NCBI GenBank assembly: GCA_958296055.1
Contig: CATQHS010000001.1
Coordinates: 413,917-477,916, forward strand
DNA from: an uncultured Acidimicrobiales bacterium
GTDB lineage: Bacteria > Actinomycetota > Acidimicrobiia > Acidimicrobiales > Aldehydirespiratoraceae
Reading direction: 5' to 3'
Length of the DNA: 64,000 bases
Positions 1-64,000 of this stretch are shown here, in pieces. Both the position numbers and the translations under genes were made by a program. The stretch's first letter is position 1, and each line of letters opens with the position of its first letter. The notes beneath the pieces are model-generated. The model was not told the DNA's origin, did no database searches, and saw only the letters and a program-made list of their open reading frames with translations.

Positions 1-970
1 CCTTCTCGTCGTCGGGGGCCCATGACGCCTCGATCCCGTCGAGGGCGATGGCCTCCATCTCCTCCAGGGTGTAGTCGAAGGCTTCGGCCACGGCCACGTA
101 CTCATCGGCGACGTCGAAGCGCATCATGCCGGGGTCGTCGGAGTTGACGGTGGCCAGCACCCCCAGTTCCCGTTGGCGGGCGATCGGATGCGAGGCCACG
201 TCAGGCACCACGTTGGCGATCATGACGTTGGAGGTGGGGCACACGGTCAGCGGTATCTGCCGGTCGATGATCTCGTCGGTCAGGGCGGGGTCGTCGAGGA
301 GCCGGAACCCGTGGTCGATCCGGTCGCAGCCGAACTCTCGCACGCCGATGGCGATGTTCTCGGCCGGACCGTCCTCGCCAGCGTGCATGGTCCGCTTCAG
401 ACCGGCCCGGCCCGCGGCGGCGTAGGCCTCGGCGAAGGCCCGGTGGTCGATGCCGCGCTCCACCGAGTCGGCCCCCATCCCGATCAGCAGGTCTCGGTCC
501 TGGGCGGCGGCGAACTCGGCCATCTCCAGCGCGTGGCCCGGGCCCGACGGCTTGTCGAAGTCCAGGATCATGCGGCAGCCCACGTCCAAGTCGGCCCGGG
601 CGTCTACCACCGCGGCCGACACCCCTTCCCACACCGTCGACACCGGCACCCCGAGCCTGATCACGAAGCCGGGCGAGAAGAACATCTCCCGGTAGCGGAC
701 CCCGGCGGACACCGCGTCCTCGAGGCACTCGTAGGTGATGCGGTGGAAGTCGTCCGCGCTTTGGAGGCTGGCGCAGATCACGTCGTAGATGTCGAGGAAC
801 TGGTTGAGGCTGGTGAACTTATACAGGTCGGCCGGGTCGTCCACGGGGAACTCGACCCCGTTGCGCCGGGCCAGATCGGCGATGGTGGAGGCCCGGCTGG
901 CCCCCTCTATGTGGCAGTGCAGCTCCACCTTCGGGAGCCTCCGCAGGTGCTCGGCAGCGGCGACGGTCAT
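1..970 (-). CDS. add: Adenosine deaminase family protein, copy 1 (C-terminus outside window)
   Basis: This is a zinc-dependent purine nucleoside deaminase (adenosine to inosine is the family's usual reaction). Reading leftwards from the ATG at 970 it shows the family motifs in order: ELHCHIEGA (HxH zinc ligands) near residue 17, HAGE (His and catalytic Glu), DHG, and NSDDPG (Asp ligand). It is a close paralogue of the gene at 2048-3091, nearly identical over long stretches. The start is supported by AGGAGG placed 4 bases upstream. The ATG overlaps the stop of the Rieske gene (ATGA), so the two are probably translationally coupled. The stop codon lies left of the window. It is the last visible gene of a nucleoside uptake operon. 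Confidence 0.9.
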   Translation of the reverse strand, partial: MTVAAAEHLRRLPKVELHCHIEGASRASTIADLARRNGVEFPVDDPADLYKFTSLNQFLDIYDVICASLQSADDFHRITYECLEDAVSAGVRYREMFFSPGFVIRLGVPVSTVWEGVSAAVVDARADLDVGCRMILDFDKPSGPGHALEMAEFAAAQDRDLLIGMGADSVERGIDHRAFAEAYAAAGRAGLKRTMHAGEDGPAENIAIGVREFGCDRIDHGFRLLDDPALTDEIIDRQIPLTVCPTSNVMIANVVPDVASHPIARQRELGVLATVNSDDPGMMRFDVADEYVAVAEAFDYTLEEMEAIALDGIEASWAPDDEK

Positions 971-2010
971 CGGTCCTCCTCGTCGAGGTCGGCGGTCACG
1001 GTCCCGTACTCTATTCCCCGGTCGCGCAGCCATTTGCGGTAGGCCAGGCTGCCGGCATCGGCGGGCTGGTGGGACTCCAGGGCGGGGGCTGTCGGCAGCC
1101 TGCGGGGCCGCTGCGACTCCACCACCTCGATGTCCTGGGCGAATATGAGGTCGTTGAAGGCCTGCTGGGCGTCGAGGTCGGCGCCGTCGTCGGCCACCGC
1201 CGTCGAGCGCCACACCACGCAGGTGGTCTCGTCAATGGGGCTGACCGCGATGAGGATGGAGAACCCGCCCGCCCCGTCGTCAGGGATCTTGGTGAGGACG
1301 GCGGCGTAGGGGTGCGACACCGAGTACTCGTAGCGCACCGGGCCGCCCCCGGAGGCGGCCGGGCCGGGCCGGGGCTGCCAGAACACGCAGTCGGTGAGCC
1401 GCAGCTCGCCGTCGTCGGCCTTCACCCGGTAGCGGCCCACCTCGGTGTGGGGGACTTGGCCCAGATAGCCGGCGTGCACGAACGGGAAATGGGCCAAGTC
1501 CAGGAAGTTCTCGATGATCCGCGGCCCCGACGAGCGCACCGTGACCGGGTCCAGCCACACCGTCCGGTCGGGATGGGCCGCATGCATCGGGGCCCGGGGC
1601 AGTTCCCGGGGCCGGTCCCCGACGCAGACCCACCAGAACCCGTAGCCGAGGCGGGTCGAGACCCGGCGCAGGCAGGCCCTGGCCCCCGGCCGCCGGTCGG
1701 GGTGGGCGGGCTGGCGGACGCAGCCGCCGTCGGCGTCGAACTGCCAGCCGTGGTAGCCGCACTGGATCAGCTCGCCGTCGAAGGTTCCCAGGCTCAGCCG
1801 GGCCCCCCGGTGGGGGCAGGTGTCGACGAACGCCTCCGCTCGCCCGTCGTCGAAGGCGGCCAGCACGTAGCGCTCGTCGAGCAGCTCGAACCGGCGCCAC
1901 GACCCGGAGGCCACTTCGGCGGCCCGGGCCACCGGGAACCACTCGTCGCGGATCCGGTCGCCGCTCGGCGACTCCCCGGCCCCATCCCCGCGGCCCCGGT
2001 CGCCGGTCAA
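967..2010 (-). CDS. Rieske non-heme iron oxygenase, alpha-subunit type
   Basis: This is a full-length Rieske oxygenase of the vanillate demethylase / NdmA-NdmB type. The N-terminal [2Fe-2S] motif is CPHRGA followed by CGYHGW, near residues 60-85 from this start. The mononuclear iron site is NFLDLAHFPFVH, and an AQDIEVVE segment carries a likely Asp ligand. Such enzymes take electrons from a partner reductase and often remove N- or O-methyl groups. A candidate reductase is encoded at 13068-14840. The gene sits between two adenosine deaminase paralogues on the same strand and overlaps the downstream one by ATGA. The start is uncertain: TTG at 2010 avoids overlapping the upstream gene, whereas an ATG at 2094 would add a low-complexity tail overlapping it. 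Substrate is unknown; N-demethylation of a methylpurine is inferred from context. Confidence 0.88.
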   Translation of the reverse strand: MTGDRGRGDGAGESPSGDRIRDEWFPVARAAEVASGSWRRFELLDERYVLAAFDDGRAEAFVDTCPHRGARLSLGTFDGELIQCGYHGWQFDADGGCVRQPAHPDRRPGARACLRRVSTRLGYGFWWVCVGDRPRELPRAPMHAAHPDRTVWLDPVTVRSSGPRIIENFLDLAHFPFVHAGYLGQVPHTEVGRYRVKADDGELRLTDCVFWQPRPGPAASGGGPVRYEYSVSHPYAAVLTKIPDDGAGGFSILIAVSPIDETTCVVWRSTAVADDGADLDAQQAFNDLIFAQDIEVVESQRPRRLPTAPALESHQPADAGSLAYRKWLRDRGIEYGTVTADLDEEDR

Positions 2011-2047
2011 CGCTCCCCCGGACGAGGCCGGAGCAAAGACGGCCGGC

Positions 2048-3091
2048 TCAGGCGGCCCGGGCCTCAAGCCCGTACTCGGAGCGCAGATCGTCAAACTCGG
2101 CTTCGAATCGGCGACGAAGGGCAGCCTTCTCGTCGTCGGGCGCCCACGACGCCTCTATCCCGTCCAGGCTGACCGCCTCCATCTCCTCCAAGGAGTAGCC
2201 GAAGGCCCGGGCCACGGTCACGTACTCGTCGGCCAGGCTGAAGCGCATCATGCCCGGGTCGTCGGAGTTAAGCATGGCCAGCACCCCCCGCTCCCGTTGG
2301 CGGGCGAACGGGTGCGACTCGATGTCGGGCACCAGCTTGATGATCAGGTTGGAGGTGGGGCAGACCGTCAGCGGTATCCGCCGATCGACGATCTCGTCGG
2401 TCAGGGCGGGGTCGTCAAGGAGCCGGAAGCCGTGGTCGATGCGGTCGCAGCCGCAGTCGCGTACGGCCACGGCGATGTTGTCGGCCGGCCCGTCCTCGCC
2501 CGCGTGCATGGTGCGTTTGAGCCCGGCCCGGCCCGCGGCGGCGTAGGCGTCGGCGAAGACGGTGTGGTCGACGCCGCGCTCCACCGAGTCGGCGCCCATC
2601 CCGATCAGCAGGTCCCGGTCTTGGGCGGCGGCGAACTCGGCCATCTCCAGCGCGTGGCCCGGGCCCGACGGCTTGTCGAAGTCCAAGACCATGCGGCAGA
2701 AGATGTCCAAGTCGGCCCGGGCGTCTACCACCGCGGCCGACACGCCTTCCCACACCGTCGACACCGGCACCCCGAGCTTGATGACGAAGCCGGGCGAGAA
2801 GAACGTCTCGCAATAGCGGATCCCGGCTCCGGCCGCGTCCTCGAAGCACTCGTAGGCGATGCGGTGGAAGTCGTCCGCGCTTTGGAGGCTGGCGCAGACC
2901 ACGCCATAGATGTCGAGGAACTGGTTGAGGCTGGTGAACTTGTACAGGTCGGCCGGGTCGTCCACCGGCAGCTCAACCCCGTTGGCGCCGGCCAACTCGG
3001 CGATGGTGGCGGCCCGGCTGGCCCCCTCTATGTGGCAGTGCAGCTCCACTTTCGGGAGCCGCCGCAGATGTTCGTCGGAGGCGACGGTCAC
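2048..3091 (-). CDS. add: Adenosine deaminase family protein, copy 2
   Basis: A 347-residue metal-dependent purine nucleoside deaminase. Visible motifs are ELHCHIEGA (HxH), MHAGED (His and catalytic Glu), RIDHGF and NSDDPGMM (Asp). The length is normal for bacterial Add. The GTG start is preceded by AGGAGG at 5-base spacing. It lies just downstream of two nucleoside-type ABC permeases and just upstream of the Rieske oxygenase, in one minus-strand run. It differs from copy 1 by scattered substitutions, for example SNLIIKLVPDIE in copy 2 against SNVMIANVVPDVA in copy 1, near the C-terminal third. The two may therefore have diverged in substrate preference. The family assignment is firm; the exact nucleoside is not shown. 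Confidence 0.92.
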   Translation of the reverse strand: MTVASDEHLRRLPKVELHCHIEGASRAATIAELAGANGVELPVDDPADLYKFTSLNQFLDIYGVVCASLQSADDFHRIAYECFEDAAGAGIRYCETFFSPGFVIKLGVPVSTVWEGVSAAVVDARADLDIFCRMVLDFDKPSGPGHALEMAEFAAAQDRDLLIGMGADSVERGVDHTVFADAYAAAGRAGLKRTMHAGEDGPADNIAVAVRDCGCDRIDHGFRLLDDPALTDEIVDRRIPLTVCPTSNLIIKLVPDIESHPFARQRERGVLAMLNSDDPGMMRFSLADEYVTVARAFGYSLEEMEAVSLDGIEASWAPDDEKAALRRRFEAEFDDLRSEYGLEARAA

Positions 3092-3120
3092 AGGTCCTCC
3101 TCTGTTGCTCTATCGAAGGG

Positions 3121-4119
3121 TCAGCGCTCCTCGCGCCAGTACGGGATGGCCAGGGCGCCGGGCGCGGCGGTGGCCCGGACCCGCCGGCCGATCTTGGCCG
3201 CCCCGGCCGGGATCAGGATGGCGATCAGGGTCACCACGTAGGGCAGCATCGACAGGAAGAAGCTCAGGTCGCTGGGACCGAAGAACGGCAGCTCCCAGCC
3301 TCGGGCCTGGGCGGTGGTGTCCAGCGAGATCATCGACCCGTACAGCAGGGCCCCGGCCACCACCCACCCGGGCCGCCAGCCGGCGAAGATCACCACGGCC
3401 AGCGCCACCCAGCCCCGGCCCCGGGCGATATCGGGCGACCAGGTGGGGGTGAAGGACAGCACCATGTAGGCACCGCCCGCACCGGAGAGGGCCGCGCCCA
3501 GCACCGTGTAGCCCAGCCGGGAGCGCATCACGCTCACCCCGACCGCGTCGGCCGCGGCCGGGTTCTCCCCCACCGCCCGCATGTTCATGCCATGGCGGGT
3601 GCGGAACAGCAGGAACCACAGCGCCACCGGCATGGCGATGTAGGCCAGGTACACGATCGGGTCGTGGAACAAGAAGGCCTCCAAGACGGAGCCGTCTTCG
3701 AAGCTTCCGCCCAGGCTGACTTCCTGGAAGGTGTTCTGGATGGGGGTGCCGTTGCGGTTGGTGCCCAACTGGTTGGACAGCCCCACGCCGCCCAGGGCCA
3801 GGGCCAAGCCGACGAGCACCTGGTTGGCCCGGAACACCACCACCGCCACCGCGAAGATCAGGCCGGCCAGCGCGGCGGCGGCCATGCCGATCAGCAGGGC
3901 CAGCCACGGGCTGGTGATTCCCCAGGACAGCACCGCGATCACCGCGTACACCGCCCCCACGCCGATCAGCCCCTCCTGGCCCAGGTTCAGCACCCCCACC
4001 CGCTCGCCGAGCATGGCCCCGGTGGCGGCCAGCAACACCACGGTGCTGGCCGGGATGGCCGAGCCGACCAGGCTCAAGAAGGCGTTGTCGATGAGGGCGA
4101 GCACCTGGGCCGAGATCAT
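3121..4119 (-). CDS. Nucleoside-type ABC transporter permease (NupQ-like)
   Basis: A 332-residue membrane protein with about eight to ten hydrophobic segments and the signature MLGERVGVLNLGQEGLIGVGA near residue 35. That signature is typical of the BmpA-linked permeases (BPD_transp_2 family) that import nucleosides in Gram-positive bacteria. It forms the membrane channel with the permease encoded immediately upstream; the two genes overlap by ATGA (4116-4119). The adjacent ATPase and BmpA-type lipoprotein complete the transporter. The three ADA-family deaminases in the same run support nucleosides or modified nucleosides as cargo. Cargo is inferred, since related systems also carry other solutes. 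Confidence 0.9.
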   Translation of the reverse strand: MISAQVLALIDNAFLSLVGSAIPASTVVLLAATGAMLGERVGVLNLGQEGLIGVGAVYAVIAVLSWGITSPWLALLIGMAAAALAGLIFAVAVVVFRANQVLVGLALALGGVGLSNQLGTNRNGTPIQNTFQEVSLGGSFEDGSVLEAFLFHDPIVYLAYIAMPVALWFLLFRTRHGMNMRAVGENPAAADAVGVSVMRSRLGYTVLGAALSGAGGAYMVLSFTPTWSPDIARGRGWVALAVVIFAGWRPGWVVAGALLYGSMISLDTTAQARGWELPFFGPSDLSFFLSMLPYVVTLIAILIPAGAAKIGRRVRATAAPGALAIPYWREER

Positions 4120-5264
4120 GTCGTCGCCCCTTCCAGAACGGCGTCGCCGGACCCGTCAACGCCGCCGGATCCGCCCGCGTCGCCGGATTCGTCAACGCCG
4201 CCGTCGGCGTCGGCTCGCTCGAGGCGGAAGCGGGCCGCGATCTCGCCCAGGGCGATGCCGGTGAGGATGATCCCGTACATGCCGAAGATGATGTACACCG
4301 ACAGGCCCTTGGTCTGCAGCACCAAGCCGGCGTAGAACATCGAGGCGATGAACACGCCGCCGCCGATCACCCCGGCAAAGGAGGCGCCGGCCAGGGCGGC
4401 CACGATGAACCCGGACAGGCCGAACTGGGCCGAGAAGCCGGCGTTGAGGGCCTGGGCGCCGGGGGCGCTGAGCTGGAGCATCCCGCCCAGGCCGGCGATG
4501 GCCCCGGTGACCAGCATCACCGTCAGTATCCGCCGCCGCACCCGGATGCCGGCGAACCCGGCGGCCCGGGGGTTGCCGCCGATGGTGTCGATCTCGTAGC
4601 CGACGGTGGTGGACCGGAACACCCACCACAGCGCCAGCGCGATCAGAAAGGGGACTAGCAGGGCGACGGTCAGCGATTTGCTCCCGGGCAGGTCCGGCAG
4701 GGTGAACGGCACCTTCTCGGTGGACTGGATCACCGCCGCCTTCTTGTCGCGCCAGAACCCCAGCGCCGACCAGGTCACAAGCTGAATGGCCACGAAGTTC
4801 AACAGCAAGGTGGTGATGATCTCGTTCACGTCCCAGAAGGCCCGGGCCAGCGCCGGCAACAGGATCCAGGCCGCCCCCGCGGCTATGGCGGCCAAGGCCA
4901 TGGCCGTCAGCACCAGCCAGCCCGGCCCGTCCATGTGGATGCCCACCCCCACCGCGGCGAAGGCCCCCACCAAGAACTGGCCGTCCGAGCCGATGTTCCA
5001 CACCTTCATGCGCAGCGACAGGGCCACCCCCAGGGCGGTCATCAGGATGGGGATGGCCCGCAGGGCCACCCCCTCGATGCCGCGCTGGCTCCCGAAGATG
5101 GCCTTGAGGGCCTCGAAGAAGATCCAAAACGGGTTGCGGCCCGTCAGCAGCAGCAGCAGGCCGACCAGCAGCAGCGCCCCCACTGCCCCGGCCACCCGGG
5201 TGAGCGCGGCGGTGCGGGCGTCGGTGTCGAGGCGGCGGACCAGCCGCCAGCGGCCGAAGGTCAC
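4116..5264 (-). CDS. Nucleoside-type ABC transporter permease (NupP-like)
   Basis: A 382-residue permease of the same family and second half of the channel pair. Characteristic text includes SLRMKVWNIGSDGQFLVGA (about residue 82) and ILLNFVAIQLV-like and GNPRAAGFAGI segments, found in the longer subunit of BmpA-dependent transporters. The C-terminus has a Gly/Asp-rich tail (DADGGVDESGDAGGSGG). The GTG start is the only initiator in the frame after the upstream ATPase gene stops at 5326. No good ribosome binding site is visible, so it may depend on coupling. It overlaps the next permease by four bases. Confidence 0.88.
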   Translation of the reverse strand: MTFGRWRLVRRLDTDARTAALTRVAGAVGALLLVGLLLLLTGRNPFWIFFEALKAIFGSQRGIEGVALRAIPILMTALGVALSLRMKVWNIGSDGQFLVGAFAAVGVGIHMDGPGWLVLTAMALAAIAAGAAWILLPALARAFWDVNEIITTLLLNFVAIQLVTWSALGFWRDKKAAVIQSTEKVPFTLPDLPGSKSLTVALLVPFLIALALWWVFRSTTVGYEIDTIGGNPRAAGFAGIRVRRRILTVMLVTGAIAGLGGMLQLSAPGAQALNAGFSAQFGLSGFIVAALAGASFAGVIGGGVFIASMFYAGLVLQTKGLSVYIIFGMYGIILTGIALGEIAARFRLERADADGGVDESGDAGGSGGVDGSGDAVLEGATT

Positions 5265-5325
5265 AGCGCCGCCGCCCCCGGCCCGCCTCTGCCGGCCCTG
5301 CCGGTCACGCCACCGGCCCCGTCCA

Positions 5326-6834
<1,509 letters not shown>

Positions 6835-6923
6835 CGCCGGGGCGGCCCCGGCGGTGACGGCGGGATCGGTTCCCGGCTGGTCGGTCAGAGCACGCCTCGA
6901 TCAGACGCTGGTCAGATGCCTGA

Positions 6924-8135
6924 TCAGATGCCGGACACGCCCTCGACCGCCCAGTCGATGGCGTAGCCGCCCTTCGAGTCGAGGGCCTCGCCCGCGGCCA
7001 GCCTCTGGTTGCCCTCGTTGTCGTTCAGCGGGCCCTGGTAGACGCTCAGCTCGCCGCTGTCGATGGCGGCCCTGGCCGCGGCCACCTCGTCCTTGACGTG
7101 CTGGGGGACGTTGGGGCCCCAGTCGCTCAGGGGGTTGTCCAGCAGGATCACATCGCCCTCTGCGACCGATGCCCAGGTGCCGTTGAGCACCCGCCGGCAC
7201 TGCTCGGTGTAGAAGGGGCCGAGTTCGGTCAGCTCGAAGCTGGCCACGAACTTGGTGGGGGCGGCGTTGCGGGCCGAGGCGAAGTCGCCGTTCCAGTACC
7301 CGGTCCAGATCCCGGCCTCCTCGGAGATCTGCATGAAGGTGGGCTCGTCCATGACCCCGAACAGGAAGTCCACCCCGCTGTCGAGCAGGGCGTTGGCAGC
7401 CTGGGCCGCCTTCTGGGGGTCGAAGAAGGTGCTGACCAGCACCGTCTCCACCACCGCGTCGGGGTTCACGCTGCGGGCCCCCAGCAGCAGGCCGTTGACG
7501 TCGTTGTAGGCGGTGGCGGTGGGGAAGGCCCCGATGTAGCCGATCCGGCCGTTGGCGGCCATGTGCCCGGCGGCGATCCCCAGCAGGTAGGCCGGTATCT
7601 CGTGGGCCAAATAGAACGGGAGTATGTTATCCAGCCAGGTGTGGCCGTTGGTCTCCACGAAGAAGGTGTCGGGGTTTTCTTCGGCCACAACGCTCATCAA
7701 CCCGGCGTACTCGGTGTTGGCGAAGATGAGGTGGTTGCCGTCGTCCACGAGCTGCTGGAAGAGCTGGGTGGTGGAGGCGTCGAAGCCGATGTTGGGGGTG
7801 TAGGCCGTCTCCAGTTGATCGCCCAAGGCGTTCTGGGCGACCTGGCGGCCGATGTCGTGCGCCTCAGTCCAGCCGTTGTCGTCGGGCGGGCCGATGTAGA
7901 CCCAGTGGGCCTTCACTTTGTCGAGGCCGGGGGCGGCGGTGGTGGCCGCCGCCGCGGTAGTGGCGGGCGCCGCCGTCGTGGTGGCAGTGGACCCGCTGTC
8001 GTCGCCTCCGCAAGCGGCCAGCACTGAGCCGCCCACGGCGAGGCCCCCGATGCCCACCGCGCCCATCTTGAGCGCCTCTCGGCGCGACACCGCCGCGGTG
8101 CGGGGAAGGATCAGCTTAGAACTTTTCTGGGTCAT
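6924..8135 (-). CDS. BmpA/PnrA-family substrate-binding lipoprotein with TAT signal
   Basis: A 403-residue solute receptor of a nucleoside ABC importer. The N-terminus has a twin-arginine motif (SRREALKMG) followed by a hydrophobic stretch and lipobox LAACGG at about residues 40-45, so it is probably exported folded and lipidated. A Thr/Ala-rich linker precedes the PnrA-like domain, which begins KVKAHWVYIGPPDDNGWTEAH. The start ATG at 8135 is the first codon that includes the whole signal. It is transcribed ahead of the ATPase and both permeases. BmpA/PnrA relatives bind purine nucleosides; the ligand here is inferred. Confidence 0.92.
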   Translation of the reverse strand: MTQKSSKLILPRTAAVSRREALKMGAVGIGGLAVGGSVLAACGGDDSGSTATTTAAPATTAAAATTAAPGLDKVKAHWVYIGPPDDNGWTEAHDIGRQVAQNALGDQLETAYTPNIGFDASTTQLFQQLVDDGNHLIFANTEYAGLMSVVAEENPDTFFVETNGHTWLDNILPFYLAHEIPAYLLGIAAGHMAANGRIGYIGAFPTATAYNDVNGLLLGARSVNPDAVVETVLVSTFFDPQKAAQAANALLDSGVDFLFGVMDEPTFMQISEEAGIWTGYWNGDFASARNAAPTKFVASFELTELGPFYTEQCRRVLNGTWASVAEGDVILLDNPLSDWGPNVPQHVKDEVAAARAAIDSGELSVYQGPLNDNEGNQRLAAGEALDSKGGYAIDWAVEGVSGI

Positions 8136-8187
8136 GTGGCTTGTGGCTCCTTTGCTCTTGATACTCGGGGTTGATACTGGTGACCGG

Positions 8188-9210
8188 TCAGTCGATCTGG
8201 GCGGCCAGCTCGTCGAACTCTATGGCCCACTGGCGGCGCATGGCCCGCTTCTCGGGCTCGTCGAGCCAGGACCCGTCGATGCCGTTGAGCATGCACTGGC
8301 GGAAGTCCTCGACTTCGAACCCCATGTGGTTGTGGGCCACGATGTAGTCGCGGGTGGGGTCGGTCTTGAACATGGGCGGGTCGTCGCAGTCGAGGCTGAT
8401 CTTGATGCCGAACTCGCGCATCTTCCCGAGGGGGTGGCTGCCGAAGTCGTCACCGAAGTAGACCCAGGCGGTGGACACGGGGGTGCAGGTGAACACCACC
8501 CCATCGTCGCGGCAGCGGCGCATGATGGCCTCGCTATCGACCACGTGGTAGCCGTGGTCGACCCGCTCGCAGCCCAGCAGGTCTAGGCAGGTCTCGATGT
8601 TGCGGGGCGGCGCGTCCTCGGACTGGTGGGCGGTGAGGTGCAGCCCGGCAGCCTCAGCCATGCTGAAGGCCTTCCAGAACCGCTCGGGCGGGTAATCGGC
8701 CTCGGCGTAGTCCAAGCCGATGCCGATCACCTCCTTGCGGGGGTGCTCCAGCAGCGTCTCGACCATGGAGACCCCCAGCTCGGGGCTCTCCATGCGGTTG
8801 ATGGCCGCGATCAGCCGGCACTCGATCCCGTGGTCGGCGCGGGCCGCGTTGATGCCGTCGATTAGCCCGTCCACGCAGGTGGGGTAGTCCACCCCAGCCG
8901 CCAGGTGGGCGGTGGGGTTGAAGAACATCTCCCGGTAGCGCACGTTGTGCTCGGCCGCCTCGGTGAGGGTCTCGTAGCAGATCCGCTCGAAGTCCTCCCG
9001 GTCGATCACCCCCAGCGAGGTGTTGTCGTACATGTGCAGGAACTTGTAGATGTCGGGGTAGTCGTAGAGGTCCTCGGGCTCGTCGTAGTCGGGCAGGGGA
9101 ACGCCGTGCTTGTTGCACAGGTCCACCGCGGTGCGGGCCTGCACCGACCCCATCAGGTGCAGGTGCAGACTGACCTTGGGTATCGCCTTCAAGAAGGTGT
9201 CCATGTCCAT
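8188..9210 (-). CDS. Divergent adenosine-deaminase-family hydrolase
   Basis: A 340-residue ADA-family protein at the head of the transporter operon, clearly distinct from the two Add paralogues downstream. Zinc-site text is VSLHLHLMGS (HxH kept), TAHQSEDAP (His and Glu kept, but the usual HAGE is HQSE), RVDHGYH and SLDCDDPPM (in place of NSDDP). The metal ligands and catalytic Glu therefore seem present while the substrate-contact positions differ. That suggests a non-adenosine substrate, perhaps another aminopurine nucleoside or base. ATG occurs at residues 1 and 3; GAGGAGG lies 11 bases upstream of the first. It ends 52 bases before the BmpA gene start. Confidence 0.85.
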   Translation of the reverse strand: MDMDTFLKAIPKVSLHLHLMGSVQARTAVDLCNKHGVPLPDYDEPEDLYDYPDIYKFLHMYDNTSLGVIDREDFERICYETLTEAAEHNVRYREMFFNPTAHLAAGVDYPTCVDGLIDGINAARADHGIECRLIAAINRMESPELGVSMVETLLEHPRKEVIGIGLDYAEADYPPERFWKAFSMAEAAGLHLTAHQSEDAPPRNIETCLDLLGCERVDHGYHVVDSEAIMRRCRDDGVVFTCTPVSTAWVYFGDDFGSHPLGKMREFGIKISLDCDDPPMFKTDPTRDYIVAHNHMGFEVEDFRQCMLNGIDGSWLDEPEKRAMRRQWAIEFDELAAQID

Positions 9211-9338
9211 GCGGGCGCCGTACCTCCTCGCCTCGCCTCTTTCGTTCCCTCCACCGGCGAGAACCCGTCGCCGGTAGCCTCGCCGGGCAGCAAGGCGAGG
9301 TCAATATAACTCGCGCGCGGCCCACGCGCCGGACGGAG

Positions 9339-10802
9339 GTGGCCAGGGGGATGCAGACCGGGACGGAGAACGGCGGGCGATCCGAGACACAGACCGGAAC
9401 GGGCACCGGGGCCGGGGCCGGGACGGAGGCCGGGGGCGGGCGGGTCGACCTGTGCGTCCGGGGCGCCGAGCTGGTGGTGACCATGGACGCCGACCGCCGC
9501 GAGATCCCCGGCGGCTGGGTGGCCGTCACCGACGGGCTCGTCGCCGCGGTGGGGCCCCCGGGCCGGGAGCCCGAAGCCGAGCGGGTGATCGACGCCGGCG
9601 GCTGTTTGGTCACGCCCGGGCTCGTCAACACCCATCACCACATCTACCAGAACCTCACCCGGGCCTTCGCCCCGGCCCTGTCGGGAAACCTCTTCGACTG
9701 GCTGCGCACCCTGTACCCGGTGTGGTCCCGCCTCGACGAGGAGGCGGCCTACGTGTCGGCCTGGGTGGGGCTGAGCGAGCTGGCCCTGGGCGGCTGCACC
9801 ACCACCACCGACCACCTCTACGTTCACCCCCGGGGAGGCGGCGACCTGATCAGCGCCGAGATCGCGGCCGCGGCCGAGCTCGGCTTCCGCTTCCACCCGA
9901 CTCGGGGGTCGATGAGCCTGTCGGTGAAGGACGGGGGCCTGCCCCCCGACTCGGTGGTCCAAGACGACGACGAGATCCTGGCCGACTCCGAAAGACTGGT
10001 GGCCGCCCACCACGACCCGGCGCCGGGGGCCATGGTGCGGGTCGCTTTGGCCCCGTGCTCGCCGTTCTCGGTGACGCCCGAGCTGATGGCCCGCACCGCC
10101 GAACTGGCCGAGCGGCTCGACGTGCGGCTGCACACCCACCTGGCCGAGGACGCCGACGAGGACGCCTACTGCGAGGCCGCGTTCGGGCGCCGGCCCATCG
10201 AGCACTTCGAAAGCGTGGGCTGGGGATCGGACCGGGCCTGGGTGGCCCACTGCGTCTTCCCCAGCCCCGCCGAGATCGCCCGGATGGCGGGCTGGGGGAC
10301 CGGGGTGGCCCACTGCCCCAGCTCCAACCAGCTAATCGGCGCGGGCCTGGCCCCGATCCGGGAGATGCGAGACGCGGGCGTCCCGGTGGGCATCGGCTGC
10401 GACGGCTCGGCCTCCACCGACTGCGCCAGCCTCTGGCTCGAGACCCGGGGGGCGCTGCTGCTGGCCCGGCTGCGGGGCGGGCCCGAGGCCATGAGGGCCA
10501 GGGAGGCCCTGGAGATGGCCACCCTGGGCGGCGCCGCCTGCCTGGGCCGAGACGACATCGGCGCCCTGGAACCGGGCCGGGCCGGCGACTTGGTGGTCTG
10601 GCCCCTGGAGGGGGTGGCCTTCGCCGGGGCCCTGTCCGACCCGGTCGAGGCTCTGCTGCGCTGCGGGCCGACGGCGGCCCGCCACACCGTCGTGGCCGGG
10701 CGGCTGCTGGTCGAAGACGGGGCGCTCGCCTCCGGGGGAACCGCCGAGATGCTGGGCCGCCACCGCCGGATCGCCGCCGACTGGCTGGCGAGCTGCGGCT
10801 AG
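9339..10802 (+). CDS. Amidohydrolase, 8-oxoguanine deaminase / hydroxyatrazine hydrolase type
   Basis: A metal-dependent amidohydrolase of about 487 residues. Visible motifs are GLVNTHHHIYQNLTRA (HxH plus the QNLTRAF signature of 8-oxoguanine deaminases), TTTTDHLYV, a THLAED segment, WVAHCVF and GIGCDGSASTD (Asp ligand). The first 40 residues are low-complexity Gly/Thr. Starts compete: GTG 9339, or ATG 9351 with AGGGGG abutting it. It is transcribed away from the ADA-like gene across a 128-base intergenic region. Its stop codon interlocks with that of the convergent amidohydrolase in a shared CTAG. Likely reaction: hydrolytic deamination of an oxidised or substituted purine. The substrate is an inference. 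Confidence 0.85.
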   Translation: MARGMQTGTENGGRSETQTGTGTGAGAGTEAGGGRVDLCVRGAELVVTMDADRREIPGGWVAVTDGLVAAVGPPGREPEAERVIDAGGCLVTPGLVNTHHHIYQNLTRAFAPALSGNLFDWLRTLYPVWSRLDEEAAYVSAWVGLSELALGGCTTTTDHLYVHPRGGGDLISAEIAAAAELGFRFHPTRGSMSLSVKDGGLPPDSVVQDDDEILADSERLVAAHHDPAPGAMVRVALAPCSPFSVTPELMARTAELAERLDVRLHTHLAEDADEDAYCEAAFGRRPIEHFESVGWGSDRAWVAHCVFPSPAEIARMAGWGTGVAHCPSSNQLIGAGLAPIREMRDAGVPVGIGCDGSASTDCASLWLETRGALLLARLRGGPEAMRAREALEMATLGGAACLGRDDIGALEPGRAGDLVVWPLEGVAFAGALSDPVEALLRCGPTAARHTVVAGRLLVEDGALASGGTAEMLGRHRRIAADWLASCG

Positions 10803-12148
10803 ATCGGGGCTAGGGCGGCCCGCCGCTCGAACAGCTCCTCGGCCGCGGCCTGGGCCCGGGCCGCGACGGCGGAGACGTCCACCGAGACCACCCGGCCGGC
10901 CGCCACCAGCCGCCGGCCCCGCACCCACACGTCGCTGACGTCGCGGGCCGAGGCGGTGAACACCAGATGGGCGGGGGCGTTGAAGTCGCGCCCGTGCAGC
11001 ACCGGCACGAAGTGGAGGCCGGACAGGTCCACCGTCACCACGTCGGCGTCCTTGCCCGCGGTGAGCGTCCCGGTCGCGTCCCCCAGTCCCAGCGCGGCGG
11101 CCCCGGACCGGGTGGCCATGTCCAGCACGTCCCAGGGGTCCCCGACGACGGGGTCCAGGGCGGCCACCTTGGCCAGCAGCGACGCGAACTTCATCTCCTC
11201 GAGCATGTCGAGGTTGTTGTTCTCCTTCTCGCCGTCGGTGCCCAGCCCCACCGTCACCCCCTGGCTGCGGTAATAGCCGATCCGGGCCGGGCCCGAGGCC
11301 AGCTTCATGTTCGAGCACGGGCAGTGGACCAGCGCCGTGCCGGTTTCGGCCATCAGGCTCACCTCGCGGTCGTCGAGCCAGACGCCGTGGGCCACCACGG
11401 TGCGCTCGCCGAGCACGCCCCGGTTGTAGAACTCCTCGACGGGCCGGCGCCCGAACTGGCGCAGGCACTCCTGCACCTCCCAGATCGACTCGGAGGAATG
11501 AGTGTGCAGCCCGGTGTCGAACTCGGCGGCCAGTTCGGCCGCGGCCCGGCACATCTCGGGCGAGCAGTAGAACATGTGCTCCAGCCCGACCCAGATCCGC
11601 ACCCGCCCGTCGGCCGCGCCGTGATGGGACTCCAGCAGGCGCCGGTTGGTCTCCAGGGTCTCGAACCAGTCGTAGCGATCGGCGGTGTAGGGGGCCAGGG
11701 TGGCCCGGATGCCGATCTCCTCCGCGGCCCGGGCCGAGCCCTCCATGAACCGCCACATGTCCAGCACCGAGGTGGTCCCGCCCCTCAGGCCCTCGGCGTA
11801 GGCCATGTAGGAGGCGGCCTCGGCGATCTCGGGGGTGAGGGCCCGGTGGGCCGGGTCGACGTGGTTCTGCAGCCACTCCCACAGCGCCATCGACTCGGCC
11901 GTGCCCCGCAGCAGGCCGGAGTGGAGGTGGCCGTTGTGCAGGCCGGGGATCACCGCGCATCCGGCGGCGTCGATCACCTCGGCGGCCGCCGCGGCCGGAT
12001 GGGCGTCCACCTCGACCACTGCGCCGACCGCGGCGATGGTCTCGCCGGTCATCAGCACCGACCCGGGGTCGTGGGCGACCCGGTCGCCTTCCATGGGCAG
12101 CACGATCCCGCCTCGGATCAAGGTGGGCCGCTCGGTCACGGCGGCCAC
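10799..12148 (-). CDS. Amidohydrolase, SAH/methylthioadenosine deaminase (ATZ/TRZ) type
   Basis: A 449-residue amidohydrolase. Motifs are VIPGLHNGHLHSGLLRG (HxH), GLHTHSSES, VVAHGVWLDD, VHCPCSNMKLASG and GLGTDGEKENNN (Asp ligand), as in S-adenosylhomocysteine / 5-methylthioadenosine deaminases and triazine hydrolases. It should remove an amino group from an adenine-like ring. The GTG at 12148 is taken because it includes the N-terminal beta strand TLIRGGIVLPMEG. It diverges by only 56 bases from the NdmC-like gene and converges with the 8-oxoguanine deaminase-like gene. Context supports a role in the purine-derivative pathway. Confidence 0.85.
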   Translation of the reverse strand: MAAVTERPTLIRGGIVLPMEGDRVAHDPGSVLMTGETIAAVGAVVEVDAHPAAAAAEVIDAAGCAVIPGLHNGHLHSGLLRGTAESMALWEWLQNHVDPAHRALTPEIAEAASYMAYAEGLRGGTTSVLDMWRFMEGSARAAEEIGIRATLAPYTADRYDWFETLETNRRLLESHHGAADGRVRIWVGLEHMFYCSPEMCRAAAELAAEFDTGLHTHSSESIWEVQECLRQFGRRPVEEFYNRGVLGERTVVAHGVWLDDREVSLMAETGTALVHCPCSNMKLASGPARIGYYRSQGVTVGLGTDGEKENNNLDMLEEMKFASLLAKVAALDPVVGDPWDVLDMATRSGAAALGLGDATGTLTAGKDADVVTVDLSGLHFVPVLHGRDFNAPAHLVFTASARDVSDVWVRGRRLVAAGRVVSVDVSAVAARAQAAAEELFERRAALAPI

Positions 12149-12204
12149 GTTAGGTCTTCGCCGAATCTTCGCAAAGACCGGCGCCCGCGGTAATCTCCCC
12201 CGCG

Positions 12205-13065
12205 GTGAGCGTTTCGGGCGTTTGCGCCGACCCGGTGGTGCGAGATCAGTGGTACGCGCTGGCCGCGGTCGACGAGATCGGCGCCGATGTGAGCACCCGG
12301 CTGCTGGGCCTGCCCATCGGCTACGGCCTCGGCCCCGGCGGGGCGGCCCGGGCCTGGCGGGCCGATGACGGGGCGCCGATCCCGGCCCGGGTGTCCTACG
12401 GCTACCTGTGGGCCAGCGTCGGCGAACCGCCGGCCGAGGTGTTCGACGTGCCCGAGACCCGCGAGCCCGACCGGCGGATCTTCAACGCCGGCACCCTGGG
12501 GCTGGCGGTGTCGGCCCCCCGGGCGGTGGAGAACTTCCTCGACATCGCCCACTTCCCCTACGTTCACCGGGGGCTGCTGGGCGACGAGCCCCACACCGAG
12601 GTGGCCGACTACGACGTGGTCGACCGCGACGGCGAGATCTGGGCTCTGGGCTGCCGGTTCCACCAGCCCCGGGCCGCGGCCGCCTCCACCGAGGAAGTGG
12701 TGGCCCAGTACCAGTACCGGGTGCCCCACCCCTACTGCGCCATGCTCTACAAGAGCGCCCCCGGCCACCCCGACCGGCTCGACGCCATGGGCATCTTCAC
12801 CCACCCCCTCGACGACGAGCGGATCCGGGCCCACCTGTTCCTGTGCCTGCTCGACGACGTGAACACCGACGCGACCATCCGCCGGTTCCAGCAGACGATC
12901 CTGGCCCAGGACATGCCCATCCTGGAGAACCAGCACCCCAAGCGGCTGCCGCTGGACCCCCGGGCCGAGACGCCGGTGCGCTGCGACAAGACGGCCATCG
13001 CCTACCGGCGCTGGCTGAGCAGCCTGGGGGTCACCTACGGGGTGATCCCGGCCGGGGCGGGCTGA
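12205..13065 (+). CDS. Rieske-less non-heme iron oxygenase, NdmC-like
   Basis: A 286-residue oxygenase chain with only the catalytic half of a Rieske oxygenase. The mononuclear iron motif NFLDIAHFPYVH lies near residues 110-121, and the C-terminal AQDMPILENQHPKRLP segment with an Asp ligand is present. The CxH...CxxH Rieske motif expected near residues 60-90 is absent; that stretch is short and holds no Cys/His pair. In Pseudomonas putida CBB5 the N7-demethylase NdmC is known to have exactly this defect and to borrow the extra Rieske domain of the reductase NdmD. Here the next gene, two bases downstream, is a Rieske-reductase fusion. GTG start. The likely role is demethylation of an N-methylpurine; specificity is inferred. 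Confidence 0.88.
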   Translation: MSVSGVCADPVVRDQWYALAAVDEIGADVSTRLLGLPIGYGLGPGGAARAWRADDGAPIPARVSYGYLWASVGEPPAEVFDVPETREPDRRIFNAGTLGLAVSAPRAVENFLDIAHFPYVHRGLLGDEPHTEVADYDVVDRDGEIWALGCRFHQPRAAAASTEEVVAQYQYRVPHPYCAMLYKSAPGHPDRLDAMGIFTHPLDDERIRAHLFLCLLDDVNTDATIRRFQQTILAQDMPILENQHPKRLPLDPRAETPVRCDKTAIAYRRWLSSLGVTYGVIPAGAG

Positions 13066-13067
13066 AG

Positions 13068-14840
13068 GTGGCCGAGACCGTGAGCCCGGGGGACGGCGGG
13101 CCGGGCCCGGCCTCTGATCCCCGCCACCGGTGGCACCCGATCGCCGCCGTCGACGACCTGGTGTTCCGCCACGTGTACCACGGGAAGCTGCTGGGGCGGG
13201 AGCTGGCCGTGTGGCGGGCCGACGACGGCTTCGTCAACGTCTGGGAGAACCGCTGCCTGCACCGGGGGGTGAGGCTGTCCATCGGGGCGAGCGACGGCCG
13301 GGAGCTGGTCTGCGCCTACCACGGCTGGCGCTACGCCAACCGGACCGCGGGCTGCACCTACATCCCGGCCCACCCGGCCGACGCCCCGGCCCGCACCATC
13401 TGCAACCGCACTTTCGTTGCCGTGGAGCGCTACGGGCTGGTCTGGTCGGCCGAGGACCCCGAAGGCGAGGCCCCTCCGGAGGCGGCCGAGCTGGCCGGGG
13501 CCGAGACGCTGGTGCTGCGCAACCTGCCGGTCAACGCCGGGGCTGGCCTGGTGATCGACGGGCTGGCCGGCTACGACCCCGAGTCGTTGGCCGCAGTGGC
13601 CCGCCGCACCGGCGACGCCGCGGCTCTACAACTCGGCGACGGGACGGCGATCGTGTTCTTCGTGCAGCCGGTGGACTCGGACCGCTCGGTGATCCGCCCG
13701 GTCATGACCCCGGCCCCGCCCGCCGCCGACCGCATCGGGGTCCTGCGCCGCCACAGCGCCGCGCTGGAGGCGCTGCGCAAGAACCTGGAGGAGGAGGCCG
13801 CCCGCCGCCCCCCGGCCGAGCCCATGACCCCGGCGCTGGAGCAGGTGCCGATCCACTTGGCCGAGCTGCCCGAGCCGTCGCCCCGGGGCCGCCAGGCCCC
13901 GCTGCGGGTCCGGGTGGCCCGCAAGTGGGACACCGCCGCCGACGTGGCCGCCTTCGAGCTGGAGTCCATCGCCGGGCAGCTCCCCACCTTCCAGCCCGGC
14001 GCTCACATCGACGTCCACCTCGCCAACGGTCTGGTCCGCCAGTACTCGCTCACCAACGGGCCGGGCCAGCTCGACCGCTACCGCATCGGGGTCAAGCTCG
14101 AGCCCGAGTCCCGGGGCGGGTCGGCGGCCATGCACCACACGGTGCGCGAGGGCGACGTCCTGGCCGTGTCCGAGCCCCGCAACAACTTCCCGCTGCGGCG
14201 CAACGCGGAGCGGACCGTCCTCATCGCCGGGGGCATCGGGATCACCCCGCTGCTGGCCATGGCCCAGGCCCTGCACCACTCCAACCTGGGCTTCGAGCTC
14301 CACTGCTTCGCCCGCAGCCCCGACCATCTGGCCTTCGGCGAGACGCTAGACCGGCTGGGGGACTCGGTCACCGCCCACCTGGGCCTGTCCCCGGCCGACA
14401 CCGCCGCCGCCATCGCCCGGGCCCTGGAGGGCCGCTCGCCCTCGGACCGGGTGTACGGGTGCGGCCCCGCCCCCATGCTGGCCGCGGTCCGGGAACTGGC
14501 CGAGGCTGCGGGCTGGCCCGCCGAGACCGTCCACTTCGAGTACTTCGCCAACCCGACCGAGATCGACGACAGCTCCAGCTTCGAGGTCGCCCTGGCCCGC
14601 TCGGCCCTGACGCTGGCGGTGCCGGCCGGGCGGACCGTGCTGGAGGTTTTGCGGGACAACGGGGTGGATGTGGCCTCGTCCTGCGAGGTGGGGGCCTGCG
14701 GGACCTGCTCGGTGGGGGTCATCGAGGGCGAGCCCGACCACCAGGACGTGTACCTCACCTCGGCCGAGAGAGCCGAGGGGGCCCGGATGATGGCGTGCGT
14801 CTCCCGGTCCCTCGGCCCCCGGCTGATCCTCGACCTGTAA
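13068..14840 (+). CDS. Rieske domain-reductase fusion, NdmD-like
   Basis: A protein of 590 residues from the GTG at 13068, two bases after the preceding stop. Domain order: Rieske [2Fe-2S] with CLHRGV and CAYHGW (about residues 63-86); a linker of about 200 residues with no iron-site His pair but with text such as FFVQPVDSDRS recalling the end of an oxygenase domain; a flavin domain (RQYSLTNGP, about 324); an NAD-binding domain (GGIGITPLLAMA, about 387); and a plant-type ferredoxin domain (CEVGACGTCS, about 539, and a later MACVSRS). NdmD of the caffeine pathway has this same Rieske-FNR-ferredoxin order. It should pass electrons from NAD(P)H to the Rieske-less oxygenase and perhaps to the full Rieske oxygenase at 967-2010. 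Confidence 0.9.
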   Translation: MAETVSPGDGGPGPASDPRHRWHPIAAVDDLVFRHVYHGKLLGRELAVWRADDGFVNVWENRCLHRGVRLSIGASDGRELVCAYHGWRYANRTAGCTYIPAHPADAPARTICNRTFVAVERYGLVWSAEDPEGEAPPEAAELAGAETLVLRNLPVNAGAGLVIDGLAGYDPESLAAVARRTGDAAALQLGDGTAIVFFVQPVDSDRSVIRPVMTPAPPAADRIGVLRRHSAALEALRKNLEEEAARRPPAEPMTPALEQVPIHLAELPEPSPRGRQAPLRVRVARKWDTAADVAAFELESIAGQLPTFQPGAHIDVHLANGLVRQYSLTNGPGQLDRYRIGVKLEPESRGGSAAMHHTVREGDVLAVSEPRNNFPLRRNAERTVLIAGGIGITPLLAMAQALHHSNLGFELHCFARSPDHLAFGETLDRLGDSVTAHLGLSPADTAAAIARALEGRSPSDRVYGCGPAPMLAAVRELAEAAGWPAETVHFEYFANPTEIDDSSSFEVALARSALTLAVPAGRTVLEVLRDNGVDVASSCEVGACGTCSVGVIEGEPDHQDVYLTSAERAEGARMMACVSRSLGPRLILDL

Positions 14841-14885
14841 CGCGGCCGTGACCGACGAGCAGACACGAGATCCGGGGCCGAAGCG

Positions 14886-15533
14886 GTGATCACCCTCTAC
14901 GACTACGAGCTGTCGGTGAACTGCTACAAGCAGCGGCTGATGATGGCCATCCTGGGGGTGGAGTACACGTCGGTGCCGGTCGACTTCTACCCGGGCTGGG
15001 AGCACAAGTCGGCCGAGTTCGCCAAGATCAACCCGCTGGGGCACATCCCGGTGATCGACGACGACGGCTTCATGCTGCGCGACGCCCACGCCATCCTCGT
15101 CTACCTGGCCTCCCGCTACGACCCGAGCCGGCTGTGGTACCCGGTGGACGACCCCTGTCGGCTCGGGGAGACGGCCCAGTGGATGCTCTTCGCCGAGGGC
15201 ACCACCAACACGGCCTCGTCGGCCCGGCTGCACGACAACCTGGGCTATGACTTCGACATCGACGCGGTGCGGGCCGGCGCCCACAAGCTGTTCCGGGTGA
15301 TGGACGAGCACCTGTGGTTCCGCGAGCGCGAGGGCCTCGACTGGGTGGTGTCGGGGGCGCACCCGACCATCGCCGACATCGCCTTGTTCCCCGACGTGGC
15401 CCTGTCCGAGGAGGGCGGGATCTCCCGGCTGGACTATCCGGCCCTGCGGCGCTGGACCGACCGGGTGCGGCGCATTCCCGGCTTCGTCACCATGCCCGGC
15501 GTGATCGCCCTCGGAGAGTCCCCCTGGGACTGA
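14886..15533 (+). CDS. Glutathione S-transferase-like protein, NdmE-like
   Basis: A 215-residue GST-fold protein. The N-terminal thioredoxin-like half begins MITLYDYELSVNCYKQRLM with the cis-Pro segment GHIPVIDDD and the DAHAILVYLA helix. The all-helical half contains the N-capping-like HPTIADIALFPD. Actinobacteria generally lack glutathione, so a structural role is plausible. In Pseudomonas, the GST-like NdmE is needed to hold the NdmC-NdmD N7-demethylase complex together. The position directly after NdmC-like and NdmD-like genes, 45 bases downstream on the same strand, fits that role. The start is GTG at 14886. A catalytic GST cannot be excluded. Confidence 0.87.
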   Translation: MITLYDYELSVNCYKQRLMMAILGVEYTSVPVDFYPGWEHKSAEFAKINPLGHIPVIDDDGFMLRDAHAILVYLASRYDPSRLWYPVDDPCRLGETAQWMLFAEGTTNTASSARLHDNLGYDFDIDAVRAGAHKLFRVMDEHLWFREREGLDWVVSGAHPTIADIALFPDVALSEEGGISRLDYPALRRWTDRVRRIPGFVTMPGVIALGESPWD

Positions 15534-15563
15534 GAGCCGAAGGCCCCGGTGGGACTGATAACC

Positions 15564-15593
15564 GAGCCTCCCCGGGACTGGCCCGGGAGGCTC
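15564..15593. terminator. Bidirectional hairpin between convergent genes
   Basis: The arm GAGCCTCCCCGGG (15564-15576) pairs with CCCGGGAGGCTC (15582-15593) around a 5-base loop, with one bulged C. It lies between the convergent NdmE-like and XdhC genes and reaches the XdhC stop codon. There is no T-tract on either side, which is usual for hairpin terminators in GC-rich actinobacteria. Confidence 0.6.
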
Positions 15594-16566
15594 AGCCGGG
15601 CTCGGGGGCCAGGTAGCCGGAGGGGTCGGCGGTGAAGGCCCGCAGGCAGCCCGCGGCGCAGAACCAGTAGTCGGCGCCGTCGTGGACGGCGTGGTACTTG
15701 GCGTCGTCGACCAGCACGGTCATGGAGCACACCGGGTCGACGGCCTCCACCCTTCCGGCCGCGGCTCCAGCGGCGGCGGCCAGCTCGCCCGCGGCCCGGC
15801 GGGCCACCAGGTCGGCCATCACCGCCACCGCGATCTCGGCGTTGGGCACCCGGCCCAGGTCCAGGCCGGCCGGGGCGTTGACCCGGGCCAGGTCCTCAGG
15901 CCCGAAGCCTTGGCTGCGGAGGCTGTCGAGCACCGCCGCGGCCCGCCGGGGCGAGGCCACCAAGCCGACGTAGCCGGCGTCGGTGGCCAGCGCCTCGACT
16001 AGGGCCAGGTCGTCGTAGTGGCCCTGGGTGGCCACCACCACCGCGGTGGCGGAGTCCGCCCCCAGCCCGGTGAGGTCGAGCTTGGTGCGCACCAGCTCGG
16101 GCCGGGCGTGCTCGGCCGGGTCGCCGCCGTCGTCGACGACCACGGGGCGCCACCCGATGGCGGCCGCGGTGGAGGCCATGGCGTCCACCGCCGGCGAGCG
16201 GCCGACGGCGATCAACTGGGGTTGGGGCCGGTGCGGCTCCAGGTAGATCTCCATGGCGCCCTCCGATTCGCAGGCCATGGCTATGGGCCGCACCCCCTCA
16301 TGGGACCGGTCGTCGAGCTCGTCGGGCTGGCCCAGAAACAGCAGAGCGGGCTCACCAGTCTCGAGGCACTCCAGCCCGTGGCGCACCACCGAGGGCTCGG
16401 CGCAGGCCCCGCCCAGCCAGCCCCTCACCGTGCCGTCGGCCAGGATCACCGCCTTGGCGCCCTGTCGGCCCGACGACGGGGCCCGCCGCCACACCACCGA
16501 GGCCAGCACGAAAGGCTGGCGGGCCTCGAAAAGCTCGACGGCTTGGGCCAGCACCCCGGCATCCAC
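15592..16566 (-). CDS. XdhC/CoxF-family molybdenum-cofactor chaperone with C-terminal YHS domain
   Basis: A 324-residue protein. The first 250 residues are XdhC-like: VVWRRAPSSGRQGAKAV, GWLGGACAEPSV, the Rossmann part beginning QLIAVGRSPAVD, and GLVASPRRAAAV. Such proteins load or sulfurate the molybdenum cofactor of xanthine or CO dehydrogenases. The last 50 residues are a YHS/TRASH-type domain, VDPVCSMTV...KYHAVHDGADYWFC...C, with Cys residues suited to metal binding. The fusion is unusual. The obvious client is the coxMSL enzyme encoded 2-6 kb away on the same strand, or an unseen xanthine dehydrogenase. GTG start at 16566. Confidence 0.85.
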   Translation of the reverse strand: MDAGVLAQAVELFEARQPFVLASVVWRRAPSSGRQGAKAVILADGTVRGWLGGACAEPSVVRHGLECLETGEPALLFLGQPDELDDRSHEGVRPIAMACESEGAMEIYLEPHRPQPQLIAVGRSPAVDAMASTAAAIGWRPVVVDDGGDPAEHARPELVRTKLDLTGLGADSATAVVVATQGHYDDLALVEALATDAGYVGLVASPRRAAAVLDSLRSQGFGPEDLARVNAPAGLDLGRVPNAEIAVAVMADLVARRAAGELAAAAGAAAGRVEAVDPVCSMTVLVDDAKYHAVHDGADYWFCAAGCLRAFTADPSGYLAPEPG

Positions 16567-16696
16567 GGGTGAAGCCTACGCAGCCCCGCCGACCGGGAGG
16601 CACCGAGGCCAGACCAATCGGCGAAGCGGCCCGCGCCGGGCCGCCGGGGCGGCTCAGGCATTCCTCGACGGCCTCGACGACCGACGGGACGAGGCC

Positions 16697-17035
16697 GTGG
16701 CCGCCCGCACGGCGGCGTCTGATGCGGCCGACGGCCCCGCGTTCAGCGCGGCGCACAGCTACCTGATGGGGCTGAAGCGGTTCGCCGGGGGCCGGGGAGC
16801 GGGCGACCATCGGGTCGAGCGCATTGAAGCCGAGTGGGAGGCCGAGGCCGTGCTGGGACTGCGCGACTCCCTCTGGTGCTGGCACGGCATCAGGCCCGAC
16901 GCCTGCGGGGGCCAGACCGCCCTGGACGCCCGATTGGAGCGGATGTTCGACCTGACCCGGCCCGGTCATGCCCAAGCAGTCATCGACGCCGCCGCGGGCT
17001 ACGCCGAATGCTACGCATCGGCGCCGACGCCGTGA
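16697..17035 (+). CDS. Uncharacterised small protein
   Basis: An open frame of about 112 residues from a GTG at 16697, with protein-like composition (RVERIEAEWEAEAVLGLRDSLWCWHG; ARLERMFDLTRPGHAQAVIDAA). The coding look extends upstream to about 16640 without any start codon, so the 5' end may be lost or the start unusual. It overlaps the next small frame by GTGA, which supports it being real. No family is recognised. It could be the remains of a longer gene. Confidence 0.4.
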   Translation: MAARTAASDAADGPAFSAAHSYLMGLKRFAGGRGAGDHRVERIEAEWEAEAVLGLRDSLWCWHGIRPDACGGQTALDARLERMFDLTRPGHAQAVIDAAAGYAECYASAPTP

Positions 17036-17187
17036 CCTTCCGGGAGTTCGCCGAGCACGTCATGGGCGTGGTGGTGCGGGGGTGGGCCGACGCCGGCCAC
17101 CACGTGCTGACCTACGCGCCCGGCGAGTGGCCTGCGGGTCGATGCACGGGGTCTCTGTTTGCATCTTCAACCCGTCGGCGGGCATAG
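17032..17187 (+). CDS. Uncharacterised small frame, possibly frameshifted
   Basis: A 51-residue frame starting at a GTG that overlaps the stop of the preceding small gene (GTGA). The text MTFREFAEHVMGVVVRGWAD up to APGEWPAG looks like real protein, after which this frame turns Arg/Ser-rich. A neighbouring frame instead continues as GSMHGVSVCIFNPSAGIALL and stops at about 17210. A frameshift near 17130 would join the two into a protein of about 59 residues. Function unknown. Confidence 0.35.
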   Translation: MTFREFAEHVMGVVVRGWADAGHHVLTYAPGEWPAGRCTGSLFASSTRRRA

Positions 17188-17283
17188 CACTGCTACCGGT
17201 AGCCGGGTAGGCCGTCCGGTCCGGGCAGTCCTCCCCGCCGTGCACGTCGGCCCCGCTGGACCGGGGGGCCGGTAGCGGCCCGG

Positions 17284-17772
17284 CTAGTCCGGGAGTGTCA
17301 ACCGGCAATCGTCGTAAGTCAGCGAGACGCTGGAACCGTTGGGGGCCGCCGCCCATCCGATGCCGAGGCGGTCCCGCTGCTTGCACCCGACGACTCTGAC
17401 AATCTCCGGGGCGTAGCCCGCCACCCGGACCTCGTAATCGGAGACGCAGCCCATCCCGCCGTCGATCACCACCCGGGCGGGGCCGAGGGTCATCGACTCG
17501 AGCACCGCCCCGGCCGACTCCACCGCGGCCTTGTAGTCCGGCTCGACCACGCTCTCCCAGTCCCCGGGGTGACATGCCGTCGTCCACCTCAGCATCTGAG
17601 AGAGGGGCCCCACCAGCTCCTGTACCGACTCCATCGTCCGGGCGAGCTGGACAACCCGCCAATGGTCGGCACCCGCCACGGGCTGAGCCGACGCCGCCGG
17701 GGCCAAGGCGAGCACCATCACCAGGGCCAGCACCGCGGCCGACAACCGGCGGGGGGTTCCGGCGGCGGTCAC
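17284..17772 (-). CDS. Secreted protein of unknown function
   Basis: A 162-residue protein from the GTG at 17772. The N-terminus is a classic Sec signal: PRR, a hydrophobic core (AVLALVMVLALAPA) and an ASA cleavage site before QP. The mature part has four or five Cys residues, probably disulfide-bonded outside the membrane, in a beta-rich sequence (GMGCVSDYEVRVAGYAPEIVRVVGC). The start overlaps the stop of the upstream gene (GTGA), so it is the third gene of a small coupled operon. No family recognised. Confidence 0.65.
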   Translation of the reverse strand: MTAAGTPRRLSAAVLALVMVLALAPAASAQPVAGADHWRVVQLARTMESVQELVGPLSQMLRWTTACHPGDWESVVEPDYKAAVESAGAVLESMTLGPARVVIDGGMGCVSDYEVRVAGYAPEIVRVVGCKQRDRLGIGWAAAPNGSSVSLTYDDCRLTLPD

Positions 17773-18191
17773 GACTCGGCCGCCGCGGTAAAGACGCTGA
17801 GCGGCCCGCACCCGGTGAACTCCTGGACGCGGGCGAGCTGCTCTAGGGCGTCGTAGGTCTCGCAGCGCAGCGCCGATAGCACCGACGCCCCGCCGGTGCC
17901 CCACCACCCCGAAGCCCTCCAGCCTGAGCTGTCGCCGCCGGCATCGACCGCCCGGTAGAGGGTGGTCGCCGCAACCGCAATAGCCCCGCGGAGCGTCAGG
18001 GAGTGGAGGATCAGCGGGGAGTGGAGGATCAGCCCGCCATCCCCGCCGAACGGCCCGGCGTCGATGCTGATCTCCTCGGGCATGGCGATCAGGTCGACGG
18101 CGACCATCGCCGCCGACGATCTGACCGGCGACGTCTCGGCGTCGAGGACGGCCCGGGCATGGTCGGCAATGGTGCCGCGATCACCGGCCAT
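17769..18191 (-). CDS. Uncharacterised protein, middle gene of a small coupled operon
   Basis: A 140-residue protein from ATG 18191, which overlaps the end of the truncated upstream gene; its own stop overlaps the start of the secreted-protein gene. A 17-18-base tandem duplication near 18000-18034 encodes LILHSP-LILHSL. There are hydrophobic stretches around GAIAVAATTLY but no clear signal peptide. The C-terminus has two Cys (LRCETY, FTGCGPL). Function unknown. The ORF runs further upstream in frame, but that part is antisense to coxL and contains IS sequence, so it is not coding. Confidence 0.55.
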   Translation of the reverse strand: MAGDRGTIADHARAVLDAETSPVRSSAAMVAVDLIAMPEEISIDAGPFGGDGGLILHSPLILHSLTLRGAIAVAATTLYRAVDAGGDSSGWRASGWWGTGGASVLSALRCETYDALEQLARVQEFTGCGPLSVFTAAAES

Positions 18192-18393
18192 CGCCCAGCT
18201 CCTCCCACCGGTCGCGGTCGGCGTCGGTACAGCCCAGCATCCACTGGGCCTCGGTCGGGTCGGCGTCCATCGGCACCCCGGACTCGACCGCCAATGCCAG
18301 CACGGCGGAGTAATCGGCAGAGACGGCGGCGAGATCGCCTCGCGCTTCGGCGGCAGCCATCGATGCGACCAGCCCTCTAGTTGTTCTGGGCAT
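18181..18393 (-). pseudogene. 5'-truncated member of a small gene family, cut by an IS end
   Basis: This frame encodes about 70 residues, of which the last 58 (from LVASMAAAEARGD to MLGCTDADRDRWEEL) align without gaps to the C-terminus of the 23631-24656 protein (LIDEMYNAEANGD to TLGCDDGDTARWDAL). Its ATG at 18393 and first codons lie inside a 47-base IS end, so the original 5' part has been lost. An internal ATG near 18360 could still initiate. It overlaps the next gene (ATGGCCGGTGA). It is either a decayed gene or a shortened one expressed from IS sequence. Confidence 0.65.
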
Positions 18394-18428
18394 AGAGGTT
18401 GGTAGCAGCGCGATGGGGTGAGCCTCCT
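18376..18428 (+). mobile_element. Solo end of an IS481-type element with target sequence
   Basis: Bases 18382-18428 (TGTTCTGGGCATAGAGG onward) are identical over 47 bases to the left end of the intact element at 48774-48820, in the same orientation. They are preceded by TCTAGT (18376-18381), which matches the NCTAGN target preferred by IS481-type elements and by the copy at 48.8 kb. After 18428 the similarity stops, and coxL ends 39 bases on. This is a deletion remnant that kept one terminus. Confidence 0.8.
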
Positions 18429-18466
18429 ATGCCGGGCCGGTCGGCGGCTCGGCCGCAGCGGCCGGC

Positions 18467-20824
<2,358 letters not shown>

Positions 20825-20834
20825 TGGCGGTCTC

Positions 20835-21329
20835 CTAGCTGTCGGCGCCGGCGGCGGCGGTGGCCTTGGCCTCGGCGGCCGCCCGGATGGACTTCACGAT
20901 GTTCATGTATCCCGTGCACCGGCACAGGTTCCCGGATATGGCCCAGCGGATCTCCTCGTCGGAGGGGTCGGGGTTCTGCTCCAACAGGGCCGCCCCCACC
21001 AGCATCATGGCCGGGGTGCAGAACCCGCACTGCAGGCCGTGCTCATCGGAGAACGCGGTCTGCACCGGGTGGAGCTCGCCGCCCGACTTGAGGCCCTCGA
21101 CGGTGGTGACCGAGCGGCCGTCGGCCTGCACGGCCAGCACCGTGCACGACTTGACCGGGGCGCCGTCGAGCAGCACGGTGCACACTCCGCAGCTCGTGGT
21201 GTCGCAGCCGATGTGGGTGCCGGTCAGGCCCACGACGGTGCGGATGTGGTCCACCAGCAGCTTGCGGGGCTCCACGTCGGCGGTGTGGTCGGTTCCGTTG
21301 ACGTTGACGGTCACTTCCATGGCGGTCAT
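20835..21329 (-). CDS. coxS: CO dehydrogenase small (2Fe-2S) subunit
   Basis: A 164-residue iron-sulfur subunit that carries electrons between the Mo site and FAD. The plant-type cluster ligands lie in [16 protein letters not shown] with a later SC. The second cluster ligands are CGFCTPAM and CRCTGY. The ATG at 21329 overlaps the coxM stop (ATGA); a second ATG lies three codons in. It is followed by coxL 10 bases after the stop. The C-terminus is Ala-rich. Confidence 0.95.
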
Positions 21330-22189
21330 CCCTTCAGGGCTTGGTCGGCGGCGGCGGCCAGAGCCCGGCCGGTGAACGTCCGGACCACCTGGCGCTTCCA
21401 TCGGGCCGTGCCCCGCACGTCGTCGCGGGGGTCGGCGGCGGCGGCGGCCAGCTCGGCCGCCTCGGCGAACAGCTCCGGGCCGGGCTGGTTGCCCACCAGC
21501 AGGGCCTCGGCCTCGGCCACCTTCAGGTTGATCGGGGCCACCGAGGTGAGAGCCAGGCCCGCGGCGGCGATCCGGCCGTCGTCGCCCAGCTCCAGGTGGC
21601 CGGCCACGGCCACGGTGGCGTAGTCGCCGATCTTGCGCTCCAGCTTCACGTAGGACCCGCCGCTGCGGCCCGACGGAACCGGGACCCGGACCTCGGTGAC
21701 CATCTCGTCGGAGGCCAGCGAGTTGGCGAACATGTCCTGCACGAACTCGGCGATGGGGATGGACCGCTCCCCGCCGGGGCCTCGGGCCACCACGTCGGCC
21801 CCGGTGGCCAGCAGGACCGAGTTCCAGTCGCCCTCGGGGTCGCAGTGGGCCACCGACCCGCACAGGGTGCCCAGGTTGCGGACCAGCGGGTCCGATATCC
21901 AGGGCGCGGCCGCGGCTACGGCCCCGAAGGCGGCGTCGGAGGCGGCCACGTCGGCGTGGCGGGCGGCGGCCCCGATCCGCAGATGGCCGTTGCGGCGCTC
22001 GACGCCGCCGAGGCCGTCTATGCGGTTGATGTCGATCAGCTTGGAGGGCACGGCCAGCCGCAGCTTCATCATGGGCAGCAGGCTCTGACCCCCGGCCAGG
22101 AACCGGGTGTCCTCGTCCCCCTGGGCCTTGGCGGCCAGGGCCTCCTCGATCGAGTGGGCCGCGACGTAATCGAACCGGGACGGCAGCAT
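21326..22189 (-). CDS. coxM: CO dehydrogenase medium (FAD-binding) subunit
   Basis: A 287-residue flavoprotein subunit. FAD contacts are [17 protein letters not shown] (about residues 30-46) and the [20 protein letters not shown] region (about 103-122), followed by the CO_deh_flav_C-like segment. The ATG at 22189 has GGGAGG four bases upstream. It is the first gene of the coxMSL operon and is transcribed away from the MFS gene across a region with a concentric palindrome. Confidence 0.95.
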
Positions 22190-22265
22190 CGCGCCTCCCT
22201 TCAGATAGTCGTGTCTCGGGTGGGGCCGACACTAGCGCCGGCGGTTGGGCCGTGCCCGCAAACCC

Positions 22266-22316
22266 GTTTTTCTGAACATCGGTTGTCGTATAGCGACAAT
22301 CTTTGCTCAGAAAAAC
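22266..22316. promoter_or_regulatory. Concentric palindrome between coxM and the MFS gene
   Basis: Outer arms GTTTTTCTGA (22266-22275) and TCAGAAAAAC (22307-22316) are perfect inverted repeats. Inner arms TTGTCG (22283-22288) and CGACAA (22294-22299) are also perfect. Both pairs share the same axis at 22291. The span is unusually AT-rich for the region and sits 77 bases from the coxM start and 35 bases from the likely MFS start. It is a strong candidate operator for a divergent promoter pair. The bound regulator is not in the window. Confidence 0.7.
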
Positions 22317-22350
22317 AGTACGGTCAGCCAGTGACCGAGACAGCCGGCGC

Positions 22351-23622
22351 GTGACTGAGACGGCCGGAGAGGGCGCCGGGCCCGGGCCGGCGGCCGCGGA
22401 GCGCACCGGAAGATTCGACGCGCTGCGGGTGGCGGCGTTCCGCAAGCTGTTCATCGGGGGGCTGTTCACCTTTCTGACCATGCAGACGGCCGGCGTCGCC
22501 CGGGCGTGGATGGCCTTCGAGCTCACCGGCACCAACACCGGGCTGGGGGGCGTGATGTTCGCCTTCGGGGCGGCCAGCATCTTCGCCATCCCGGCCGGCG
22601 GGGTGCTGGCCGACCGGTTCGACAAGCGCCGGATCATGCTGGCGGCCGGCTCGCTGCAGACCCTCACCCCGCTGATGCTGGGCGTCGTGGTGGCGGCCGG
22701 GGTGGGGGCCTACTGGATGCTGATCCTGGCCAGCCTGATCCAGGGCGTCGTCATCTCGGTGCTGGCCCCGGCCCGGCTGGCCTTCATGGCCGAGGTGGTG
22801 GACCGCCGGGTGGTCACCAACGCGGTCTTCTTGTCCACGGCCACCATCCAGCTCACCCGGGTGTTCGGACCGGCGCTGGCGGGCTGGATGATCGGTGCGG
22901 CCTTGTTCGGCTTGGCCGGTGCCTTCTTCGCCTCGGCCAGCCTGGGGGCCCTGAGCCTGGCGTTCCTGGTCGGGCTGCCCGCGGGGGCCCGGTCTCCGTC
23001 CTCGGGCCGCAGTTCTCTGGGCGACATGGCCGACGGGCTCCGCTTCGTGCGGTCCCAGCCCGCCATCGTGCACCTGTTGGGTTTCTCCTTCACGGTGGTG
23101 CTGGTCGGGTTCCCCCAGCAGACGTTCCTGCCCGCCGTGGCCGACCTCTACGGGGCGGGTCCGGCCGGGTTCGGATTCCTGAACACCGCGGCGGCCGTGG
23201 GCGCGGTGGCCGTGTCGATCTCCTTCGCCAACGCGGCCCGCGACCGGCTTTGGAGCTACCAGGCCCGCAGCGCTCTGGCTTTCGGGGTCTCGCTGGTGCT
23301 GTTCTCGCTGATGCCCGGCTTCGCTTGGGTGCTGGCCGCGGCTGTGCTGGTGGGCGGGTCCTCCAGCGGCTTCCAGGCCCTGAGCAACTCGCTGGTGCTC
23401 ACCACCACCCCGGTGGAGTACCACGGCCGGGTCCAGAGCCTGCTGATGCTGAGCTACACCGGGTTCGCCATCGTGTCGCTGCCGCTGGGAATGCTGGCCG
23501 ACCGGGTGGGGGTTCGCCCCACCATCGCCGCTTTGGGGTCGGTGATCGTGGTGGCCGCGGCCGTCTCCAAGGTCGTCGAGCCCCGAACCCGCGGCCGCCC
23601 AACCCTCGAAGGAGGATCCTGA
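22351..23622 (+). CDS. Major facilitator superfamily transporter
   Basis: A protein of 423 residues from the GTG at 22351, with about twelve hydrophobic helices. The cytoplasmic loop motif [14 protein letters not shown] follows helix 2, and a similar [13 protein letters not shown] sits in the second half. It resembles the MFS_3/enterobactin-exporter-like group, often efflux proteins. A TTG at 22303 would add 16 residues but lies inside the palindrome. Codons around the start are a near-duplicate (GTGACCGAGACAGCC / GTGACTGAGACGGCC). Substrate unknown. Confidence 0.85.
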
Positions 23623-23630
23623 GGATCCTG

Positions 23631-24656
23631 ATGAACATCACCGTCAAGCCCGCCACCCTCACTATCAAGGTGCCCCGCGTCCAACGGCGCAGACGCCACA
23701 ACATCACCCCCCGCCGGGCCAGGCGGAGGGCGCGCCACAAGGCCAAGGCCGTCTTCGCCGCCGCCTATGGCGTGGCCGTCGAGGCATGCCTGGAAGGCGT
23801 CGAGGCCCCAGCCGTGGTCACCATCACCGCCACCGCCACCGTCGAGGGGGCGGACCGCTGGCCCGACGCCGCCACCGACGCGATCCTGGCCGGTGAGCCC
23901 CTGCCCCCGTACCCGTGGGACCCCCCCTCGGCCCCGGCGGAGCCTGAGACCTACATCACCGAGGCCGAGACCTGGCTCACCGCCGCCGAGCTTGACGCCC
24001 GATCCATCAACCCCGAACAGCAGGACCCTGATAACCATCCATTCATAAGACGTGTAGCAGCCGCTTTAGCGTTCGGCTGCCTGGTAGCCGCCGGGTGCGC
24101 CGCCGAGCCCGCCCAAGCCCCCGTAAGCCCCGCCGCCGAGCCCGCCGAGCCCGCCCAAGCCCCCGTAAGCCCCGCCGTGGCGGACGGGGCCGACTGCGAG
24201 GCCCAGCTCGACGCCTCGGAGGCCCTAACCGTGCGAGGTGAGGTCTTAATCGATGCCGAGGACCCCGCAGCGGTAGCCGAGTCGTCCGCCGAGGTCCGGG
24301 CCTACCTCATCGACACGATCCTCGCCGTCGACTGCAGTCCTGCCCAGCTCGCCCGCCATGCAGCGCTGCTGGGCCGGATAGTGGTCCTCTCACACCGCTT
24401 CACCGCGCTGGCCGCCGCGGCCCCCACCCGGTGCTCGATATTCCTCGACTCCCTGGAGCCGCTGATCGATGAGATGTACAACGCCGAGGCCAACGGCGAC
24501 ACCGCCAGGGCCGAAGCGGCCGCAGTGGGCGTCTTCGCCCTGATAGCCGAAGCCGGACTGAGCTTCGACGCCGACGAAGCCGAGGTTCGAGCCACCCTCG
24601 GCTGCGACGACGGCGACACCGCCCGCTGGGACGCCCTCGACGAGGCCCAGCCGTGA
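23631..24656 (+). CDS. Uncharacterised protein with internal lipobox-like segment
   Basis: A single 341-residue frame from ATG 23631, eight bases after the MFS stop, with GGAGGATCC and a repeated AGGATCCTG ahead. The first 135 residues are basic then Pro/Glu-rich. Residues about 140-165 are hydrophobic and end LVAAGCAAEPA, like a lipoprotein signal. The C-terminal 180 residues are helical and Ala/Glu-rich. The last 58 residues match the truncated gene at 18181-18393. Two genes (a cytoplasmic one and a lipoprotein) may have fused, since no start codon precedes the lipobox in frame. Function unknown. Confidence 0.6.
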   Translation: MNITVKPATLTIKVPRVQRRRRHNITPRRARRRARHKAKAVFAAAYGVAVEACLEGVEAPAVVTITATATVEGADRWPDAATDAILAGEPLPPYPWDPPSAPAEPETYITEAETWLTAAELDARSINPEQQDPDNHPFIRRVAAALAFGCLVAAGCAAEPAQAPVSPAAEPAEPAQAPVSPAVADGADCEAQLDASEALTVRGEVLIDAEDPAAVAESSAEVRAYLIDTILAVDCSPAQLARHAALLGRIVVLSHRFTALAAAAPTRCSIFLDSLEPLIDEMYNAEANGDTARAEAAAVGVFALIAEAGLSFDADEAEVRATLGCDDGDTARWDALDEAQP

Positions 24657-25103
24657 GCACGCCGGAGCGCCGCGACAGCGCCGGGCCGCCAACCGGGCCG
24701 CCGGGTTCATCGAGCCGGACCTAGCTCCCCGAAGACCACACCTAGCCACCTGCGTCGAGGCCCGCGGCACGCCCAGAGGGCGCAATCGCCATTACGCCAG
24801 GGGCGAACACACCTGCCCTGAATGCAAGGCCGCCCACAACGCCGCCTAGGCCGAAGCGGACCGCTGCCGCTGGGCCGCCGTGAGCGTTCGCTCCCCTTTG
24901 GGTGCTCGTGTCGTCCGGCCGGCGGGTCCTGTCACGGGGGCGGTCGTCGCCGCTAGCGGCGCCGACGCTGACCCCCGTGCCACCCCCCGGCCTGGATCAC
25001 CACGCCACCCCAACCGACTCACTCCTTGAATATTTTTTAGATTTTTCTAAGATATTTCAAGTAATGAGGTGTGACTGTCTCACCCCTGCTATAGAGTGAT
25101 CGT
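24657..25103. other. Intergenic region with a decayed zinc-motif fragment and an AT-rich promoter
   Basis: From about 24660 to 24848 a plus-strand frame without a start reads LATCVEARGTPRGRNRHY, ARGEHTCPECKAAHNAA, then a stop. The pattern Cx(n)HYxRGExxCxxCxxA recalls small actinophage and actinobacterial zinc-binding proteins, so this may be a gene remnant. Bases 25027-25065 are strikingly AT-rich. A TATAGAGT box (25090-25097) lies 9 bases before the ATG of the next gene, which would give a nearly leaderless transcript. Confidence 0.4.
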
Positions 25104-26555
25104 ATGTTCACTGAACCGGTGGAAAGCGTCGACAAAGGCCTCACTCGACTGCTGGAGGCGGTGCGGTCCGGCGATTTGCCGGTAGCCCGCCTGAAGGACC
25201 TGATCGCGGCCAGCCGGTCGTGGGAAGCCAAGGTGACCACGTTGCAAACCGACTCGGCCCGGTTGATCGCGGCCCGGGAGCGCCATGGCGACGGCGGGGC
25301 GTCGGTGCTGCGCGACCAGGCCGGCAAATCGAAGTCCCAGGCCCGCCGCAGCCTGGGCACCGCGGAAGTCCTCAACGAGATGCCGGAGGTGCGCACCGCG
25401 GTCGACGCCGGGGAGGTGCCTTTGGCCAACGCCCAGCGCCTGGCCGACGCCGCCCAGCGCACCAACCCCGAGGCGGTGGACTCCGCCTCTGATCTGTTGG
25501 CCCAGGCCAAGGAACTGCCACCGGATCAGTTCGCCCGCCAGGTCGGGGCCTGGACTCAACGCCAACAATCCGACCACGGCCATGACGACTGGCTGCACAA
25601 ACGGCGCCGCCGGTACCTGAAGACTTGGAAGCAACAAGACGGCATGGTGCGCCTCAACGGCCTGCTCGACCCCGAGACCGGCACCCGCATCTGCAACCGG
25701 CTCCAAGACACCGCCGAACAACTACGCCGCCAAGACCAACAGACAGCCCGCAACGGCACCACCCCGGCCGCCAGCCATGGCCCGGACGCCGACGGGGCGC
25801 TGGGCTCCGGCTATGACCCGCACGGCGGCGGCTCCGGCCTGGGCGAAGAGCCCCGATCCTGGGACCAACTCCGAGCCGACGCCCTCGACCTGCTCACTTC
25901 AGGCGCCGCCGACGACGCCAAAGGCCGCGGCGGCACCGGCGGGCGGCCCAAAGCCGAGATCATCGCAGTGGCCGACATCGGCGTCCTCACCGGCCAGAAC
26001 CCCTCAGGACGCTGCGAGATACCCGGCACCGGGCCCGTGCCCCCGGCAGTGCTTGAACGCATCGCCTGCGACGCCCAACTCACCGGCATCTTGTTCAACG
26101 AAGGCAAGCCGCTATACCACGGAGCCACCGTCCGCACCGCCACCACCAAACAATGGCGGGCACTCATCGCCCGCGACGGCGGATGCATCGGCTGCGGCGC
26201 CGAACCCAGCCGCTGCCAAGCCCACCACATCATCCCCTACGCCCAAACCCGACGAACCGACATCGAAAACCTCGTCCTCGTCTGCTGGCGCTGCCACCAC
26301 AACATCCACGACCACAACTGGCGCATCACCCACCGACAAGGCAAACCCGCCCTCCAACCCCCCGACCCCCAGGCCCCGCCCGATCCCGCCAACGGCCAAC
26401 ACCCCCACGACGCCAGAGATGCCCACCGACCGCGACCAAGCCACGGACCGCAGCCAACCAACCGAACCGACCCCAACCCGAACCGCTCTAGATCGGGCCC
26501 GGCCAGCGGCCCCGACCCGCCCCAGCCAACAGCACCCGCCCTGTTCAACACCTGA
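25104..26555 (+). CDS. DUF222 / 13E12-repeat protein with HNH endonuclease domain
   Basis: A 483-residue protein. Residues 1-320 form the helical DUF222 region common to multi-copy actinobacterial HNH proteins. The HNH domain near residues 355-410 reads GGCIGCGAEPSRCQAHHI, then NLVLVCWRCHHNIHDH, with paired Cys for zinc and His for the metal-dependent nuclease site. The C-terminal 70 residues are Pro/Asn/Arg-rich and disordered. The start is ATG 25104 with a -10-like TATAGA about 10 bases upstream. It is probably a selfish or mobile-element-associated nuclease. The 3' end carries one copy of a 44-base repeat. Confidence 0.85.
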   Translation: MFTEPVESVDKGLTRLLEAVRSGDLPVARLKDLIAASRSWEAKVTTLQTDSARLIAARERHGDGGASVLRDQAGKSKSQARRSLGTAEVLNEMPEVRTAVDAGEVPLANAQRLADAAQRTNPEAVDSASDLLAQAKELPPDQFARQVGAWTQRQQSDHGHDDWLHKRRRRYLKTWKQQDGMVRLNGLLDPETGTRICNRLQDTAEQLRRQDQQTARNGTTPAASHGPDADGALGSGYDPHGGGSGLGEEPRSWDQLRADALDLLTSGAADDAKGRGGTGGRPKAEIIAVADIGVLTGQNPSGRCEIPGTGPVPPAVLERIACDAQLTGILFNEGKPLYHGATVRTATTKQWRALIARDGGCIGCGAEPSRCQAHHIIPYAQTRRTDIENLVLVCWRCHHNIHDHNWRITHRQGKPALQPPDPQAPPDPANGQHPHDARDAHRPRPSHGPQPTNRTDPNPNRSRSGPASGPDPPQPTAPALFNT

Positions 26556-26597
26556 ACCGCTTCAGATCGGGCCCGGCCAGCGGCCCCGACCCGCCCC
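26480..26597. repeat. 44-base direct repeat at the 3' end of the HNH gene
   Basis: Bases 26480-26523 (inside the gene) and 26554-26597 (just past its stop) are the same 44-base sequence apart from two positions, with starts 74 bases apart. The shared core is AGATCGGGCCCGGCCAGCGG and onward. It is probably a tandem segment duplication that moved the stop codon. Confidence 0.75.
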
Positions 26598-26612
26598 GGC
26601 TGGCTCTTCGGC

Positions 26613-26903
26613 TTATAAGGCGGTTGGCAGAGCCCTTACCGCGTCGCCCACGCTTCGTTCGGCGACCATGAGGTCGAACTGCGTTTGGAGGTTCATCCAG
26701 AACTGGGGGTCCACGCCGAACCAGTGCCCGAACCGCAGCGCGGTGTCGCCGGTGACGGAACGCTTGCCAGCGATGATCTGACCGACTCGGTTCGGCGGCA
26801 CGCTGATCTGGCGCGCGAATTCCGTGGGCGACATGCCCGCCTCAGCAAGCTCGTCCCTCAGGATCTCACCAGGGTGAACCGCTCTCTTCAACATGACCAC
26901 CAC
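26613..26903 (-). CDS. HigA-type antitoxin / XRE-family DNA-binding protein
   Basis: A 96-residue HigA-like protein. RAVHPGEILRDELAEAGMSP and TEFARQISVPPNRVGQIIAGK form the helix-turn-helix, with the typical end TALRFGHWFGVDPQFWMNLQ. The first or fourth codon may start it. Its partner toxin HigB normally lies directly upstream, but the 34 bases to the LivG end leave no room, so it is an orphan. The upstream sequence contains a repeated CTACCACCCT and a TTGACTTCAA-like dyad that could be its own operator. Confidence 0.85.
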   Translation of the reverse strand: MVVMLKRAVHPGEILRDELAEAGMSPTEFARQISVPPNRVGQIIAGKRSVTGDTALRFGHWFGVDPQFWMNLQTQFDLMVAERSVGDAVRALPTAL

Positions 26904-26937
26904 CCTTTATGGCTACCACCCTTGACTTCAAGTTCCC

Positions 26938-29900
26938 TCAAGTGTCGTGGAGGGCGGGGTTGGAGCGGTGGATGGCTCGTTCGTCGGTGCCCAGGTAGCT
27001 GGCGATCACCAGCGGGTCGTTGCGCACCGCCGACGGGGGGCCCTCGGCGATGACCGCTCCCGACTCCAGGCAGTAGATGCGGTCGCTGATGCCCATGACC
27101 AGGCCCATGTCGTGCTCGATGACCACCACGGCCGCGTCCAGCTCGTCGCGGACGCAGGCGATCAGCGGGCCGAACGCCTCGGTCTCGCGCTGGGCCACCC
27201 CGGCGGTGGGCTCGTCTAGCAGCAGGACCCGGGCCCGCACGGCTAGCAGGCTGCCCAGCTCCACGATGCGGCGGGTGCCGGTGGAGAGATCGGCGATCAG
27301 GCTGTCGGCGTAGCGGCCCAGGCCCAGGTAGTCGACGATCTCGCCGGCCTCGGTCTGTTTGCGCCGCTCGGACCCGGGCGACGGGGGCAGCCCGGTGGCC
27401 GACGGGGCCAGCCGGGACGGATGGCGGGCCTCGAGGGCGACCATGACCGACTCCCGCACGGTCAGCTCGGGATACAGGCGGGCGGCCTGGAACCCCCGGC
27501 CCAGCCCGCGGGCGTGGCGGGCCACGGCCCGGCGGCGGGTCACGTCCCGGCCCATCACCAGCACCCGGCCGGAGGCGGGCACGAAACCGCTGATGGCGTT
27601 GAACAGAGTGGACTTGCCCGCCCCGTTGGCCCCTATCAGGCCCACCAGCTCGCCCTGGCGCACCGTGATCGAGACGCCGTCCACGGCCACGTTGCCCCCG
27701 AACCGCACCGTGACGCCCCGGGCCTCCAGCGCCAGGGCGACCGGGGACGAACCGGGCGGAGCCGGACTCGAAACTGAGCCGGCTGGGAGGACCGAGGACC
27801 CCACGGGCCGGGCCGCGGACGGCGCTACGGGCTCGGGCGAGCGGGCGACTGGGAGGGACGAGGGCTCGGGCGAGCGGGCGACTGGGAGGGACGAGGGCTC
27901 GGGCGAGCGGGCGACTGGGAGGGACGAGGGCTCGGGCGAGCGGGCGACTGGGAGGGACGAGGGCTCGGGCGAGCGGGCGACTGGGAGGGACGAGGGCTCG
28001 GGCGAGCGGGCGGACGGCTCTACAAGGTCGGGCGGATGGGCGGACGCGGCGGTGGGCGAGCCGAACCGGTCGAGGATGGCGTCGCGGGCCCGGTGGACGA
28101 CGTGCAGCAGGCCGCCGGGTAGGTACATGAGCAGCACCAGCAGGCCGATGTCGCTGGTGACCAGCCGGATCAGGGGGTCGAGCTCATCGGGGGTGGCCTG
28201 GGGCACGCCCCGGACCCACAGCGCGCCGAGGATGGGTCCGGCCACCGAGCCCAGCCCGCCGATGATGGCGGTGGCCACCACCACGATCGACTCCCGGGCC
28301 GGGAACAGGGTCGCGGGCTGCAGCGAGGGCAGCAGCGTCACCAGCAGGGCCCCCGAGTAGGCCGCGATCCCGCCGGCCACCGCGAAGGCGCTCAGCTTCA
28401 TGCGGGTCGGCGACACGGTCGACGCCGCAGCCATCTCCTCGTTGTCGCGGACCGCGATCCAGCACCGCCCGATCCCGGTGCGGCGCAGCCGGGCCACGAC
28501 CACGGCGATCAAAGCCAGCGAGCCCAGGCACAAGAAGAAGAAGTTCCGCCGGGAGGCGCCGAAGTCGATCACGACCGGGCCCCATTCGACCACCGGCGGG
28601 CTCACCGGCCGGGGCGCGGAGGTGCCGCCGGTGAAGAAGCCCTGGGTCAGCAGCCACGACGACGAGGCCACGGCGAAGGCCAGGGTGGTGACGGCCAAAA
28701 ACAGGCCCCGGACCCGCAGGGCGGGCAGGCCCACCAGCAGGGCCGCCGTCACCCCCGCCCCGGTGGCGACGGCCACGGCCGCCCCCCACGGCAGCGACAG
28801 CGAGAGGTCGAAGAGATCGAAGGGGATCGGGATGTCGTGGCCCCGGGTGAGCCCCACCACGGTCATGCCCCCCAAGCCCACGAAGGCGTACTGGCCCAGC
28901 GAGAGCTGGCCGGCCCAGCCGGTGAGCACCGACAGCGACAAGGCGACCATGGCGAAGAGCACGATGCCGGTCCAGGTGAACAGGGCGCTGCCAGCGGAGA
29001 ACCAGAATCCGAGCCCGGCCAGCAGGCCGAACAGCGCCGCCAGCCCGAGGGCGTCGATGCGGCGGGCCCACCACGGCGAGTCGGCTCGGACCGGCCGGGG
29101 CCGCACCCGGGGCGACAGCGACCAGCCCCCGTCGGAGCGGGCCCCGCGGGCGGCCAGCAGCACCGCGGCCAGCACGGCGGCGAACAGGTAGACGTCCACC
29201 ACCGACCGGTTGGCCGAGGCCACGTTGGATCGCACCAACTGCTCGGCCACGCCCACGGCCAAGCCCGCGGCCAGGGTGCCCGGCAGCGACCGCATCCGGG
29301 CCAGCAGCGACACCACCAGAACCCTCAGCAGGAGCGGCTCGGCGATGGCGGCGGTGCCGGCCTGGGCCGAGTTGACGCCCTGCAGGGGGGCGAAGAGGAC
29401 GGCGGTGGCGGCCGCGAAGGCCCCGGAGATGGTCCACACCACCGTGGAGGTCCGCCGGGGCGAGATCCCGTAGAGGCGGGCTGTGTCGGGGTTGGAGGCG
29501 GAGGCCCGCACCGCCAGCCCGAAGCGGGTGCGGGTCATGAACCAGGCCAGGGCCGCGATCAGGACCGGCACCACGATCAGCACCACGATCTCGCGGGCCT
29601 GGAGCCGGATGTGGCCGGTGGGGGTCCAGACCGCGGCGAAGGGGGCGGGGATGGGGCCGGGGGTGATCACCGCGGGCAGGCTGATCTTGGCGAAGGCCAC
29701 GATCTTGCCCAGCCCGATGGTGGCTATCAGCACCACCAGCCGGGGGGAGGCGAACAGCCGGCGGATCACGGTCAGCTCGGCGGCCATGGCCACCGCCGCG
29801 CCAGCCAGCACAGCCAGGGCGAAGGCCAGCCAGTAGTGGAGGGAGTAGCCAGCGAGGAGCAGGACGAACAGGGCGGCGCCGAAGGCCCCCACCTCCCCGT

Positions 29901-30033
29901 GGGCGAAGTTGAGCACGCCGGTGGACCGGTAGACGAGCACGAACCCGGCCGCGAAGGCGGCGTAGGTGAGCCCGGTCACCGCGCCCAGCGCCAGGGCCTG
30001 CTGGCTCACGGTGACGCCGAGGAGCTCGATCAC
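26938..30033 (-). CDS. Triple fusion of branched-chain amino acid ABC permeases LivH and LivM with ATPase LivG
   Basis: A 1031-residue single chain. Residues about 1-300 are LivH-like (GFVLVYRSTGVLNFAHGEVG). Residues about 325-645 are LivM-like (LTGWAGQLSLGQYAFVGLGG). Residues about 655-770 are a Pro/Ser-rich linker containing five exact ARSPEPSSLPV units and a partial one. Residues about 775-1031 are LivG-like (Walker A GANGAGKST, signature DLSTGTRRIVELG, Walker B VLLLDEPTAGV). Separate genes are the rule in this family; joining all three is unusual. The signature motif is STGTRR in place of the common SGGQQR. GTG start, overlapping the stop of the MFS-LivF gene (GTGA). Cargo unknown. Confidence 0.92.
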   Translation of the reverse strand: MIELLGVTVSQQALALGAVTGLTYAAFAAGFVLVYRSTGVLNFAHGEVGAFGAALFVLLLAGYSLHYWLAFALAVLAGAAVAMAAELTVIRRLFASPRLVVLIATIGLGKIVAFAKISLPAVITPGPIPAPFAAVWTPTGHIRLQAREIVVLIVVPVLIAALAWFMTRTRFGLAVRASASNPDTARLYGISPRRTSTVVWTISGAFAAATAVLFAPLQGVNSAQAGTAAIAEPLLLRVLVVSLLARMRSLPGTLAAGLAVGVAEQLVRSNVASANRSVVDVYLFAAVLAAVLLAARGARSDGGWSLSPRVRPRPVRADSPWWARRIDALGLAALFGLLAGLGFWFSAGSALFTWTGIVLFAMVALSLSVLTGWAGQLSLGQYAFVGLGGMTVVGLTRGHDIPIPFDLFDLSLSLPWGAAVAVATGAGVTAALLVGLPALRVRGLFLAVTTLAFAVASSSWLLTQGFFTGGTSAPRPVSPPVVEWGPVVIDFGASRRNFFFLCLGSLALIAVVVARLRRTGIGRCWIAVRDNEEMAAASTVSPTRMKLSAFAVAGGIAAYSGALLVTLLPSLQPATLFPARESIVVVATAIIGGLGSVAGPILGALWVRGVPQATPDELDPLIRLVTSDIGLLVLLMYLPGGLLHVVHRARDAILDRFGSPTAASAHPPDLVEPSARSPEPSSLPVARSPEPSSLPVARSPEPSSLPVARSPEPSSLPVARSPEPSSLPVARSPEPVAPSAARPVGSSVLPAGSVSSPAPPGSSPVALALEARGVTVRFGGNVAVDGVSITVRQGELVGLIGANGAGKSTLFNAISGFVPASGRVLVMGRDVTRRRAVARHARGLGRGFQAARLYPELTVRESVMVALEARHPSRLAPSATGLPPSPGSERRKQTEAGEIVDYLGLGRYADSLIADLSTGTRRIVELGSLLAVRARVLLLDEPTAGVAQRETEAFGPLIACVRDELDAAVVVIEHDMGLVMGISDRIYCLESGAVIAEGPPSAVRNDPLVIASYLGTDERAIHRSNPALHDT
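27831..28011. repeat. 33-base minisatellite in the LivM-LivG linker
   Basis: Five perfect head-to-tail copies of a 33-base unit (starting GCTCGGGCGAGCGGGCGACT) at 27831, 27864, 27897, 27930 and 27963, then a partial copy to about 28011. The unit is a multiple of three and encodes ARSPEPSSLPV on the minus strand, so copy-number change would lengthen the linker without a frameshift. The lack of any divergence suggests recent expansion. Confidence 0.95.
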
Positions 30034-32223
30034 CCCCCCTCGCCCCCCAGGAAGACGGCCCGGGCCAGGTCGTCCCGCTCGGCCAGCTCCGAGGCCGGGC
30101 CGTCGAAGCGGACGCGGCCCTTCTCCATGAAGACGGCCCGGTCGGCGAAGGCCAGCGCCACGTTGAGCGACTGCTCGACTATCACCATGGTCTGGCCCCG
30201 GCCCCGCAGCTCCTCGACCACCTCCAGCAGCTCCTGAACCATGACCGGGGCCAGCCCGAGGCTGAGCTCATCAATCAGCAGCACCTCCGGCTCGTGGGCC
30301 AGGGCCATGGCCAGCGCCAGCATCTGCTGCTGCCCGCCCGAGAGGTCGCCGGCGGGGACCGAGAGCCGCCCGGCCAGGGCCGGGAACGGCTCGACCGCCG
30401 AGTCCAGCCGGGCCTCGACCGCGGCCCGGTCCAAGCCCCGGCGCGCCAGCGCGGCCCGGAGGTTGTCGCGCCCGGTGAGCGCCGGGAAGACCCCGCCTCC
30501 CCCGCGCAACTGCACGATCCCGGCCGCGAACCTGGCCTCGGCCTCGGCGTAGGTGACGGTCCGCCCGTTGAGGCGCACCACCCCCCCGGTCGGGGATGCC
30601 GAGCCCGCTGACCGCCCGCAGCAGCGTCGACTTGCCGGCCCCGTTGGTGCCGAGCAGGGCCAGCGCCTCGCCCCGGGCCACCTCCAGGCTCACGTCGAAC
30701 AGCACCTGGACCGGCCCGTAGCTGAAGTCGAGGTTGCGGACCTGCAGGACCGGCGCCGAGGCGGGGGCGGCCGCGATCCGCTCGTGCTCGGCCCGCTCCT
30801 CGAGCAGCTCCTCCACCGCCAGGGAGATGTCGCGGCGCATCCAGCGGCTGCCGCGCACGATGAGGGCGCCGCCGATCACCGCGGCCGGCGGGGCCACCAC
30901 CAGCAGGGCGGTGCGGTTGTTGTAGGCGTCGGAGAGCTGCCCGGCCACCAGCCCCCCGAAGAAGCCGCCCATCAAGAAGACGAAGACCGGTATCAGGGCG
31001 AAGGCCTGGGCCCTGATCCGGTAGGGGGAGACGGCCGCGACGATCGACGGGGCGGCCACGAACGCGGTGGAGATCAGGGCCTGGGCCAGCGCCAGCATGG
31101 CCACCAGCGGGCCGATCATCTTGATCGGCAAGGCGACGGCGTAGACCACCCCGGTCAGGACCACCATCCAGCCGGCCAGGCGCATCATGGCCGAGGGGTC
31201 CCGGCGGAAGCCCCGGTCGAAGAGGCGGCCGGCGAAAGGCAGCGCGGCCAGCGAGGCCACCCACATGAGCGACTCCACGATCCCCCGCTCCAGGGGGCCC
31301 AGCCCGTACTTGTCCTCGAGCAGGAGGTTGAACTGGATGGGCACGGCGATCAGCGCGAACCCGAGCACGCCCACCCCGGTGGCCAGGTAGTGGAAGGTCT
31401 TGATCTTGCGCAGCCGGGCGAAGGCCGCGCCCGCCGTCACCGGCAGATCGACGGGGGCGTCCCGCCGGGCCCCGAACACGGCCTCCTGCTCGAAGCGGCC
31501 CCGCTCGGGCTCTTTGAGGATCAGCGAAGCGGCCGCGGCCAGCAGCGGCGGGACGGCCACCACGAAGAACGCCGCCCTCCACCCCTCGGCGCCGCCGGCC
31601 CAGGCCGCGGCTCCGCCGACCGCCAGCGGGCCCAGCAACTGGCCGACGGGGCGGCCCATGGCCTCGAAGGCGAAGATCCGGCTCCGGGCCCCTATGGGGT
31701 AGGCGTCGACCAGCAGCGAGCCCGACACCGGGAGCCGGTAGGCCTGGCCCAGCCCGGTGCCGGCGCTGGTCAGAAAGAGCTGGAACGGGTTGACGACCAG
31801 GCCGCTCAGGAACACGGTGCCGGCCCAGAAGGCGGAGGCGACCGGGATGATCCGCACCCGGGCCACCCGGTCGGCCAGCGCGGCCATGGGCACGGCGCCG
31901 AGCACCAGCGTCACCCCGGCGAAGCCGAGCACCCCGATCAGGACGGTGTCGCTCACGCCGAGGGAGGCCTGGATGTCGGGGGCGAGCACCCGGATGGCCC
32001 TGGGGATCTCGTCGATCACGTTGAGCAGGAACAGCACCGCCGCCATCGAGACCCCGCCGGCCCGCAGCCCCTCCCGGAAGGTCATGGGGGCGTCGCCCAC
32101 GCCGGGCAGCAGGTCGTCGGGCAGGACGGTCTCGGCGTCGCGGGCCCGCTGGTCGGCCCGGCGCCTGGCCTCCTCGGAGAGCACGGCCCCGGTCAGGTCG
32201 GCCACTTCGGCCCGCGGCTTCAC
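30030..32223 (-). CDS. MFS protein fused to LivF-type ABC ATPase, frameshifted at a G7 tract
   Basis: The first frame (32223 to about 30588) encodes a 12-helix MFS domain (residues about 40-470; FREGLRAGGVSMAAVLFLLN, MAALADRVARVRIIP). It then enters an ABC domain (LQVRNLDFSYGP, Walker A GTNGAGKST). Coding then shifts to the frame ending at 30030, which supplies the rest: DLSGGQQQMLALAMALA, LLIDELSLGLAP and VIVEQSLNVALAFADR. The break is at a run of seven G (coding strand; 30581-30587). Six would give one open protein of 730 residues. Either the assembly has an extra base, the tract is phase-variable, or the ribosome slips. The MFS-ABC fusion itself is rare. Confidence 0.82.
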
Positions 32224-32393
32224 GCCCTCATGTTTCCACGGCCGGCCCGCCCGTCCCGGCTCAACGGCGAGCGAGCCCTCGGCCGGTTCGCCCGTCCCGG
32301 CTCAAGAGGCGGCGGCGAGACCCGCGGCCGCCCCGGCTCAGGGCGGCTTTAGGATGGCGGCGGGACCGCGGACGCATGGATGGAGGGCTTCCA

Positions 32394-34091
32394 ATGAGTC
32401 GACTGAGTCAACGATGGCGATCCGTCGCGGCTCTGCTCGTGGCTCTGAGCCTGGCGGCCGCGGCCTGCGGCGGCGAGACGACCGGCGACGACACCGGGGA
32501 CAGCTCCCCCACTACCGAGCCAGCCGGCACTCAGGCCCCCGAAGACACCGACGACGGGACCGATGAGACCGCCACCAGCACCGGCGGCGCCGACGACGGC
32601 GGCACCGACGCCAGCGCCGAGCCGGCCGACGACGAGGCTGCCGAAGACCCGGCCGCCGAGCCCGTAGACGAGTACGTCCCCAACATCTACGACGATCCCC
32701 GCGACGGCGTCTTCGACGAGTTCCAGGCCGGCTTCGACCGAGGCGACCACCCCTTCACCCAGATCGACGCCCTGTGCCGCCCCCATCCGGAGGCCGAGAA
32801 CCGGGTGGCCACCGATCCCGGCATCGAGGCCGACTCGATCACCCTGGTGCACCTGCGGTCCCAGCTCGAGGATCTCATGGGCCTGGGCTTCGCCGTGGAC
32901 GTGGGCGACCCGGCCGAGATGTTCGAGACCTTCGCCGCCGTCATCAACGAGCAGTGCGGCGGGATACGGGGCCGCATGATCGACCTGCGCACCATCGAGT
33001 ACTCGCCTATGGGCGCCACTGTCGACGCCGACCGCAACGCGGCCTGCATCCAGGCCACCGAGGACTTCAACGGGGTGATCCTGCTCAACTCGTCGGGCCT
33101 GCAGGGCTCGGCCAACCTCTGCATCGTGGAGGACCACCAGACCGCGTTCATCTCCACCCAGGGCCAGAGCGAAGAGTTCATGAAGCGGGGCGAGGACCTG
33201 CTGGTGTCGCTGTCGCCCACCCTGGAGGAGAGCCTGCGCTTCTTGGCCCGGGACCTGATCGACCGGGGGGCGCTGGAGGGGAAGACCACCGGCGTGGCCG
33301 CGCCCGACACCCCCGGCCAGTACGAGGCCGTGCGCACCGGCCTGGTCGAGGTGCTGGAGGCCGCCGGCGTCGAGGTGGCCGTCTTCGACGTGATCGGGTG
33401 CGGGGGCCGGACGACGTGCAACGAGGGCCTGACCGAATCGGTGCAGAGGCTCAAGGACGCCGGCGTGGACGTGTTCTTCAACGTGCTGAACGTCATCTCA
33501 GCCCCCGGCTACATCAGCGAGATGGTGGCCCAAGGGTTCGAGCCCGGCGACGTGCAGTTCTACGCCTCCGACTTCAACTCCCAGGCCGGCGAGCTGGTTT
33601 CCTCCAAGATCGTGGCCTTCGGCGGCCAGGCCGCGGGCGACCTCTACAACGGGGCCGTCATCGTCGACGACGCCAACACCGGCGCCTACCGCCTCGCCGG
33701 CTACGAGCCCCTGGCCTACACCGAGATGTGCAACGACGTCTACGGGGCCAACAGCGGATCGGGCGCCAACCACGAGTCGGAGGACCGGAGCACGGGCTCG
33801 TCGGCCTACGGCATGGTGGCCACGGTGTGCGACATCATGCGGATCGCGGCCCGGGCCATCTACGACGCGGGCGACAACCCGACCCGGGCCGACATATATG
33901 CGGCCATGGCCAACCTGGGGCCGATCGACTCCAACGAGATGCTCCCCTTCTCGATCCGGCCGGGCAAGACCCAGGCCCCCGACGCCATCCACACCCTGGT
34001 GTTCGAGTCGCCTTGCACCAAGGACGCCCCCTTCGGCGCCGAGGAAATCTGCATCTACCCAGTCGACGACTACCGCCCCGCCCCCCGCTGA
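32394..34091 (+). CDS. Branched-chain amino acid-type ABC substrate-binding lipoprotein
   Basis: A 565-residue protein from ATG 32394 (GGAGG 7 bases upstream). The signal RWRSVAALLVALSLAAAACGG has lipobox AAAC. An acidic Thr/Asp/Glu/Pro-rich linker of about 80 residues follows, then a periplasmic-binding-protein type I domain (SQLEDLMGLGFAVDVGDP, AAVINEQCGGIRGR, VIGCGGRTTCNEG) as in Leu/Ile/Val and amide receptors. It is divergent from the MFS-LivF / LivHMG genes by 170 bases and should be their receptor. It is larger than a typical LivK, mainly through the linker. Confidence 0.85.
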   Translation: MSRLSQRWRSVAALLVALSLAAAACGGETTGDDTGDSSPTTEPAGTQAPEDTDDGTDETATSTGGADDGGTDASAEPADDEAAEDPAAEPVDEYVPNIYDDPRDGVFDEFQAGFDRGDHPFTQIDALCRPHPEAENRVATDPGIEADSITLVHLRSQLEDLMGLGFAVDVGDPAEMFETFAAVINEQCGGIRGRMIDLRTIEYSPMGATVDADRNAACIQATEDFNGVILLNSSGLQGSANLCIVEDHQTAFISTQGQSEEFMKRGEDLLVSLSPTLEESLRFLARDLIDRGALEGKTTGVAAPDTPGQYEAVRTGLVEVLEAAGVEVAVFDVIGCGGRTTCNEGLTESVQRLKDAGVDVFFNVLNVISAPGYISEMVAQGFEPGDVQFYASDFNSQAGELVSSKIVAFGGQAAGDLYNGAVIVDDANTGAYRLAGYEPLAYTEMCNDVYGANSGSGANHESEDRSTGSSAYGMVATVCDIMRIAARAIYDAGDNPTRADIYAAMANLGPIDSNEMLPFSIRPGKTQAPDAIHTLVFESPCTKDAPFGAEEICIYPVDDYRPAPR

Positions 34092-34147
34092 ACCGGCGTC
34101 ATCCGCAACTCAGCAGAATCGGCAGTTAGCGATGGGGTAAATCGCAG

Positions 34148-35827
34148 CTACCGGTCGGCGGAAGGGGACTTCCAAACGTTGACCGCCATACGGGCCAGAC
34201 GCTCGGCACGTTCACGAATAGCGTTCTCGTTCCAGACCATAACCTGGCCCAAGCCTTCATTTAGCCGAAGCGGACTCTCACGAAACCCGCCCACCATATC
34301 GCGTTTCTCATCGAAAGTCCGATCGCTATATTCAGCATTGTAGCCAGTCAAGGTGAGATTGCCAAGAGTATGCAGCAAATTCTGTTGTATTTGCTGCCAG
34401 TCTTCACCTAGAGTATCTTGCCACGACTTCAATAGATTCTCATTCTGAGGTAGGATATGTTCAATAGTATATTCAGAAATAGAAATACGCTCTTTCCGAT
34501 CATGATTCTCTAGTCTTCGCAGCCAATAGCCACGATTACGAAAATTGTAGAGATCTCTTACCTTTATTTTCTTCTGAAACTCGTCATCATCTGGAAAGCG
34601 CCTATAATATGGCATTGACAAGAACTGGGTGTGTATGCTTTCTAGATATCGGTTCCTGTCTAGAGACCTGCTGAAAGTAGCAAATGTCGTGTTGTGCGAA
34701 TTTGTAGGAACATCACAGACGGCTCGCCTAAATATATAACTTTCAATGAGTCGTACCGCTTCAAGTAATTCTCTGGACGATAGCCTTACCTCACTATATT
34801 CGTCGTACAATGTAAGCAATAGGGGCATATAAACATCTACCTTCAGTTCCTTCAGGTCACGAAATGCCATATCAAGATATGGGTCCGCCTCTGTCCCAAA
34901 GGCTATAATGCAATAGTAGTTAGCAAACTTATGAAGATCAGAAACTAGATCATCTACACCACTTGACTCTGACGTGTAATTGTCTGCATGTTTTTTGAAG
35001 GCATCATAAACGTATCGTATATTAGGTTCCGTTTTTACGATCAAGTAGTATCTCACAAATCTGTCAAAATCTGTTCTATAGTGACTACCGAACATCTCTT
35101 CCATTGGACGCCAATATTTGGTGTACAATTTCTCCTGATGCGCCGATTCAAGACCCATTAATACGAAATTGCGAATTAAATCTGCTTGAGTGAGATTGAG
35201 CCCGGTGGAGTTTAGGCTCTCAAAGATCAACTGTGGATTTTCCTGCCCTCGGGTCAGGGCGACATCCACGATCATAAGCTTTTCCAGTCCTTTACAAAGC
35301 GGAATTAAGTCTTCACCCAGTTTCTTAATCCATTCTTCGAAGAAACTAAAGTTATCTTTCACGCGTGATTCATACTCGACTGAAAGCGGCTCCTGTTCCA
35401 TAATAGTCTGGAGGGCACGCTTATCAGTCTTTGTCAACAGTAATTTATATCTTAGGTCGTGATCTTCCAATTGATTAAGCAAATAATAACTGCGTAGTTT
35501 CCTAGCAGAGAAGCCGGGGATGGGTTCATTGTCTTCTAGATATCTGGCCATGGCTTCGATAATTAGTGATACAGTGGTTAGTCTCTGCTGCCCGTCGATG
35601 ACAAAAAGCTTTGATTGGCTAGACACCTGGTAAGGTTCCTGTTCTATGTACACGATGGAACCTATAAAATGGGATGGAATAGTTTCGCTGCTACCCGCCC
35701 GAAGAATATCATCCCATAGTTGGAGACATTGCTCTTTACCCCATGAATAAGTGCGCTGATAAATCGGGATAATAAACTGCGGTGATTTCTTAAGAAAAGG
35801 TAGTAGTTTAGATTCGGTGGCTTTCAC
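34148..35827 (-). CDS. GmrSD-type (DUF262-DUF1524) modification-dependent restriction enzyme
   Basis: A 559-residue single chain. The N-terminal DUF262/GmrS half has IPIYQRTYSWGKEQCLQLWDDI near residue 20 and FVIDGQQRLTTVSLI near 75, the DGQQR nucleotide-using motif. The C-terminal DUF1524/GmrD half has the HNH-like YTIEHILPQNE (about 460) and NLTLTGYNAEYSDRTFDEKR. Such type IV enzymes cut modified phage DNA. The gene is conspicuously AT-rich with different codon use (ATA, AGA, TTA) against GC-rich neighbours, which indicates recent transfer. It stands alone between the solute-binding lipoprotein and xerC. Confidence 0.9.
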   Translation of the reverse strand: MKATESKLLPFLKKSPQFIIPIYQRTYSWGKEQCLQLWDDILRAGSSETIPSHFIGSIVYIEQEPYQVSSQSKLFVIDGQQRLTTVSLIIEAMARYLEDNEPIPGFSARKLRSYYLLNQLEDHDLRYKLLLTKTDKRALQTIMEQEPLSVEYESRVKDNFSFFEEWIKKLGEDLIPLCKGLEKLMIVDVALTRGQENPQLIFESLNSTGLNLTQADLIRNFVLMGLESAHQEKLYTKYWRPMEEMFGSHYRTDFDRFVRYYLIVKTEPNIRYVYDAFKKHADNYTSESSGVDDLVSDLHKFANYYCIIAFGTEADPYLDMAFRDLKELKVDVYMPLLLTLYDEYSEVRLSSRELLEAVRLIESYIFRRAVCDVPTNSHNTTFATFSRSLDRNRYLESIHTQFLSMPYYRRFPDDDEFQKKIKVRDLYNFRNRGYWLRRLENHDRKERISISEYTIEHILPQNENLLKSWQDTLGEDWQQIQQNLLHTLGNLTLTGYNAEYSDRTFDEKRDMVGGFRESPLRLNEGLGQVMVWNENAIRERAERLARMAVNVWKSPSADR

Positions 35828-35904
35828 GACACGGAACTTCCTTCTGTGATTTGCAGATCAGAGACTCTACTTGATTCCTGTTCGGTTACCATCTCTGGCT
35901 TCGG

Positions 35905-36786
35905 TCAGGCTCGGGGGTGGGTGGAGCGGTGTATGTCGCGCAGGCGCTCTCGGCTTACCCGGGTGTAGATCTGGGTGGTGGTCAGGTCGGCGTGGCCTAG
36001 CAGTTCCTGAACCGCCCGCAGGTCGGCGCCGCCGTCGAGGAGGTGGGTGGCGAAGGTGTGGCGAAGGGCGTGGGGGTGAGTCGGGCTCTGGCTGCGCCGG
36101 TCGAGTATGCGGCGCACGTCCCGGGGGGTGAGGGCCCGGCCCCGCTGGTTGAGGAACACCGCGCCGGGCGGGGAGTCGGCGGTGGCGTAGGCGGGGCGGG
36201 CCGAGGACAGCCAGTCCCCCAGCGCCTGCACCGCGGGGGCGCTGAGCGGCACCCGGCGGGGCTTGTCGCCCTTGCCCCACACCGTCAGGGCGGCGGAGTC
36301 GGGTTCCACGGCACCAACGGTGAGGGTGCACAGCTCGGCCACCCGCAGCCCGCTCCCGTACAGGATCTCCACCACGGCCCGGTCCCGGATCTGGCGGGGC
36401 TCGTCGGGGTCGCCGACCTTGGCCGGGCCGTCGATCAGCGTGTCGATCTCGTCGGCCTTGAGCACCCGGGGGAGCCGGGACGCGCCCTTGGGGGCGTGGA
36501 GCCCGGCGCTGGGGTCGGCCTCGACCCGGGCGGTGCGGCGGGCCCAGTCGAAGTAGCGGCGCAGCACGGAAGCCTTGCGGGCGATGGTGCGACGGGCGTA
36601 TCCGCGGGTGTCGAGGTTGGCCAGGTAGCGCCGCAGGTTCAGGCGGGTCACCTGGCGGGGGCCGGCGGCTCCGACGCGTTCCAGCCACTCGACGGCGGCG
36701 GCCATGTCCCGGGCGTACACAGCCCGGGTGGAGTCGGCCACCCGCACCAGCGAGTCCAGCCACTCCTCGGTGTCCCAGCCGGTCAC
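35905..36786 (-). CDS. xerC: Tyrosine recombinase XerC/XerD
   Basis: A 293-residue tyrosine recombinase. The SAM-like N-terminal core (TRAVYARDMAAAVEWLERVG) is followed by the catalytic domain with Arg in GSGLRVAELC, Lys in GKGDKPRRVP, HALRHTFATHLL (HxxR), LLGHADLTTTQIYT (His and the nucleophile Tyr). It resolves chromosome dimers. The position after dprA and comM on this strand is the normal actinobacterial setting for xerC. GTG start at 36786. Confidence 0.9.
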   Translation of the reverse strand: MTGWDTEEWLDSLVRVADSTRAVYARDMAAAVEWLERVGAAGPRQVTRLNLRRYLANLDTRGYARRTIARKASVLRRYFDWARRTARVEADPSAGLHAPKGASRLPRVLKADEIDTLIDGPAKVGDPDEPRQIRDRAVVEILYGSGLRVAELCTLTVGAVEPDSAALTVWGKGDKPRRVPLSAPAVQALGDWLSSARPAYATADSPPGAVFLNQRGRALTPRDVRRILDRRSQSPTHPHALRHTFATHLLDGGADLRAVQELLGHADLTTTQIYTRVSRERLRDIHRSTHPRA

Positions 36787-36840
36787 GACCCCATTCTACG
36801 ATCGGCGCCCCGTCGATCCGGGCACCGCCGCCCCCCCGCT

Positions 36841-36921
36841 CGCCGACCGGGCACCGCCCCCCGACCCGACCGCCGACCGGGCACCGCCCCCCGACCCGAC
36901 CGCCGACCGGGCACCGCCCCC
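36841..36921. repeat. 30-base tandem repeat upstream of xerC
   Basis: Two perfect 30-base units (36841-36870, 36871-36900) and a 21-base partial third. The unit reads CGCCGACCGGGCACCGCCCC then CCGACCCGAC. It lies between the divergent xerC and MNT-HEPN genes and probably overlaps their promoters. Not coding. Confidence 0.9.
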
Positions 36922-37005
36922 TCAGACCGCGCCTGTGGAGGGCGACACGGCCGGCGCGCCCTCGGCGGGTTGACGTGTCACCAGAGGCCACTACACTTAC
37001 CGACG

Positions 37006-37989
37006 ATGGCTCTGGCACAATCGACCGCCGTCCCCACGATGGACGCGGCGCAACGGGCCGCCGAGGTGGTGGCTTCCCAAGGGGCCGCCCGGGTCTTGCT
37101 GTTCGGGTCGTTGGCCCGGGGCGTCCCCGGCCCGGACAGCGACATCGACTTGGTGGCGATCTTCGCCGACTTGGGCGACTACTCGCAGCGGCGCGCCGTC
37201 AAGCTCCGGCTGCAGGAGGCAGCCAGAGCGGCGGCGGGCCATCCGGTGGACCTTCACGTGACCGACTTCCCCGAATGGATCAAACGAACCACCGAGGTGA
37301 CGGCCTCGTTCGAGGCGTCGATCACGGACGAAGCCCTGGTTCTGGCCAACCGCGAGCCCTCCGTCACCCCGGATTGGGGCAAGGAGATCGGGCTGGTGGA
37401 CAACAACTTGGACGAGGCCGGACGACGGTTCGGGGACATCGAGACGCATTGCCGGGAGCTGGCCAACCATCTGCGGCCCGACGAGTTCGAAGCGACGGCT
37501 GGAGCATCCGACGGCGAGCGGTATCGCTTGAACCGCATGAGGCAGATCTGCGGGGACGCGGCCCGGGCGATCGAGAACGCCTTGAAGACTCTGGTGGCGC
37601 TCGAAGGCACATCCCCGAAGAAGGTTCACAACATCAACGACCTGCTGGCCCAGATGAGAGACCGGCGTCTGGCTGAAGGGGTGCGTCGATCCATCGCCAG
37701 CTCCGGGCTGACCGGGAAGGCGATCGCCAACTGGCACGTCAAGAGCAACTACGCCAACGACGTCAAAATCCAGTGGGTCGAAGCCGAGGCCGACAAGACC
37801 GCGATGGTGAACCTGGCCGGAGCTTGCGCCGCCGCGGCCGCCGACGCCTACCGAGCCGCAGGCGGCGACCCCCAATTGCTGCACGGCATGAGCGAGGCTC
37901 TGGACAAAATCAGACGGGACGGGCCCGGCGCCCTCGGAGCGGCGCCGGTCTTCGCCCCGTTAGACGAGGCGGACCCGCCGGAGCGCTAG
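37006..37989 (+). CDS. Fused MNT nucleotidyltransferase-HEPN domain protein
   Basis: A 327-residue protein from ATG 37006. The N-terminal minimal nucleotidyltransferase has FGSLARG (residues 33-39) and DSDIDL (44-49), with a further Asp in PVDLHV. The C-terminal part (about 150-260) is HEPN-like, with RYRLNRMRQICGDAARAIEN and the KVHNINDLL helix. In HepT/MntA toxin-antitoxin systems these are two proteins, with MntA adenylylating HepT to silence it. Here both are in one chain. It could be a self-inhibited RNase or a metabolic nucleotidyltransferase. Monocistronic, divergent from xerC. Confidence 0.75.
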   Translation: MALAQSTAVPTMDAAQRAAEVVASQGAARVLLFGSLARGVPGPDSDIDLVAIFADLGDYSQRRAVKLRLQEAARAAAGHPVDLHVTDFPEWIKRTTEVTASFEASITDEALVLANREPSVTPDWGKEIGLVDNNLDEAGRRFGDIETHCRELANHLRPDEFEATAGASDGERYRLNRMRQICGDAARAIENALKTLVALEGTSPKKVHNINDLLAQMRDRRLAEGVRRSIASSGLTGKAIANWHVKSNYANDVKIQWVEAEADKTAMVNLAGACAAAAADAYRAAGGDPQLLHGMSEALDKIRRDGPGALGAAPVFAPLDEADPPER

Positions 37990-38035
37990 GAAATCATTCA
38001 GGGCCCAGGCCGCCCCGCGTCCGTCGAGTGGGCGG

Positions 38036-39235
38036 TCAGGGGCCGGCTCGCACCAGTTTGCCCCCGTCGCGGTCCAGCAGGCCCTGCGTCACCAGCACGT
38101 CGGCGGCCACCAGCACCTCCGGCGGGGCGGCCCCGACCCTCACCACCAGGCGGTCCAGGGTCACGGGCTCGTCGTCGACGGCGTCGAGCACCCGGCGCTG
38201 GAGCTCGCTCAGCGCCGCGGGCACCAGCGCCGGGCCCGCGGAAGCCGAAGCGCTCCCCGAGGACGCCGGGGCGACGCCCCTGCCAAGCGGGGCGGGGCCG
38301 GCAGATGCAGGGAGATCGGGATCGGCGGGCGGCACAGAGGGATCGGCGGGGCGGGCCTCGGCGGCGAAGCCCAGGGCCACCAGCACGTCGGCCACCGAGC
38401 AGGCCGGGGGGCAACCCTCGCTGATGAGTCGGTTGGCGCCGGCCGCGGCCGGGTTTCGCACCGAGCCGGGCACGGCCATCACGGTGACGCCCCGGCGGAT
38501 GGCCTGCTCGACGGTGTGCATAGAGCCGCCCGCCTCCTTGGACTCGACCACCACCACCACGTCGGCCAGCGCGGCCAGCAGCCGGTTGCGGGCCGGGAAC
38601 CGCCAGGCTTCGGGCTCGGCCCCCAGGGGTGCCTCGGTGATCAGGCCCCCGGCCGTGGCCACGGCCTCCCACAGATCGGCGTTGCCTCGGGGGTAGACGA
38701 CGTCGAGGCCGCTGCCGACCACGCCGACGGGCGGGGCCCCGGCGGCGGAGAGGGCACCCCGGTGAGCGGCGCCGTCGACGCCCAGGGCCAGCCCGGACAC
38801 CACCGAGACCCCGGCCGCGGCCAGCCCGGCCCCCAACTCGGCCGAGAAGGACCGGCCGGTGGGCGAGCACCGGCGGGTGCCGACGATGGCCGCGGTGGGC
38901 CCGGCGGGCGCCGGGAGCGAGCCCCGGCGGAAGATGACCGGGGCCGGGTCGATGTCGTCGGTGAGCCGGGCCGGGTGGGCGGCGTCGAGCGGGGTGGTGA
39001 CCCAGGCGTCGAGGCGGTCCAGGGCCGAGGCCAGCCCGTCAAGGTCGAAGACGGCGGCGTGGCGACGCCACGAAGCCCGCAGGTCTTCGTCGCCGCACTG
39101 GGCCGGGATCAGGCCCCGGCCCACCGCGTCCCACACCTGGGCCGGGTCCCGGCCGGCCAACAGGCGGTGCAGCCGCCGGGCCCCGGCCCGGGGCAGCGAG
39201 GCCAACGCGGCGGCGTGAACCCCGCGGTCAGTCAC
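38036..39235 (-). CDS. dprA: DNA processing protein DprA
   Basis: A 399-residue protein with the Rossmann-like DprA core: AAIVGTRRCSPTGRSF (about residue 115), VSGLALGVDGAAHRGAL, GVVGSGLDVVYPRGN, PARNRLLAALADVVVVVESKEAGGSMHTVEQA and VPGSVRNP. It loads RecA on incoming single-stranded DNA during transformation. A Pro/Ala linker of about 55 residues leads to a C-terminal winged-helix-like segment (LSELQRRVLDAVDDEPVTLDRLV). GTG start. It lies downstream of comM, as usual. Confidence 0.93.
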   Translation of the reverse strand: MTDRGVHAAALASLPRAGARRLHRLLAGRDPAQVWDAVGRGLIPAQCGDEDLRASWRRHAAVFDLDGLASALDRLDAWVTTPLDAAHPARLTDDIDPAPVIFRRGSLPAPAGPTAAIVGTRRCSPTGRSFSAELGAGLAAAGVSVVSGLALGVDGAAHRGALSAAGAPPVGVVGSGLDVVYPRGNADLWEAVATAGGLITEAPLGAEPEAWRFPARNRLLAALADVVVVVESKEAGGSMHTVEQAIRRGVTVMAVPGSVRNPAAAGANRLISEGCPPACSVADVLVALGFAAEARPADPSVPPADPDLPASAGPAPLGRGVAPASSGSASASAGPALVPAALSELQRRVLDAVDDEPVTLDRLVVRVGAAPPEVLVAADVLVTQGLLDRDGGKLVRAGP

Positions 39236-39268
39236 GGAACGGGCCCCTCAGCCAGCGCCAACCCGGCC

Positions 39269-39456
39269 AACAACGCGCCAGTGCGAACCAACAACGCGCC
39301 AGCACCAAAGTCACCGACATGTCTTTACAACCCTGTTGCTGATCTATCGCATGGAATTGAGGACCGGCCAACCCGGCCACCACGCACCAGACCGGCCCAA
39401 ACAACGCGCCGGCGCGAACAACAACGCGCCAGCCCGAACCGACAACGCGCCAGCGG
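39269..39456. repeat. Scattered 21-base repeats between comM and dprA
   Basis: AACAACGCGCCAG-type units occur five times (39269, 39290, then about 39398-39450), spaced about 20-21 bases within each group and often followed by NNCGAACC. The surrounding GCCAACCCGGCCA is also duplicated (39258 and 39368). Between the groups is a short AT-richer stretch (39310-39360). This is a non-coding repeat patch in the 220-base gap. Confidence 0.7.
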
Positions 39457-40971
39457 TCAGCCACGGATTCGCCCTCCGAAGCTGTCGCGGCGGGCCCGCA
39501 GCGACAGGGCGGCCATCACGTCGGTGACTCGCAGTTCGGGTCCGGCGTCGTCGAGGTCCCGGACGGTGCGGGCCACGGCCCGGACCCGGCGCAGGCCCCG
39601 GGCGCTGAGGCGGCCCTCGGCCAGCGCCGCCCTCAGCACCTCTTGGGCGGGCGGCTCCAGCGGGGCGTGCTGCTGGAGGACGGGGCCGTCCAGGCCGGAG
39701 TTGTGGGCCACTCCCCTGCTCCGGGCCAGGGCCCGGACCCGGGCCACCCGGTCGGCCACCTCGGCGGTGCCGGCCGCCGCCCGGCCGCCGAGCAGGTCGG
39801 TCGGCTCGGGCCGGTCCACGTGGACCACCATGTCGAGACGGTCCACGAACGGGCCGGACAGGCGGCGCTGGTAGCGGGCCAGGGCGCTCGGAGAGCAGCG
39901 GCAGCCGATCTCGCCGCCCATCCCGCACGGGCACGGGTTCATGGCCGCCACCAGCAGGAACCGGGCCGGGTGCTCCACCACCCCCTGGGCCCGGGCCACC
40001 CTCACCACGCCCTCCTCCAAGGGCTGGCGCAGGGCGTCGAGCACGGAGGGGGCGAACTCGCCCAGCTCGTCGAGGAACAGCACCCCGCCAGTGGCGGCGC
40101 TGGCCTCGCCGGGGCGGACCCTCCCCGACCCGCCCCCGATCAGCGAGGCCATGGAGGCTGAGTGGTGCGGCGCCCGGAACGGCGGGCGGGTTACCAGCCC
40201 TCCGGAGGGCAGGGCCAGGCCGGCCGCGGAGTGGACCCGGGTCACCTCCAGGGCGGCGTCGGGGTCCAGGTCGGGCAGCAGGCCGACCAGGCGGCGGGCC
40301 AGCATGGTCTTGCCCGCGCCGGGGGGGCCGACCAGCAGCAGGTGGTGGGCGCCGGCCGCGGCCACCTCCAGGGCCCAGCGGGCGAAGGGTTGGCCGCTCA
40401 GGTCGGCCAGGTCAGGTTCGGGCACCGGCGGCGGGGCCGGGGTGATCGGCGGCGGGTCGGGCCAAGGGGCGGCCTCGGTGAGGGCGTCGCAGAGCTCCCG
40501 CAGGGTCGCCACCGGCCGGACCCGGTCGGCGGCCACCAGCCGGGCCACCGGATAGTCGGCGGCGGCCACCACCACCTCGCCGCCGCCGACTGCGTCCACC
40601 AGCGGCAGCACCCCCGGCACGGGGCGGGCCGAGCCGTCCAGGCCGAGTTCGCCGATCACGCCGAAGCGCTCAACGGGGGCGTCGCCGAGTTGGCCGGAGG
40701 CGGCCAGCACCCCGGTGGCGATGGCCAGGTCGAGCCCGGTGCCGGCCTTGGGCAGGTCGCCGGGGGCCAGGTTGACGGTGATGCGCCGCATGGGCCACTC
40801 CAGGCCGGTGGAGGCGATGGCGGCCCGGACCCGGTCGCGGGCCTCCCGGCAGGAGGCGTCGGGCAGGCCCACCACGGTGAAGGCCGGCAGCCCGGAGGCG
40901 ACATGGACCTCGACGGAGACCGGATGGCCCCAGACCCCGACCAGGGTGGCGGAACGGATGGCGGCGAGCAT
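39457..40971 (-). CDS. comM: ComM/YifB-family AAA+ protein
   Basis: A 504-residue Mg-chelatase-like AAA+ protein. It has the N-terminal Lon-protease-like fold (IRSATLVGVWGHPVSVEVHVASGLP), Walker A GPPGAGKTM (about residue 216), Walker B LFLDELGEF, the zinc-like MNPCPCGMGGEIGCRCSP and the C-terminal LSARGLRRVRAVARTVRDLD. ComM promotes branch migration during natural transformation. It precedes dprA on the same strand. The ATG is well placed by family length. Confidence 0.94.
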   Translation of the reverse strand: MLAAIRSATLVGVWGHPVSVEVHVASGLPAFTVVGLPDASCREARDRVRAAIASTGLEWPMRRITVNLAPGDLPKAGTGLDLAIATGVLAASGQLGDAPVERFGVIGELGLDGSARPVPGVLPLVDAVGGGEVVVAAADYPVARLVAADRVRPVATLRELCDALTEAAPWPDPPPITPAPPPVPEPDLADLSGQPFARWALEVAAAGAHHLLLVGPPGAGKTMLARRLVGLLPDLDPDAALEVTRVHSAAGLALPSGGLVTRPPFRAPHHSASMASLIGGGSGRVRPGEASAATGGVLFLDELGEFAPSVLDALRQPLEEGVVRVARAQGVVEHPARFLLVAAMNPCPCGMGGEIGCRCSPSALARYQRRLSGPFVDRLDMVVHVDRPEPTDLLGGRAAAGTAEVADRVARVRALARSRGVAHNSGLDGPVLQQHAPLEPPAQEVLRAALAEGRLSARGLRRVRAVARTVRDLDDAGPELRVTDVMAALSLRARRDSFGGRIRG

Positions 40972-41093
40972 GGATCGACCTCCAAGGTCACGTCCGGAGA
41001 CGCTTGGAAGGCCGCCGTCTCAGGCCGGCAGCGAGCCGCTTCCCTACCTTAGAGGCATCGTGAGATAATGAGACAACCGGATGCCATCGCCGT

Positions 41094-41194
41094 AAAGGTT
41101 CGCCGAGATAGCCGCGCCGAAACCTTCAGCCCATCCACCGAGGCTCCCCGCCGGACCTCACAAAGGTTCGCTGAGATAGCCGCGCCGAAACTTT
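41094..41194. promoter_or_regulatory. Paired 33-base repeats upstream of fic
   Basis: Two near-identical 33-base units (41094-41126, 41162-41194; about three differences), 68 bases apart, core GAGATAGCCGCGCCGAAAC. Each begins AAAGGTTCG and ends CGAAAC(C/T)TT, a loose inverted symmetry. The second copy ends 19 bases before the fic start. They look like a duplicated regulator site for fic or for the divergent comM. Confidence 0.55.
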
Positions 41195-41213
41195 TTCGGG
41201 TACTCTGAGCGGC

Positions 41214-42659
41214 GTGGGGTACGAGATACGGCGCGACTTCTGCTACTGGCGCGGCACCCGGCAGGTGCGGCAACCGTACTGGGCGTATGTGCCCCATCCG
41301 CTAGCTGGCTGGAACCCGCAGCTCACCCAGGGGCAGCGGGAACTGCTGGCCGAGACCGCCGACCGGCTGGCCGGCCTGATGAGCCGCCCCAACTGGGTCG
41401 ATCCGCACCCGAGCACCGACTGGGTGATCCGCCGGTTCGAGGGGATCGCCAGCAGCGGCATCGAGGGTCTTCAGTCGACGCTGCGGTCGGTCACCGCCCA
41501 CGAGTCGCTGCGACAGCCCTCCAGTCCTCGTGACGCTGAGGAGGACGCGGCAACAGTGGGGGCCTGGCGGCAGGTCCGGGCCGCGCTGGACCAAGCTGAG
41601 AGCCGGGCCGAGACCAGCCTGGCCGACATCACAAAACTCCACCGCGTGCTGTTGGGCAACACCTCCCAGGCCGCGATCGCCGGCCGTTTGAAGATGGAGC
41701 AGAACTGGATCAGCGCACCGTGGGTCAGGACCCCGGCGGGGGCCTTCTACGTGCCGCCTCCCCCCGACTTGGCGCGGGCGCTGATGGACGACCTGGTCGA
41801 GTACGTGTCTTCAACCGAGCACGACCCGCTGCTGGCAGCCTGCGTCGCCCACGCCCAGTTCGAGGCCATCCACCCGTTCGACGACGGCAACGGGCGGACC
41901 GGGCGGGCGCTCATGCATTTGATGCTGCGCCGCCGCGGCGTCACCGGCCGTCTGCCCGTCCCGTTCTCCGCGGCTCTGGAAGCCCGCCGGCGCTTCTACT
42001 ACATGGCTCTGAACGCCCATCACAGTTTTGTCGGAGAGCCGGATCACCCCCACCGCGCCAAAGCCCTGACCGAATGGCTGTACCTGTGGTGCGACGCGGT
42101 GGAGTTGGCCTGCCAGGCCGCGGAGGTGGTGACCGACCGCCTCGGGACGGTCATCGCCAGATGGGAGGACCTCCGGTTCCGGTCGGGCTCTTCTGACCGA
42201 CGGGCCCTGGCGATGATGCTGACCTGCCCGGTGATGACCGCCCCGGCGCTGGCGGAGCGGCTCGACATCTCCGAGCAGGCAGCCCGGCGCTGCCTGCGGA
42301 GACTGGTCGACGCGGGCGCCATAGCCGAGGCGCCCACCCCCCGCAACGGCCGCCGCTACGAGGCCCCGGAGATCCTGGACTTGGTGGATGAGCGCCGGGT
42401 CTTCATGGACAATCTGTGGACGGCCTGGCGGCCCGACTGGCCCAGCAGCGACCAGCGGCGATACATCAACGCGGTGTCTGATCAGAGCGCTCGCCAGCCC
42501 GCGGCCTCAACGGCGACCCCTACTCCTCAGCCGTGTCGGCACGTCGGAGTGCTGGCGAAGACGCAGTGCCGACTGCTGGACGGCCATCTCGGCCAACACC
42601 GCTACCGTCTCCAGATTGAGCGGACGGAGGCTCAAGCCGAGGTCATGGCTCCACCGTAA
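41214..42659 (+). CDS. Fic-family AMP-transferase with inhibitory helix and winged-helix domain
   Basis: A 481-residue protein. The Fic active-site motif HPFDDGNGRTGR is near residue 219. An N-terminal SSGIEG (about residue 80) matches the inhibitory motif (S/T)xxxE(G/N) of class II Fic proteins, so it is probably auto-inhibited. A C-terminal helix-turn-helix (LAERLDISEQAARRCLRRLVDAG, about 340-365) suggests DNA binding or self-control. The last 30 residues contain the pattern Cx(8)CxLxxGHxGxHR, shared with the AAA protein at 43305. GTG start after paired repeats. The target protein is unknown. Confidence 0.9.
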   Translation: MGYEIRRDFCYWRGTRQVRQPYWAYVPHPLAGWNPQLTQGQRELLAETADRLAGLMSRPNWVDPHPSTDWVIRRFEGIASSGIEGLQSTLRSVTAHESLRQPSSPRDAEEDAATVGAWRQVRAALDQAESRAETSLADITKLHRVLLGNTSQAAIAGRLKMEQNWISAPWVRTPAGAFYVPPPPDLARALMDDLVEYVSSTEHDPLLAACVAHAQFEAIHPFDDGNGRTGRALMHLMLRRRGVTGRLPVPFSAALEARRRFYYMALNAHHSFVGEPDHPHRAKALTEWLYLWCDAVELACQAAEVVTDRLGTVIARWEDLRFRSGSSDRRALAMMLTCPVMTAPALAERLDISEQAARRCLRRLVDAGAIAEAPTPRNGRRYEAPEILDLVDERRVFMDNLWTAWRPDWPSSDQRRYINAVSDQSARQPAASTATPTPQPCRHVGVLAKTQCRLLDGHLGQHRYRLQIERTEAQAEVMAPP

Positions 42660-42748
42660 CCGAGGGCTCCGACAGCGTTCCCAGGCACCTCGCCGAGGCA
42701 CCCGCGGCCCCGATCCCGGCGGCGTCGGCCTCCCCTGGTTTCAGGGCT

Positions 42749-43156
42749 TCACAGCACCTCGCGGGTGAAACGCACCACGGCTTCGATCTCGGCAGGCGTG
42801 AGCGTGTTGGAGAAGCCGGGCATGGTCGACTTGCCGTCGGCCACGACCTCAGCTTGGTCGGCGGCCGAGGGGTAGGACTCCGCCATCGAATCCCCGGCCA
42901 GACTCGGGCCCCGGCCCCCCTGGCCCCGGACGCCGTGGCAGTTGACGCACCGGTCGGCGTAGACCCGCCGTCCCGCCACCAGCACCGGGTCGGCCTCGCC
43001 GTCGGGCCCGGCCGGCACCTCGGGGACCGAGCCCGACGAGCAGGCGGTCGGCCCCAGGCTCGCCCCCGCGGCCAGGACAGCGCCCACCAGCAACGATCGA
43101 CGGCGCATCCGAGCGGGCACCAGCACACCTTGCCGCGCTAAACGGTCCCGGGCCAT
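42749..43156 (-). CDS. Membrane-anchored class I c-type cytochrome
   Basis: A 135-residue protein from ATG 43156, or about 119 from an internal ATG. An Arg-rich N-terminus (RMRRRSLLVGAVLAAG) and ACSSG suggest a lipoprotein or TAT-like export signal. The haem-binding motif is CVNCHG, with a distal Met in STMPGFSN. GVRGQGGRGPSLAG and LTPAEIEAVVRFTREVL are typical of small monohaem cytochromes in respiratory chains. It is 12 bases from a divergent small membrane gene. Confidence 0.85.
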   Translation of the reverse strand: MARDRLARQGVLVPARMRRRSLLVGAVLAAGASLGPTACSSGSVPEVPAGPDGEADPVLVAGRRVYADRCVNCHGVRGQGGRGPSLAGDSMAESYPSAADQAEVVADGKSTMPGFSNTLTPAEIEAVVRFTREVL

Positions 43157-43168
43157 ACTCGGGGTGCG

Positions 43169-43279
43169 ATGGGACTGGACCCCACCCGGCCTCACCGGCG
43201 GCGTCCCAGCGACTTCGTGTACGTGGGATGCGGCCTGCTGGTGGTGATCGTCCTGGTGGCCTGGGCCCTGTGGGGGTGA
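43169..43279 (+). CDS. Small single-span membrane protein (36 residues)
   Basis: ATG 43169 opens a 36-residue frame: a basic Pro/Arg N-terminus (DPTRPHRRRPSDF) followed by one hydrophobic helix (VGCGLLVVIVLVAWALWG) and a stop. The composition is exactly that of a small tail-anchored membrane subunit, and it diverges from the cytochrome c gene by 12 bases. No strong ribosome binding site is visible. It could be an accessory subunit of a respiratory complex. Confidence 0.5.
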   Translation: MGLDPTRPHRRRPSDFVYVGCGLLVVIVLVAWALWG

Positions 43280-43304
43280 CCGCCTGGGGGCGACGGCCTT
43301 GAGG

Positions 43305-44570
43305 TCATTTGGATCGGTGTCTCCCCGTGTGCCCGGCCCGAAGGACGCATGTCGCTTTGGCCCGCGGCATCTCCGCGTTGCATCTGGGGTGCCCGGTCGC
43401 GCCGATGGTGTAGCCCGCTTCGGTGTCGATGGCTTCTTGCACCACATCCGGGGTCAAGATCCCGGTCATGGACACGGTGCCGTCGTCGGACAAGCCCACG
43501 TAACCCAGTGCCCTGAGCCTGCGTTCGGACCGCGACAGGGCGGAGGCTTCGGCTGAGGCGAGGGATGCGATGCCGTGCCGGGTGGCGGCATCGCCCAATG
43601 ACACGACGATCTTCAGGTACTCTTGGTCACTGCGGCACAAATCATCCCAGGCCGGGATGGCGATCTTCTGCTTGAAGTCCTCTGCGGCCAGCGTCGCCGC
43701 CAGCCGACAGTCGCTCAGATTGATGGGTTCATCGGGGGCGGCGGAGACGGTCCAGGCGTGATGTCCGACGAGTTGCAGTTTGTATGGAAGCGGGCCGGTG
43801 GCCTCGGCCGCGGCTAGGAGCGCGTCATCGTCGATCTGGCCACCGCCCAGCCTCACGGTGCGGCGCAGTCCTCCCACGGCCTCAGCCAGGGTGAGCGGCG
43901 GCATGGCGAACCGGGCGCATCGCTGGAAGAACGTCATGCGCATGTCTGACAGCAGCGTGTACTCAAGCACCGACAAACCAGCCGCCAGGAACGCCAGGGG
44001 CATCTGGTCGCGCTTGGTGATGTGCTGCAGATCGCTGGCCAGCCGCCGGATCTCCTCCCGGTTCCCGGCGTGTATCTCGTCCACGGTCAACAGCACCCCC
44101 GACCCCGAGGCCGCCGCGTGCGACGCCAGGCCGGCGAGATGGTGGCGCATGTCCCAATCGGGCCGGGCCGGGGCCGGTTGGCTTGCTCCCCATCCAAAGC
44201 CCATGGGCAGCCTGACGCTGTACCCGCCGCCGCGGTGCCCCGCATCGGGGTCGGCGATCTCGGCGCCCTCGTGATGATCCCTGGCCCAGGCGACGGCCTG
44301 GATGATCCGGTCGGGCAGCCCGCCGGTGGAAGCATCGACCGACATCACCAGCCACCCGGCTTTCTGCGCGTTCTCCTCCACTGCGTTCAGCGTGGCTGTC
44401 TTGCCCGACCCCCGCGTGCCCAACAGAACCGACGTGTACCGCTCGTCTCGGGGTCCGCTCTCCAACCCCTCCCGCAGATCCCGCATCAAATCAGACCGCC
44501 CCACCATCTCAGACGGCGGCACCCCGAACCCGGGAACGAAGGGATTGCGCGTCGCGTTGAGATCAGCCAT
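43305..44570 (-). CDS. AAA ATPase with C-terminal Cys/His tail
   Basis: A protein of 421 residues from ATG 44570. The STAND/AAA_16-like N-terminus reads NPFVPGFGVPPSEMVGR; Walker A is GTRGSGKTATL (about residue 50); Walker B is GVLLTVDEIHAG (about 150); a sensor-like text is LAFLAAGLSV. The middle and C-terminal helices resemble winged-helix ATPases that sense or regulate. The last 30 residues read CNAEMPRAKATC, then LRAGHTGRHR, the same Cys/His pattern that ends the Fic protein two genes away. A triple 20-base repeat lies 40 bases upstream. Function unknown. Confidence 0.8.
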   Translation of the reverse strand: MADLNATRNPFVPGFGVPPSEMVGRSDLMRDLREGLESGPRDERYTSVLLGTRGSGKTATLNAVEENAQKAGWLVMSVDASTGGLPDRIIQAVAWARDHHEGAEIADPDAGHRGGGYSVRLPMGFGWGASQPAPARPDWDMRHHLAGLASHAAASGSGVLLTVDEIHAGNREEIRRLASDLQHITKRDQMPLAFLAAGLSVLEYTLLSDMRMTFFQRCARFAMPPLTLAEAVGGLRRTVRLGGGQIDDDALLAAAEATGPLPYKLQLVGHHAWTVSAAPDEPINLSDCRLAATLAAEDFKQKIAIPAWDDLCRSDQEYLKIVVSLGDAATRHGIASLASAEASALSRSERRLRALGYVGLSDDGTVSMTGILTPDVVQEAIDTEAGYTIGATGHPRCNAEMPRAKATCVLRAGHTGRHRSK

Positions 44571-44610
44571 GGCGCTCGGCAGGATACCAACTTCCGCGCA
44601 CAATGTGTTG

Positions 44611-44670
44611 CACTAGCGCACTAAGTGAGGCGCTAGCACACTAAGTGACGCACTAGCGCACTAAGTGAGG
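44611..44670. repeat. Three contiguous 20-base repeats with CACTAAGTG palindromes
   Basis: Three abutting 20-base units; units 1 and 3 are identical (CACTAGCGCACTAAGTGAGG) and unit 2 differs at three positions. Each holds the perfect palindrome CACTAAGTG at 44619, 44639 and 44659, exactly 20 bases (about two helical turns) apart. They precede the AAA ATPase start by about 40 bases. This looks like a cooperative operator or an iteron-like array. Confidence 0.85.
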
Positions 44671-44721
44671 CGCTTGACTGTCAGGGGGCGTGGAAGCAGT
44701 TCGCCGCCGCCAACGCCACGG

Positions 44722-45063
44722 CTAGAAGGCGGCCTCGATCACTTCGAGGCGGGGGCCCACCACAGCGGCCACGTCGAAGCGGAGCGAGCCGCGGCGGTCG
44801 TGGGCCTGCAGCCACTGCACGGCCAGAGCCCGGATGCGGGTCTGCTTGCGCCGGTCCACCGCCTCGGCCGGCGAGCCGAACCGATCCGAGCGGCGGGTCT
44901 TGACCTCGCAGAACACGATCTCGCCCCCGCGGGCGGCCACCAGGTCCAGCTCACCGGACCGCACCCGCCAGTTGCGGTCGAGGATCTCGTAGCCGGCGTC
45001 GCGGTACCACCGGGCCACCCGGTCCTCACCCCAAGCGCCGCAAGCCTGCCTCGATCGGTCCAT
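44722..45063 (-). CDS. YraN/UPF0102 family endonuclease-like protein
   Basis: A 113-residue protein with the restriction-endonuclease-like fold signature GEDRVARWYRDAGYEILDRNWR, then GELDLVAARGGEIVFCEVKTR (E-D-ExK site) and AVDRRKQTRIRALAVQWL. The family commonly sits beside rnhB, comM and dprA and is thought to act on nucleic acids. Here it is followed downstream on the strand by comM and dprA, with accessory genes inserted. ATG start at 45063. Confidence 0.93.
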   Translation of the reverse strand: MDRSRQACGAWGEDRVARWYRDAGYEILDRNWRVRSGELDLVAARGGEIVFCEVKTRRSDRFGSPAEAVDRRKQTRIRALAVQWLQAHDRRGSLRFDVAAVVGPRLEVIEAAF

Positions 45064-45072
45064 GAGCCCACC

Positions 45073-46383
45073 CTAGAAGTAGCCTGTGACAGCGTCGGCG
45101 GAAAGGTCGATGGCCTGCATCCACTCCGGCACCCGGTGGAGCCCGTAGTCGTTGGTGAGGGCGGCGATCGTCACCGGCACGCCCATCGGGCGGGTGTCGG
45201 GCCAGGGGGTGAAGCCGTCGGTGATGACGACGATCACCGCGGGCTTGGACTCGGCCGCGGCGGCGATCCCGACCCGCATGTCGGTGCCGCCGCCGCCGGT
45301 CAGGTTGATCTGACGGGTGTTGAACACCTGATCGACGGCGGCCACGTCGGAGTCGGTCGAGTAGACCCGGAGGGCATCGCCGGGCACGGCTCTGGTGAGT
45401 ATGGCGCGGATCTCGGCCAGGGCCCTGGCCAAGTCGTCGTCGCCCATCGACCCGGAGGTGTCGACCACGACGGCGACGTCGGGCACGGGCCTGGTCATGC
45501 CCGGGCGGATCACCGGATCGCCCGGCAGGTCACGGCGCGATGGCCGCTGCCACGAGTAGTCGGCGGCGCCGGCCCGGAGGTGAACGCCTCTGCGCACCGC
45601 CGAGGCCAGCACCCGGCGCCAGTCGACTCGGGGGGTGAGAGTGTCGTCGGCCCAGCGCCGCAGGCCGTCGGGAACCGATCCGCAGCCTTGGCCGCGCTCG
45701 TGCTCCACCACCGCAGCGGCGACGATCCGGCGCAGCAGCTCCCGCTCCACCTCGTCGGCGCCGCCGAGTTCTCCGGGGTCGATCTCGCCGTCGGCGCTGT
45801 GGCCTGAACAGCCCGAGCCGCATCGCAAGTCCACCTCGACGACGACGGCGTTGCGGATCATCTCTCGGTAGTACTGCTCCGCGGTGTCGTGGTCGTACAA
45901 GCCGAACGTCTCGGGCAGGACGCCGCCCTCCACCTCGAGCTCGTCCTCGACCAAGTCGTCGTTGATCTCGCAGTCGGCGGCGGCGTTCCACACCTGGGCG
46001 GCGCCCGGGCCGACGTCGAGGTTCCGGGCCCGGTCGGCGTGAGATCGCAGGCCGTGGTTGAGCTCGTGGATCAAAACGGCGGCGGTCTGCTCCACGGTGA
46101 GCGACTCCACGAAATCGGAGTTGACGTAGATGCGCCACCGCTCGTCGATGGCCATGGTCGGCAGGTCGTCGGTGGGCGCCATCGGGCAGGCAAACAAGGC
46201 CCGGGAGTAATAGGGCCGGTTGAGGGTGATCCACAGCCGGGCCGCCCGCAGTATCCGATCGGCCTTGGGGCTAAATCGCTTGGCGGCTCGTCCGGCGAGG
46301 CCAGCCTTGTGCGGGCGCCCGGCCGCGGGGGCCGCCGAACCCACCACGCTCAGGCGCCCGGCGGCCGGAACTGCCGGGCTCAT
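45073..46383 (-). CDS. VWA-domain protein with metallopeptidase-like region (DUF2201 type)
   Basis: A 436-residue protein from ATG 46383, which overlaps the MoxR stop (ATGA). The N-terminal half has a zinc-metallopeptidase motif LIHELNHGLRSH (HExxH, about residue 105), and CEINDD. The C-terminal half is a von Willebrand A-like domain with the MIDAS motif DTSGSMGD (about 313), TGGGGTDM and VIVVITDGFTPW. Paired with a MoxR ATPase, as in metal insertion or protein remodelling machines. Target unknown. Third gene of an LRV-MoxR-VWA operon. Confidence 0.87.
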   Translation of the reverse strand: MSPAVPAAGRLSVVGSAAPAAGRPHKAGLAGRAAKRFSPKADRILRAARLWITLNRPYYSRALFACPMAPTDDLPTMAIDERWRIYVNSDFVESLTVEQTAAVLIHELNHGLRSHADRARNLDVGPGAAQVWNAAADCEINDDLVEDELEVEGGVLPETFGLYDHDTAEQYYREMIRNAVVVEVDLRCGSGCSGHSADGEIDPGELGGADEVERELLRRIVAAAVVEHERGQGCGSVPDGLRRWADDTLTPRVDWRRVLASAVRRGVHLRAGAADYSWQRPSRRDLPGDPVIRPGMTRPVPDVAVVVDTSGSMGDDDLARALAEIRAILTRAVPGDALRVYSTDSDVAAVDQVFNTRQINLTGGGGTDMRVGIAAAAESKPAVIVVITDGFTPWPDTRPMGVPVTIAALTNDYGLHRVPEWMQAIDLSADAVTGYF

Positions 46384-47498
46384 GCGGCCTTGGCCGCCCG
46401 GTCGAGCAGGCCCGCGTCGGCCAGTATCTCGGCGAACACCTCGAAGCCGGGCGGAAGCCTGGTGGCGGCGGGCTTGATCTCCACCAGCCGGGTCGCCACC
46501 GCCGCGGCCACGTCGGGGGCGCCCAGGCCGGCGGCCGCGATGCACACGCTGAAGCCGTCGCGCCATCGCTTGGTGTCGGCGGCCACCGCGGCCAGCACCG
46601 CCTCCAAGGCCACGAACTGCTGGTCGGACCGCTCCAGCTCGGCGAAGGAGCCCGGATCGTCCAGCAGGCGCTGGGGATCGGGCAGATCCGTGTTGCGGAG
46701 ATAGGCCACGTACTCGGCGGCGGCCCCCTCGCCCACCAGCGCAGCCGCGATCAGCATCCGGACCGTCTCACCGGCGCTGGCGGCCTCGGCCACGGCCAGG
46801 CACCGGGCCAGCCGCTCCCACGCCCTCGGCGAGGGCCAGCCCCGCGAGGCCATCGAGTCGGTCTCGGGCACTGCGCACAAAAGCGCCGGGCGGCTGGTCA
46901 AAAAGGCGGCCTGGATCACCTTGAACCGGGCCTCGGCGGCCTCGCTTGCCCGAGACGGGACCATGTCCAGCGGTGCCAGCCGCGGCCACCCGCCCAGGTA
47001 GCCCGCCTTCCACTCTTCCAGCCCAACCGGCCAGTCGAGGTGGGCGAACCGGTTGGCCAGCGGCGCCGACAGATCCCACGCCCCGGAGTTCTGGGCCGGT
47101 GGGTTGGCGGCGGCCACGAACCGCACCCCGGCACCCAGGTCGAGCTCGCCCACCCGGCCTTCGAGAACCACCCGCATAAGAGCGTTCTGGGTAGCGGGGG
47201 TGGCCGTGTTCACCTCGTCGAAGAACACCAGGCACTCGCCGCCGTGGGCGGCCACCCGCCGGGCCCAGGCCGGCGGCTCGAACGTGACCCCGGCATCGGA
47301 CCGCACCGGCAGGCCGCCGAAATCGGTCGGGTCATGCAACGACGCGATCACCGACTCCACGTGCCAGCCCGCCTCCCGGGCGAACGACTCCACGGTCTGG
47401 GTCTTGCCCGTGCCCGGGTCGCCCCACAACAGCACCGGAACCCCAGCCTCCAACAGCACCTGCATGGCCGCAAGCGTCTCTCGCTGGGTTGCAGTCAT
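46380..47498 (-). CDS. MoxR-family AAA+ ATPase
   Basis: A 372-residue AAA+ protein. Walker A is LWGDPGTGKTQTVESFAREAG (about residue 24), Walker B CLVFFDEVNTA (about 95), and NPPAQNSGAWDLSAPLANRFAHLD gives sensor 1 and the Arg-finger region. It is a probable chaperone-like partner of the VWA protein. The start overlaps the LRV gene stop (ATGA), and its own stop overlaps the VWA start, so the three are translationally coupled. It is a MoxR-VWA pair, but not coxD/coxE, since the cox operon is 25 kb away. Confidence 0.9.
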   Translation of the reverse strand: MTATQRETLAAMQVLLEAGVPVLLWGDPGTGKTQTVESFAREAGWHVESVIASLHDPTDFGGLPVRSDAGVTFEPPAWARRVAAHGGECLVFFDEVNTATPATQNALMRVVLEGRVGELDLGAGVRFVAAANPPAQNSGAWDLSAPLANRFAHLDWPVGLEEWKAGYLGGWPRLAPLDMVPSRASEAAEARFKVIQAAFLTSRPALLCAVPETDSMASRGWPSPRAWERLARCLAVAEAASAGETVRMLIAAALVGEGAAAEYVAYLRNTDLPDPQRLLDDPGSFAELERSDQQFVALEAVLAAVAADTKRWRDGFSVCIAAAGLGAPDVAAAVATRLVEIKPAATRLPPGFEVFAEILADAGLLDRAAKAA

Positions 47499-48773
47499 CT
47501 CCGTCTCCCTTCTTCCTCTCGGGACCCTTCTTGGGACCCTTCGCCTTGGGAATCTCCGCCCTCACACGACTCTCTGCGCTGCCTGAGAACGGCGGCGGCA
47601 TCAACGCGGATCCGGTAGTCCTCGTCATCGGCCAACCCGGCCAACACCTTCGTCGATGCGGACTCGTTGGCGACGACGCCATCCCGGACCGAATACCCGG
47701 GATCGGCGGCCAGGGCCTCCACCAGATCAACCGGCGCCGAAGCATTGCCGGCTACCCCAGCCCGGACCCATTCCCAGGAATCGGCGGCCAAGGCCCTCAG
47801 CGCATCAACCGGCGCCGAAGCATTTCGAGCAACCTCGTACCGGACTCTCCAGCTCAGATCGGCGGCCAAGACCCTCAGCGCACCGACCGGAGTCGAAACA
47901 TTTCGGGCCGCCTTGTCTCGGACCTGCTCCGAGGGGTCGGAGGTCAAAGCCTCGAGCAGATCGACCGGTGCCGAGGCATTGTCGGCGACCATGCTCCGTA
48001 CCCACGCCTCGAGATCGGCGGCCAAGGTCCTCAACACGCCGACCGGGGTCGATGCATTCCTGGCCGTCCAGGCCCGCACCCACTCCACGGGATCAGCGGC
48101 CAGAGCTTCGAGCACCGAGGGGGGCGTGCTGTCGTTGTAGGCGACCGCCCCTCGGACCCGCTCCTTCGGGTCTTTCGCCAGCTTCTCAAGAGCGCGGCCC
48201 GGGGCCTTGGAGCTGTAAGCAACGTACAGCCGCACACCCATCACCCGGTCCTCGGCCCGCCCGGCCAACAACTCGACCGGTGCGCTGGGATTGCTGACGA
48301 CATTCCTGCGGACTGCGCCGATCCGGTCGGACGACAACTTCTCGAGAACTTCGACGGGAACCGAGGGATTGAGCCCCACCGCGGCCCGGACTTCGCTCTC
48401 GTCGTCGCGGGCGAGCTCCCGCAACACCGCCTCAGGCGTGTTTGCATGCCGAGCCGCGGTCCCCCGCACCTGCTTCACCTCATCCCCGGCCAGCTTCGCC
48501 AAAGTCGCTGCCTCCGCATTCGGATGCGAGGCGGCCAAGAACCTGATCACCCATGGGTCCCATAGGTCGAACTTCGCCAGACGCCTCAACGCCCACGGCG
48601 AGAGGCTCTTGTTCTGAGCCACGCGCCATCTCACCTCGTTGGGCACGACCGAGTTCTCGGCCAGGCCCACCAGCGTTTTGGCCGGGGTGTTGGGATGCGA
48701 GGCCACCAGATCCAGCACCACCTCGTTCAGATCCGCCTCCACCTCGGCCAGGTCGGCCTCCACCTCACCTAGA

Positions 48774-49823
48774 TGTTCTGGGCATAGAGGTTGGTAGCAG
48801 CGCGATGGGGTGAGCCTCCTGTGCGAGTGTGGTGTTGTACCAAACCCACGAGCACAGGAGGCTCGATGTCGCACGCTAATGCACGTTTGACTCCCGCGGG
48901 GCGGCTGCTGCTGGTCCAGCGGGTGGCCGCGGGGGAGCCCCAGGCCGAAGTCGCCCGCCAGATGAAGCTGTCGCGGGGCACGGTCGCGAAGTGGTGGCGG
49001 CGCTGGCAGGAGCACGGCGATTGCGGGCTGGCGGACCGCAGCTCGCGGCCGCGCCGGTCTCCTCGGCGCACCGACGCGAAGACCGAGGAGCGGATCTGCC
49101 GGCTGCGGCGCAGCACGAAGCGGGGCCCGGCGTATCTGTCGGCGCGCACCGGCGTGCCGGCCTCCACGGTGTGGCGGGTCCTTCGCCGCCACGGGCTGAA
49201 CCGGCTGGACCGCATCGACCGCCCGACCGGGCGGGTTATCCGCCGCTACGAGAGATCGGCGCCGGGGGAGCTGGTGCACCTCGACATCAAAAAAGTCGCG
49301 AAAATCCCGCCCGGGGGCGGCTGGAGAGCACACGGCCGCCAAAGCCCCCAGGCCCGCCGCTCCCGCCGCGGCCCCCGCCGAGGCGGGTACACCTACCTGC
49401 ACGTCGCCGTCGACGACTACTCCAGGGTCGCCTACGTCGAAGCCCTCGACAACGAGACCGCCGCCACCCTCGTCCAATTCTGGGCCAGAGCCCAAGACTG
49501 GTTCTGGGCCAACGACATGCCCGTAGACGCGGTGATGACCGACAACGGGGCCAACTTCTGCTCCGGGCTCTTCGCGAAGCTGCTCGCCCAACGCCGCATC
49601 GCCCATCTGCGCACCCGCCCCTACCGGCCCCAGACCAACGGCAAAGCCGAACGCTTCAACCGCACCATCGCCGACGAATTCCTCTACAACCGGCGCTTCC
49701 GATCCGAAACCGACCGCCGCATCCGCCTCAAACGCTGGATCCACGACTACAACTGCCACCGACACCACACCGCAGTCGGCGGCCCGCCCGCATCACGCGC
49801 CAACAACCTCACGCGAACTGACA
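48774..49823 (+). mobile_element. Intact IS481-family insertion sequence (1050 bases)
   Basis: It is bounded by TGTTCTGGG on the left and the complement of TGTCAGTTC on the right. The imperfect terminal repeats share TGT and an internal GAGGTTG at the same distance from each end. A 6-base target duplication CCTAGA flanks it (48768-48773, 49824-49829), matching the NCTAGN preference known for IS481. It carries one DDE transposase. It interrupts the LRV gene. A 47-base solo copy of the left end is at 18382-18428. Confidence 0.92.
48812..48864 (+). promoter_or_regulatory. Hairpin that can hide the transposase ribosome binding site
   Basis: GAGCCTCCTGTGC (48812-48824) and GCACAGGAGGCTC (48852-48864) are perfect 13-base inverted repeats. 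The right arm contains AGGAGG (48856-48861), four bases before the transposase ATG. RNA read in from outside would fold this stem and block translation. Transcripts starting inside the loop would not. This is a known type of self-limiting control in insertion sequences. Confidence 0.7.
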
Positions 49824-49828
49824 CCTAG
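48866..49828 (+). CDS. IS481-family DDE transposase
   Basis: A 320-residue transposase from ATG 48866 (AGGAGG upstream). The N-terminal helix-turn-helix (GEPQAEVARQMKLSRGTVAKWW) is followed by an rve/integrase catalytic core: first Asp in ELVHLDIKKVAK, second in VMTDNGANF, Glu in TNGKAERFNRT. Its stop codon TAG (49826-49828) is not encoded by the element but by the duplicated target CCTAGA. Upstream in-frame codons exist but are within the hairpin. Confidence 0.95.
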   Translation: MSHANARLTPAGRLLLVQRVAAGEPQAEVARQMKLSRGTVAKWWRRWQEHGDCGLADRSSRPRRSPRRTDAKTEERICRLRRSTKRGPAYLSARTGVPASTVWRVLRRHGLNRLDRIDRPTGRVIRRYERSAPGELVHLDIKKVAKIPPGGGWRAHGRQSPQARRSRRGPRRGGYTYLHVAVDDYSRVAYVEALDNETAATLVQFWARAQDWFWANDMPVDAVMTDNGANFCSGLFAKLLAQRRIAHLRTRPYRPQTNGKAERFNRTIADEFLYNRRFRSETDRRIRLKRWIHDYNCHRHHTAVGGPPASRANNLTRTDT

Positions 49829-50541
49829 ATCCGCCAACTGCGCCAGCCTCTTGAGCTCCTTCGCCTTCGTGCGGGGATCGCTGGCCGCGGCCGCGTCCCT
49901 CAGCCGCTCAATCTCATGGGTTCTCAGACGATCCCAAAACGCCGACGGCATCTCGCCGACCCAGCGAGCCTCGCGGTCGAAGCCCTTCTTAAACCGGTTG
50001 TTCAGGTACTGGAAGGTTGGCAGACCCGGGCCCGGCAACGGGCCTCGCACGAGATTGTCTTCCAAGCGAACCGACAGCAGCCACGCCAGCCACTCCAAGC
50101 TGTTCGGCTCGGCCAAGTGGGCGCAGGCGAAGGCCACCGCCGGGATCAGCTCACCCGGCACCCGGATCTTGCACGCGTCTTCGACGTCTTCGGCGGCGGC
50201 GATGGCCGACAGCCGCCCGCTCAGACGAGAGAGCAACCGGCCTTCGGCCAGACCAGCGTCCAGCACTTTCGTCATGGCCCGGAACCGGCTGAGAGCCTGA
50301 TCGCTCCCTCCCAGCGCCATGAGCATCCTCACCTCGAGCTCGTTCTCGAGCGCCCAGCCCTGCTCGCCCCTCACGAACACCCCGCGCACCCCGTCGCAGG
50401 TCACGGCCCGGCGAGCCGGGCGGGCGCGGCGGGCCTTCGCGGCGGCGACGGGCCCCCTCACGGCTTCGGATGCGACTGCATTCCTCATGACCGCCATTAT
50501 GCAAAGGGGGTATGACAGCCACCGCCGACAGGCAACCCGTC

Positions 50542-50648
50542 GGACCTTTCGGTGAGTCGCCAACACTCACGGCGGGCGCTCCGCGGTGAAAGCGCGGGAC
50601 CGACCCGGCGTCCGAACCCTTCAGTGAATCGCCAAAACTCGCGGCGGA
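50542..50648. repeat. Pair of 36-base direct repeats upstream of the LRV gene
   Basis: 50542-50577 and 50613-50648 share (A/T)CC(T)TTC(G/A)GTGA(G/A)TCGCCAA(C/A)ACTC(A/G)CGGCGG. They lie in the 365-base gap between the LRV-MoxR-VWA operon start and the helicase gene end, the place expected for the operon's control sites. No gene is seen in the gap. Confidence 0.55.
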
Positions 50649-50862
50649 CGGCGAAGCGCCGAGGACGGACCCTGGTAACAGCTACCGCTAACCGGTGCTG
50701 ACAGCGCCCGGAGCACAACAGTGCACAGCTACCAGTGTTTGCCGCGGTACCATCGCTCCCCAGCGGCGGAGCCGAGACCGGACGCGTCGGCCCGCCCGGC
50801 AAAGGGCCGGGGCATCGTGCCAACCCGGTGGCACATCGGGCACAGGCGGTTTCCCCTCTTGC

Positions 50863-53800
50863 TCAGGCCGCGGAGGGCGAGATCGCCTGCCAGCAAATCA
50901 GCCGGATGTCTTCTTGCCGCAGGTCAGGCGTCAGCCCGACCCGGGATTTCCGGGCTTCTATCCCGTGCCTGTCCAAAATGTCTTTTACCTCCCGCAGCAG
51001 TCCTTCGGCTTGGTATCGACCCCTGTCGTAATCCTTGAGGCGCTTCTGAATCTCCTTCTCAGGATTGCTTGATAACGGCACAGTGGCTAAACGGTTCCTG
51101 ACAGGCTCGGAGCGGCGCCCCAGAACTTCGAGATGCGCAGACGCTTTTCTGAACGCGGCGGGCGGCTGCGCTGCTTGCTGTTCTCCGAGTTGCTTCTGGT
51201 AGTCGTCATAAGCGTGCGCCCGGGCGTGTTCCCACGCTGTGAACGCTCCAGCGTAGGCGGCATTGGGGAGATGCCTCGGTAGAGGGTCGCGCCCGTCGGG
51301 GTCAGGGTCAGCCCAAGTCAGCGCTGTGGAGTGCTCGCGGTCGATGTCCATCGCTAGATGCGGTGCGAGGTTCAGCGACAGATCAGCATTGCGCTCCCTG
51401 TCGTGGCGGACCAGCGGGGTCCAGTCCCTTTCACAGAAAACTGTGCGGAACCAGACCGGGCCGTCGTCACCCAATCTCATGCAAAAAACGTACGCGGACC
51501 GGGTGGCGGACTCGTAAACCGTGGCGAACCCCGACCCGGCCGTGTGCGGCAACTCGTCCACATCGGAGCCGAACTCTTCTCGCAACTGCCCGAGCCGGTA
51601 CTTCATTTCTTGCGACGACCGTGGTTGCGCCACGATCTCGTTGTCGATCAAAGACTCCAGATCGTCGTTGCCCTCTTCAACAGCCTTCTGCTCGTTGAAT
51701 GTCTTGCCGCCCGACGCCGGGTGGTCCGATTCCAAGATCTTCTCCACGCCTACTGCCGCGTCAGCCGCCGAGAGCTTCTGGTTGAGCTTCCCGAGCAGCC
51801 GCAACCAGTCATCAATCCTCTCGCCCGGGTAGAAACACCTCAGATCCACTGTGCGGTGCGGCGATTTGAGCCGGTCGACCCGCCCGAACCGTTGCACGAC
51901 CTTCATCGGGTTCCACGGCAGATCGTAGTTGATGCACCGGCCCGCTGCTTGCAGATTGACGCCTTCGGCGATGGTGTCAGTAGCGATAATCAGGTCGTAT
52001 CTGTCAGCGCCGCGTTGCGCCACATCCGGGTCGAAGCTCTCTACGATGTCTGCATGGGTGCTCCGGGTTTTGCCTGTCACGGCTTGCTCAGGGACTCTCC
52101 CTTGAAACTTCTGGAGAGGATCACCGGGCGGGGCGTTTTGCACCTTTCGGCATATCCACTCGGCTAGATTTGCGGCCGAGTCAGCCGACTCTGTGAACAC
52201 CAACGTTTTACGCGCCAGGCGTCCGTTATCTTGTGCATTAATCGGCCTGGCAGCGGCCGCTTGGTGGCGTAGACATTCAGCCAATGCCAGCCGTTTCGGG
52301 TCGCTTATCGCTGCTTGGTCAGCCAACTCTTTCAGCCGTTTGAGGATTGCATAATCATGTTCCACGGCTTCTCGCATGCGCACCAAATTGTAGCCGTTTC
52401 CGGGATTGCCATCTCCGCCAGCCTGGTCATTGTCATCGCCGCCTTCGTCATCGTCATCATCTAGATGATTGGCCAACACCGACAGATCATGGGAGGACAA
52501 CGAGATAAACGAGATAGATGGGAGACATCCACTCCTGAGCACTCTGAACGCCTCGCCATGCCGTTTTGACATTCTTCCTAAAGTGCATGCAAGCGCATAA
52601 GGAGACGAGTCAAGTCGTTTCAGCAATAATGTGCGAAGGAATCCGTCGGTGAACCGGTCCGTCAACTGGTTGTTCTCGATTGCCTCTTCCTCGTCTATGG
52701 AAGCACCAGCGCTGGCTGCGTATCGAGCCGGACGGTACAAGGCGAATATTAGACGCCCCGACAATATGTAATCAGCATCATCGTGTTCATCTACATCAGG
52801 TACGCCGATAATTGCCTTCTCTAAGGCTACAAGGAGAGCTTCCCCGGACTTGTCGGTTTGGTATGTCAACTTATGAATACGTCGTTCAGGGAACTCTACG
52901 GGAGTTCCATCATCAAGTTGCGTGCCTGGATAGGTATCTTCCACAAATCGTCGGGTGTGGCGAATAGCAAAAGAGTCCATCAGATCTTCCACATGCTCTG
53001 GTCGCAAGAGCCCGTGGTTGTCAAGTCGCTTAGCCGATTTGAGGTAGCGGCGCAGTGACGGTATACCACGGCCCAAGAATGTTTCATCGTCCCTGACTGC
53101 CAGCGAGATGATCGATTCTAAGTCGCCTATCCCATTGTTGACTGGAGTGGCTGTCATCATCAAAGCGTGCTTTGGCGATCCGTTCCCACCAGCTATCAGC
53201 CTGTCGATCTCTTGAGTCCTCTTGGTTTTGGGATTGCGTAGGTGATGGGCTTCATCGCACACCACCATGGCGTACTTGTCTAACTCGGCCTGGTCTTTAT
53301 GGATCTCCCGGCGCCGAGCCTTCTCGTACGATAAGACTTTGACGCGGCTGCGCACGCCCTGCTCGTCTAGGACTTCTTCCCACGTTGCTTCCATCGCCGC
53401 GGGACAAACAACTAGAACTCTGGGGGCGGGAACGCCGCGCTCCCTGCGCCTAGTGTAGTGGCTGATGACCTTGGCCGCGGTGTGCGTCTTGCCCAGCCCC
53501 ACATCGTCAGCCAGCAACGCGCCGCCATAGGCCTCCATCATCTCCAACGCGGTCTCGGCACCTGACTCCTGCCAGCCGGTCAGCGACAAATCGGCGGTGC
53601 CTGCAGGCGCGATTTCCGGCCCTGTATCCTGCCCGTAATATTCAGCCAACATCCGGGCGTAGATCAGTTCGGGCGGATGCTCCCTGATTCTCTGGACGAA
53701 CAGATCAGCCAAGTCGAAAGGCTCGGCATCACCCCAATGCGTGTTGAACCATCTGATCACCTCGTCGGTGGTTTCTGTCTGAGGCTGACAGGCGACCACT

Positions 53801-54363
53801 AGCTCTTTGTTGCGGCTCAACCCGGCTTTCGTCAGGTTGGCCGAACCCGCCATGGCAGCAGTGAGAGCCGGAATTTTGTGTTCCACGATCAAGGCTTTGC
53901 AGTACAGGAAGGTTCCGGTAGGTCGGCGGACATCCACCCGCCGCTGCCCGTGTATGTCTTGTGACAGCAGCCACTCGATCAGCGCACGCACATTCTGGTC
54001 GTCCGCCGTCGTGAAAGACACCCTGTCGCGTTCGGTGGTGATCCATTCCTGCATCGAAGAAGGATTAGGCGATGGCGGCGTTCGGTATCCTGACGACTCG
54101 GCGTCCGGGTCGGGGGCGGTGCCTAGCAGCAGCCTCACCCGCTCAGCGGAGCACAGATCGTCCTTCACCATCAGCCAGCCGCCTAGGTCGAAATACGAGG
54201 ACGCTATGGCCACCGAGTAGTTGCCGGGACCGGCGGCTTCCCGCAACATCTCCGAGAACGCGTCTGCCACCGTCGGACCGCTTGGTCGGTAGTTGGTGGC
54301 GAAGACGGGGGGATATCGAGCGGCGGACATAGTGGACGGCATTGTAAGGCGGACGCGGATCAC
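50863..54363 (-). CDS. PLD-like nuclease fused to SNF2/DEAH-type helicase
   Basis: An 1166-residue protein. An N-terminal phospholipase-D-like region (about residues 20-230) has LYCKALIVEHK and MAGSANLTKAGLSRNKELVV. The SNF2 helicase core follows: Walker A LADDVGLGKTHTAAKVI (about 285), DEAHHLRNPK (about 375), MMTATPVNN (about 405), helicase C TLVFTESADSAANLAEWI (about 695) and ATDTIAEGVNLQAAG, FGRVDRLKS. The middle is less GC-rich than neighbours, suggesting transfer. This fusion resembles helicase-nuclease components of phage defence, but no standard partner gene is adjacent. Starts at 54342 or 54330 are also possible. Confidence 0.88.
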   Translation of the reverse strand: MIRVRLTMPSTMSAARYPPVFATNYRPSGPTVADAFSEMLREAAGPGNYSVAIASSYFDLGGWLMVKDDLCSAERVRLLLGTAPDPDAESSGYRTPPSPNPSSMQEWITTERDRVSFTTADDQNVRALIEWLLSQDIHGQRRVDVRRPTGTFLYCKALIVEHKIPALTAAMAGSANLTKAGLSRNKELVVACQPQTETTDEVIRWFNTHWGDAEPFDLADLFVQRIREHPPELIYARMLAEYYGQDTGPEIAPAGTADLSLTGWQESGAETALEMMEAYGGALLADDVGLGKTHTAAKVISHYTRRRERGVPAPRVLVVCPAAMEATWEEVLDEQGVRSRVKVLSYEKARRREIHKDQAELDKYAMVVCDEAHHLRNPKTKRTQEIDRLIAGGNGSPKHALMMTATPVNNGIGDLESIISLAVRDDETFLGRGIPSLRRYLKSAKRLDNHGLLRPEHVEDLMDSFAIRHTRRFVEDTYPGTQLDDGTPVEFPERRIHKLTYQTDKSGEALLVALEKAIIGVPDVDEHDDADYILSGRLIFALYRPARYAASAGASIDEEEAIENNQLTDRFTDGFLRTLLLKRLDSSPYALACTLGRMSKRHGEAFRVLRSGCLPSISFISLSSHDLSVLANHLDDDDDEGGDDNDQAGGDGNPGNGYNLVRMREAVEHDYAILKRLKELADQAAISDPKRLALAECLRHQAAAARPINAQDNGRLARKTLVFTESADSAANLAEWICRKVQNAPPGDPLQKFQGRVPEQAVTGKTRSTHADIVESFDPDVAQRGADRYDLIIATDTIAEGVNLQAAGRCINYDLPWNPMKVVQRFGRVDRLKSPHRTVDLRCFYPGERIDDWLRLLGKLNQKLSAADAAVGVEKILESDHPASGGKTFNEQKAVEEGNDDLESLIDNEIVAQPRSSQEMKYRLGQLREEFGSDVDELPHTAGSGFATVYESATRSAYVFCMRLGDDGPVWFRTVFCERDWTPLVRHDRERNADLSLNLAPHLAMDIDREHSTALTWADPDPDGRDPLPRHLPNAAYAGAFTAWEHARAHAYDDYQKQLGEQQAAQPPAAFRKASAHLEVLGRRSEPVRNRLATVPLSSNPEKEIQKRLKDYDRGRYQAEGLLREVKDILDRHGIEARKSRVGLTPDLRQEDIRLICWQAISPSAA

Positions 54364-54721
54364 ACGCGAGACGATGCGTCAGACGCGATCTCAGCGCCGG
54401 CTTGGAGTCTGTTTGACCGACGTCGACCACGCCGACACGAACCCCCAAGCCCGAGGCGGCCAAGACCCGGCCGCGGACCCGGTGCTGTGCAGCCCGTTCG
54501 AAATGCCGGATTCGCCCAGCGCTAAGCGATAGAGGCGGCGACAGGGGCGGCTGCCAAACGGCAGGTGGCACTCCGGCGGCTGGATGAAGGTAGCCGGGTG
54601 GCACGCCACCGTGCAGCCGTGTACCGCCATGCCGTTCTTCGCCCCGGCGACCGCAGGCGACGGCTCGGACTGCTACTTCAAAGGGGGGTGACAGTCTCGG
54701 GTGGCCGACGGCCCGGGTGGG
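54364..54721. other. Gene-free gap before rplS
   Basis: I see no supported gene in these 358 bases; the frames present have no recognisable domain or coding composition. It is the right-hand junction between the accessory stretch (from yraN) and the conserved ribosomal/SRP block. lepB and rnhB, often found here in actinobacteria, are missing. Confidence 0.6.
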
Positions 54722-55069
54722 TTAGTTGTGGCGCTTTTCTTTGACTTTGGCCGCTTTGCCGATCCGGTCGCGCAGGTAATAGAGCTTGGCCCGGCGCACA
54801 TCGCCCCTGGTGACGGGCTCGATCCGGTCGATGACCGGGCTGTGCACCGGGAAGGTCCGCTCCACCCCCACGCCGAAGCTCACCTTGCGGACGGTGAAGG
54901 TCTCGCGCACCCCGCTGCCCTGGCGGCGGATCACCACCCCCTCGAACACCTGGGTGCGGGATCGGTTGCCCTCCATCACCTTCACGTGCACCTTGAGGGT
55001 GTCGCCGGGCGCGAAGTCGGGCACGTCATCGCGCAGGCTGGCGATGTCGACGAGGTCGGTGGGGTTCAT
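54722..55069 (-). CDS. rplS: 50S ribosomal protein L19
   Basis: A 115-residue protein with the full L19 pattern: [68 protein letters not shown] and the C-terminus [20 protein letters not shown]. It sits at the 30S-50S interface. The gene follows trmD on the same strand, as in most bacteria. ATG start at 55069. Confidence 0.97.
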
Positions 55070-55125
55070 GGCGGCTCGTCCTCGGTTCCAGGCCCCGGCA
55101 GTCAGGGGCAGGCCGGGAGGCGATT

Positions 55126-55983
55126 CTACGGCCCGCCGCCTCCATCCCCACCCGGCCCGGCGCCGTCGCCACCGCCCTTGCCCTCACCGCCTGACCCGGA
55201 GGCTGCATCGCCGGGGGCCGCAGCCAGGCCGAACTCGGCCAGCAGGGCCCGGTCGGTGTCGTCGAGGCCGCCCCGGGCCGCGATCAGGTCGGGGCGGCGG
55301 CTGAGGGTGCGGGCCAGAGCCTGAGCCCGCCGCCACCGCTCGACCCGGGCGTGGTCGCCCGAGCGCAGCACCTCGGGCACGGCCCAGCCCCGGAAGTCGG
55401 CCGGGCGGGTGTAGTGGGGGTACTCGAGCAGGCCGTCGGCGAAGGACTCGTCGGCGGGCGACTCCCGGTTGCCCAGCACGCCGGGCACGAGCCGGGCCGC
55501 CGCCTCCAGCACGGCCAGGGCCCCGATCTCGCCGCCGGACAGCACGAAGTCGCCTACCGAGACCTCGCCGTCGGCCAAGTGGTCGCGCACCCGCTGGTCC
55601 ACCTCCTCATAGCGGCCGCACAACAGCGAAAACCCGCCGGAGCGAGCCAGCTCGGCGGCCATGGCCTGGTCGAAGCGCCGGCCCGCGGGCGACAGGTACA
55701 GCAGCGGCCGGGGCGGATCGGCCGCCTCCACCGCGGCGAACAGGGGCCCGGGCATCATCACCATGCCCGCTCCCCCGCCGAAGGGGGCGTCGTCGACTTG
55801 GCGGTGGGGTTCGGCGGCGGCGGCGCGCAGGTCGCGGACCCGCACGTCGAGGAGGCCGGCCCGTCGAGCCCGCCCGATCACCGACATGGAGGCCATCGAC
55901 TCCACCGGCTCGGGGAAGATGGTGAAGACGTCAACCCGCAGGCCCGCGCCCGCCAGCCGATTGGCGCCGGGCCCCGGGTTCAC
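55126..55983 (-). CDS. trmD: tRNA (guanine-N1)-methyltransferase TrmD
   Basis: A SPOUT-family methyltransferase that forms m1G37 in t[26 protein letters not shown] starts the fold; [56 protein letters not shown] and [15 protein letters not shown] are diagnostic. The start is uncertain: GTG 55983 adds about 17 residues before the usual beginning, and GTG 56016, just after the rimM stop, adds more. The C-terminal 35 residues are Gly-rich and not part of the family. Confidence 0.95.
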
Positions 55984-56017
55984 CGAGCCCCCGGGCGGCT
56001 CTGGGGTGGCGGCCACG

Positions 56018-56488
56018 TCAGGGCGGACCGAACAGTCCGTCGGGGGCGTCGACCTCGATGCGGCCCGGCCCGGCGGCGGTGACGAACCGCACCGGCACCA
56101 GCGACCCGTCGTCCAGCTCAAGCAGGTCGCTGGCCGGGTTGGACAAGACGCCGGTGACCGCCCCCCGGTCGGCGCCGGACCGGTCGAAGACCCGGGCCCC
56201 GATCAGCTCGTGGACCCAGAGCTCGTCGGGGTCTTCCAGCGGCTCGGCCCTCAGCGTCAGGCCGGCCAGCCCGGCGGCTTGGTCTCGGTCGGCGATGCCG
56301 ACGAAGGCCACCAGGAAGCGGTCGCGGTGGGGTCGGGATGCCGCCACCTCCAGCGGCCCCCGGTCGGTGGCCAGCACCGATCCCGGCGCCAGGCGCTCGG
56401 GCCGGTTTGACACCAGCTTCACCGCCACCTCGCCGGCCAGGCCATGGGCCCGGCCGATGCGGCCGACCTCAAGGAGCGGGCCCGTCAC
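56018..56488 (-). CDS. rimM: 16S rRNA processing protein RimM
   Basis: A 156-residue protein from GTG 56488. The N-terminal half has LEVGRIGRAHGLAGEVAVKL (family signature), and the PRC-barrel half has ELWVHELIGARVF, LLELDDGSLVPVRFV and IEVDAPDGLF. It assists maturation of the 30S head with S19. The order rpsP-khpA-rimM-trmD-rplS supports it. Confidence 0.95.
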   Translation of the reverse strand: MTGPLLEVGRIGRAHGLAGEVAVKLVSNRPERLAPGSVLATDRGPLEVAASRPHRDRFLVAFVGIADRDQAAGLAGLTLRAEPLEDPDELWVHELIGARVFDRSGADRGAVTGVLSNPASDLLELDDGSLVPVRFVTAAGPGRIEVDAPDGLFGPP

Positions 56489-56563
56489 CCGACCCGGCCA
56501 GCCGCCGAGGGAGCAGACCGGACCCGCCGGCCGCCACATTGAGGAACGGACCGGACCAGCCGA

Positions 56564-56815
56564 TCAGTCGACGAACTCGACCTCGACTTCGACATCGTCT
56601 TGGGACGCGGCCGCCTTGACCACGGTGCGGATGGCTCCGGCCACCCGGCCCCGCCGGCCGATCACCCGGCCCATGTCGCCGTCGGCCACCGAAACCTCCA
56701 GGCGCACCACCGAACCGGTCTCGGAGACGGCCACGGCGACCTCGTCGGGGTGGTCGACGATCCGGCGGACCACCAGATCGCACACCGCCCGGGCGGTGGG
56801 GGCCAGATCGCTCAC
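56564..56815 (-). CDS. khpA: KH-domain RNA-binding protein KhpA (YlqC)
   Basis: An 83-residue protein that is a single KH domain with the loop GRVIGRRGRVAGAIRTVV (about residues 50-67). In Gram-positives KhpA binds RNA, often with KhpB. The GTG start overlaps the rpsP stop (GTGA). It is encoded between rpsP and rimM, as is conserved. Confidence 0.94.
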   Translation of the reverse strand: MSDLAPTARAVCDLVVRRIVDHPDEVAVAVSETGSVVRLEVSVADGDMGRVIGRRGRVAGAIRTVVKAAASQDDVEVEVEFVD

Positions 56816-57228
56816 GACTCCACCGCCCGCTCGGGCTCAGACTCAGCAGCGGCAGGCACCGGGGCGGACTCGGGCGGGGCGGCCACGGGGGCGGCGGCGG
56901 AAGGCTCGGGCGAAGCGGCCACGGGGGCGGCGGCGGAAGGCTCGGGCGAAGCGACTACTGGGGCGGCGGCGCCGGACTCGAAGGCGGTCCAGGCTCCGCT
57001 AATGCCGAGCAGCTTGCGCACCCGGTCGGTGGGCTGGGCGCCGTGGCGGAGCCAGTGCAGGGCCCGCTCGTTGTCCACTCTCACCACCGACGGGTCGGGC
57101 CGGGGGTCGTAGGAACCGACGATCTCGATGAAGCGGCCGTTGCGGGGCGACCGGGCATCGGCGGCCACGATGCGGTAGGTGGGCTGCTTCTTCTTGCCCA
57201 TGCGCATGAGACGGAGCTTGACGGCCAC
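56812..57228 (-). CDS. rpsP: 30S ribosomal protein S16 with repetitive C-terminal tail
   Basis: The S16 core spans residues 1-85 (VKLRLMRMGKKKQPTYRIVAADARSPRNGRFIEIVGSYDPRP). A 50-residue Ala/Pro/Glu tail follows, with an exact 36-base duplication encoding AAAPVAASPEPS (about 56880-56955) and a third degenerate unit. S16 itself is usually about 80-90 residues; such tails occur in high-GC actinobacteria. GTG start at 57228. Confidence 0.95.
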   Translation of the reverse strand: MAVKLRLMRMGKKKQPTYRIVAADARSPRNGRFIEIVGSYDPRPDPSVVRVDNERALHWLRHGAQPTDRVRKLLGISGAWTAFESGAAAPVVASPEPSAAAPVAASPEPSAAAPVAAPPESAPVPAAAESEPERAVES

Positions 57229-57238
57229 GGCAGTCAAT

Positions 57239-58723
57239 TCAACGGCGGAAATCGCCGCTTTCCAACCCCGGAAGCGACAGCGGCGGGATCGGCGCCGGTC
57301 CCTTGGGCGTGGTGCGGCCCCCGGAACTCCGACCGCCAGTGGTGGTGCGGCCCCCGGGCGCACCGACCCGGCCCCCGGACCGCCGCCCGCCCCCGGGGGG
57401 TTTGCGGCCCTTGGCCGGCCGGCCCAGGGGCCCTTTGGAGCCGAGCCCGCCCAGGCCTTTCATCATGGTCCGCATCTGCTTGAACTGCTCGACCAGAGAC
57501 TTCACGTCGGCAGGCCGGCAGCCGGACCCGGCGGCGATGCGGCGGCGGCGGGAGGCATCGATGACTTCGGGGGCGGCCCGCTCCCGGGGGGTCATGGAGT
57601 GGATCATGCCGGTGACTCGGGCCAGCCTGGAATCGTCGATCTCCGCGTCTTTGAACTGGCGGTTCATCCCCGGCACCATGGCCATCAGGTTCTTGAGGCT
57701 GCCCAGTCCCTGGATCTGGCGGAGTTGGTCCAAGAAGTCGTCGAAGGTAAAGGTGCCCTCCAGCAGGCGGGCGGCAGCCTCCTCAGCCTCCTCGGCCTCG
57801 AAGGCGGTCTCGGCCTTCTCGATGAGGGTCTCCACGTCGCCCATGCCCAGGATGCGGCTGGCCAGCCGGTCGGGGTGGAACGCCTCGAAGTCCTCGAGGC
57901 GCTCGCCGGTGGAGGCGAAGGCGATGGGCTTGCCCAGCACCTCGGCCACCGAGAGGGCGGCCCCGCCCCGGGCGTCGCCGTCGAGCTTGGTAAGGATCAC
58001 CCCGTCGAGGGCCAGCGCCCGGTCGAAGGCCGCCGCGGTGCGCACCGCGTCCTGGCCGGTCATGGCGTCGACGGCCAAGAAGGTGTAGTCCGGCTCCACC
58101 GCGGCCGATATCCGCCCGACTTGGTCCATCATCTCGGCATCGACGGCGAGGCGGCCGGCGGTGTCGACGATCACCACGTCGCGGCCGGTGCGGGCCGCCT
58201 CCTTGAGCGAGGCCCGGGCGGCCTTGACCGGGCTAGACGGGCGGCTGAACACCGTCACCCCGATCTGCTCCCCCAGAGTGCGGAGCTGCTCCACCGCAGC
58301 CGGGCGCTGCAGGTCGGCGCCGACCAGCAGCGGGTTGCGGCCCTGGGCCTTGAACCAGCGGGCCAGCTTGGCCGCGTTGGTGGTCTTGCCCGTTCCCTGC
58401 AGGCCGGCCAGCAGCACCACGGTGGGGGGCTTGGATGCGTAGGCGATCTTCAGCGGGCGGCCGCCGAGGGTGGCGGTCAGCTCGGCCAAAACGATCTTCA
58501 CCACCTGCTGGGCCGGGTTGATGGCCCGGGAGATCTGCTCGTCTAGGGCTTCGGCCCTGATCCGCTCGGTCAAGGCCTCGACCACGTCGAGGTTCACGTC
58601 GGCGTCGAGCAAAGCGGTGCGGATCTGGCCCAGCGTGTCGTCGATGTCGGCGGCGGAGAGCCGCCCCCGGCCCCGCAGCCGGGAGAAGATGGCGTCGAAT
58701 CGGTCGCTCAGCAGTTCCAGCAC
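57239..58723 (-). CDS. ffh: Signal recognition particle protein Ffh
   Basis: A 494-residue SRP54 GTPase. The N domain (LSDRFDAIFSRLRGRGRLSAADI) is followed by the G domain with GLQGTGKTTNAAKLA (about residue 105), DTAGRLAVD and TKLDGDARGGAALS, and the Met-containing M domain (GMGDVETLIEKAE, RRRRIAAGSGCRPADVKSLVEQFKQM). The C-terminus has a Gly/Arg/Thr-rich tail. It binds signal sequences and 4.5S RNA. The gene is 10 bases upstream of rpsP on this strand. Confidence 0.97.
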   Translation of the reverse strand: MLELLSDRFDAIFSRLRGRGRLSAADIDDTLGQIRTALLDADVNLDVVEALTERIRAEALDEQISRAINPAQQVVKIVLAELTATLGGRPLKIAYASKPPTVVLLAGLQGTGKTTNAAKLARWFKAQGRNPLLVGADLQRPAAVEQLRTLGEQIGVTVFSRPSSPVKAARASLKEAARTGRDVVIVDTAGRLAVDAEMMDQVGRISAAVEPDYTFLAVDAMTGQDAVRTAAAFDRALALDGVILTKLDGDARGGAALSVAEVLGKPIAFASTGERLEDFEAFHPDRLASRILGMGDVETLIEKAETAFEAEEAEEAAARLLEGTFTFDDFLDQLRQIQGLGSLKNLMAMVPGMNRQFKDAEIDDSRLARVTGMIHSMTPRERAAPEVIDASRRRRIAAGSGCRPADVKSLVEQFKQMRTMMKGLGGLGSKGPLGRPAKGRKPPGGGRRSGGRVGAPGGRTTTGGRSSGGRTTPKGPAPIPPLSLPGLESGDFRR

Positions 58724-58847
58724 GGCCGGCCCAGGCTACCGGGGCCGAAAGCCGGACAGATTCAAGCCTCGGCTACCGGGGGACGCGAGGCGGCCCCGGC
58801 TACCGGGGGCCGCGGCGGCCGAGGCCGCGCCGCGGCCCTTGAAGGGC

Positions 58848-59897
58848 TCAGGCCAGCAGGGCGTCGACGAAGGCGGCCTCGTCGAAGGGCACCAAGTCGT
58901 CGGCGCCTTCGCCCAGGCCCACCAGCTTCACCGGAACGCCGAGCTCCTCCTGCACGGCCACCACGATGCCGCCCTTGGCCGACCCGTCCAGCTTGGTTAG
59001 GACCACGCCGGTCACGTCCACCGCCTCGGTGAACTCCCGGGCCTGGACCAGGCCGTTCTGGCCGGTGGCCGCGTCGAGCACCAGCAGGGTCTCGGTGACC
59101 TCCCCGGCCCCCTTGGCCGCCACCCGGCGGATCTTGCTCAGCTCCTCCATCAGGTTGGACCGGTTGTGGAAGCGGCCGGCGGTGTCGGCCATCACCAGGC
59201 CCGCGCCCCGGGCCGCGGCCGACTCGACGGCGTCGTAGATCACCGAGGACGGGTCGGCGCCGGGCGAGCCCCGCACGATCCCGGCCCCGGCCCGGTCGGC
59301 CCAGGAGGCCAACTGCTCGGCGGCCGCGGCCCTAAAGGTGTCGCCCGCGGCCAGCATCACGCCCACGCCGGCGCCAGCCTCCCGGCGGGCCAACTTGCCG
59401 ATGGTGGTGGTCTTGCCCACCCCGTTGACCCCCACGAACAGCCAGACCGCGGGCCCGGCCTCGTCGGCGCGGTAGGCCAGGGAGCGGTCGTGGCCCCCAA
59501 GCCGCTCGGTCAGCTCGGCCCGCAGCGACTCCAGCACCGTCTCGGGCCTCTCAGGCGGGGCGGCCGCGGCCGCCCGGGCCCGGGCCCCGGCGATCACCTC
59601 GGCGGAGGCGGCCACCCCCACGTCGGCCCTGATCAGCGCTTCGGATAGCCGGTTCCAGGCCTCCTCCGACGGCGACGACCGGGACCGGACCGAGGCCAGC
59701 GATTCCGACAGGACGGCCCGGGTCCGGGCCAGCCGATCCCGCAGCGACGGCTGGGATCGGGTTTGGGGCGAATCGTCGCCGCCCCGGGGACCGCGGCCAT
59801 CGTCGTCAGCCCGGCCCCGCCGGGCCCGTACCAACAGCACCGCCGAGACCGCCAATATCACCAGGGCCGCCGCGGCGACGATCAGTATCAGCAGCAT
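58848..59897 (-). CDS. ftsY: Signal recognition particle receptor FtsY, membrane-anchored
   Basis: A 349-residue SRP receptor. It begins with a transmembrane helix (LLILIVAAAALVILAVSAVLLV) and a short basic/acidic linker, then the NG domain: LFVGVNGVGKTTTIGKLA, GDTFRAAAAEQL, VMADTAGRFHNRSNLMEEL, TKLDGSAKGG and the end GEGADDLVPFDEAAFVDALL. A TM-anchored FtsY is typical of actinobacteria. The 125-base gap to ffh contains three GGCTACCGGGG motifs. Confidence 0.96.
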   Translation of the reverse strand: MLLILIVAAAALVILAVSAVLLVRARRGRADDDGRGPRGGDDSPQTRSQPSLRDRLARTRAVLSESLASVRSRSSPSEEAWNRLSEALIRADVGVAASAEVIAGARARAAAAAPPERPETVLESLRAELTERLGGHDRSLAYRADEAGPAVWLFVGVNGVGKTTTIGKLARREAGAGVGVMLAAGDTFRAAAAEQLASWADRAGAGIVRGSPGADPSSVIYDAVESAAARGAGLVMADTAGRFHNRSNLMEELSKIRRVAAKGAGEVTETLLVLDAATGQNGLVQAREFTEAVDVTGVVLTKLDGSAKGGIVVAVQEELGVPVKLVGLGEGADDLVPFDEAAFVDALLA

Positions 59898-59984
59898 CGG
59901 CTTTCGAGCCTACCGGTGACGATCTGGACAGATCCGCCCGGCCGGAGGGTGGCCCGGGGGCCGCCGGCTACCCGGCGGCTCGGG

Positions 59985-61430
59985 TCACTCGTAGGTTCCG
60001 AGCTCGATTCCGATGACGAGGATCTCCCCGTCGCGGTCCACGGTCAGCTCCACCCGATCGCCGGGCCGGTGGAGCTTGACTGCGGCTGACAGCTCGAGGA
60101 TCCCGTTCATCGGCTCCCCGTCGAGGGCGGTGATGACGTCGCCGGTCAGCAGGCCGGCCTCGTCGGCGGGCGAGCCCTCGGCCACGTCGCTGACCAGGAT
60201 CTCGCCCGACCCGTCGTCGGAGCTGGTGATGCCTATGAAACCCAGCTCGAGCGACTCGCCGTCCACCACCCGCTGGGCGATCAGCAGGACGGTGTCGCTG
60301 GGCAGGGCGAACCCGACCCCCACGTTCGCGTTCAGGCCGCCGGTCTGGATCATGGTGTTCATCCCGACCACCCGGCCCTGTCGGTCGGCCAGGGCCCCGC
60401 CGGAGCTGCCGGTGTTGATGGGGGCGTCGGTTTGGATCATCCTCACCGGGATGGGCTCGGGGAAGTCCGAGCGATCGGGGAAGTCCTCGAAGTCGAAGTC
60501 GAACCCGTCGCCGTCGCCGAAGCCGTCGGGCGGGTCGAAGGGACCGGGTATGCCTCCGGCGGCGACGACCCGGACGGCGCTGACCACGCCCGCGGTGACC
60601 GACTCGGGCATCCCGAACGGGGCGCCGACGGCCACCGCCAACTGGCCCACTTCCACTGTGGATTGGCCGGCGAAGACGGCCGGGACCATGTCGGTGGAGT
60701 CGGGATTGACCCGGACCACGGCCACGTCGTGGTGCGGAGAGCCCCCGAGAACCTCGCCGGAGGCCCGGGTGCCGTCGGAGAAGATCACCTCCACCGTTTC
60801 GCTGCCGTTGACCACGTGCTGGTTGGTGACCACGTAGCCCTCGTCGGCGTCCCACACGACGCCCGAGCCCTGGCCCTCGCCGGAGATGATGACCACCACC
60901 GAGGGGGTCAGGACCCGGGCCACGGCCACCACCGGCTCGTCCGTCTCGAAGCCGGCCAGGGGGCCGGGCTCGGTCGGAACCAGGTTCGAGCCGGCAGCTT
61001 GGCCGCCGGCCGACTCGGCGACCGGGGCGGACTGGGCGGCGGGGCTGTCGCCCGGCTCGGGATCGGAGCCGCTGGACGCCGACACCAGGGTCGGGGCGGG
61101 CCCCGGGCCGGAGTCGTCGGAGGCGACCAGCACGCCGACGGCGAAGGCGCCGGCCAGCAGCCCCAGGGCGGCGACGACGGCCAGCGCCGCCATCCAGCCC
61201 TGGCGCCGAAGGCCGCCGGGGAGACCGCTGGGGTCGGTCGGCGTCCCCGAGGAAGTGGAGGAGGTGGAGGCCCCCGGGGAGGCCGCGGAGGGCGCCGGGG
61301 GCTCAACCGGGGGCGGCGGGGCGCCCGCGAGGGGCGTCTCGGCGCCGGTCGCCGGCGGGGAGGGGCTCTCTTCGGAGGGGTTCTCTTCGGAGGGAGCGGT
61401 GCTCGGAGTCACATTGGAAGCCGTGTCCAT
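59985..61430 (-). CDS. HtrA/DegP-type membrane-anchored serine protease with PDZ domain
   Basis: A protein of 481 residues from ATG 61430. The cytoplasmic Pro/Ser-rich segment (about 75 residues) is followed by a TM helix (WMAALAVVAALGLLAGAFAVGVLVA), a linker, then a trypsin-like domain with His in VVTNQHVV (about 208), Asp in SPHHDVAVV and Ser in NTGSSGGAL (about 343). A PDZ domain follows (ILVSDVAEGSPADEAGLLTGDVITALDG). It should act in extracytoplasmic protein quality control. An Asp/Phe-rich loop (FGDGDGFDFDFEDFPD) is unusual and may bind a cation. Confidence 0.93.
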   Translation of the reverse strand: MDTASNVTPSTAPSEENPSEESPSPPATGAETPLAGAPPPPVEPPAPSAASPGASTSSTSSGTPTDPSGLPGGLRRQGWMAALAVVAALGLLAGAFAVGVLVASDDSGPGPAPTLVSASSGSDPEPGDSPAAQSAPVAESAGGQAAGSNLVPTEPGPLAGFETDEPVVAVARVLTPSVVVIISGEGQGSGVVWDADEGYVVTNQHVVNGSETVEVIFSDGTRASGEVLGGSPHHDVAVVRVNPDSTDMVPAVFAGQSTVEVGQLAVAVGAPFGMPESVTAGVVSAVRVVAAGGIPGPFDPPDGFGDGDGFDFDFEDFPDRSDFPEPIPVRMIQTDAPINTGSSGGALADRQGRVVGMNTMIQTGGLNANVGVGFALPSDTVLLIAQRVVDGESLELGFIGITSSDDGSGEILVSDVAEGSPADEAGLLTGDVITALDGEPMNGILELSAAVKLHRPGDRVELTVDRDGEILVIGIELGTYE

Positions 61431-61545
61431 GGGGCTCAAGGTAGACCAACGGCCCGAAAGACCGGATAAAGCCACCGGACCTGGGTTGTCAGGCGGCGGA
61501 GGCCTCGGGCGGGGGCGGCGGATTGTCCGGTTGGTTGCGGCTGTC

Positions 61546-64000
61546 TCAGCCGGAGAAGGCGGGGTCGATGCTGAGGGCCCGGACGATGAGGGTGGCCATC
61601 TGGGCTCGGGAGACGGGCTGGTCGGGGCAGTATCGGAGGGGGACGGCGGCGCAGCCTCTGGTCACTGCGGCCTCATAGAGGGCCTCTGCGGCCAGCACGA
61701 CTGCGGGGTCTTGTCCTTGCATGTCCTCGAACAGGCCCCGGGGCTGCCCCTCGGCTAGGGCGAGGTGGGGGAACGCGGCGATCATCCCGACGGCTATATC
61801 GGCTCGGGTGGCTGCCGCTCCGGGGTTGAACTCGCCCCCGGGGGCGGCGACAACGCCCGCGGCCACGGCCCATTGCGCGTACGACGCGTACGAGGCGTCG
61901 CCGGGCACGTCTGACAACTCCACCCCTTCCACCGCCGGCGGGGCCGCGCCCGACAGGCGGGTCACCGCCCGGTACAAGAACACGGCCATCTGCCTGCGGA
62001 GGACGGGTTGGCTCGGGCAGAACAGCCGGGGCTCGTCGGCGCGGCAGCCCATCGTTATCCCCCATCCGAAGATGGCATCGATGTTGGCTTCATGACTGTT
62101 GCCGTCATCGTCGCTGAACCGGCCCTCATACGCCGGCTTTGTCGGGCCCCCGCCGTCACCCGTCGAGATTCGGGGCGGGGGAACATACGGGGGCGAGTCG
62201 TTGTCGGTGATCTCCAAGCTGATGGGCATCACATGGAGCAAGGACCCGCTGATGGTCACCGTGCCGCCCTGCACCAATATGGTCTCCGGGGTGGATCCCT
62301 CGAACCGGTTGTCGTCGTTGATCACCAGACTGAAAGCCGCCGTTCCCGACGCCGCATTGGCGGCGATCTGGACACTCCCCGGATACGCGTCGGTTAAATC
62401 AACCGAGCCCATATAGGTGACTCGGAAATCCTCGTCCGGGTCGAAGCTGGTATCGGCATCGGCGGTGGCGGTGCCGGCGACCACCCTGAACCTGACATCG
62501 GCTCCTCCGGCGGGAGCGGTGAACCCCGCCGGCAAGCTGACATTGAGGTTTAACTGGCTGGTGCCCGAGCCCTCTCCCAGCGAAGCAACCGGGTTCGGGG
62601 GGGTCGCCCCGTCATCCACGGTCAACGTGACGAAGCCGTCGGTTATGCTCAACTCGGCACCAGTGACGGTCACCGACGAGCCGCCCACCGTGGCCGACCC
62701 CGACAAAGCCACCTTTTCGATCCCCTCCGAAGTGCTGTCCGCCCTAGCGGTCAGCCCGAATGTCGCGCTTCCGCTCAAACTCCCGGCCGGGATCCTCACC
62801 GTGAACTGATTGCTCGTCTGATCGGTGGTGAAATCGCCCGAAGCCCCCAAAGTAGCCCCATCAGCCCCCCCGCCCCCCGCCACCGTGACCGTCACATCAG
62901 TAGCCGAGGTCAGAACCGTTGAAGTCCCCGCGAAACTAGCGGTAACCGTTATCGTCTGCGCCGAAGCGGACTCCGCCACCACCCCCGGGCTCACCGACAA
63001 CGCGATATCAGCGTCGTCGTCGGCGACGGTCAGCGAAACCGACTCCGCGGTAAAACTGGGGTGGCTGCCGCTCAAGGTCAAAGTCTCCGGGCCCTCGACG
63101 ACATCGTCGTCGGTGACGCTCAACCCGGCCAAAGTCCCCGAAACAGAACTGCTCACCGCGTTGGCCGGGATGCTCACCGCATTGGGCAGCGACGGCGCAT
63201 ACGAGAAGTCCGCCGCCCCGGCCGTGTCGCCCGACACCAACAGCGTGACATCAGTGGCCGAACCGTGCGCAGACGAGGTGGCGGCCGTCCCGCCCGACGA
63301 CTTGAAAGCGGCCGAAACGCTCACCCCGGAACCGCCCGTGCCCTCCGACAACACCGTGGCGCTCGGCGTTAAGAACACAGTCGAATCCGCGTCGGTGATC
63401 GCCAGATCAGCCTCGAGCACCGTATACCCCGACGCCGAACCGGTGAACCGAATCGTCTCAGGACCCTCAGCGACCCTGTCATCATAAGGAGTGACCGCCA
63501 CATCCGCCGACCCGCTAGTAGACCCCGAAGCAATCGACACCGCCACCGAAGAACCAGAGGCCCCATAATCACCCGTACACACCAGAGGCGACCCCGAACA
63601 CAACCCCGACGTAGCCGTCCCCCCCGACACCCCCACCGACACCGTCACCGACACATTCGAACTCACCGCCGCGCCCGCCGTCGCCACCACCCGCACCGTC
63701 TGAGCCCCGCCATCTTCGCCCACTGCAGTCAACGCATTGTCTGAAGCATCCGCGAAACTCAACGTGATAATGCCGTCGGCTATGCTCAACTCCGCATCGG
63801 TGACGGTCACCGACGAGCCCCCTACCGAAGCCGACCCGGACAAGGCCACCTTTTCGATCCCCTCCGAAGCGCCGTCTGCCCTAGCGGTCAGCCCGAAGGT
63901 TGCGCTTCCGCTCAAACTCCCGGCCGGGATCGTCACCGTGAACTGATTGCTCGTCTGATCGGTGGTGAAATCGCCCGAAGCCCCCAAAGTAGCCCCATCA
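61546..64000 (-). CDS. Surface protein with Calx-beta-like repeats and three S-layer homology units (N-terminus outside window)
   Basis: The frame is open to the right edge. Its visible 818 residues begin with tandem Calx-beta-like beta-sandwich modules (ADDDADIALSVSPGVVAES; LSVTDDDVVEGPETLTL). The last 190 residues are three SLH-type units: AIFGWGITMGC with CPSQPVLRRQMAVFLYRAV, then YAQWAVAAGVV with AAATRADIAV, then ALYEAAVTRGC with CPDQPVSRAQMATLIVRAL. Such C-terminal units are a hallmark of Acidimicrobiia secreted proteins. The protein is probably anchored to the cell envelope or released; the Calx-beta modules may bind calcium. Confidence 0.88.
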   Translation of the reverse strand, partial: DGATLGASGDFTTDQTSNQFTVTIPAGSLSGSATFGLTARADGASEGIEKVALSGSASVGGSSVTVTDAELSIADGIITLSFADASDNALTAVGEDGGAQTVRVVATAGAAVSSNVSVTVSVGVSGGTATSGLCSGSPLVCTGDYGASGSSVAVSIASGSTSGSADVAVTPYDDRVAEGPETIRFTGSASGYTVLEADLAITDADSTVFLTPSATVLSEGTGGSGVSVSAAFKSSGGTAATSSAHGSATDVTLLVSGDTAGAADFSYAPSLPNAVSIPANAVSSSVSGTLAGLSVTDDDVVEGPETLTLSGSHPSFTAESVSLTVADDDADIALSVSPGVVAESASAQTITVTASFAGTSTVLTSATDVTVTVAGGGGADGATLGASGDFTTDQTSNQFTVRIPAGSLSGSATFGLTARADSTSEGIEKVALSGSATVGGSSVTVTGAELSITDGFVTLTVDDGATPPNPVASLGEGSGTSQLNLNVSLPAGFTAPAGGADVRFRVVAGTATADADTSFDPDEDFRVTYMGSVDLTDAYPGSVQIAANAASGTAAFSLVINDDNRFEGSTPETILVQGGTVTISGSLLHVMPISLEITDNDSPPYVPPPRISTGDGGGPTKPAYEGRFSDDDGNSHEANIDAIFGWGITMGCRADEPRLFCPSQPVLRRQMAVFLYRAVTRLSGAAPPAVEGVELSDVPGDASYASYAQWAVAAGVVAAPGGEFNPGAAATRADIAVGMIAAFPHLALAEGQPRGLFEDMQGQDPAVVLAAEALYEAAVTRGCAAVPLRYCPDQPVSRAQMATLIVRALSIDPAFSG
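62623..63999. repeat. Two copies of a 240-base coding repeat
   Basis: 62623-62862 and 63760-63999 encode 80-residue segments that differ at about ten residues (both begin DGATLGASGDFTTDQTSNQF). They start 1137 bases (379 residues) apart inside the surface protein gene, implying duplication of a Calx-beta module pair. Confidence 0.85.

Follow-up and report, generated by a model that had tools for sequence, protein, structure and literature searches.

A predicted split Rieske oxygenase resembling NdmCDE in an actinobacterium, with a probable role in purine N-demethylation

Three adjacent genes of an uncultured Acidimicrobiales bacterium, lying in a 64,000-nucleotide stretch of contig CATQHS010000001.1 that we analysed as a whole and call the window, resemble NdmC, NdmD and NdmE of Pseudomonas putida CBB5, and they raise the question of what such a set does in an actinobacterium. 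As described in passages of two papers, the CBB5 proteins form a 3:3:3 complex for the N7-demethylation of 7-methylxanthine (PMC10380055, PMC4408171), the GST protein being needed for solubility (PMC10380055); the section of a review that calls NdmCDE "very unique" treats it under caffeine breakdown (PMC4408171). Together the window genes are predicted to make up one split Rieske oxygenase, which likely takes an N-methyl group off a scavenged methylpurine, probably a methylguanine, giving formaldehyde, a reading that we regard as reasonably probable on the sequence evidence. The features of the trio are as follows.

12149..12204, no strand: 56-bp divergent intergenic region between an amidohydrolase gene and the C-D-E genes, from gene coordinates; putative promoter region
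12205..13065, plus strand: NdmC-like oxygenase, 286 aa, alpha-subunit of a Rieske oxygenase, lacking the cluster-binding lobe and with the iron site intact
12532..12567, plus strand: iron-site motif NFLDIAHFPYVH, NdmC-like residues 110-121, with D113, H116 and H121, from the translation
13068..14840, plus strand: NdmD-like reductase, 590 aa, GTG start, with Rieske, FNR and Fer2 domains
14886..15533, plus strand: NdmE-like GST-fold protein, 215 aa, GST_N/GST_C

The open reading frames, their frames and the gaps given by ORF coordinates (2 nt between the NdmC-like and NdmD-like genes, 45 nt between the NdmD-like and NdmE-like genes) are as a sequence-only reading had described them, and Pfam and PDB profile matches bear out its account of domain presence, absence and gene order: an iron-site oxygenase free of the Rieske motif, a reductase combining Rieske, flavin/NADH and plant-type [2Fe-2S] domains, and a GST-like third gene. 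Its statement that the oxygenase had lost its Rieske domain holds for the motif, but structure and profile alignments narrow the loss to the cluster-binding lobe alone. In the structural model, 272 of 286 NdmC-like residues align with residues 1-334 in the chain of an entire Rieske oxygenase, and the profile alignment shows a 48-residue gap at the cluster lobe. Pfam finds VanA_C, KshA_C below cut-off and no Rieske domain. All 53 aligned rows share D113, H116, H121 and D236, and D-x2-H-x4-H occurs in 134 of the 135 motif-free NdmC-like sequences from the window and related loci. Over 282 columns covering residues 6-281 of its 286, the protein is 46% identical to P0138/M1EY73, a methylxanthine N7-demethylase of P. 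putida, which we take to be NdmC of CBB5, its record giving the species only. With the Rieske-bearing oxygenase of the window itself the identity is 37% over 231 columns.

The same arrangement recurs among 80 related loci, 32 from Actinomycetota and 48 from Pseudomonadota and all in named genomes, with genes counted by phmmer on ORFs and Rieske motifs tallied with no prior screening of the oxygenases for that motif. These loci hold 130 NdmC matches of at least 120 bits, 123 without a Rieske motif and 7 with one (134-143 bits); such Rieske-bearing, NdmC-scoring ORFs adjoin NdmC in 7 of the 80 loci, and the best NdmC match per locus (320-415 bits) is motif-free in all 80. A fused NdmD-type reductase lies within 1.5 kb of NdmC in 72 of 80 and a GST-like gene within 4 kb in 69 of 80, with C, D and E together in 69 loci across two phyla. 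The trio is thus more than a chance association, the motif being absent in 80/80, the fused reductase present in 72/80 and the GST-like gene in 69/80. Distances among NdmC, NdmD and NdmE correlate at 0.79-0.85 over 75 loci, and over 53 loci at 0.87-0.91, versus 0.68-0.75 with the importer ATPase; this fits co-evolution, although the figures are uncorrected for species history and so are no proof of it. With strict E-value limits, a search of 148 genomes drawn from the class finds the complete trio in two, one of them the window's own; the remaining 146 have no member of it. Five Acidimicrobiia loci (L021, L023, L024, L025, L076) carry NdmC without NdmD and NdmE although they offer 9-10 kb of space, and in L097 NdmE is missing, so that sharing of partners in trans must be assumed there.

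How a Rieske-less oxygenase would receive electrons is suggested by the reductase, which divides as follows.

13122..13457, plus strand: Rieske [2Fe-2S] domain, NdmD-like residues 19-130; PF00355 at 58.6 bits over residues 22-103
13254..13322, plus strand: Rieske ligands C63-x-H65 and C82-x2-H85, invariant in 42 aligned rows
13437..13898, plus strand: proposed degenerate catalytic domain of Rieske-oxygenase type, devoid of iron ligands, NdmD-like residues 124-277, from hhalign to the NdmC family and from Foldseek
13899..14837, plus strand: flavin/NADH and plant-type ferredoxin domains, NdmD-like residues 278-590, from matches to 2pia and 6icm

Pfam reports Rieske and Fer2, with NAD_binding_1 below cut-off; the flavin/NADH part matches phthalate dioxygenase reductase (2pia, residues 278-590, E=1e-63), and for the ferredoxin part the match is to NdmD in PDB 6icm (E=3e-16). 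The Rieske motif is present in all 77 full-length NdmD-like sequences, and 74 of 76 reductase-type ORFs from the window and loci have a Rieske domain while 2 lack it. The linker between the two halves matches the NdmC family by hhalign at E=4e-5, a score that none of 200 column permutations equalled, although the match spans only 32 columns at a probability of 70%; compared by itself with the profile of full oxygenases, the linker gives a weak E=0.03. None of 44 linkers has D-x2-H-x4-H. Foldseek aligns the NdmD-like model (pTM 0.64, with the cluster lobe at low confidence) to whole Rieske oxygenases, at TM by target of 0.49-0.55 and rmsd of 5.6-10.5, and VIA-align places no Rieske oxygenase among the 50 matches listed, reductases and others over the reductase half filling the list, so the case for a degenerate domain is carried mainly by the profile test. 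In two Rhizobium relatives the Rieske half is a protein of its own; the tails of these separate proteins give a match to the NdmD linker and none to the NdmC or oxygenase profiles. What NdmC lacks of a complete Rieske oxygenase is the cluster lobe, and what the NdmD linker lacks of the catalytic domain it resembles is the iron site, so that each protein looks like a copy of a Rieske-oxygenase alpha-subunit from which the part kept by the other has been cut away.

If this is so, the N-terminal half of NdmD would take the place of the neighbouring alpha-subunit and offer its Rieske cluster to the NdmC iron, a geometry to which the complementary losses in NdmC and in NdmD residues 124-277 point. 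Electrons would run within NdmD from NADH to flavin, plant-type [2Fe-2S] and Rieske cluster, and then to the NdmC mononuclear iron via a bridging Asp113. The idea has the merit of offering a concrete geometry for electron delivery to a Rieske-less oxygenase. Eight matches to the NdmD-like protein occur in its own genome at E<=1e-5, of which one, the protein itself, spans the reductase half; the full-length Rieske oxygenase elsewhere in the window is likely served by it too.

NdmE would be a structural partner. The usual GST serine and cis-proline are kept in 40 of 40 NdmE-like sequences, so a catalytic GST role may be possible; D-A stands in the position of the E-S pair in 39 of the 40. The protein has a single match in its own genome at E<=0.001. 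A search of that genome for glutathione synthetase, covering GshB as the one glutathione route sought, gave no match, an MscR family member scores over cut-off, and the host is likely a mycothiol rather than a glutathione producer. A GST fold in an organism that apparently produces mycothiol in place of glutathione would be a clean case of that fold recruited as a scaffold.

Which substrate the complex acts on is approached through phylogeny. A quick tree with SH-aLRT support and no bootstrap combined rows from the 80 loci, from plasmid loci and from the 120 best matches in each of two protein searches, reduced to 70% identity. Rieske-bearing rows had first been removed from the NdmC set by motif; the outgroup consisted of 12 of the 20 Rieske-bearing oxygenases identified, and two of its members sit on long branches. 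One branch (SH-aLRT 99) has 84 Rieske-less oxygenases on one side and the 12 Rieske-bearing on the other. M1EY73 falls in sets of 9 and 21 rows (96, 98) and the window protein in sets of 17, 36 and 52 rows (95, 95, 98), apart from the P. putida NdmC subclade. We therefore rejected filing the trio simply as caffeine NdmCDE, and 7-methylxanthine should not be assumed as the substrate. A true 7-methylxanthine N7-demethylase, running the CBB5 reaction unchanged on caffeine-type methylxanthines or deaminated 7-methylguanine, would account for the 46% identity, the conserved iron-site residues and the identical three-gene set. We nevertheless think it rather unlikely, given the position outside a well-supported subclade, the 11 positions that consistently differ between 28 window-side and 9 P. 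putida-subclade rows, and an adjoining importer of BMP type in place of the nucleobase symporter of the P. putida and Klebsiella plasmid clusters. The differing positions include 237-238, beside ligand D236 (K-P on the window side versus L-M; the window protein itself has M-P), H175 versus R, and P105 versus L.

The neighbourhood in the window is the second guide to the substrate.

967..1977, minus strand: full-length Rieske oxygenase (Rieske and VanA_C), start codon approximate; best PDB matches SxtT and NdmA
2048..3091, minus strand: adenosine deaminase family protein; TIGR01430 271.5 versus cut-off 216.55
3121..4119, minus strand: ABC importer permease 2, PF02653
4116..5264, minus strand: ABC importer permease 1, PF02653
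5326..6834, minus strand: ABC importer ATPase with two ABC_tran stretches, PF00005
6924..8135, minus strand: BMP/PnrA-type substrate-binding protein, PF02608 at 86.6 bits
8188..9210, minus strand: adenosine deaminase family protein; TIGR01430 257.2, over cut-off
9339..10802, plus strand: 8-oxoguanine deaminase family amidohydrolase; PRK08203 614.9 versus cut-off 532
10799..12148, minus strand: TRZ/ATZ-type amidohydrolase, divergent from C-D-E; PF01979, none over cut-off among the 25 NCBIfam models listed

In the place of guanine deaminase the window carries a gene of the 8-oxoguanine deaminase family, the product of which may act on a different substrate; the adenosine-deaminase-type genes of the window suggest adenine-type nucleosides no less than guanine. 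Genes at 18467-22189, considered as a xanthine dehydrogenase, were rejected as a purine link: the large subunit scores 1177.5 with TIGR02416 (cut-off 991.15), the model of aerobic CO dehydrogenase, and carries AYRCSFR, presumably the form I motif of that enzyme. Given this identity, they were left out of the purine evidence.

At least two importer genes lie within 10 kb in 55 of the 80 loci; 25 have fewer than two, 8 of these being on loci under 10 kb. Guanine-deaminase-type genes stand near only 6 of 80 relatives, one of them just under cut-off. The TIGR02967 cut-off is exceeded in L042, L078, L082, L085 and L096, and a downstream gene in Ferrithrix (L046) reaches 360.4 against 375.4; a guanine deaminase over cut-off occurs in R. 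tumorigenes (L103) as well. Adenosine-deaminase-type genes recur in Acidimicrobiia loci and flank the window importer on both sides, as would suit an enzyme that demethylates N6- or N1-methyladenine, or their nucleosides, ahead of deamination by the products of these genes. This we consider unlikely, the guanine deaminase over cut-off in Alpha- and Gammaproteobacteria and near it in Ferrithrix arguing the other way, albeit one-sidedly, since adenine deaminase was left out of that search.

Formaldehyde-disposal genes stand beside 14 of 80 relatives. Thirteen have FrmA directly after NdmE, all in related Hyphomicrobiales (the one FrmA scored is over the TIGR02818 cut-off), and Ferrithrix has an S-(hydroxymethyl)mycothiol dehydrogenase (MscR) over cut-off two genes upstream. 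Their presence speaks against hydroxylation of the purine ring without methyl removal, after the fashion of the cofactor-independent xanthine hydroxylase HpxD, and so does the N-demethylase that is the nearest protein bearing the name of a characterised enzyme. The purine setting would suit such a hydroxylase, and HpxD-annotated oxygenases are distant relatives at 26% identity, but those records cover query residues 64-276 only, and we judge the idea quite improbable. That the trio is an ordinary aromatic O-demethylase of the vanillate or guaiacol type, set among purine genes by chance, seems very improbable indeed.

With importer, guanine-deaminase and formaldehyde genes beside relatives, recycling of a methylpurine, probably methylated guanine, is likelier than caffeine use. 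That the cluster N-demethylates a purine, as the sequence-only reading had proposed, gains support from the match to P. putida NdmC over nearly the full length, the NdmD domain order and ferredoxin match, C-D-E in 69 of 80 loci and the purine-gene context, and the purine link proves wider than the nucleoside import it had named, extending to guanine deaminase and FrmA or MscR. In the methylpurine-recycling reading, the BMP-type importer would probably bring in the substrate, the neighbouring amidohydrolases would deaminate the base once its methyl group is gone, and formaldehyde would pass to a mycothiol-dependent formaldehyde dehydrogenase. The window has no FrmA- or MscR-type gene; all 18 TIGR03451 matches in the genome lie elsewhere, the sole one over cut-off about 210 kb away.

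A bolder version, which as a whole we think less likely than not, would have NdmC and NdmD as reciprocally amputated alpha-subunit copies, with catalysis dependent on a mixed ring that a GST-fold scaffold keeps together, and with an ancestral and still dominant job in actinobacteria and proteobacteria of demethylating RNA-derived methylguanine (7-methylguanine or 7-methylguanosine), and caffeine N7-demethylation as a late offshoot. Should the methylpurine-recycling reading hold, the split enzyme would be a common catabolic tool for methylated purines of natural origin, by which bacteria could use the methylated bases that RNA turnover releases. The literature searched yielded no report of an actinobacterial NdmCDE clade or its guanine link, no bacterial demethylase assigned to 7-methylguanine (methylguanine and methylguanosine terms included), and nothing on point beyond the papers cited on methylguanine demethylation, split Rieske oxygenases, BMP importers or NdmC outside caffeine degraders. 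The expectation that the system would reach beyond caffeine-degrading proteobacteria holds for the actinobacterial clade, but the review, in the part concerned, had already put in print non-caffeine ndmCDE homologues of Sinorhizobium, Mesorhizobium and Klebsiella (PMC4408171).

Set against known systems, the window trio shares with CBB5 NdmCDE a Rieske-less oxygenase (46%), a reductase with an N-terminal Rieske domain and a GST-like protein, and differs in its separate subclade, adjoining BMP-type importer and deaminases, and likely mycothiol host. The Sinorhizobium and Mesorhizobium ndmCDE share its 52-row tree set (SH-aLRT 98), C-D-E order and BMP-type importer, but often have two tandem NdmC genes, a GntR regulator and, in some, FrmA downstream. 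NdmA and NdmB, the N1- and N3-demethylases, carry their own Rieske domain and show 19-23% identity to the NdmC-like protein by structure alignment. SxtT and SxtDIOX (GxtA) are the closest solved structures to the oxygenase and to the Rieske part of the reductase, but are intact Rieske oxygenases of another pathway, and phthalate dioxygenase reductase (2pia), closest to NdmD-like residues 278-590, has no Rieske half. HpxD-type purine hydroxylases are Rieske-bearing oxygenases, whereas the NdmC-like protein, at about 26% identity to HpxD-annotated records, has no Rieske domain; classical two-component systems (VanAB, phthalate type) likewise keep in the oxygenase the Rieske domain that the window's NdmC-like protein lacks.

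The three adjacent genes that the sequence-only reading had placed in this stretch are real, with the coordinates and domain content listed here.

The three-gene set in the window: position, product and domains
12205-13065: NdmC-like oxygenase, 286 aa; VanA_C catalytic family present, Rieske domain absent (Pfam)
13068-14840: NdmD-like reductase, 590 aa; N-terminal Rieske domain, C-terminal Fer2 domain
14886-15533: NdmE-like GST-like protein, 215 aa

Pfam bears out the description of an oxygenase that lacks a Rieske domain, in which it finds VanA_C, and that of a reductase with a Rieske domain ahead of its ferredoxin part; the flavin/NADH part of the latter shows in a match (E = 1e-63) to 2pia, the phthalate dioxygenase reductase. 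The third gene is GST-like, as had been claimed, and the spacing between the genes is indeed 2 nt and then 45 nt. The open frame of the NdmD-like gene extends upstream across the oxygenase gene in a different frame; counted from the GTG at 13068, the earliest nearly invariant residue is W22.

Within the window's own genome (3.3 Mb, 95% complete), the reductase half of the NdmD-like protein is found at one place at E ≤ 1e-5, the 7 other matches being to the Rieske part only; the NdmE-like protein has one match at E ≤ 0.001, and there are two Rieske-less oxygenases. GshB-type ATP-grasp glutathione synthetase, a family found in 9 of 14 control genomes, had no match in this genome. A mycothiol-dependent formaldehyde dehydrogenase lies about 210 kb from the three-gene set and scores above its cut-off (658.1 versus 512.9), and the best match to MshC falls below its own (405.6 versus 485.1). 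Among NdmE-like proteins at the loci of relatives, D-A replaces the E-S pair of four solved GSTs in 39 of 40, and the active-site serine and cis-proline are retained in all 40. A predicted role of the NdmE-like protein as a scaffold fits these sequences.

A scan of named genomes yielded at least 533 stretches encoding relatives, of which the best 80 were kept; because this selection was by score, they are biased toward the window's clade. The best 80 of at least 533 comprise 46 loci from Alphaproteobacteria, 26 from Acidimicrobiia, 5 from Actinomycetes, 2 from Gammaproteobacteria, and 1 from another actinomycetotal lineage. In all 80 of these best-scoring loci the top NdmC match lacks a Rieske motif, a fused NdmD lies within 1.5 kb in 72 of the 80, and an NdmE within 4 kb accompanies the fused NdmD in 69; at least 2 importer genes occur inside 10 kb in 55 (in 53 of the 70 that are at least 10 kb long), and partners and importer occur together in 49. 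Contig ends account for missing partners at loci L092, L093, and L099, and L066 has 3 kb of room. NdmD and NdmE were not found at L021, L023, L024, L025, and L076 despite about 9-10 kb of room, nor was NdmE at L097. When 8 loci from plasmids and the window's own genome are added to the best 80 of at least 533, two Rieske-less gene copies are present in 36 of the 88 loci and three in 5. In a sample of 148 genomes from the class, the same 2 contain each of NdmC, NdmD, and NdmE (limits of 1e-60, 1e-100, and 1e-30), the window's own included; across these genomes, occurrence of the set is all or nothing, and patchy.

Several individual loci are worth recording. Sinorhizobium meliloti 1021 carries two separate NdmC-NdmD-NdmE loci (L009 and L104) on the symbiotic megaplasmid pSymA (NC_003037), at about 828 kb and 1,196 kb, each with a BMP-type importer and additional NdmC copies. 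A Klebsiella pneumoniae plasmid (L101, 9235-14764) has genes for a Rieske oxygenase, a TIM-barrel protein, NdmC, NdmD, and GST amid insertion sequences. In Pseudonocardia dioxanivorans (L055, 9424-12858, + strand), the NdmD-like protein is reduced to its N-terminal half and has no reductase half; it continues into an OHCU decarboxylase-like stretch, after which sense is lost.

The loci concerned by INTERMEDIATES are those of R. leguminosarum (L102) and R. tumorigenes (L103). The former has, in a row, a Rieske protein (216 aa), NdmC, GST, an amidohydrolase, and a BMP-type importer; in the latter, GST is paired with a Rieske protein (220 aa) and NdmC with a guanine deaminase. Rieske is the only Pfam domain of both separate proteins. 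At the C-terminus each has a tail similar to the linker of NdmD (L103, E = 6e-8; L102, E = 2e-4), and these tails gave no match to NdmC or oxygenase profiles. In the tree, the NdmC proteins of these loci and one other protein form a group of their own (99). The gene make-up of the two loci looked at suggests that the core is likely an iron subunit, a Rieske subunit, and a GST-fold protein, to which the reductase fusion would have been added as a further step.

The neighbours of the set bear on its substrate. The binding protein of the window's importer is of the Bmp/PnrA type (PF02608). Among the best 80 of at least 533 loci, FrmA, a glutathione-type formaldehyde-disposal dehydrogenase, lies 3' of NdmE in 13, all from Hyphomicrobiales; the one scored (L056) reaches 579.5 as S-(hydroxymethyl)glutathione dehydrogenase, above the cut-off of 543.95. 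At L046, from a genome labelled Ferrithrix (Acidimicrobiaceae), an S-(hydroxymethyl)mycothiol dehydrogenase stands two genes upstream of NdmC (638.2 versus 512.9). Two thiol systems therefore provide one service, formaldehyde removal, that any oxidative demethylase would be expected to require. In P. putida CBB5, according to excerpts of the published account, ndmABCDE is likewise flanked by frmA and frmB (PMC4408171).

Guanine deaminase exceeds its cut-off close to L042, L078, L082, L085, and L096, and immediately after NdmC on the R. tumorigenes plasmid (L103); the match at L046 falls narrowly below (360.4 versus 375.4). The window contains an 8-oxoguanine deaminase family gene (614.9 against a cut-off of 532), as well as two genes of the adenosine deaminase family and one further amidohydrolase. 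The genome's second Rieske-less NdmC-like gene (G000:C1:614310-615200), 56% identical to that of the window, adjoins ribokinase-like and nucleoside-hydrolase-like genes, each below its cut-off, with no NdmD or NdmE match beside it. Taken together, the importer, formaldehyde genes, deaminases, and second-locus neighbours suggest that the substrate is a methylated purine, as base or nucleoside and in the first place of the guanine type; N7 would be the favoured methyl position for no other reason than that it is the site of action of P. putida NdmC. At L072, a pseudouridine-kinase-like gene below cut-off (254-1207, - strand) lies near the NdmC/NdmD pair of an acidimicrobial genome, hinting again at modified-nucleoside breakdown.

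Other genes of the window include an additional adenosine-deaminase-type frame (2-1231, - strand) that is cut by the left edge and shares its region with the gene for the full-length Rieske oxygenase, and an XdhC/CoxI-type maturation protein with a C-terminally fused YHS domain (15592-16566, - strand). Large and medium subunits of an aerobic CO dehydrogenase are encoded at 18467-22189 (- strand), with the small iron-sulphur subunit apparently between them (by translation only); the large subunit exceeds the TIGR02416 cut-off and has the motif AYRCSFR, which we take to indicate form I.

With a P. putida plasmid-borne relative as query, we retrieved UniRef M1EY73 (P0138 in our set), a P. putida "Methylxanthine N7-demethylase" that we take to be CBB5 NdmC, the record naming the species and not the strain. 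Comparison of the window oxygenase with this protein gave 46% identity over 282 aligned columns (E = 3e-87), against 37% over 231 columns with the Rieske-bearing oxygenase that the window also encodes. A tree built from 84 oxygenases without and 12 with a Rieske domain puts the two kinds on opposite sides of one branch (SH-aLRT 99). On the Rieske-less side, M1EY73 is placed in a 9-row set (96), together with N7-demethylase-named proteins from Paraburkholderia caffeinilytica and Pandoraea, and in a 21-row set (98), whereas the window protein belongs to sets of 17 rows (95) and 52 rows (98) with rhizobial, nocardioidal, and acidimicrobial proteins. Judged by domain set and tree placement, the window enzyme has the NdmC/D/E architecture and falls outside the caffeine subclade. 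The proposal of an NdmCDE-like purine N-demethylase is supported, with the correction that the enzyme lies outside the caffeine degraders' group.

Much of this architecture was known. Excerpts of two papers (PMC4408171, PMC10380055) describe NdmC as lacking a Rieske domain, which NdmD supplies, and NdmE as a GST-like structural partner in a 3:3:3 complex; they also report ndmCDE homologues of unknown function in 18 more organisms: Janthinobacterium, Klebsiella, and Pseudomonas have the closest, and most of the others are from Sinorhizobium and Mesorhizobium. The coffee-borer genome paper, as excerpted, lists several bacteria with partial ndm sets and cautions that caffeine need not be the substrate of ndm homologues (PMC8055839). 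In passages of a 2026 paper the structure of the NdmCDE complex is called unsolved (PMC13237722), and a 2025 Rieske oxygenase review, as excerpted, treats NdmA together with the ferredoxin domain of NdmD, while the word NdmC occurs nowhere in it (PMC12445004). A second correction to the proposal is that non-caffeine proteobacterial homologues were already known. As far as the literature searched goes, two things are new: an actinobacterial clade linked to an importer, guanine deaminase, and mycothiol, and the proposal that NdmC and NdmD may be reciprocally amputated copies of one alpha-subunit, the former without the cluster lobe and the latter without the iron site.
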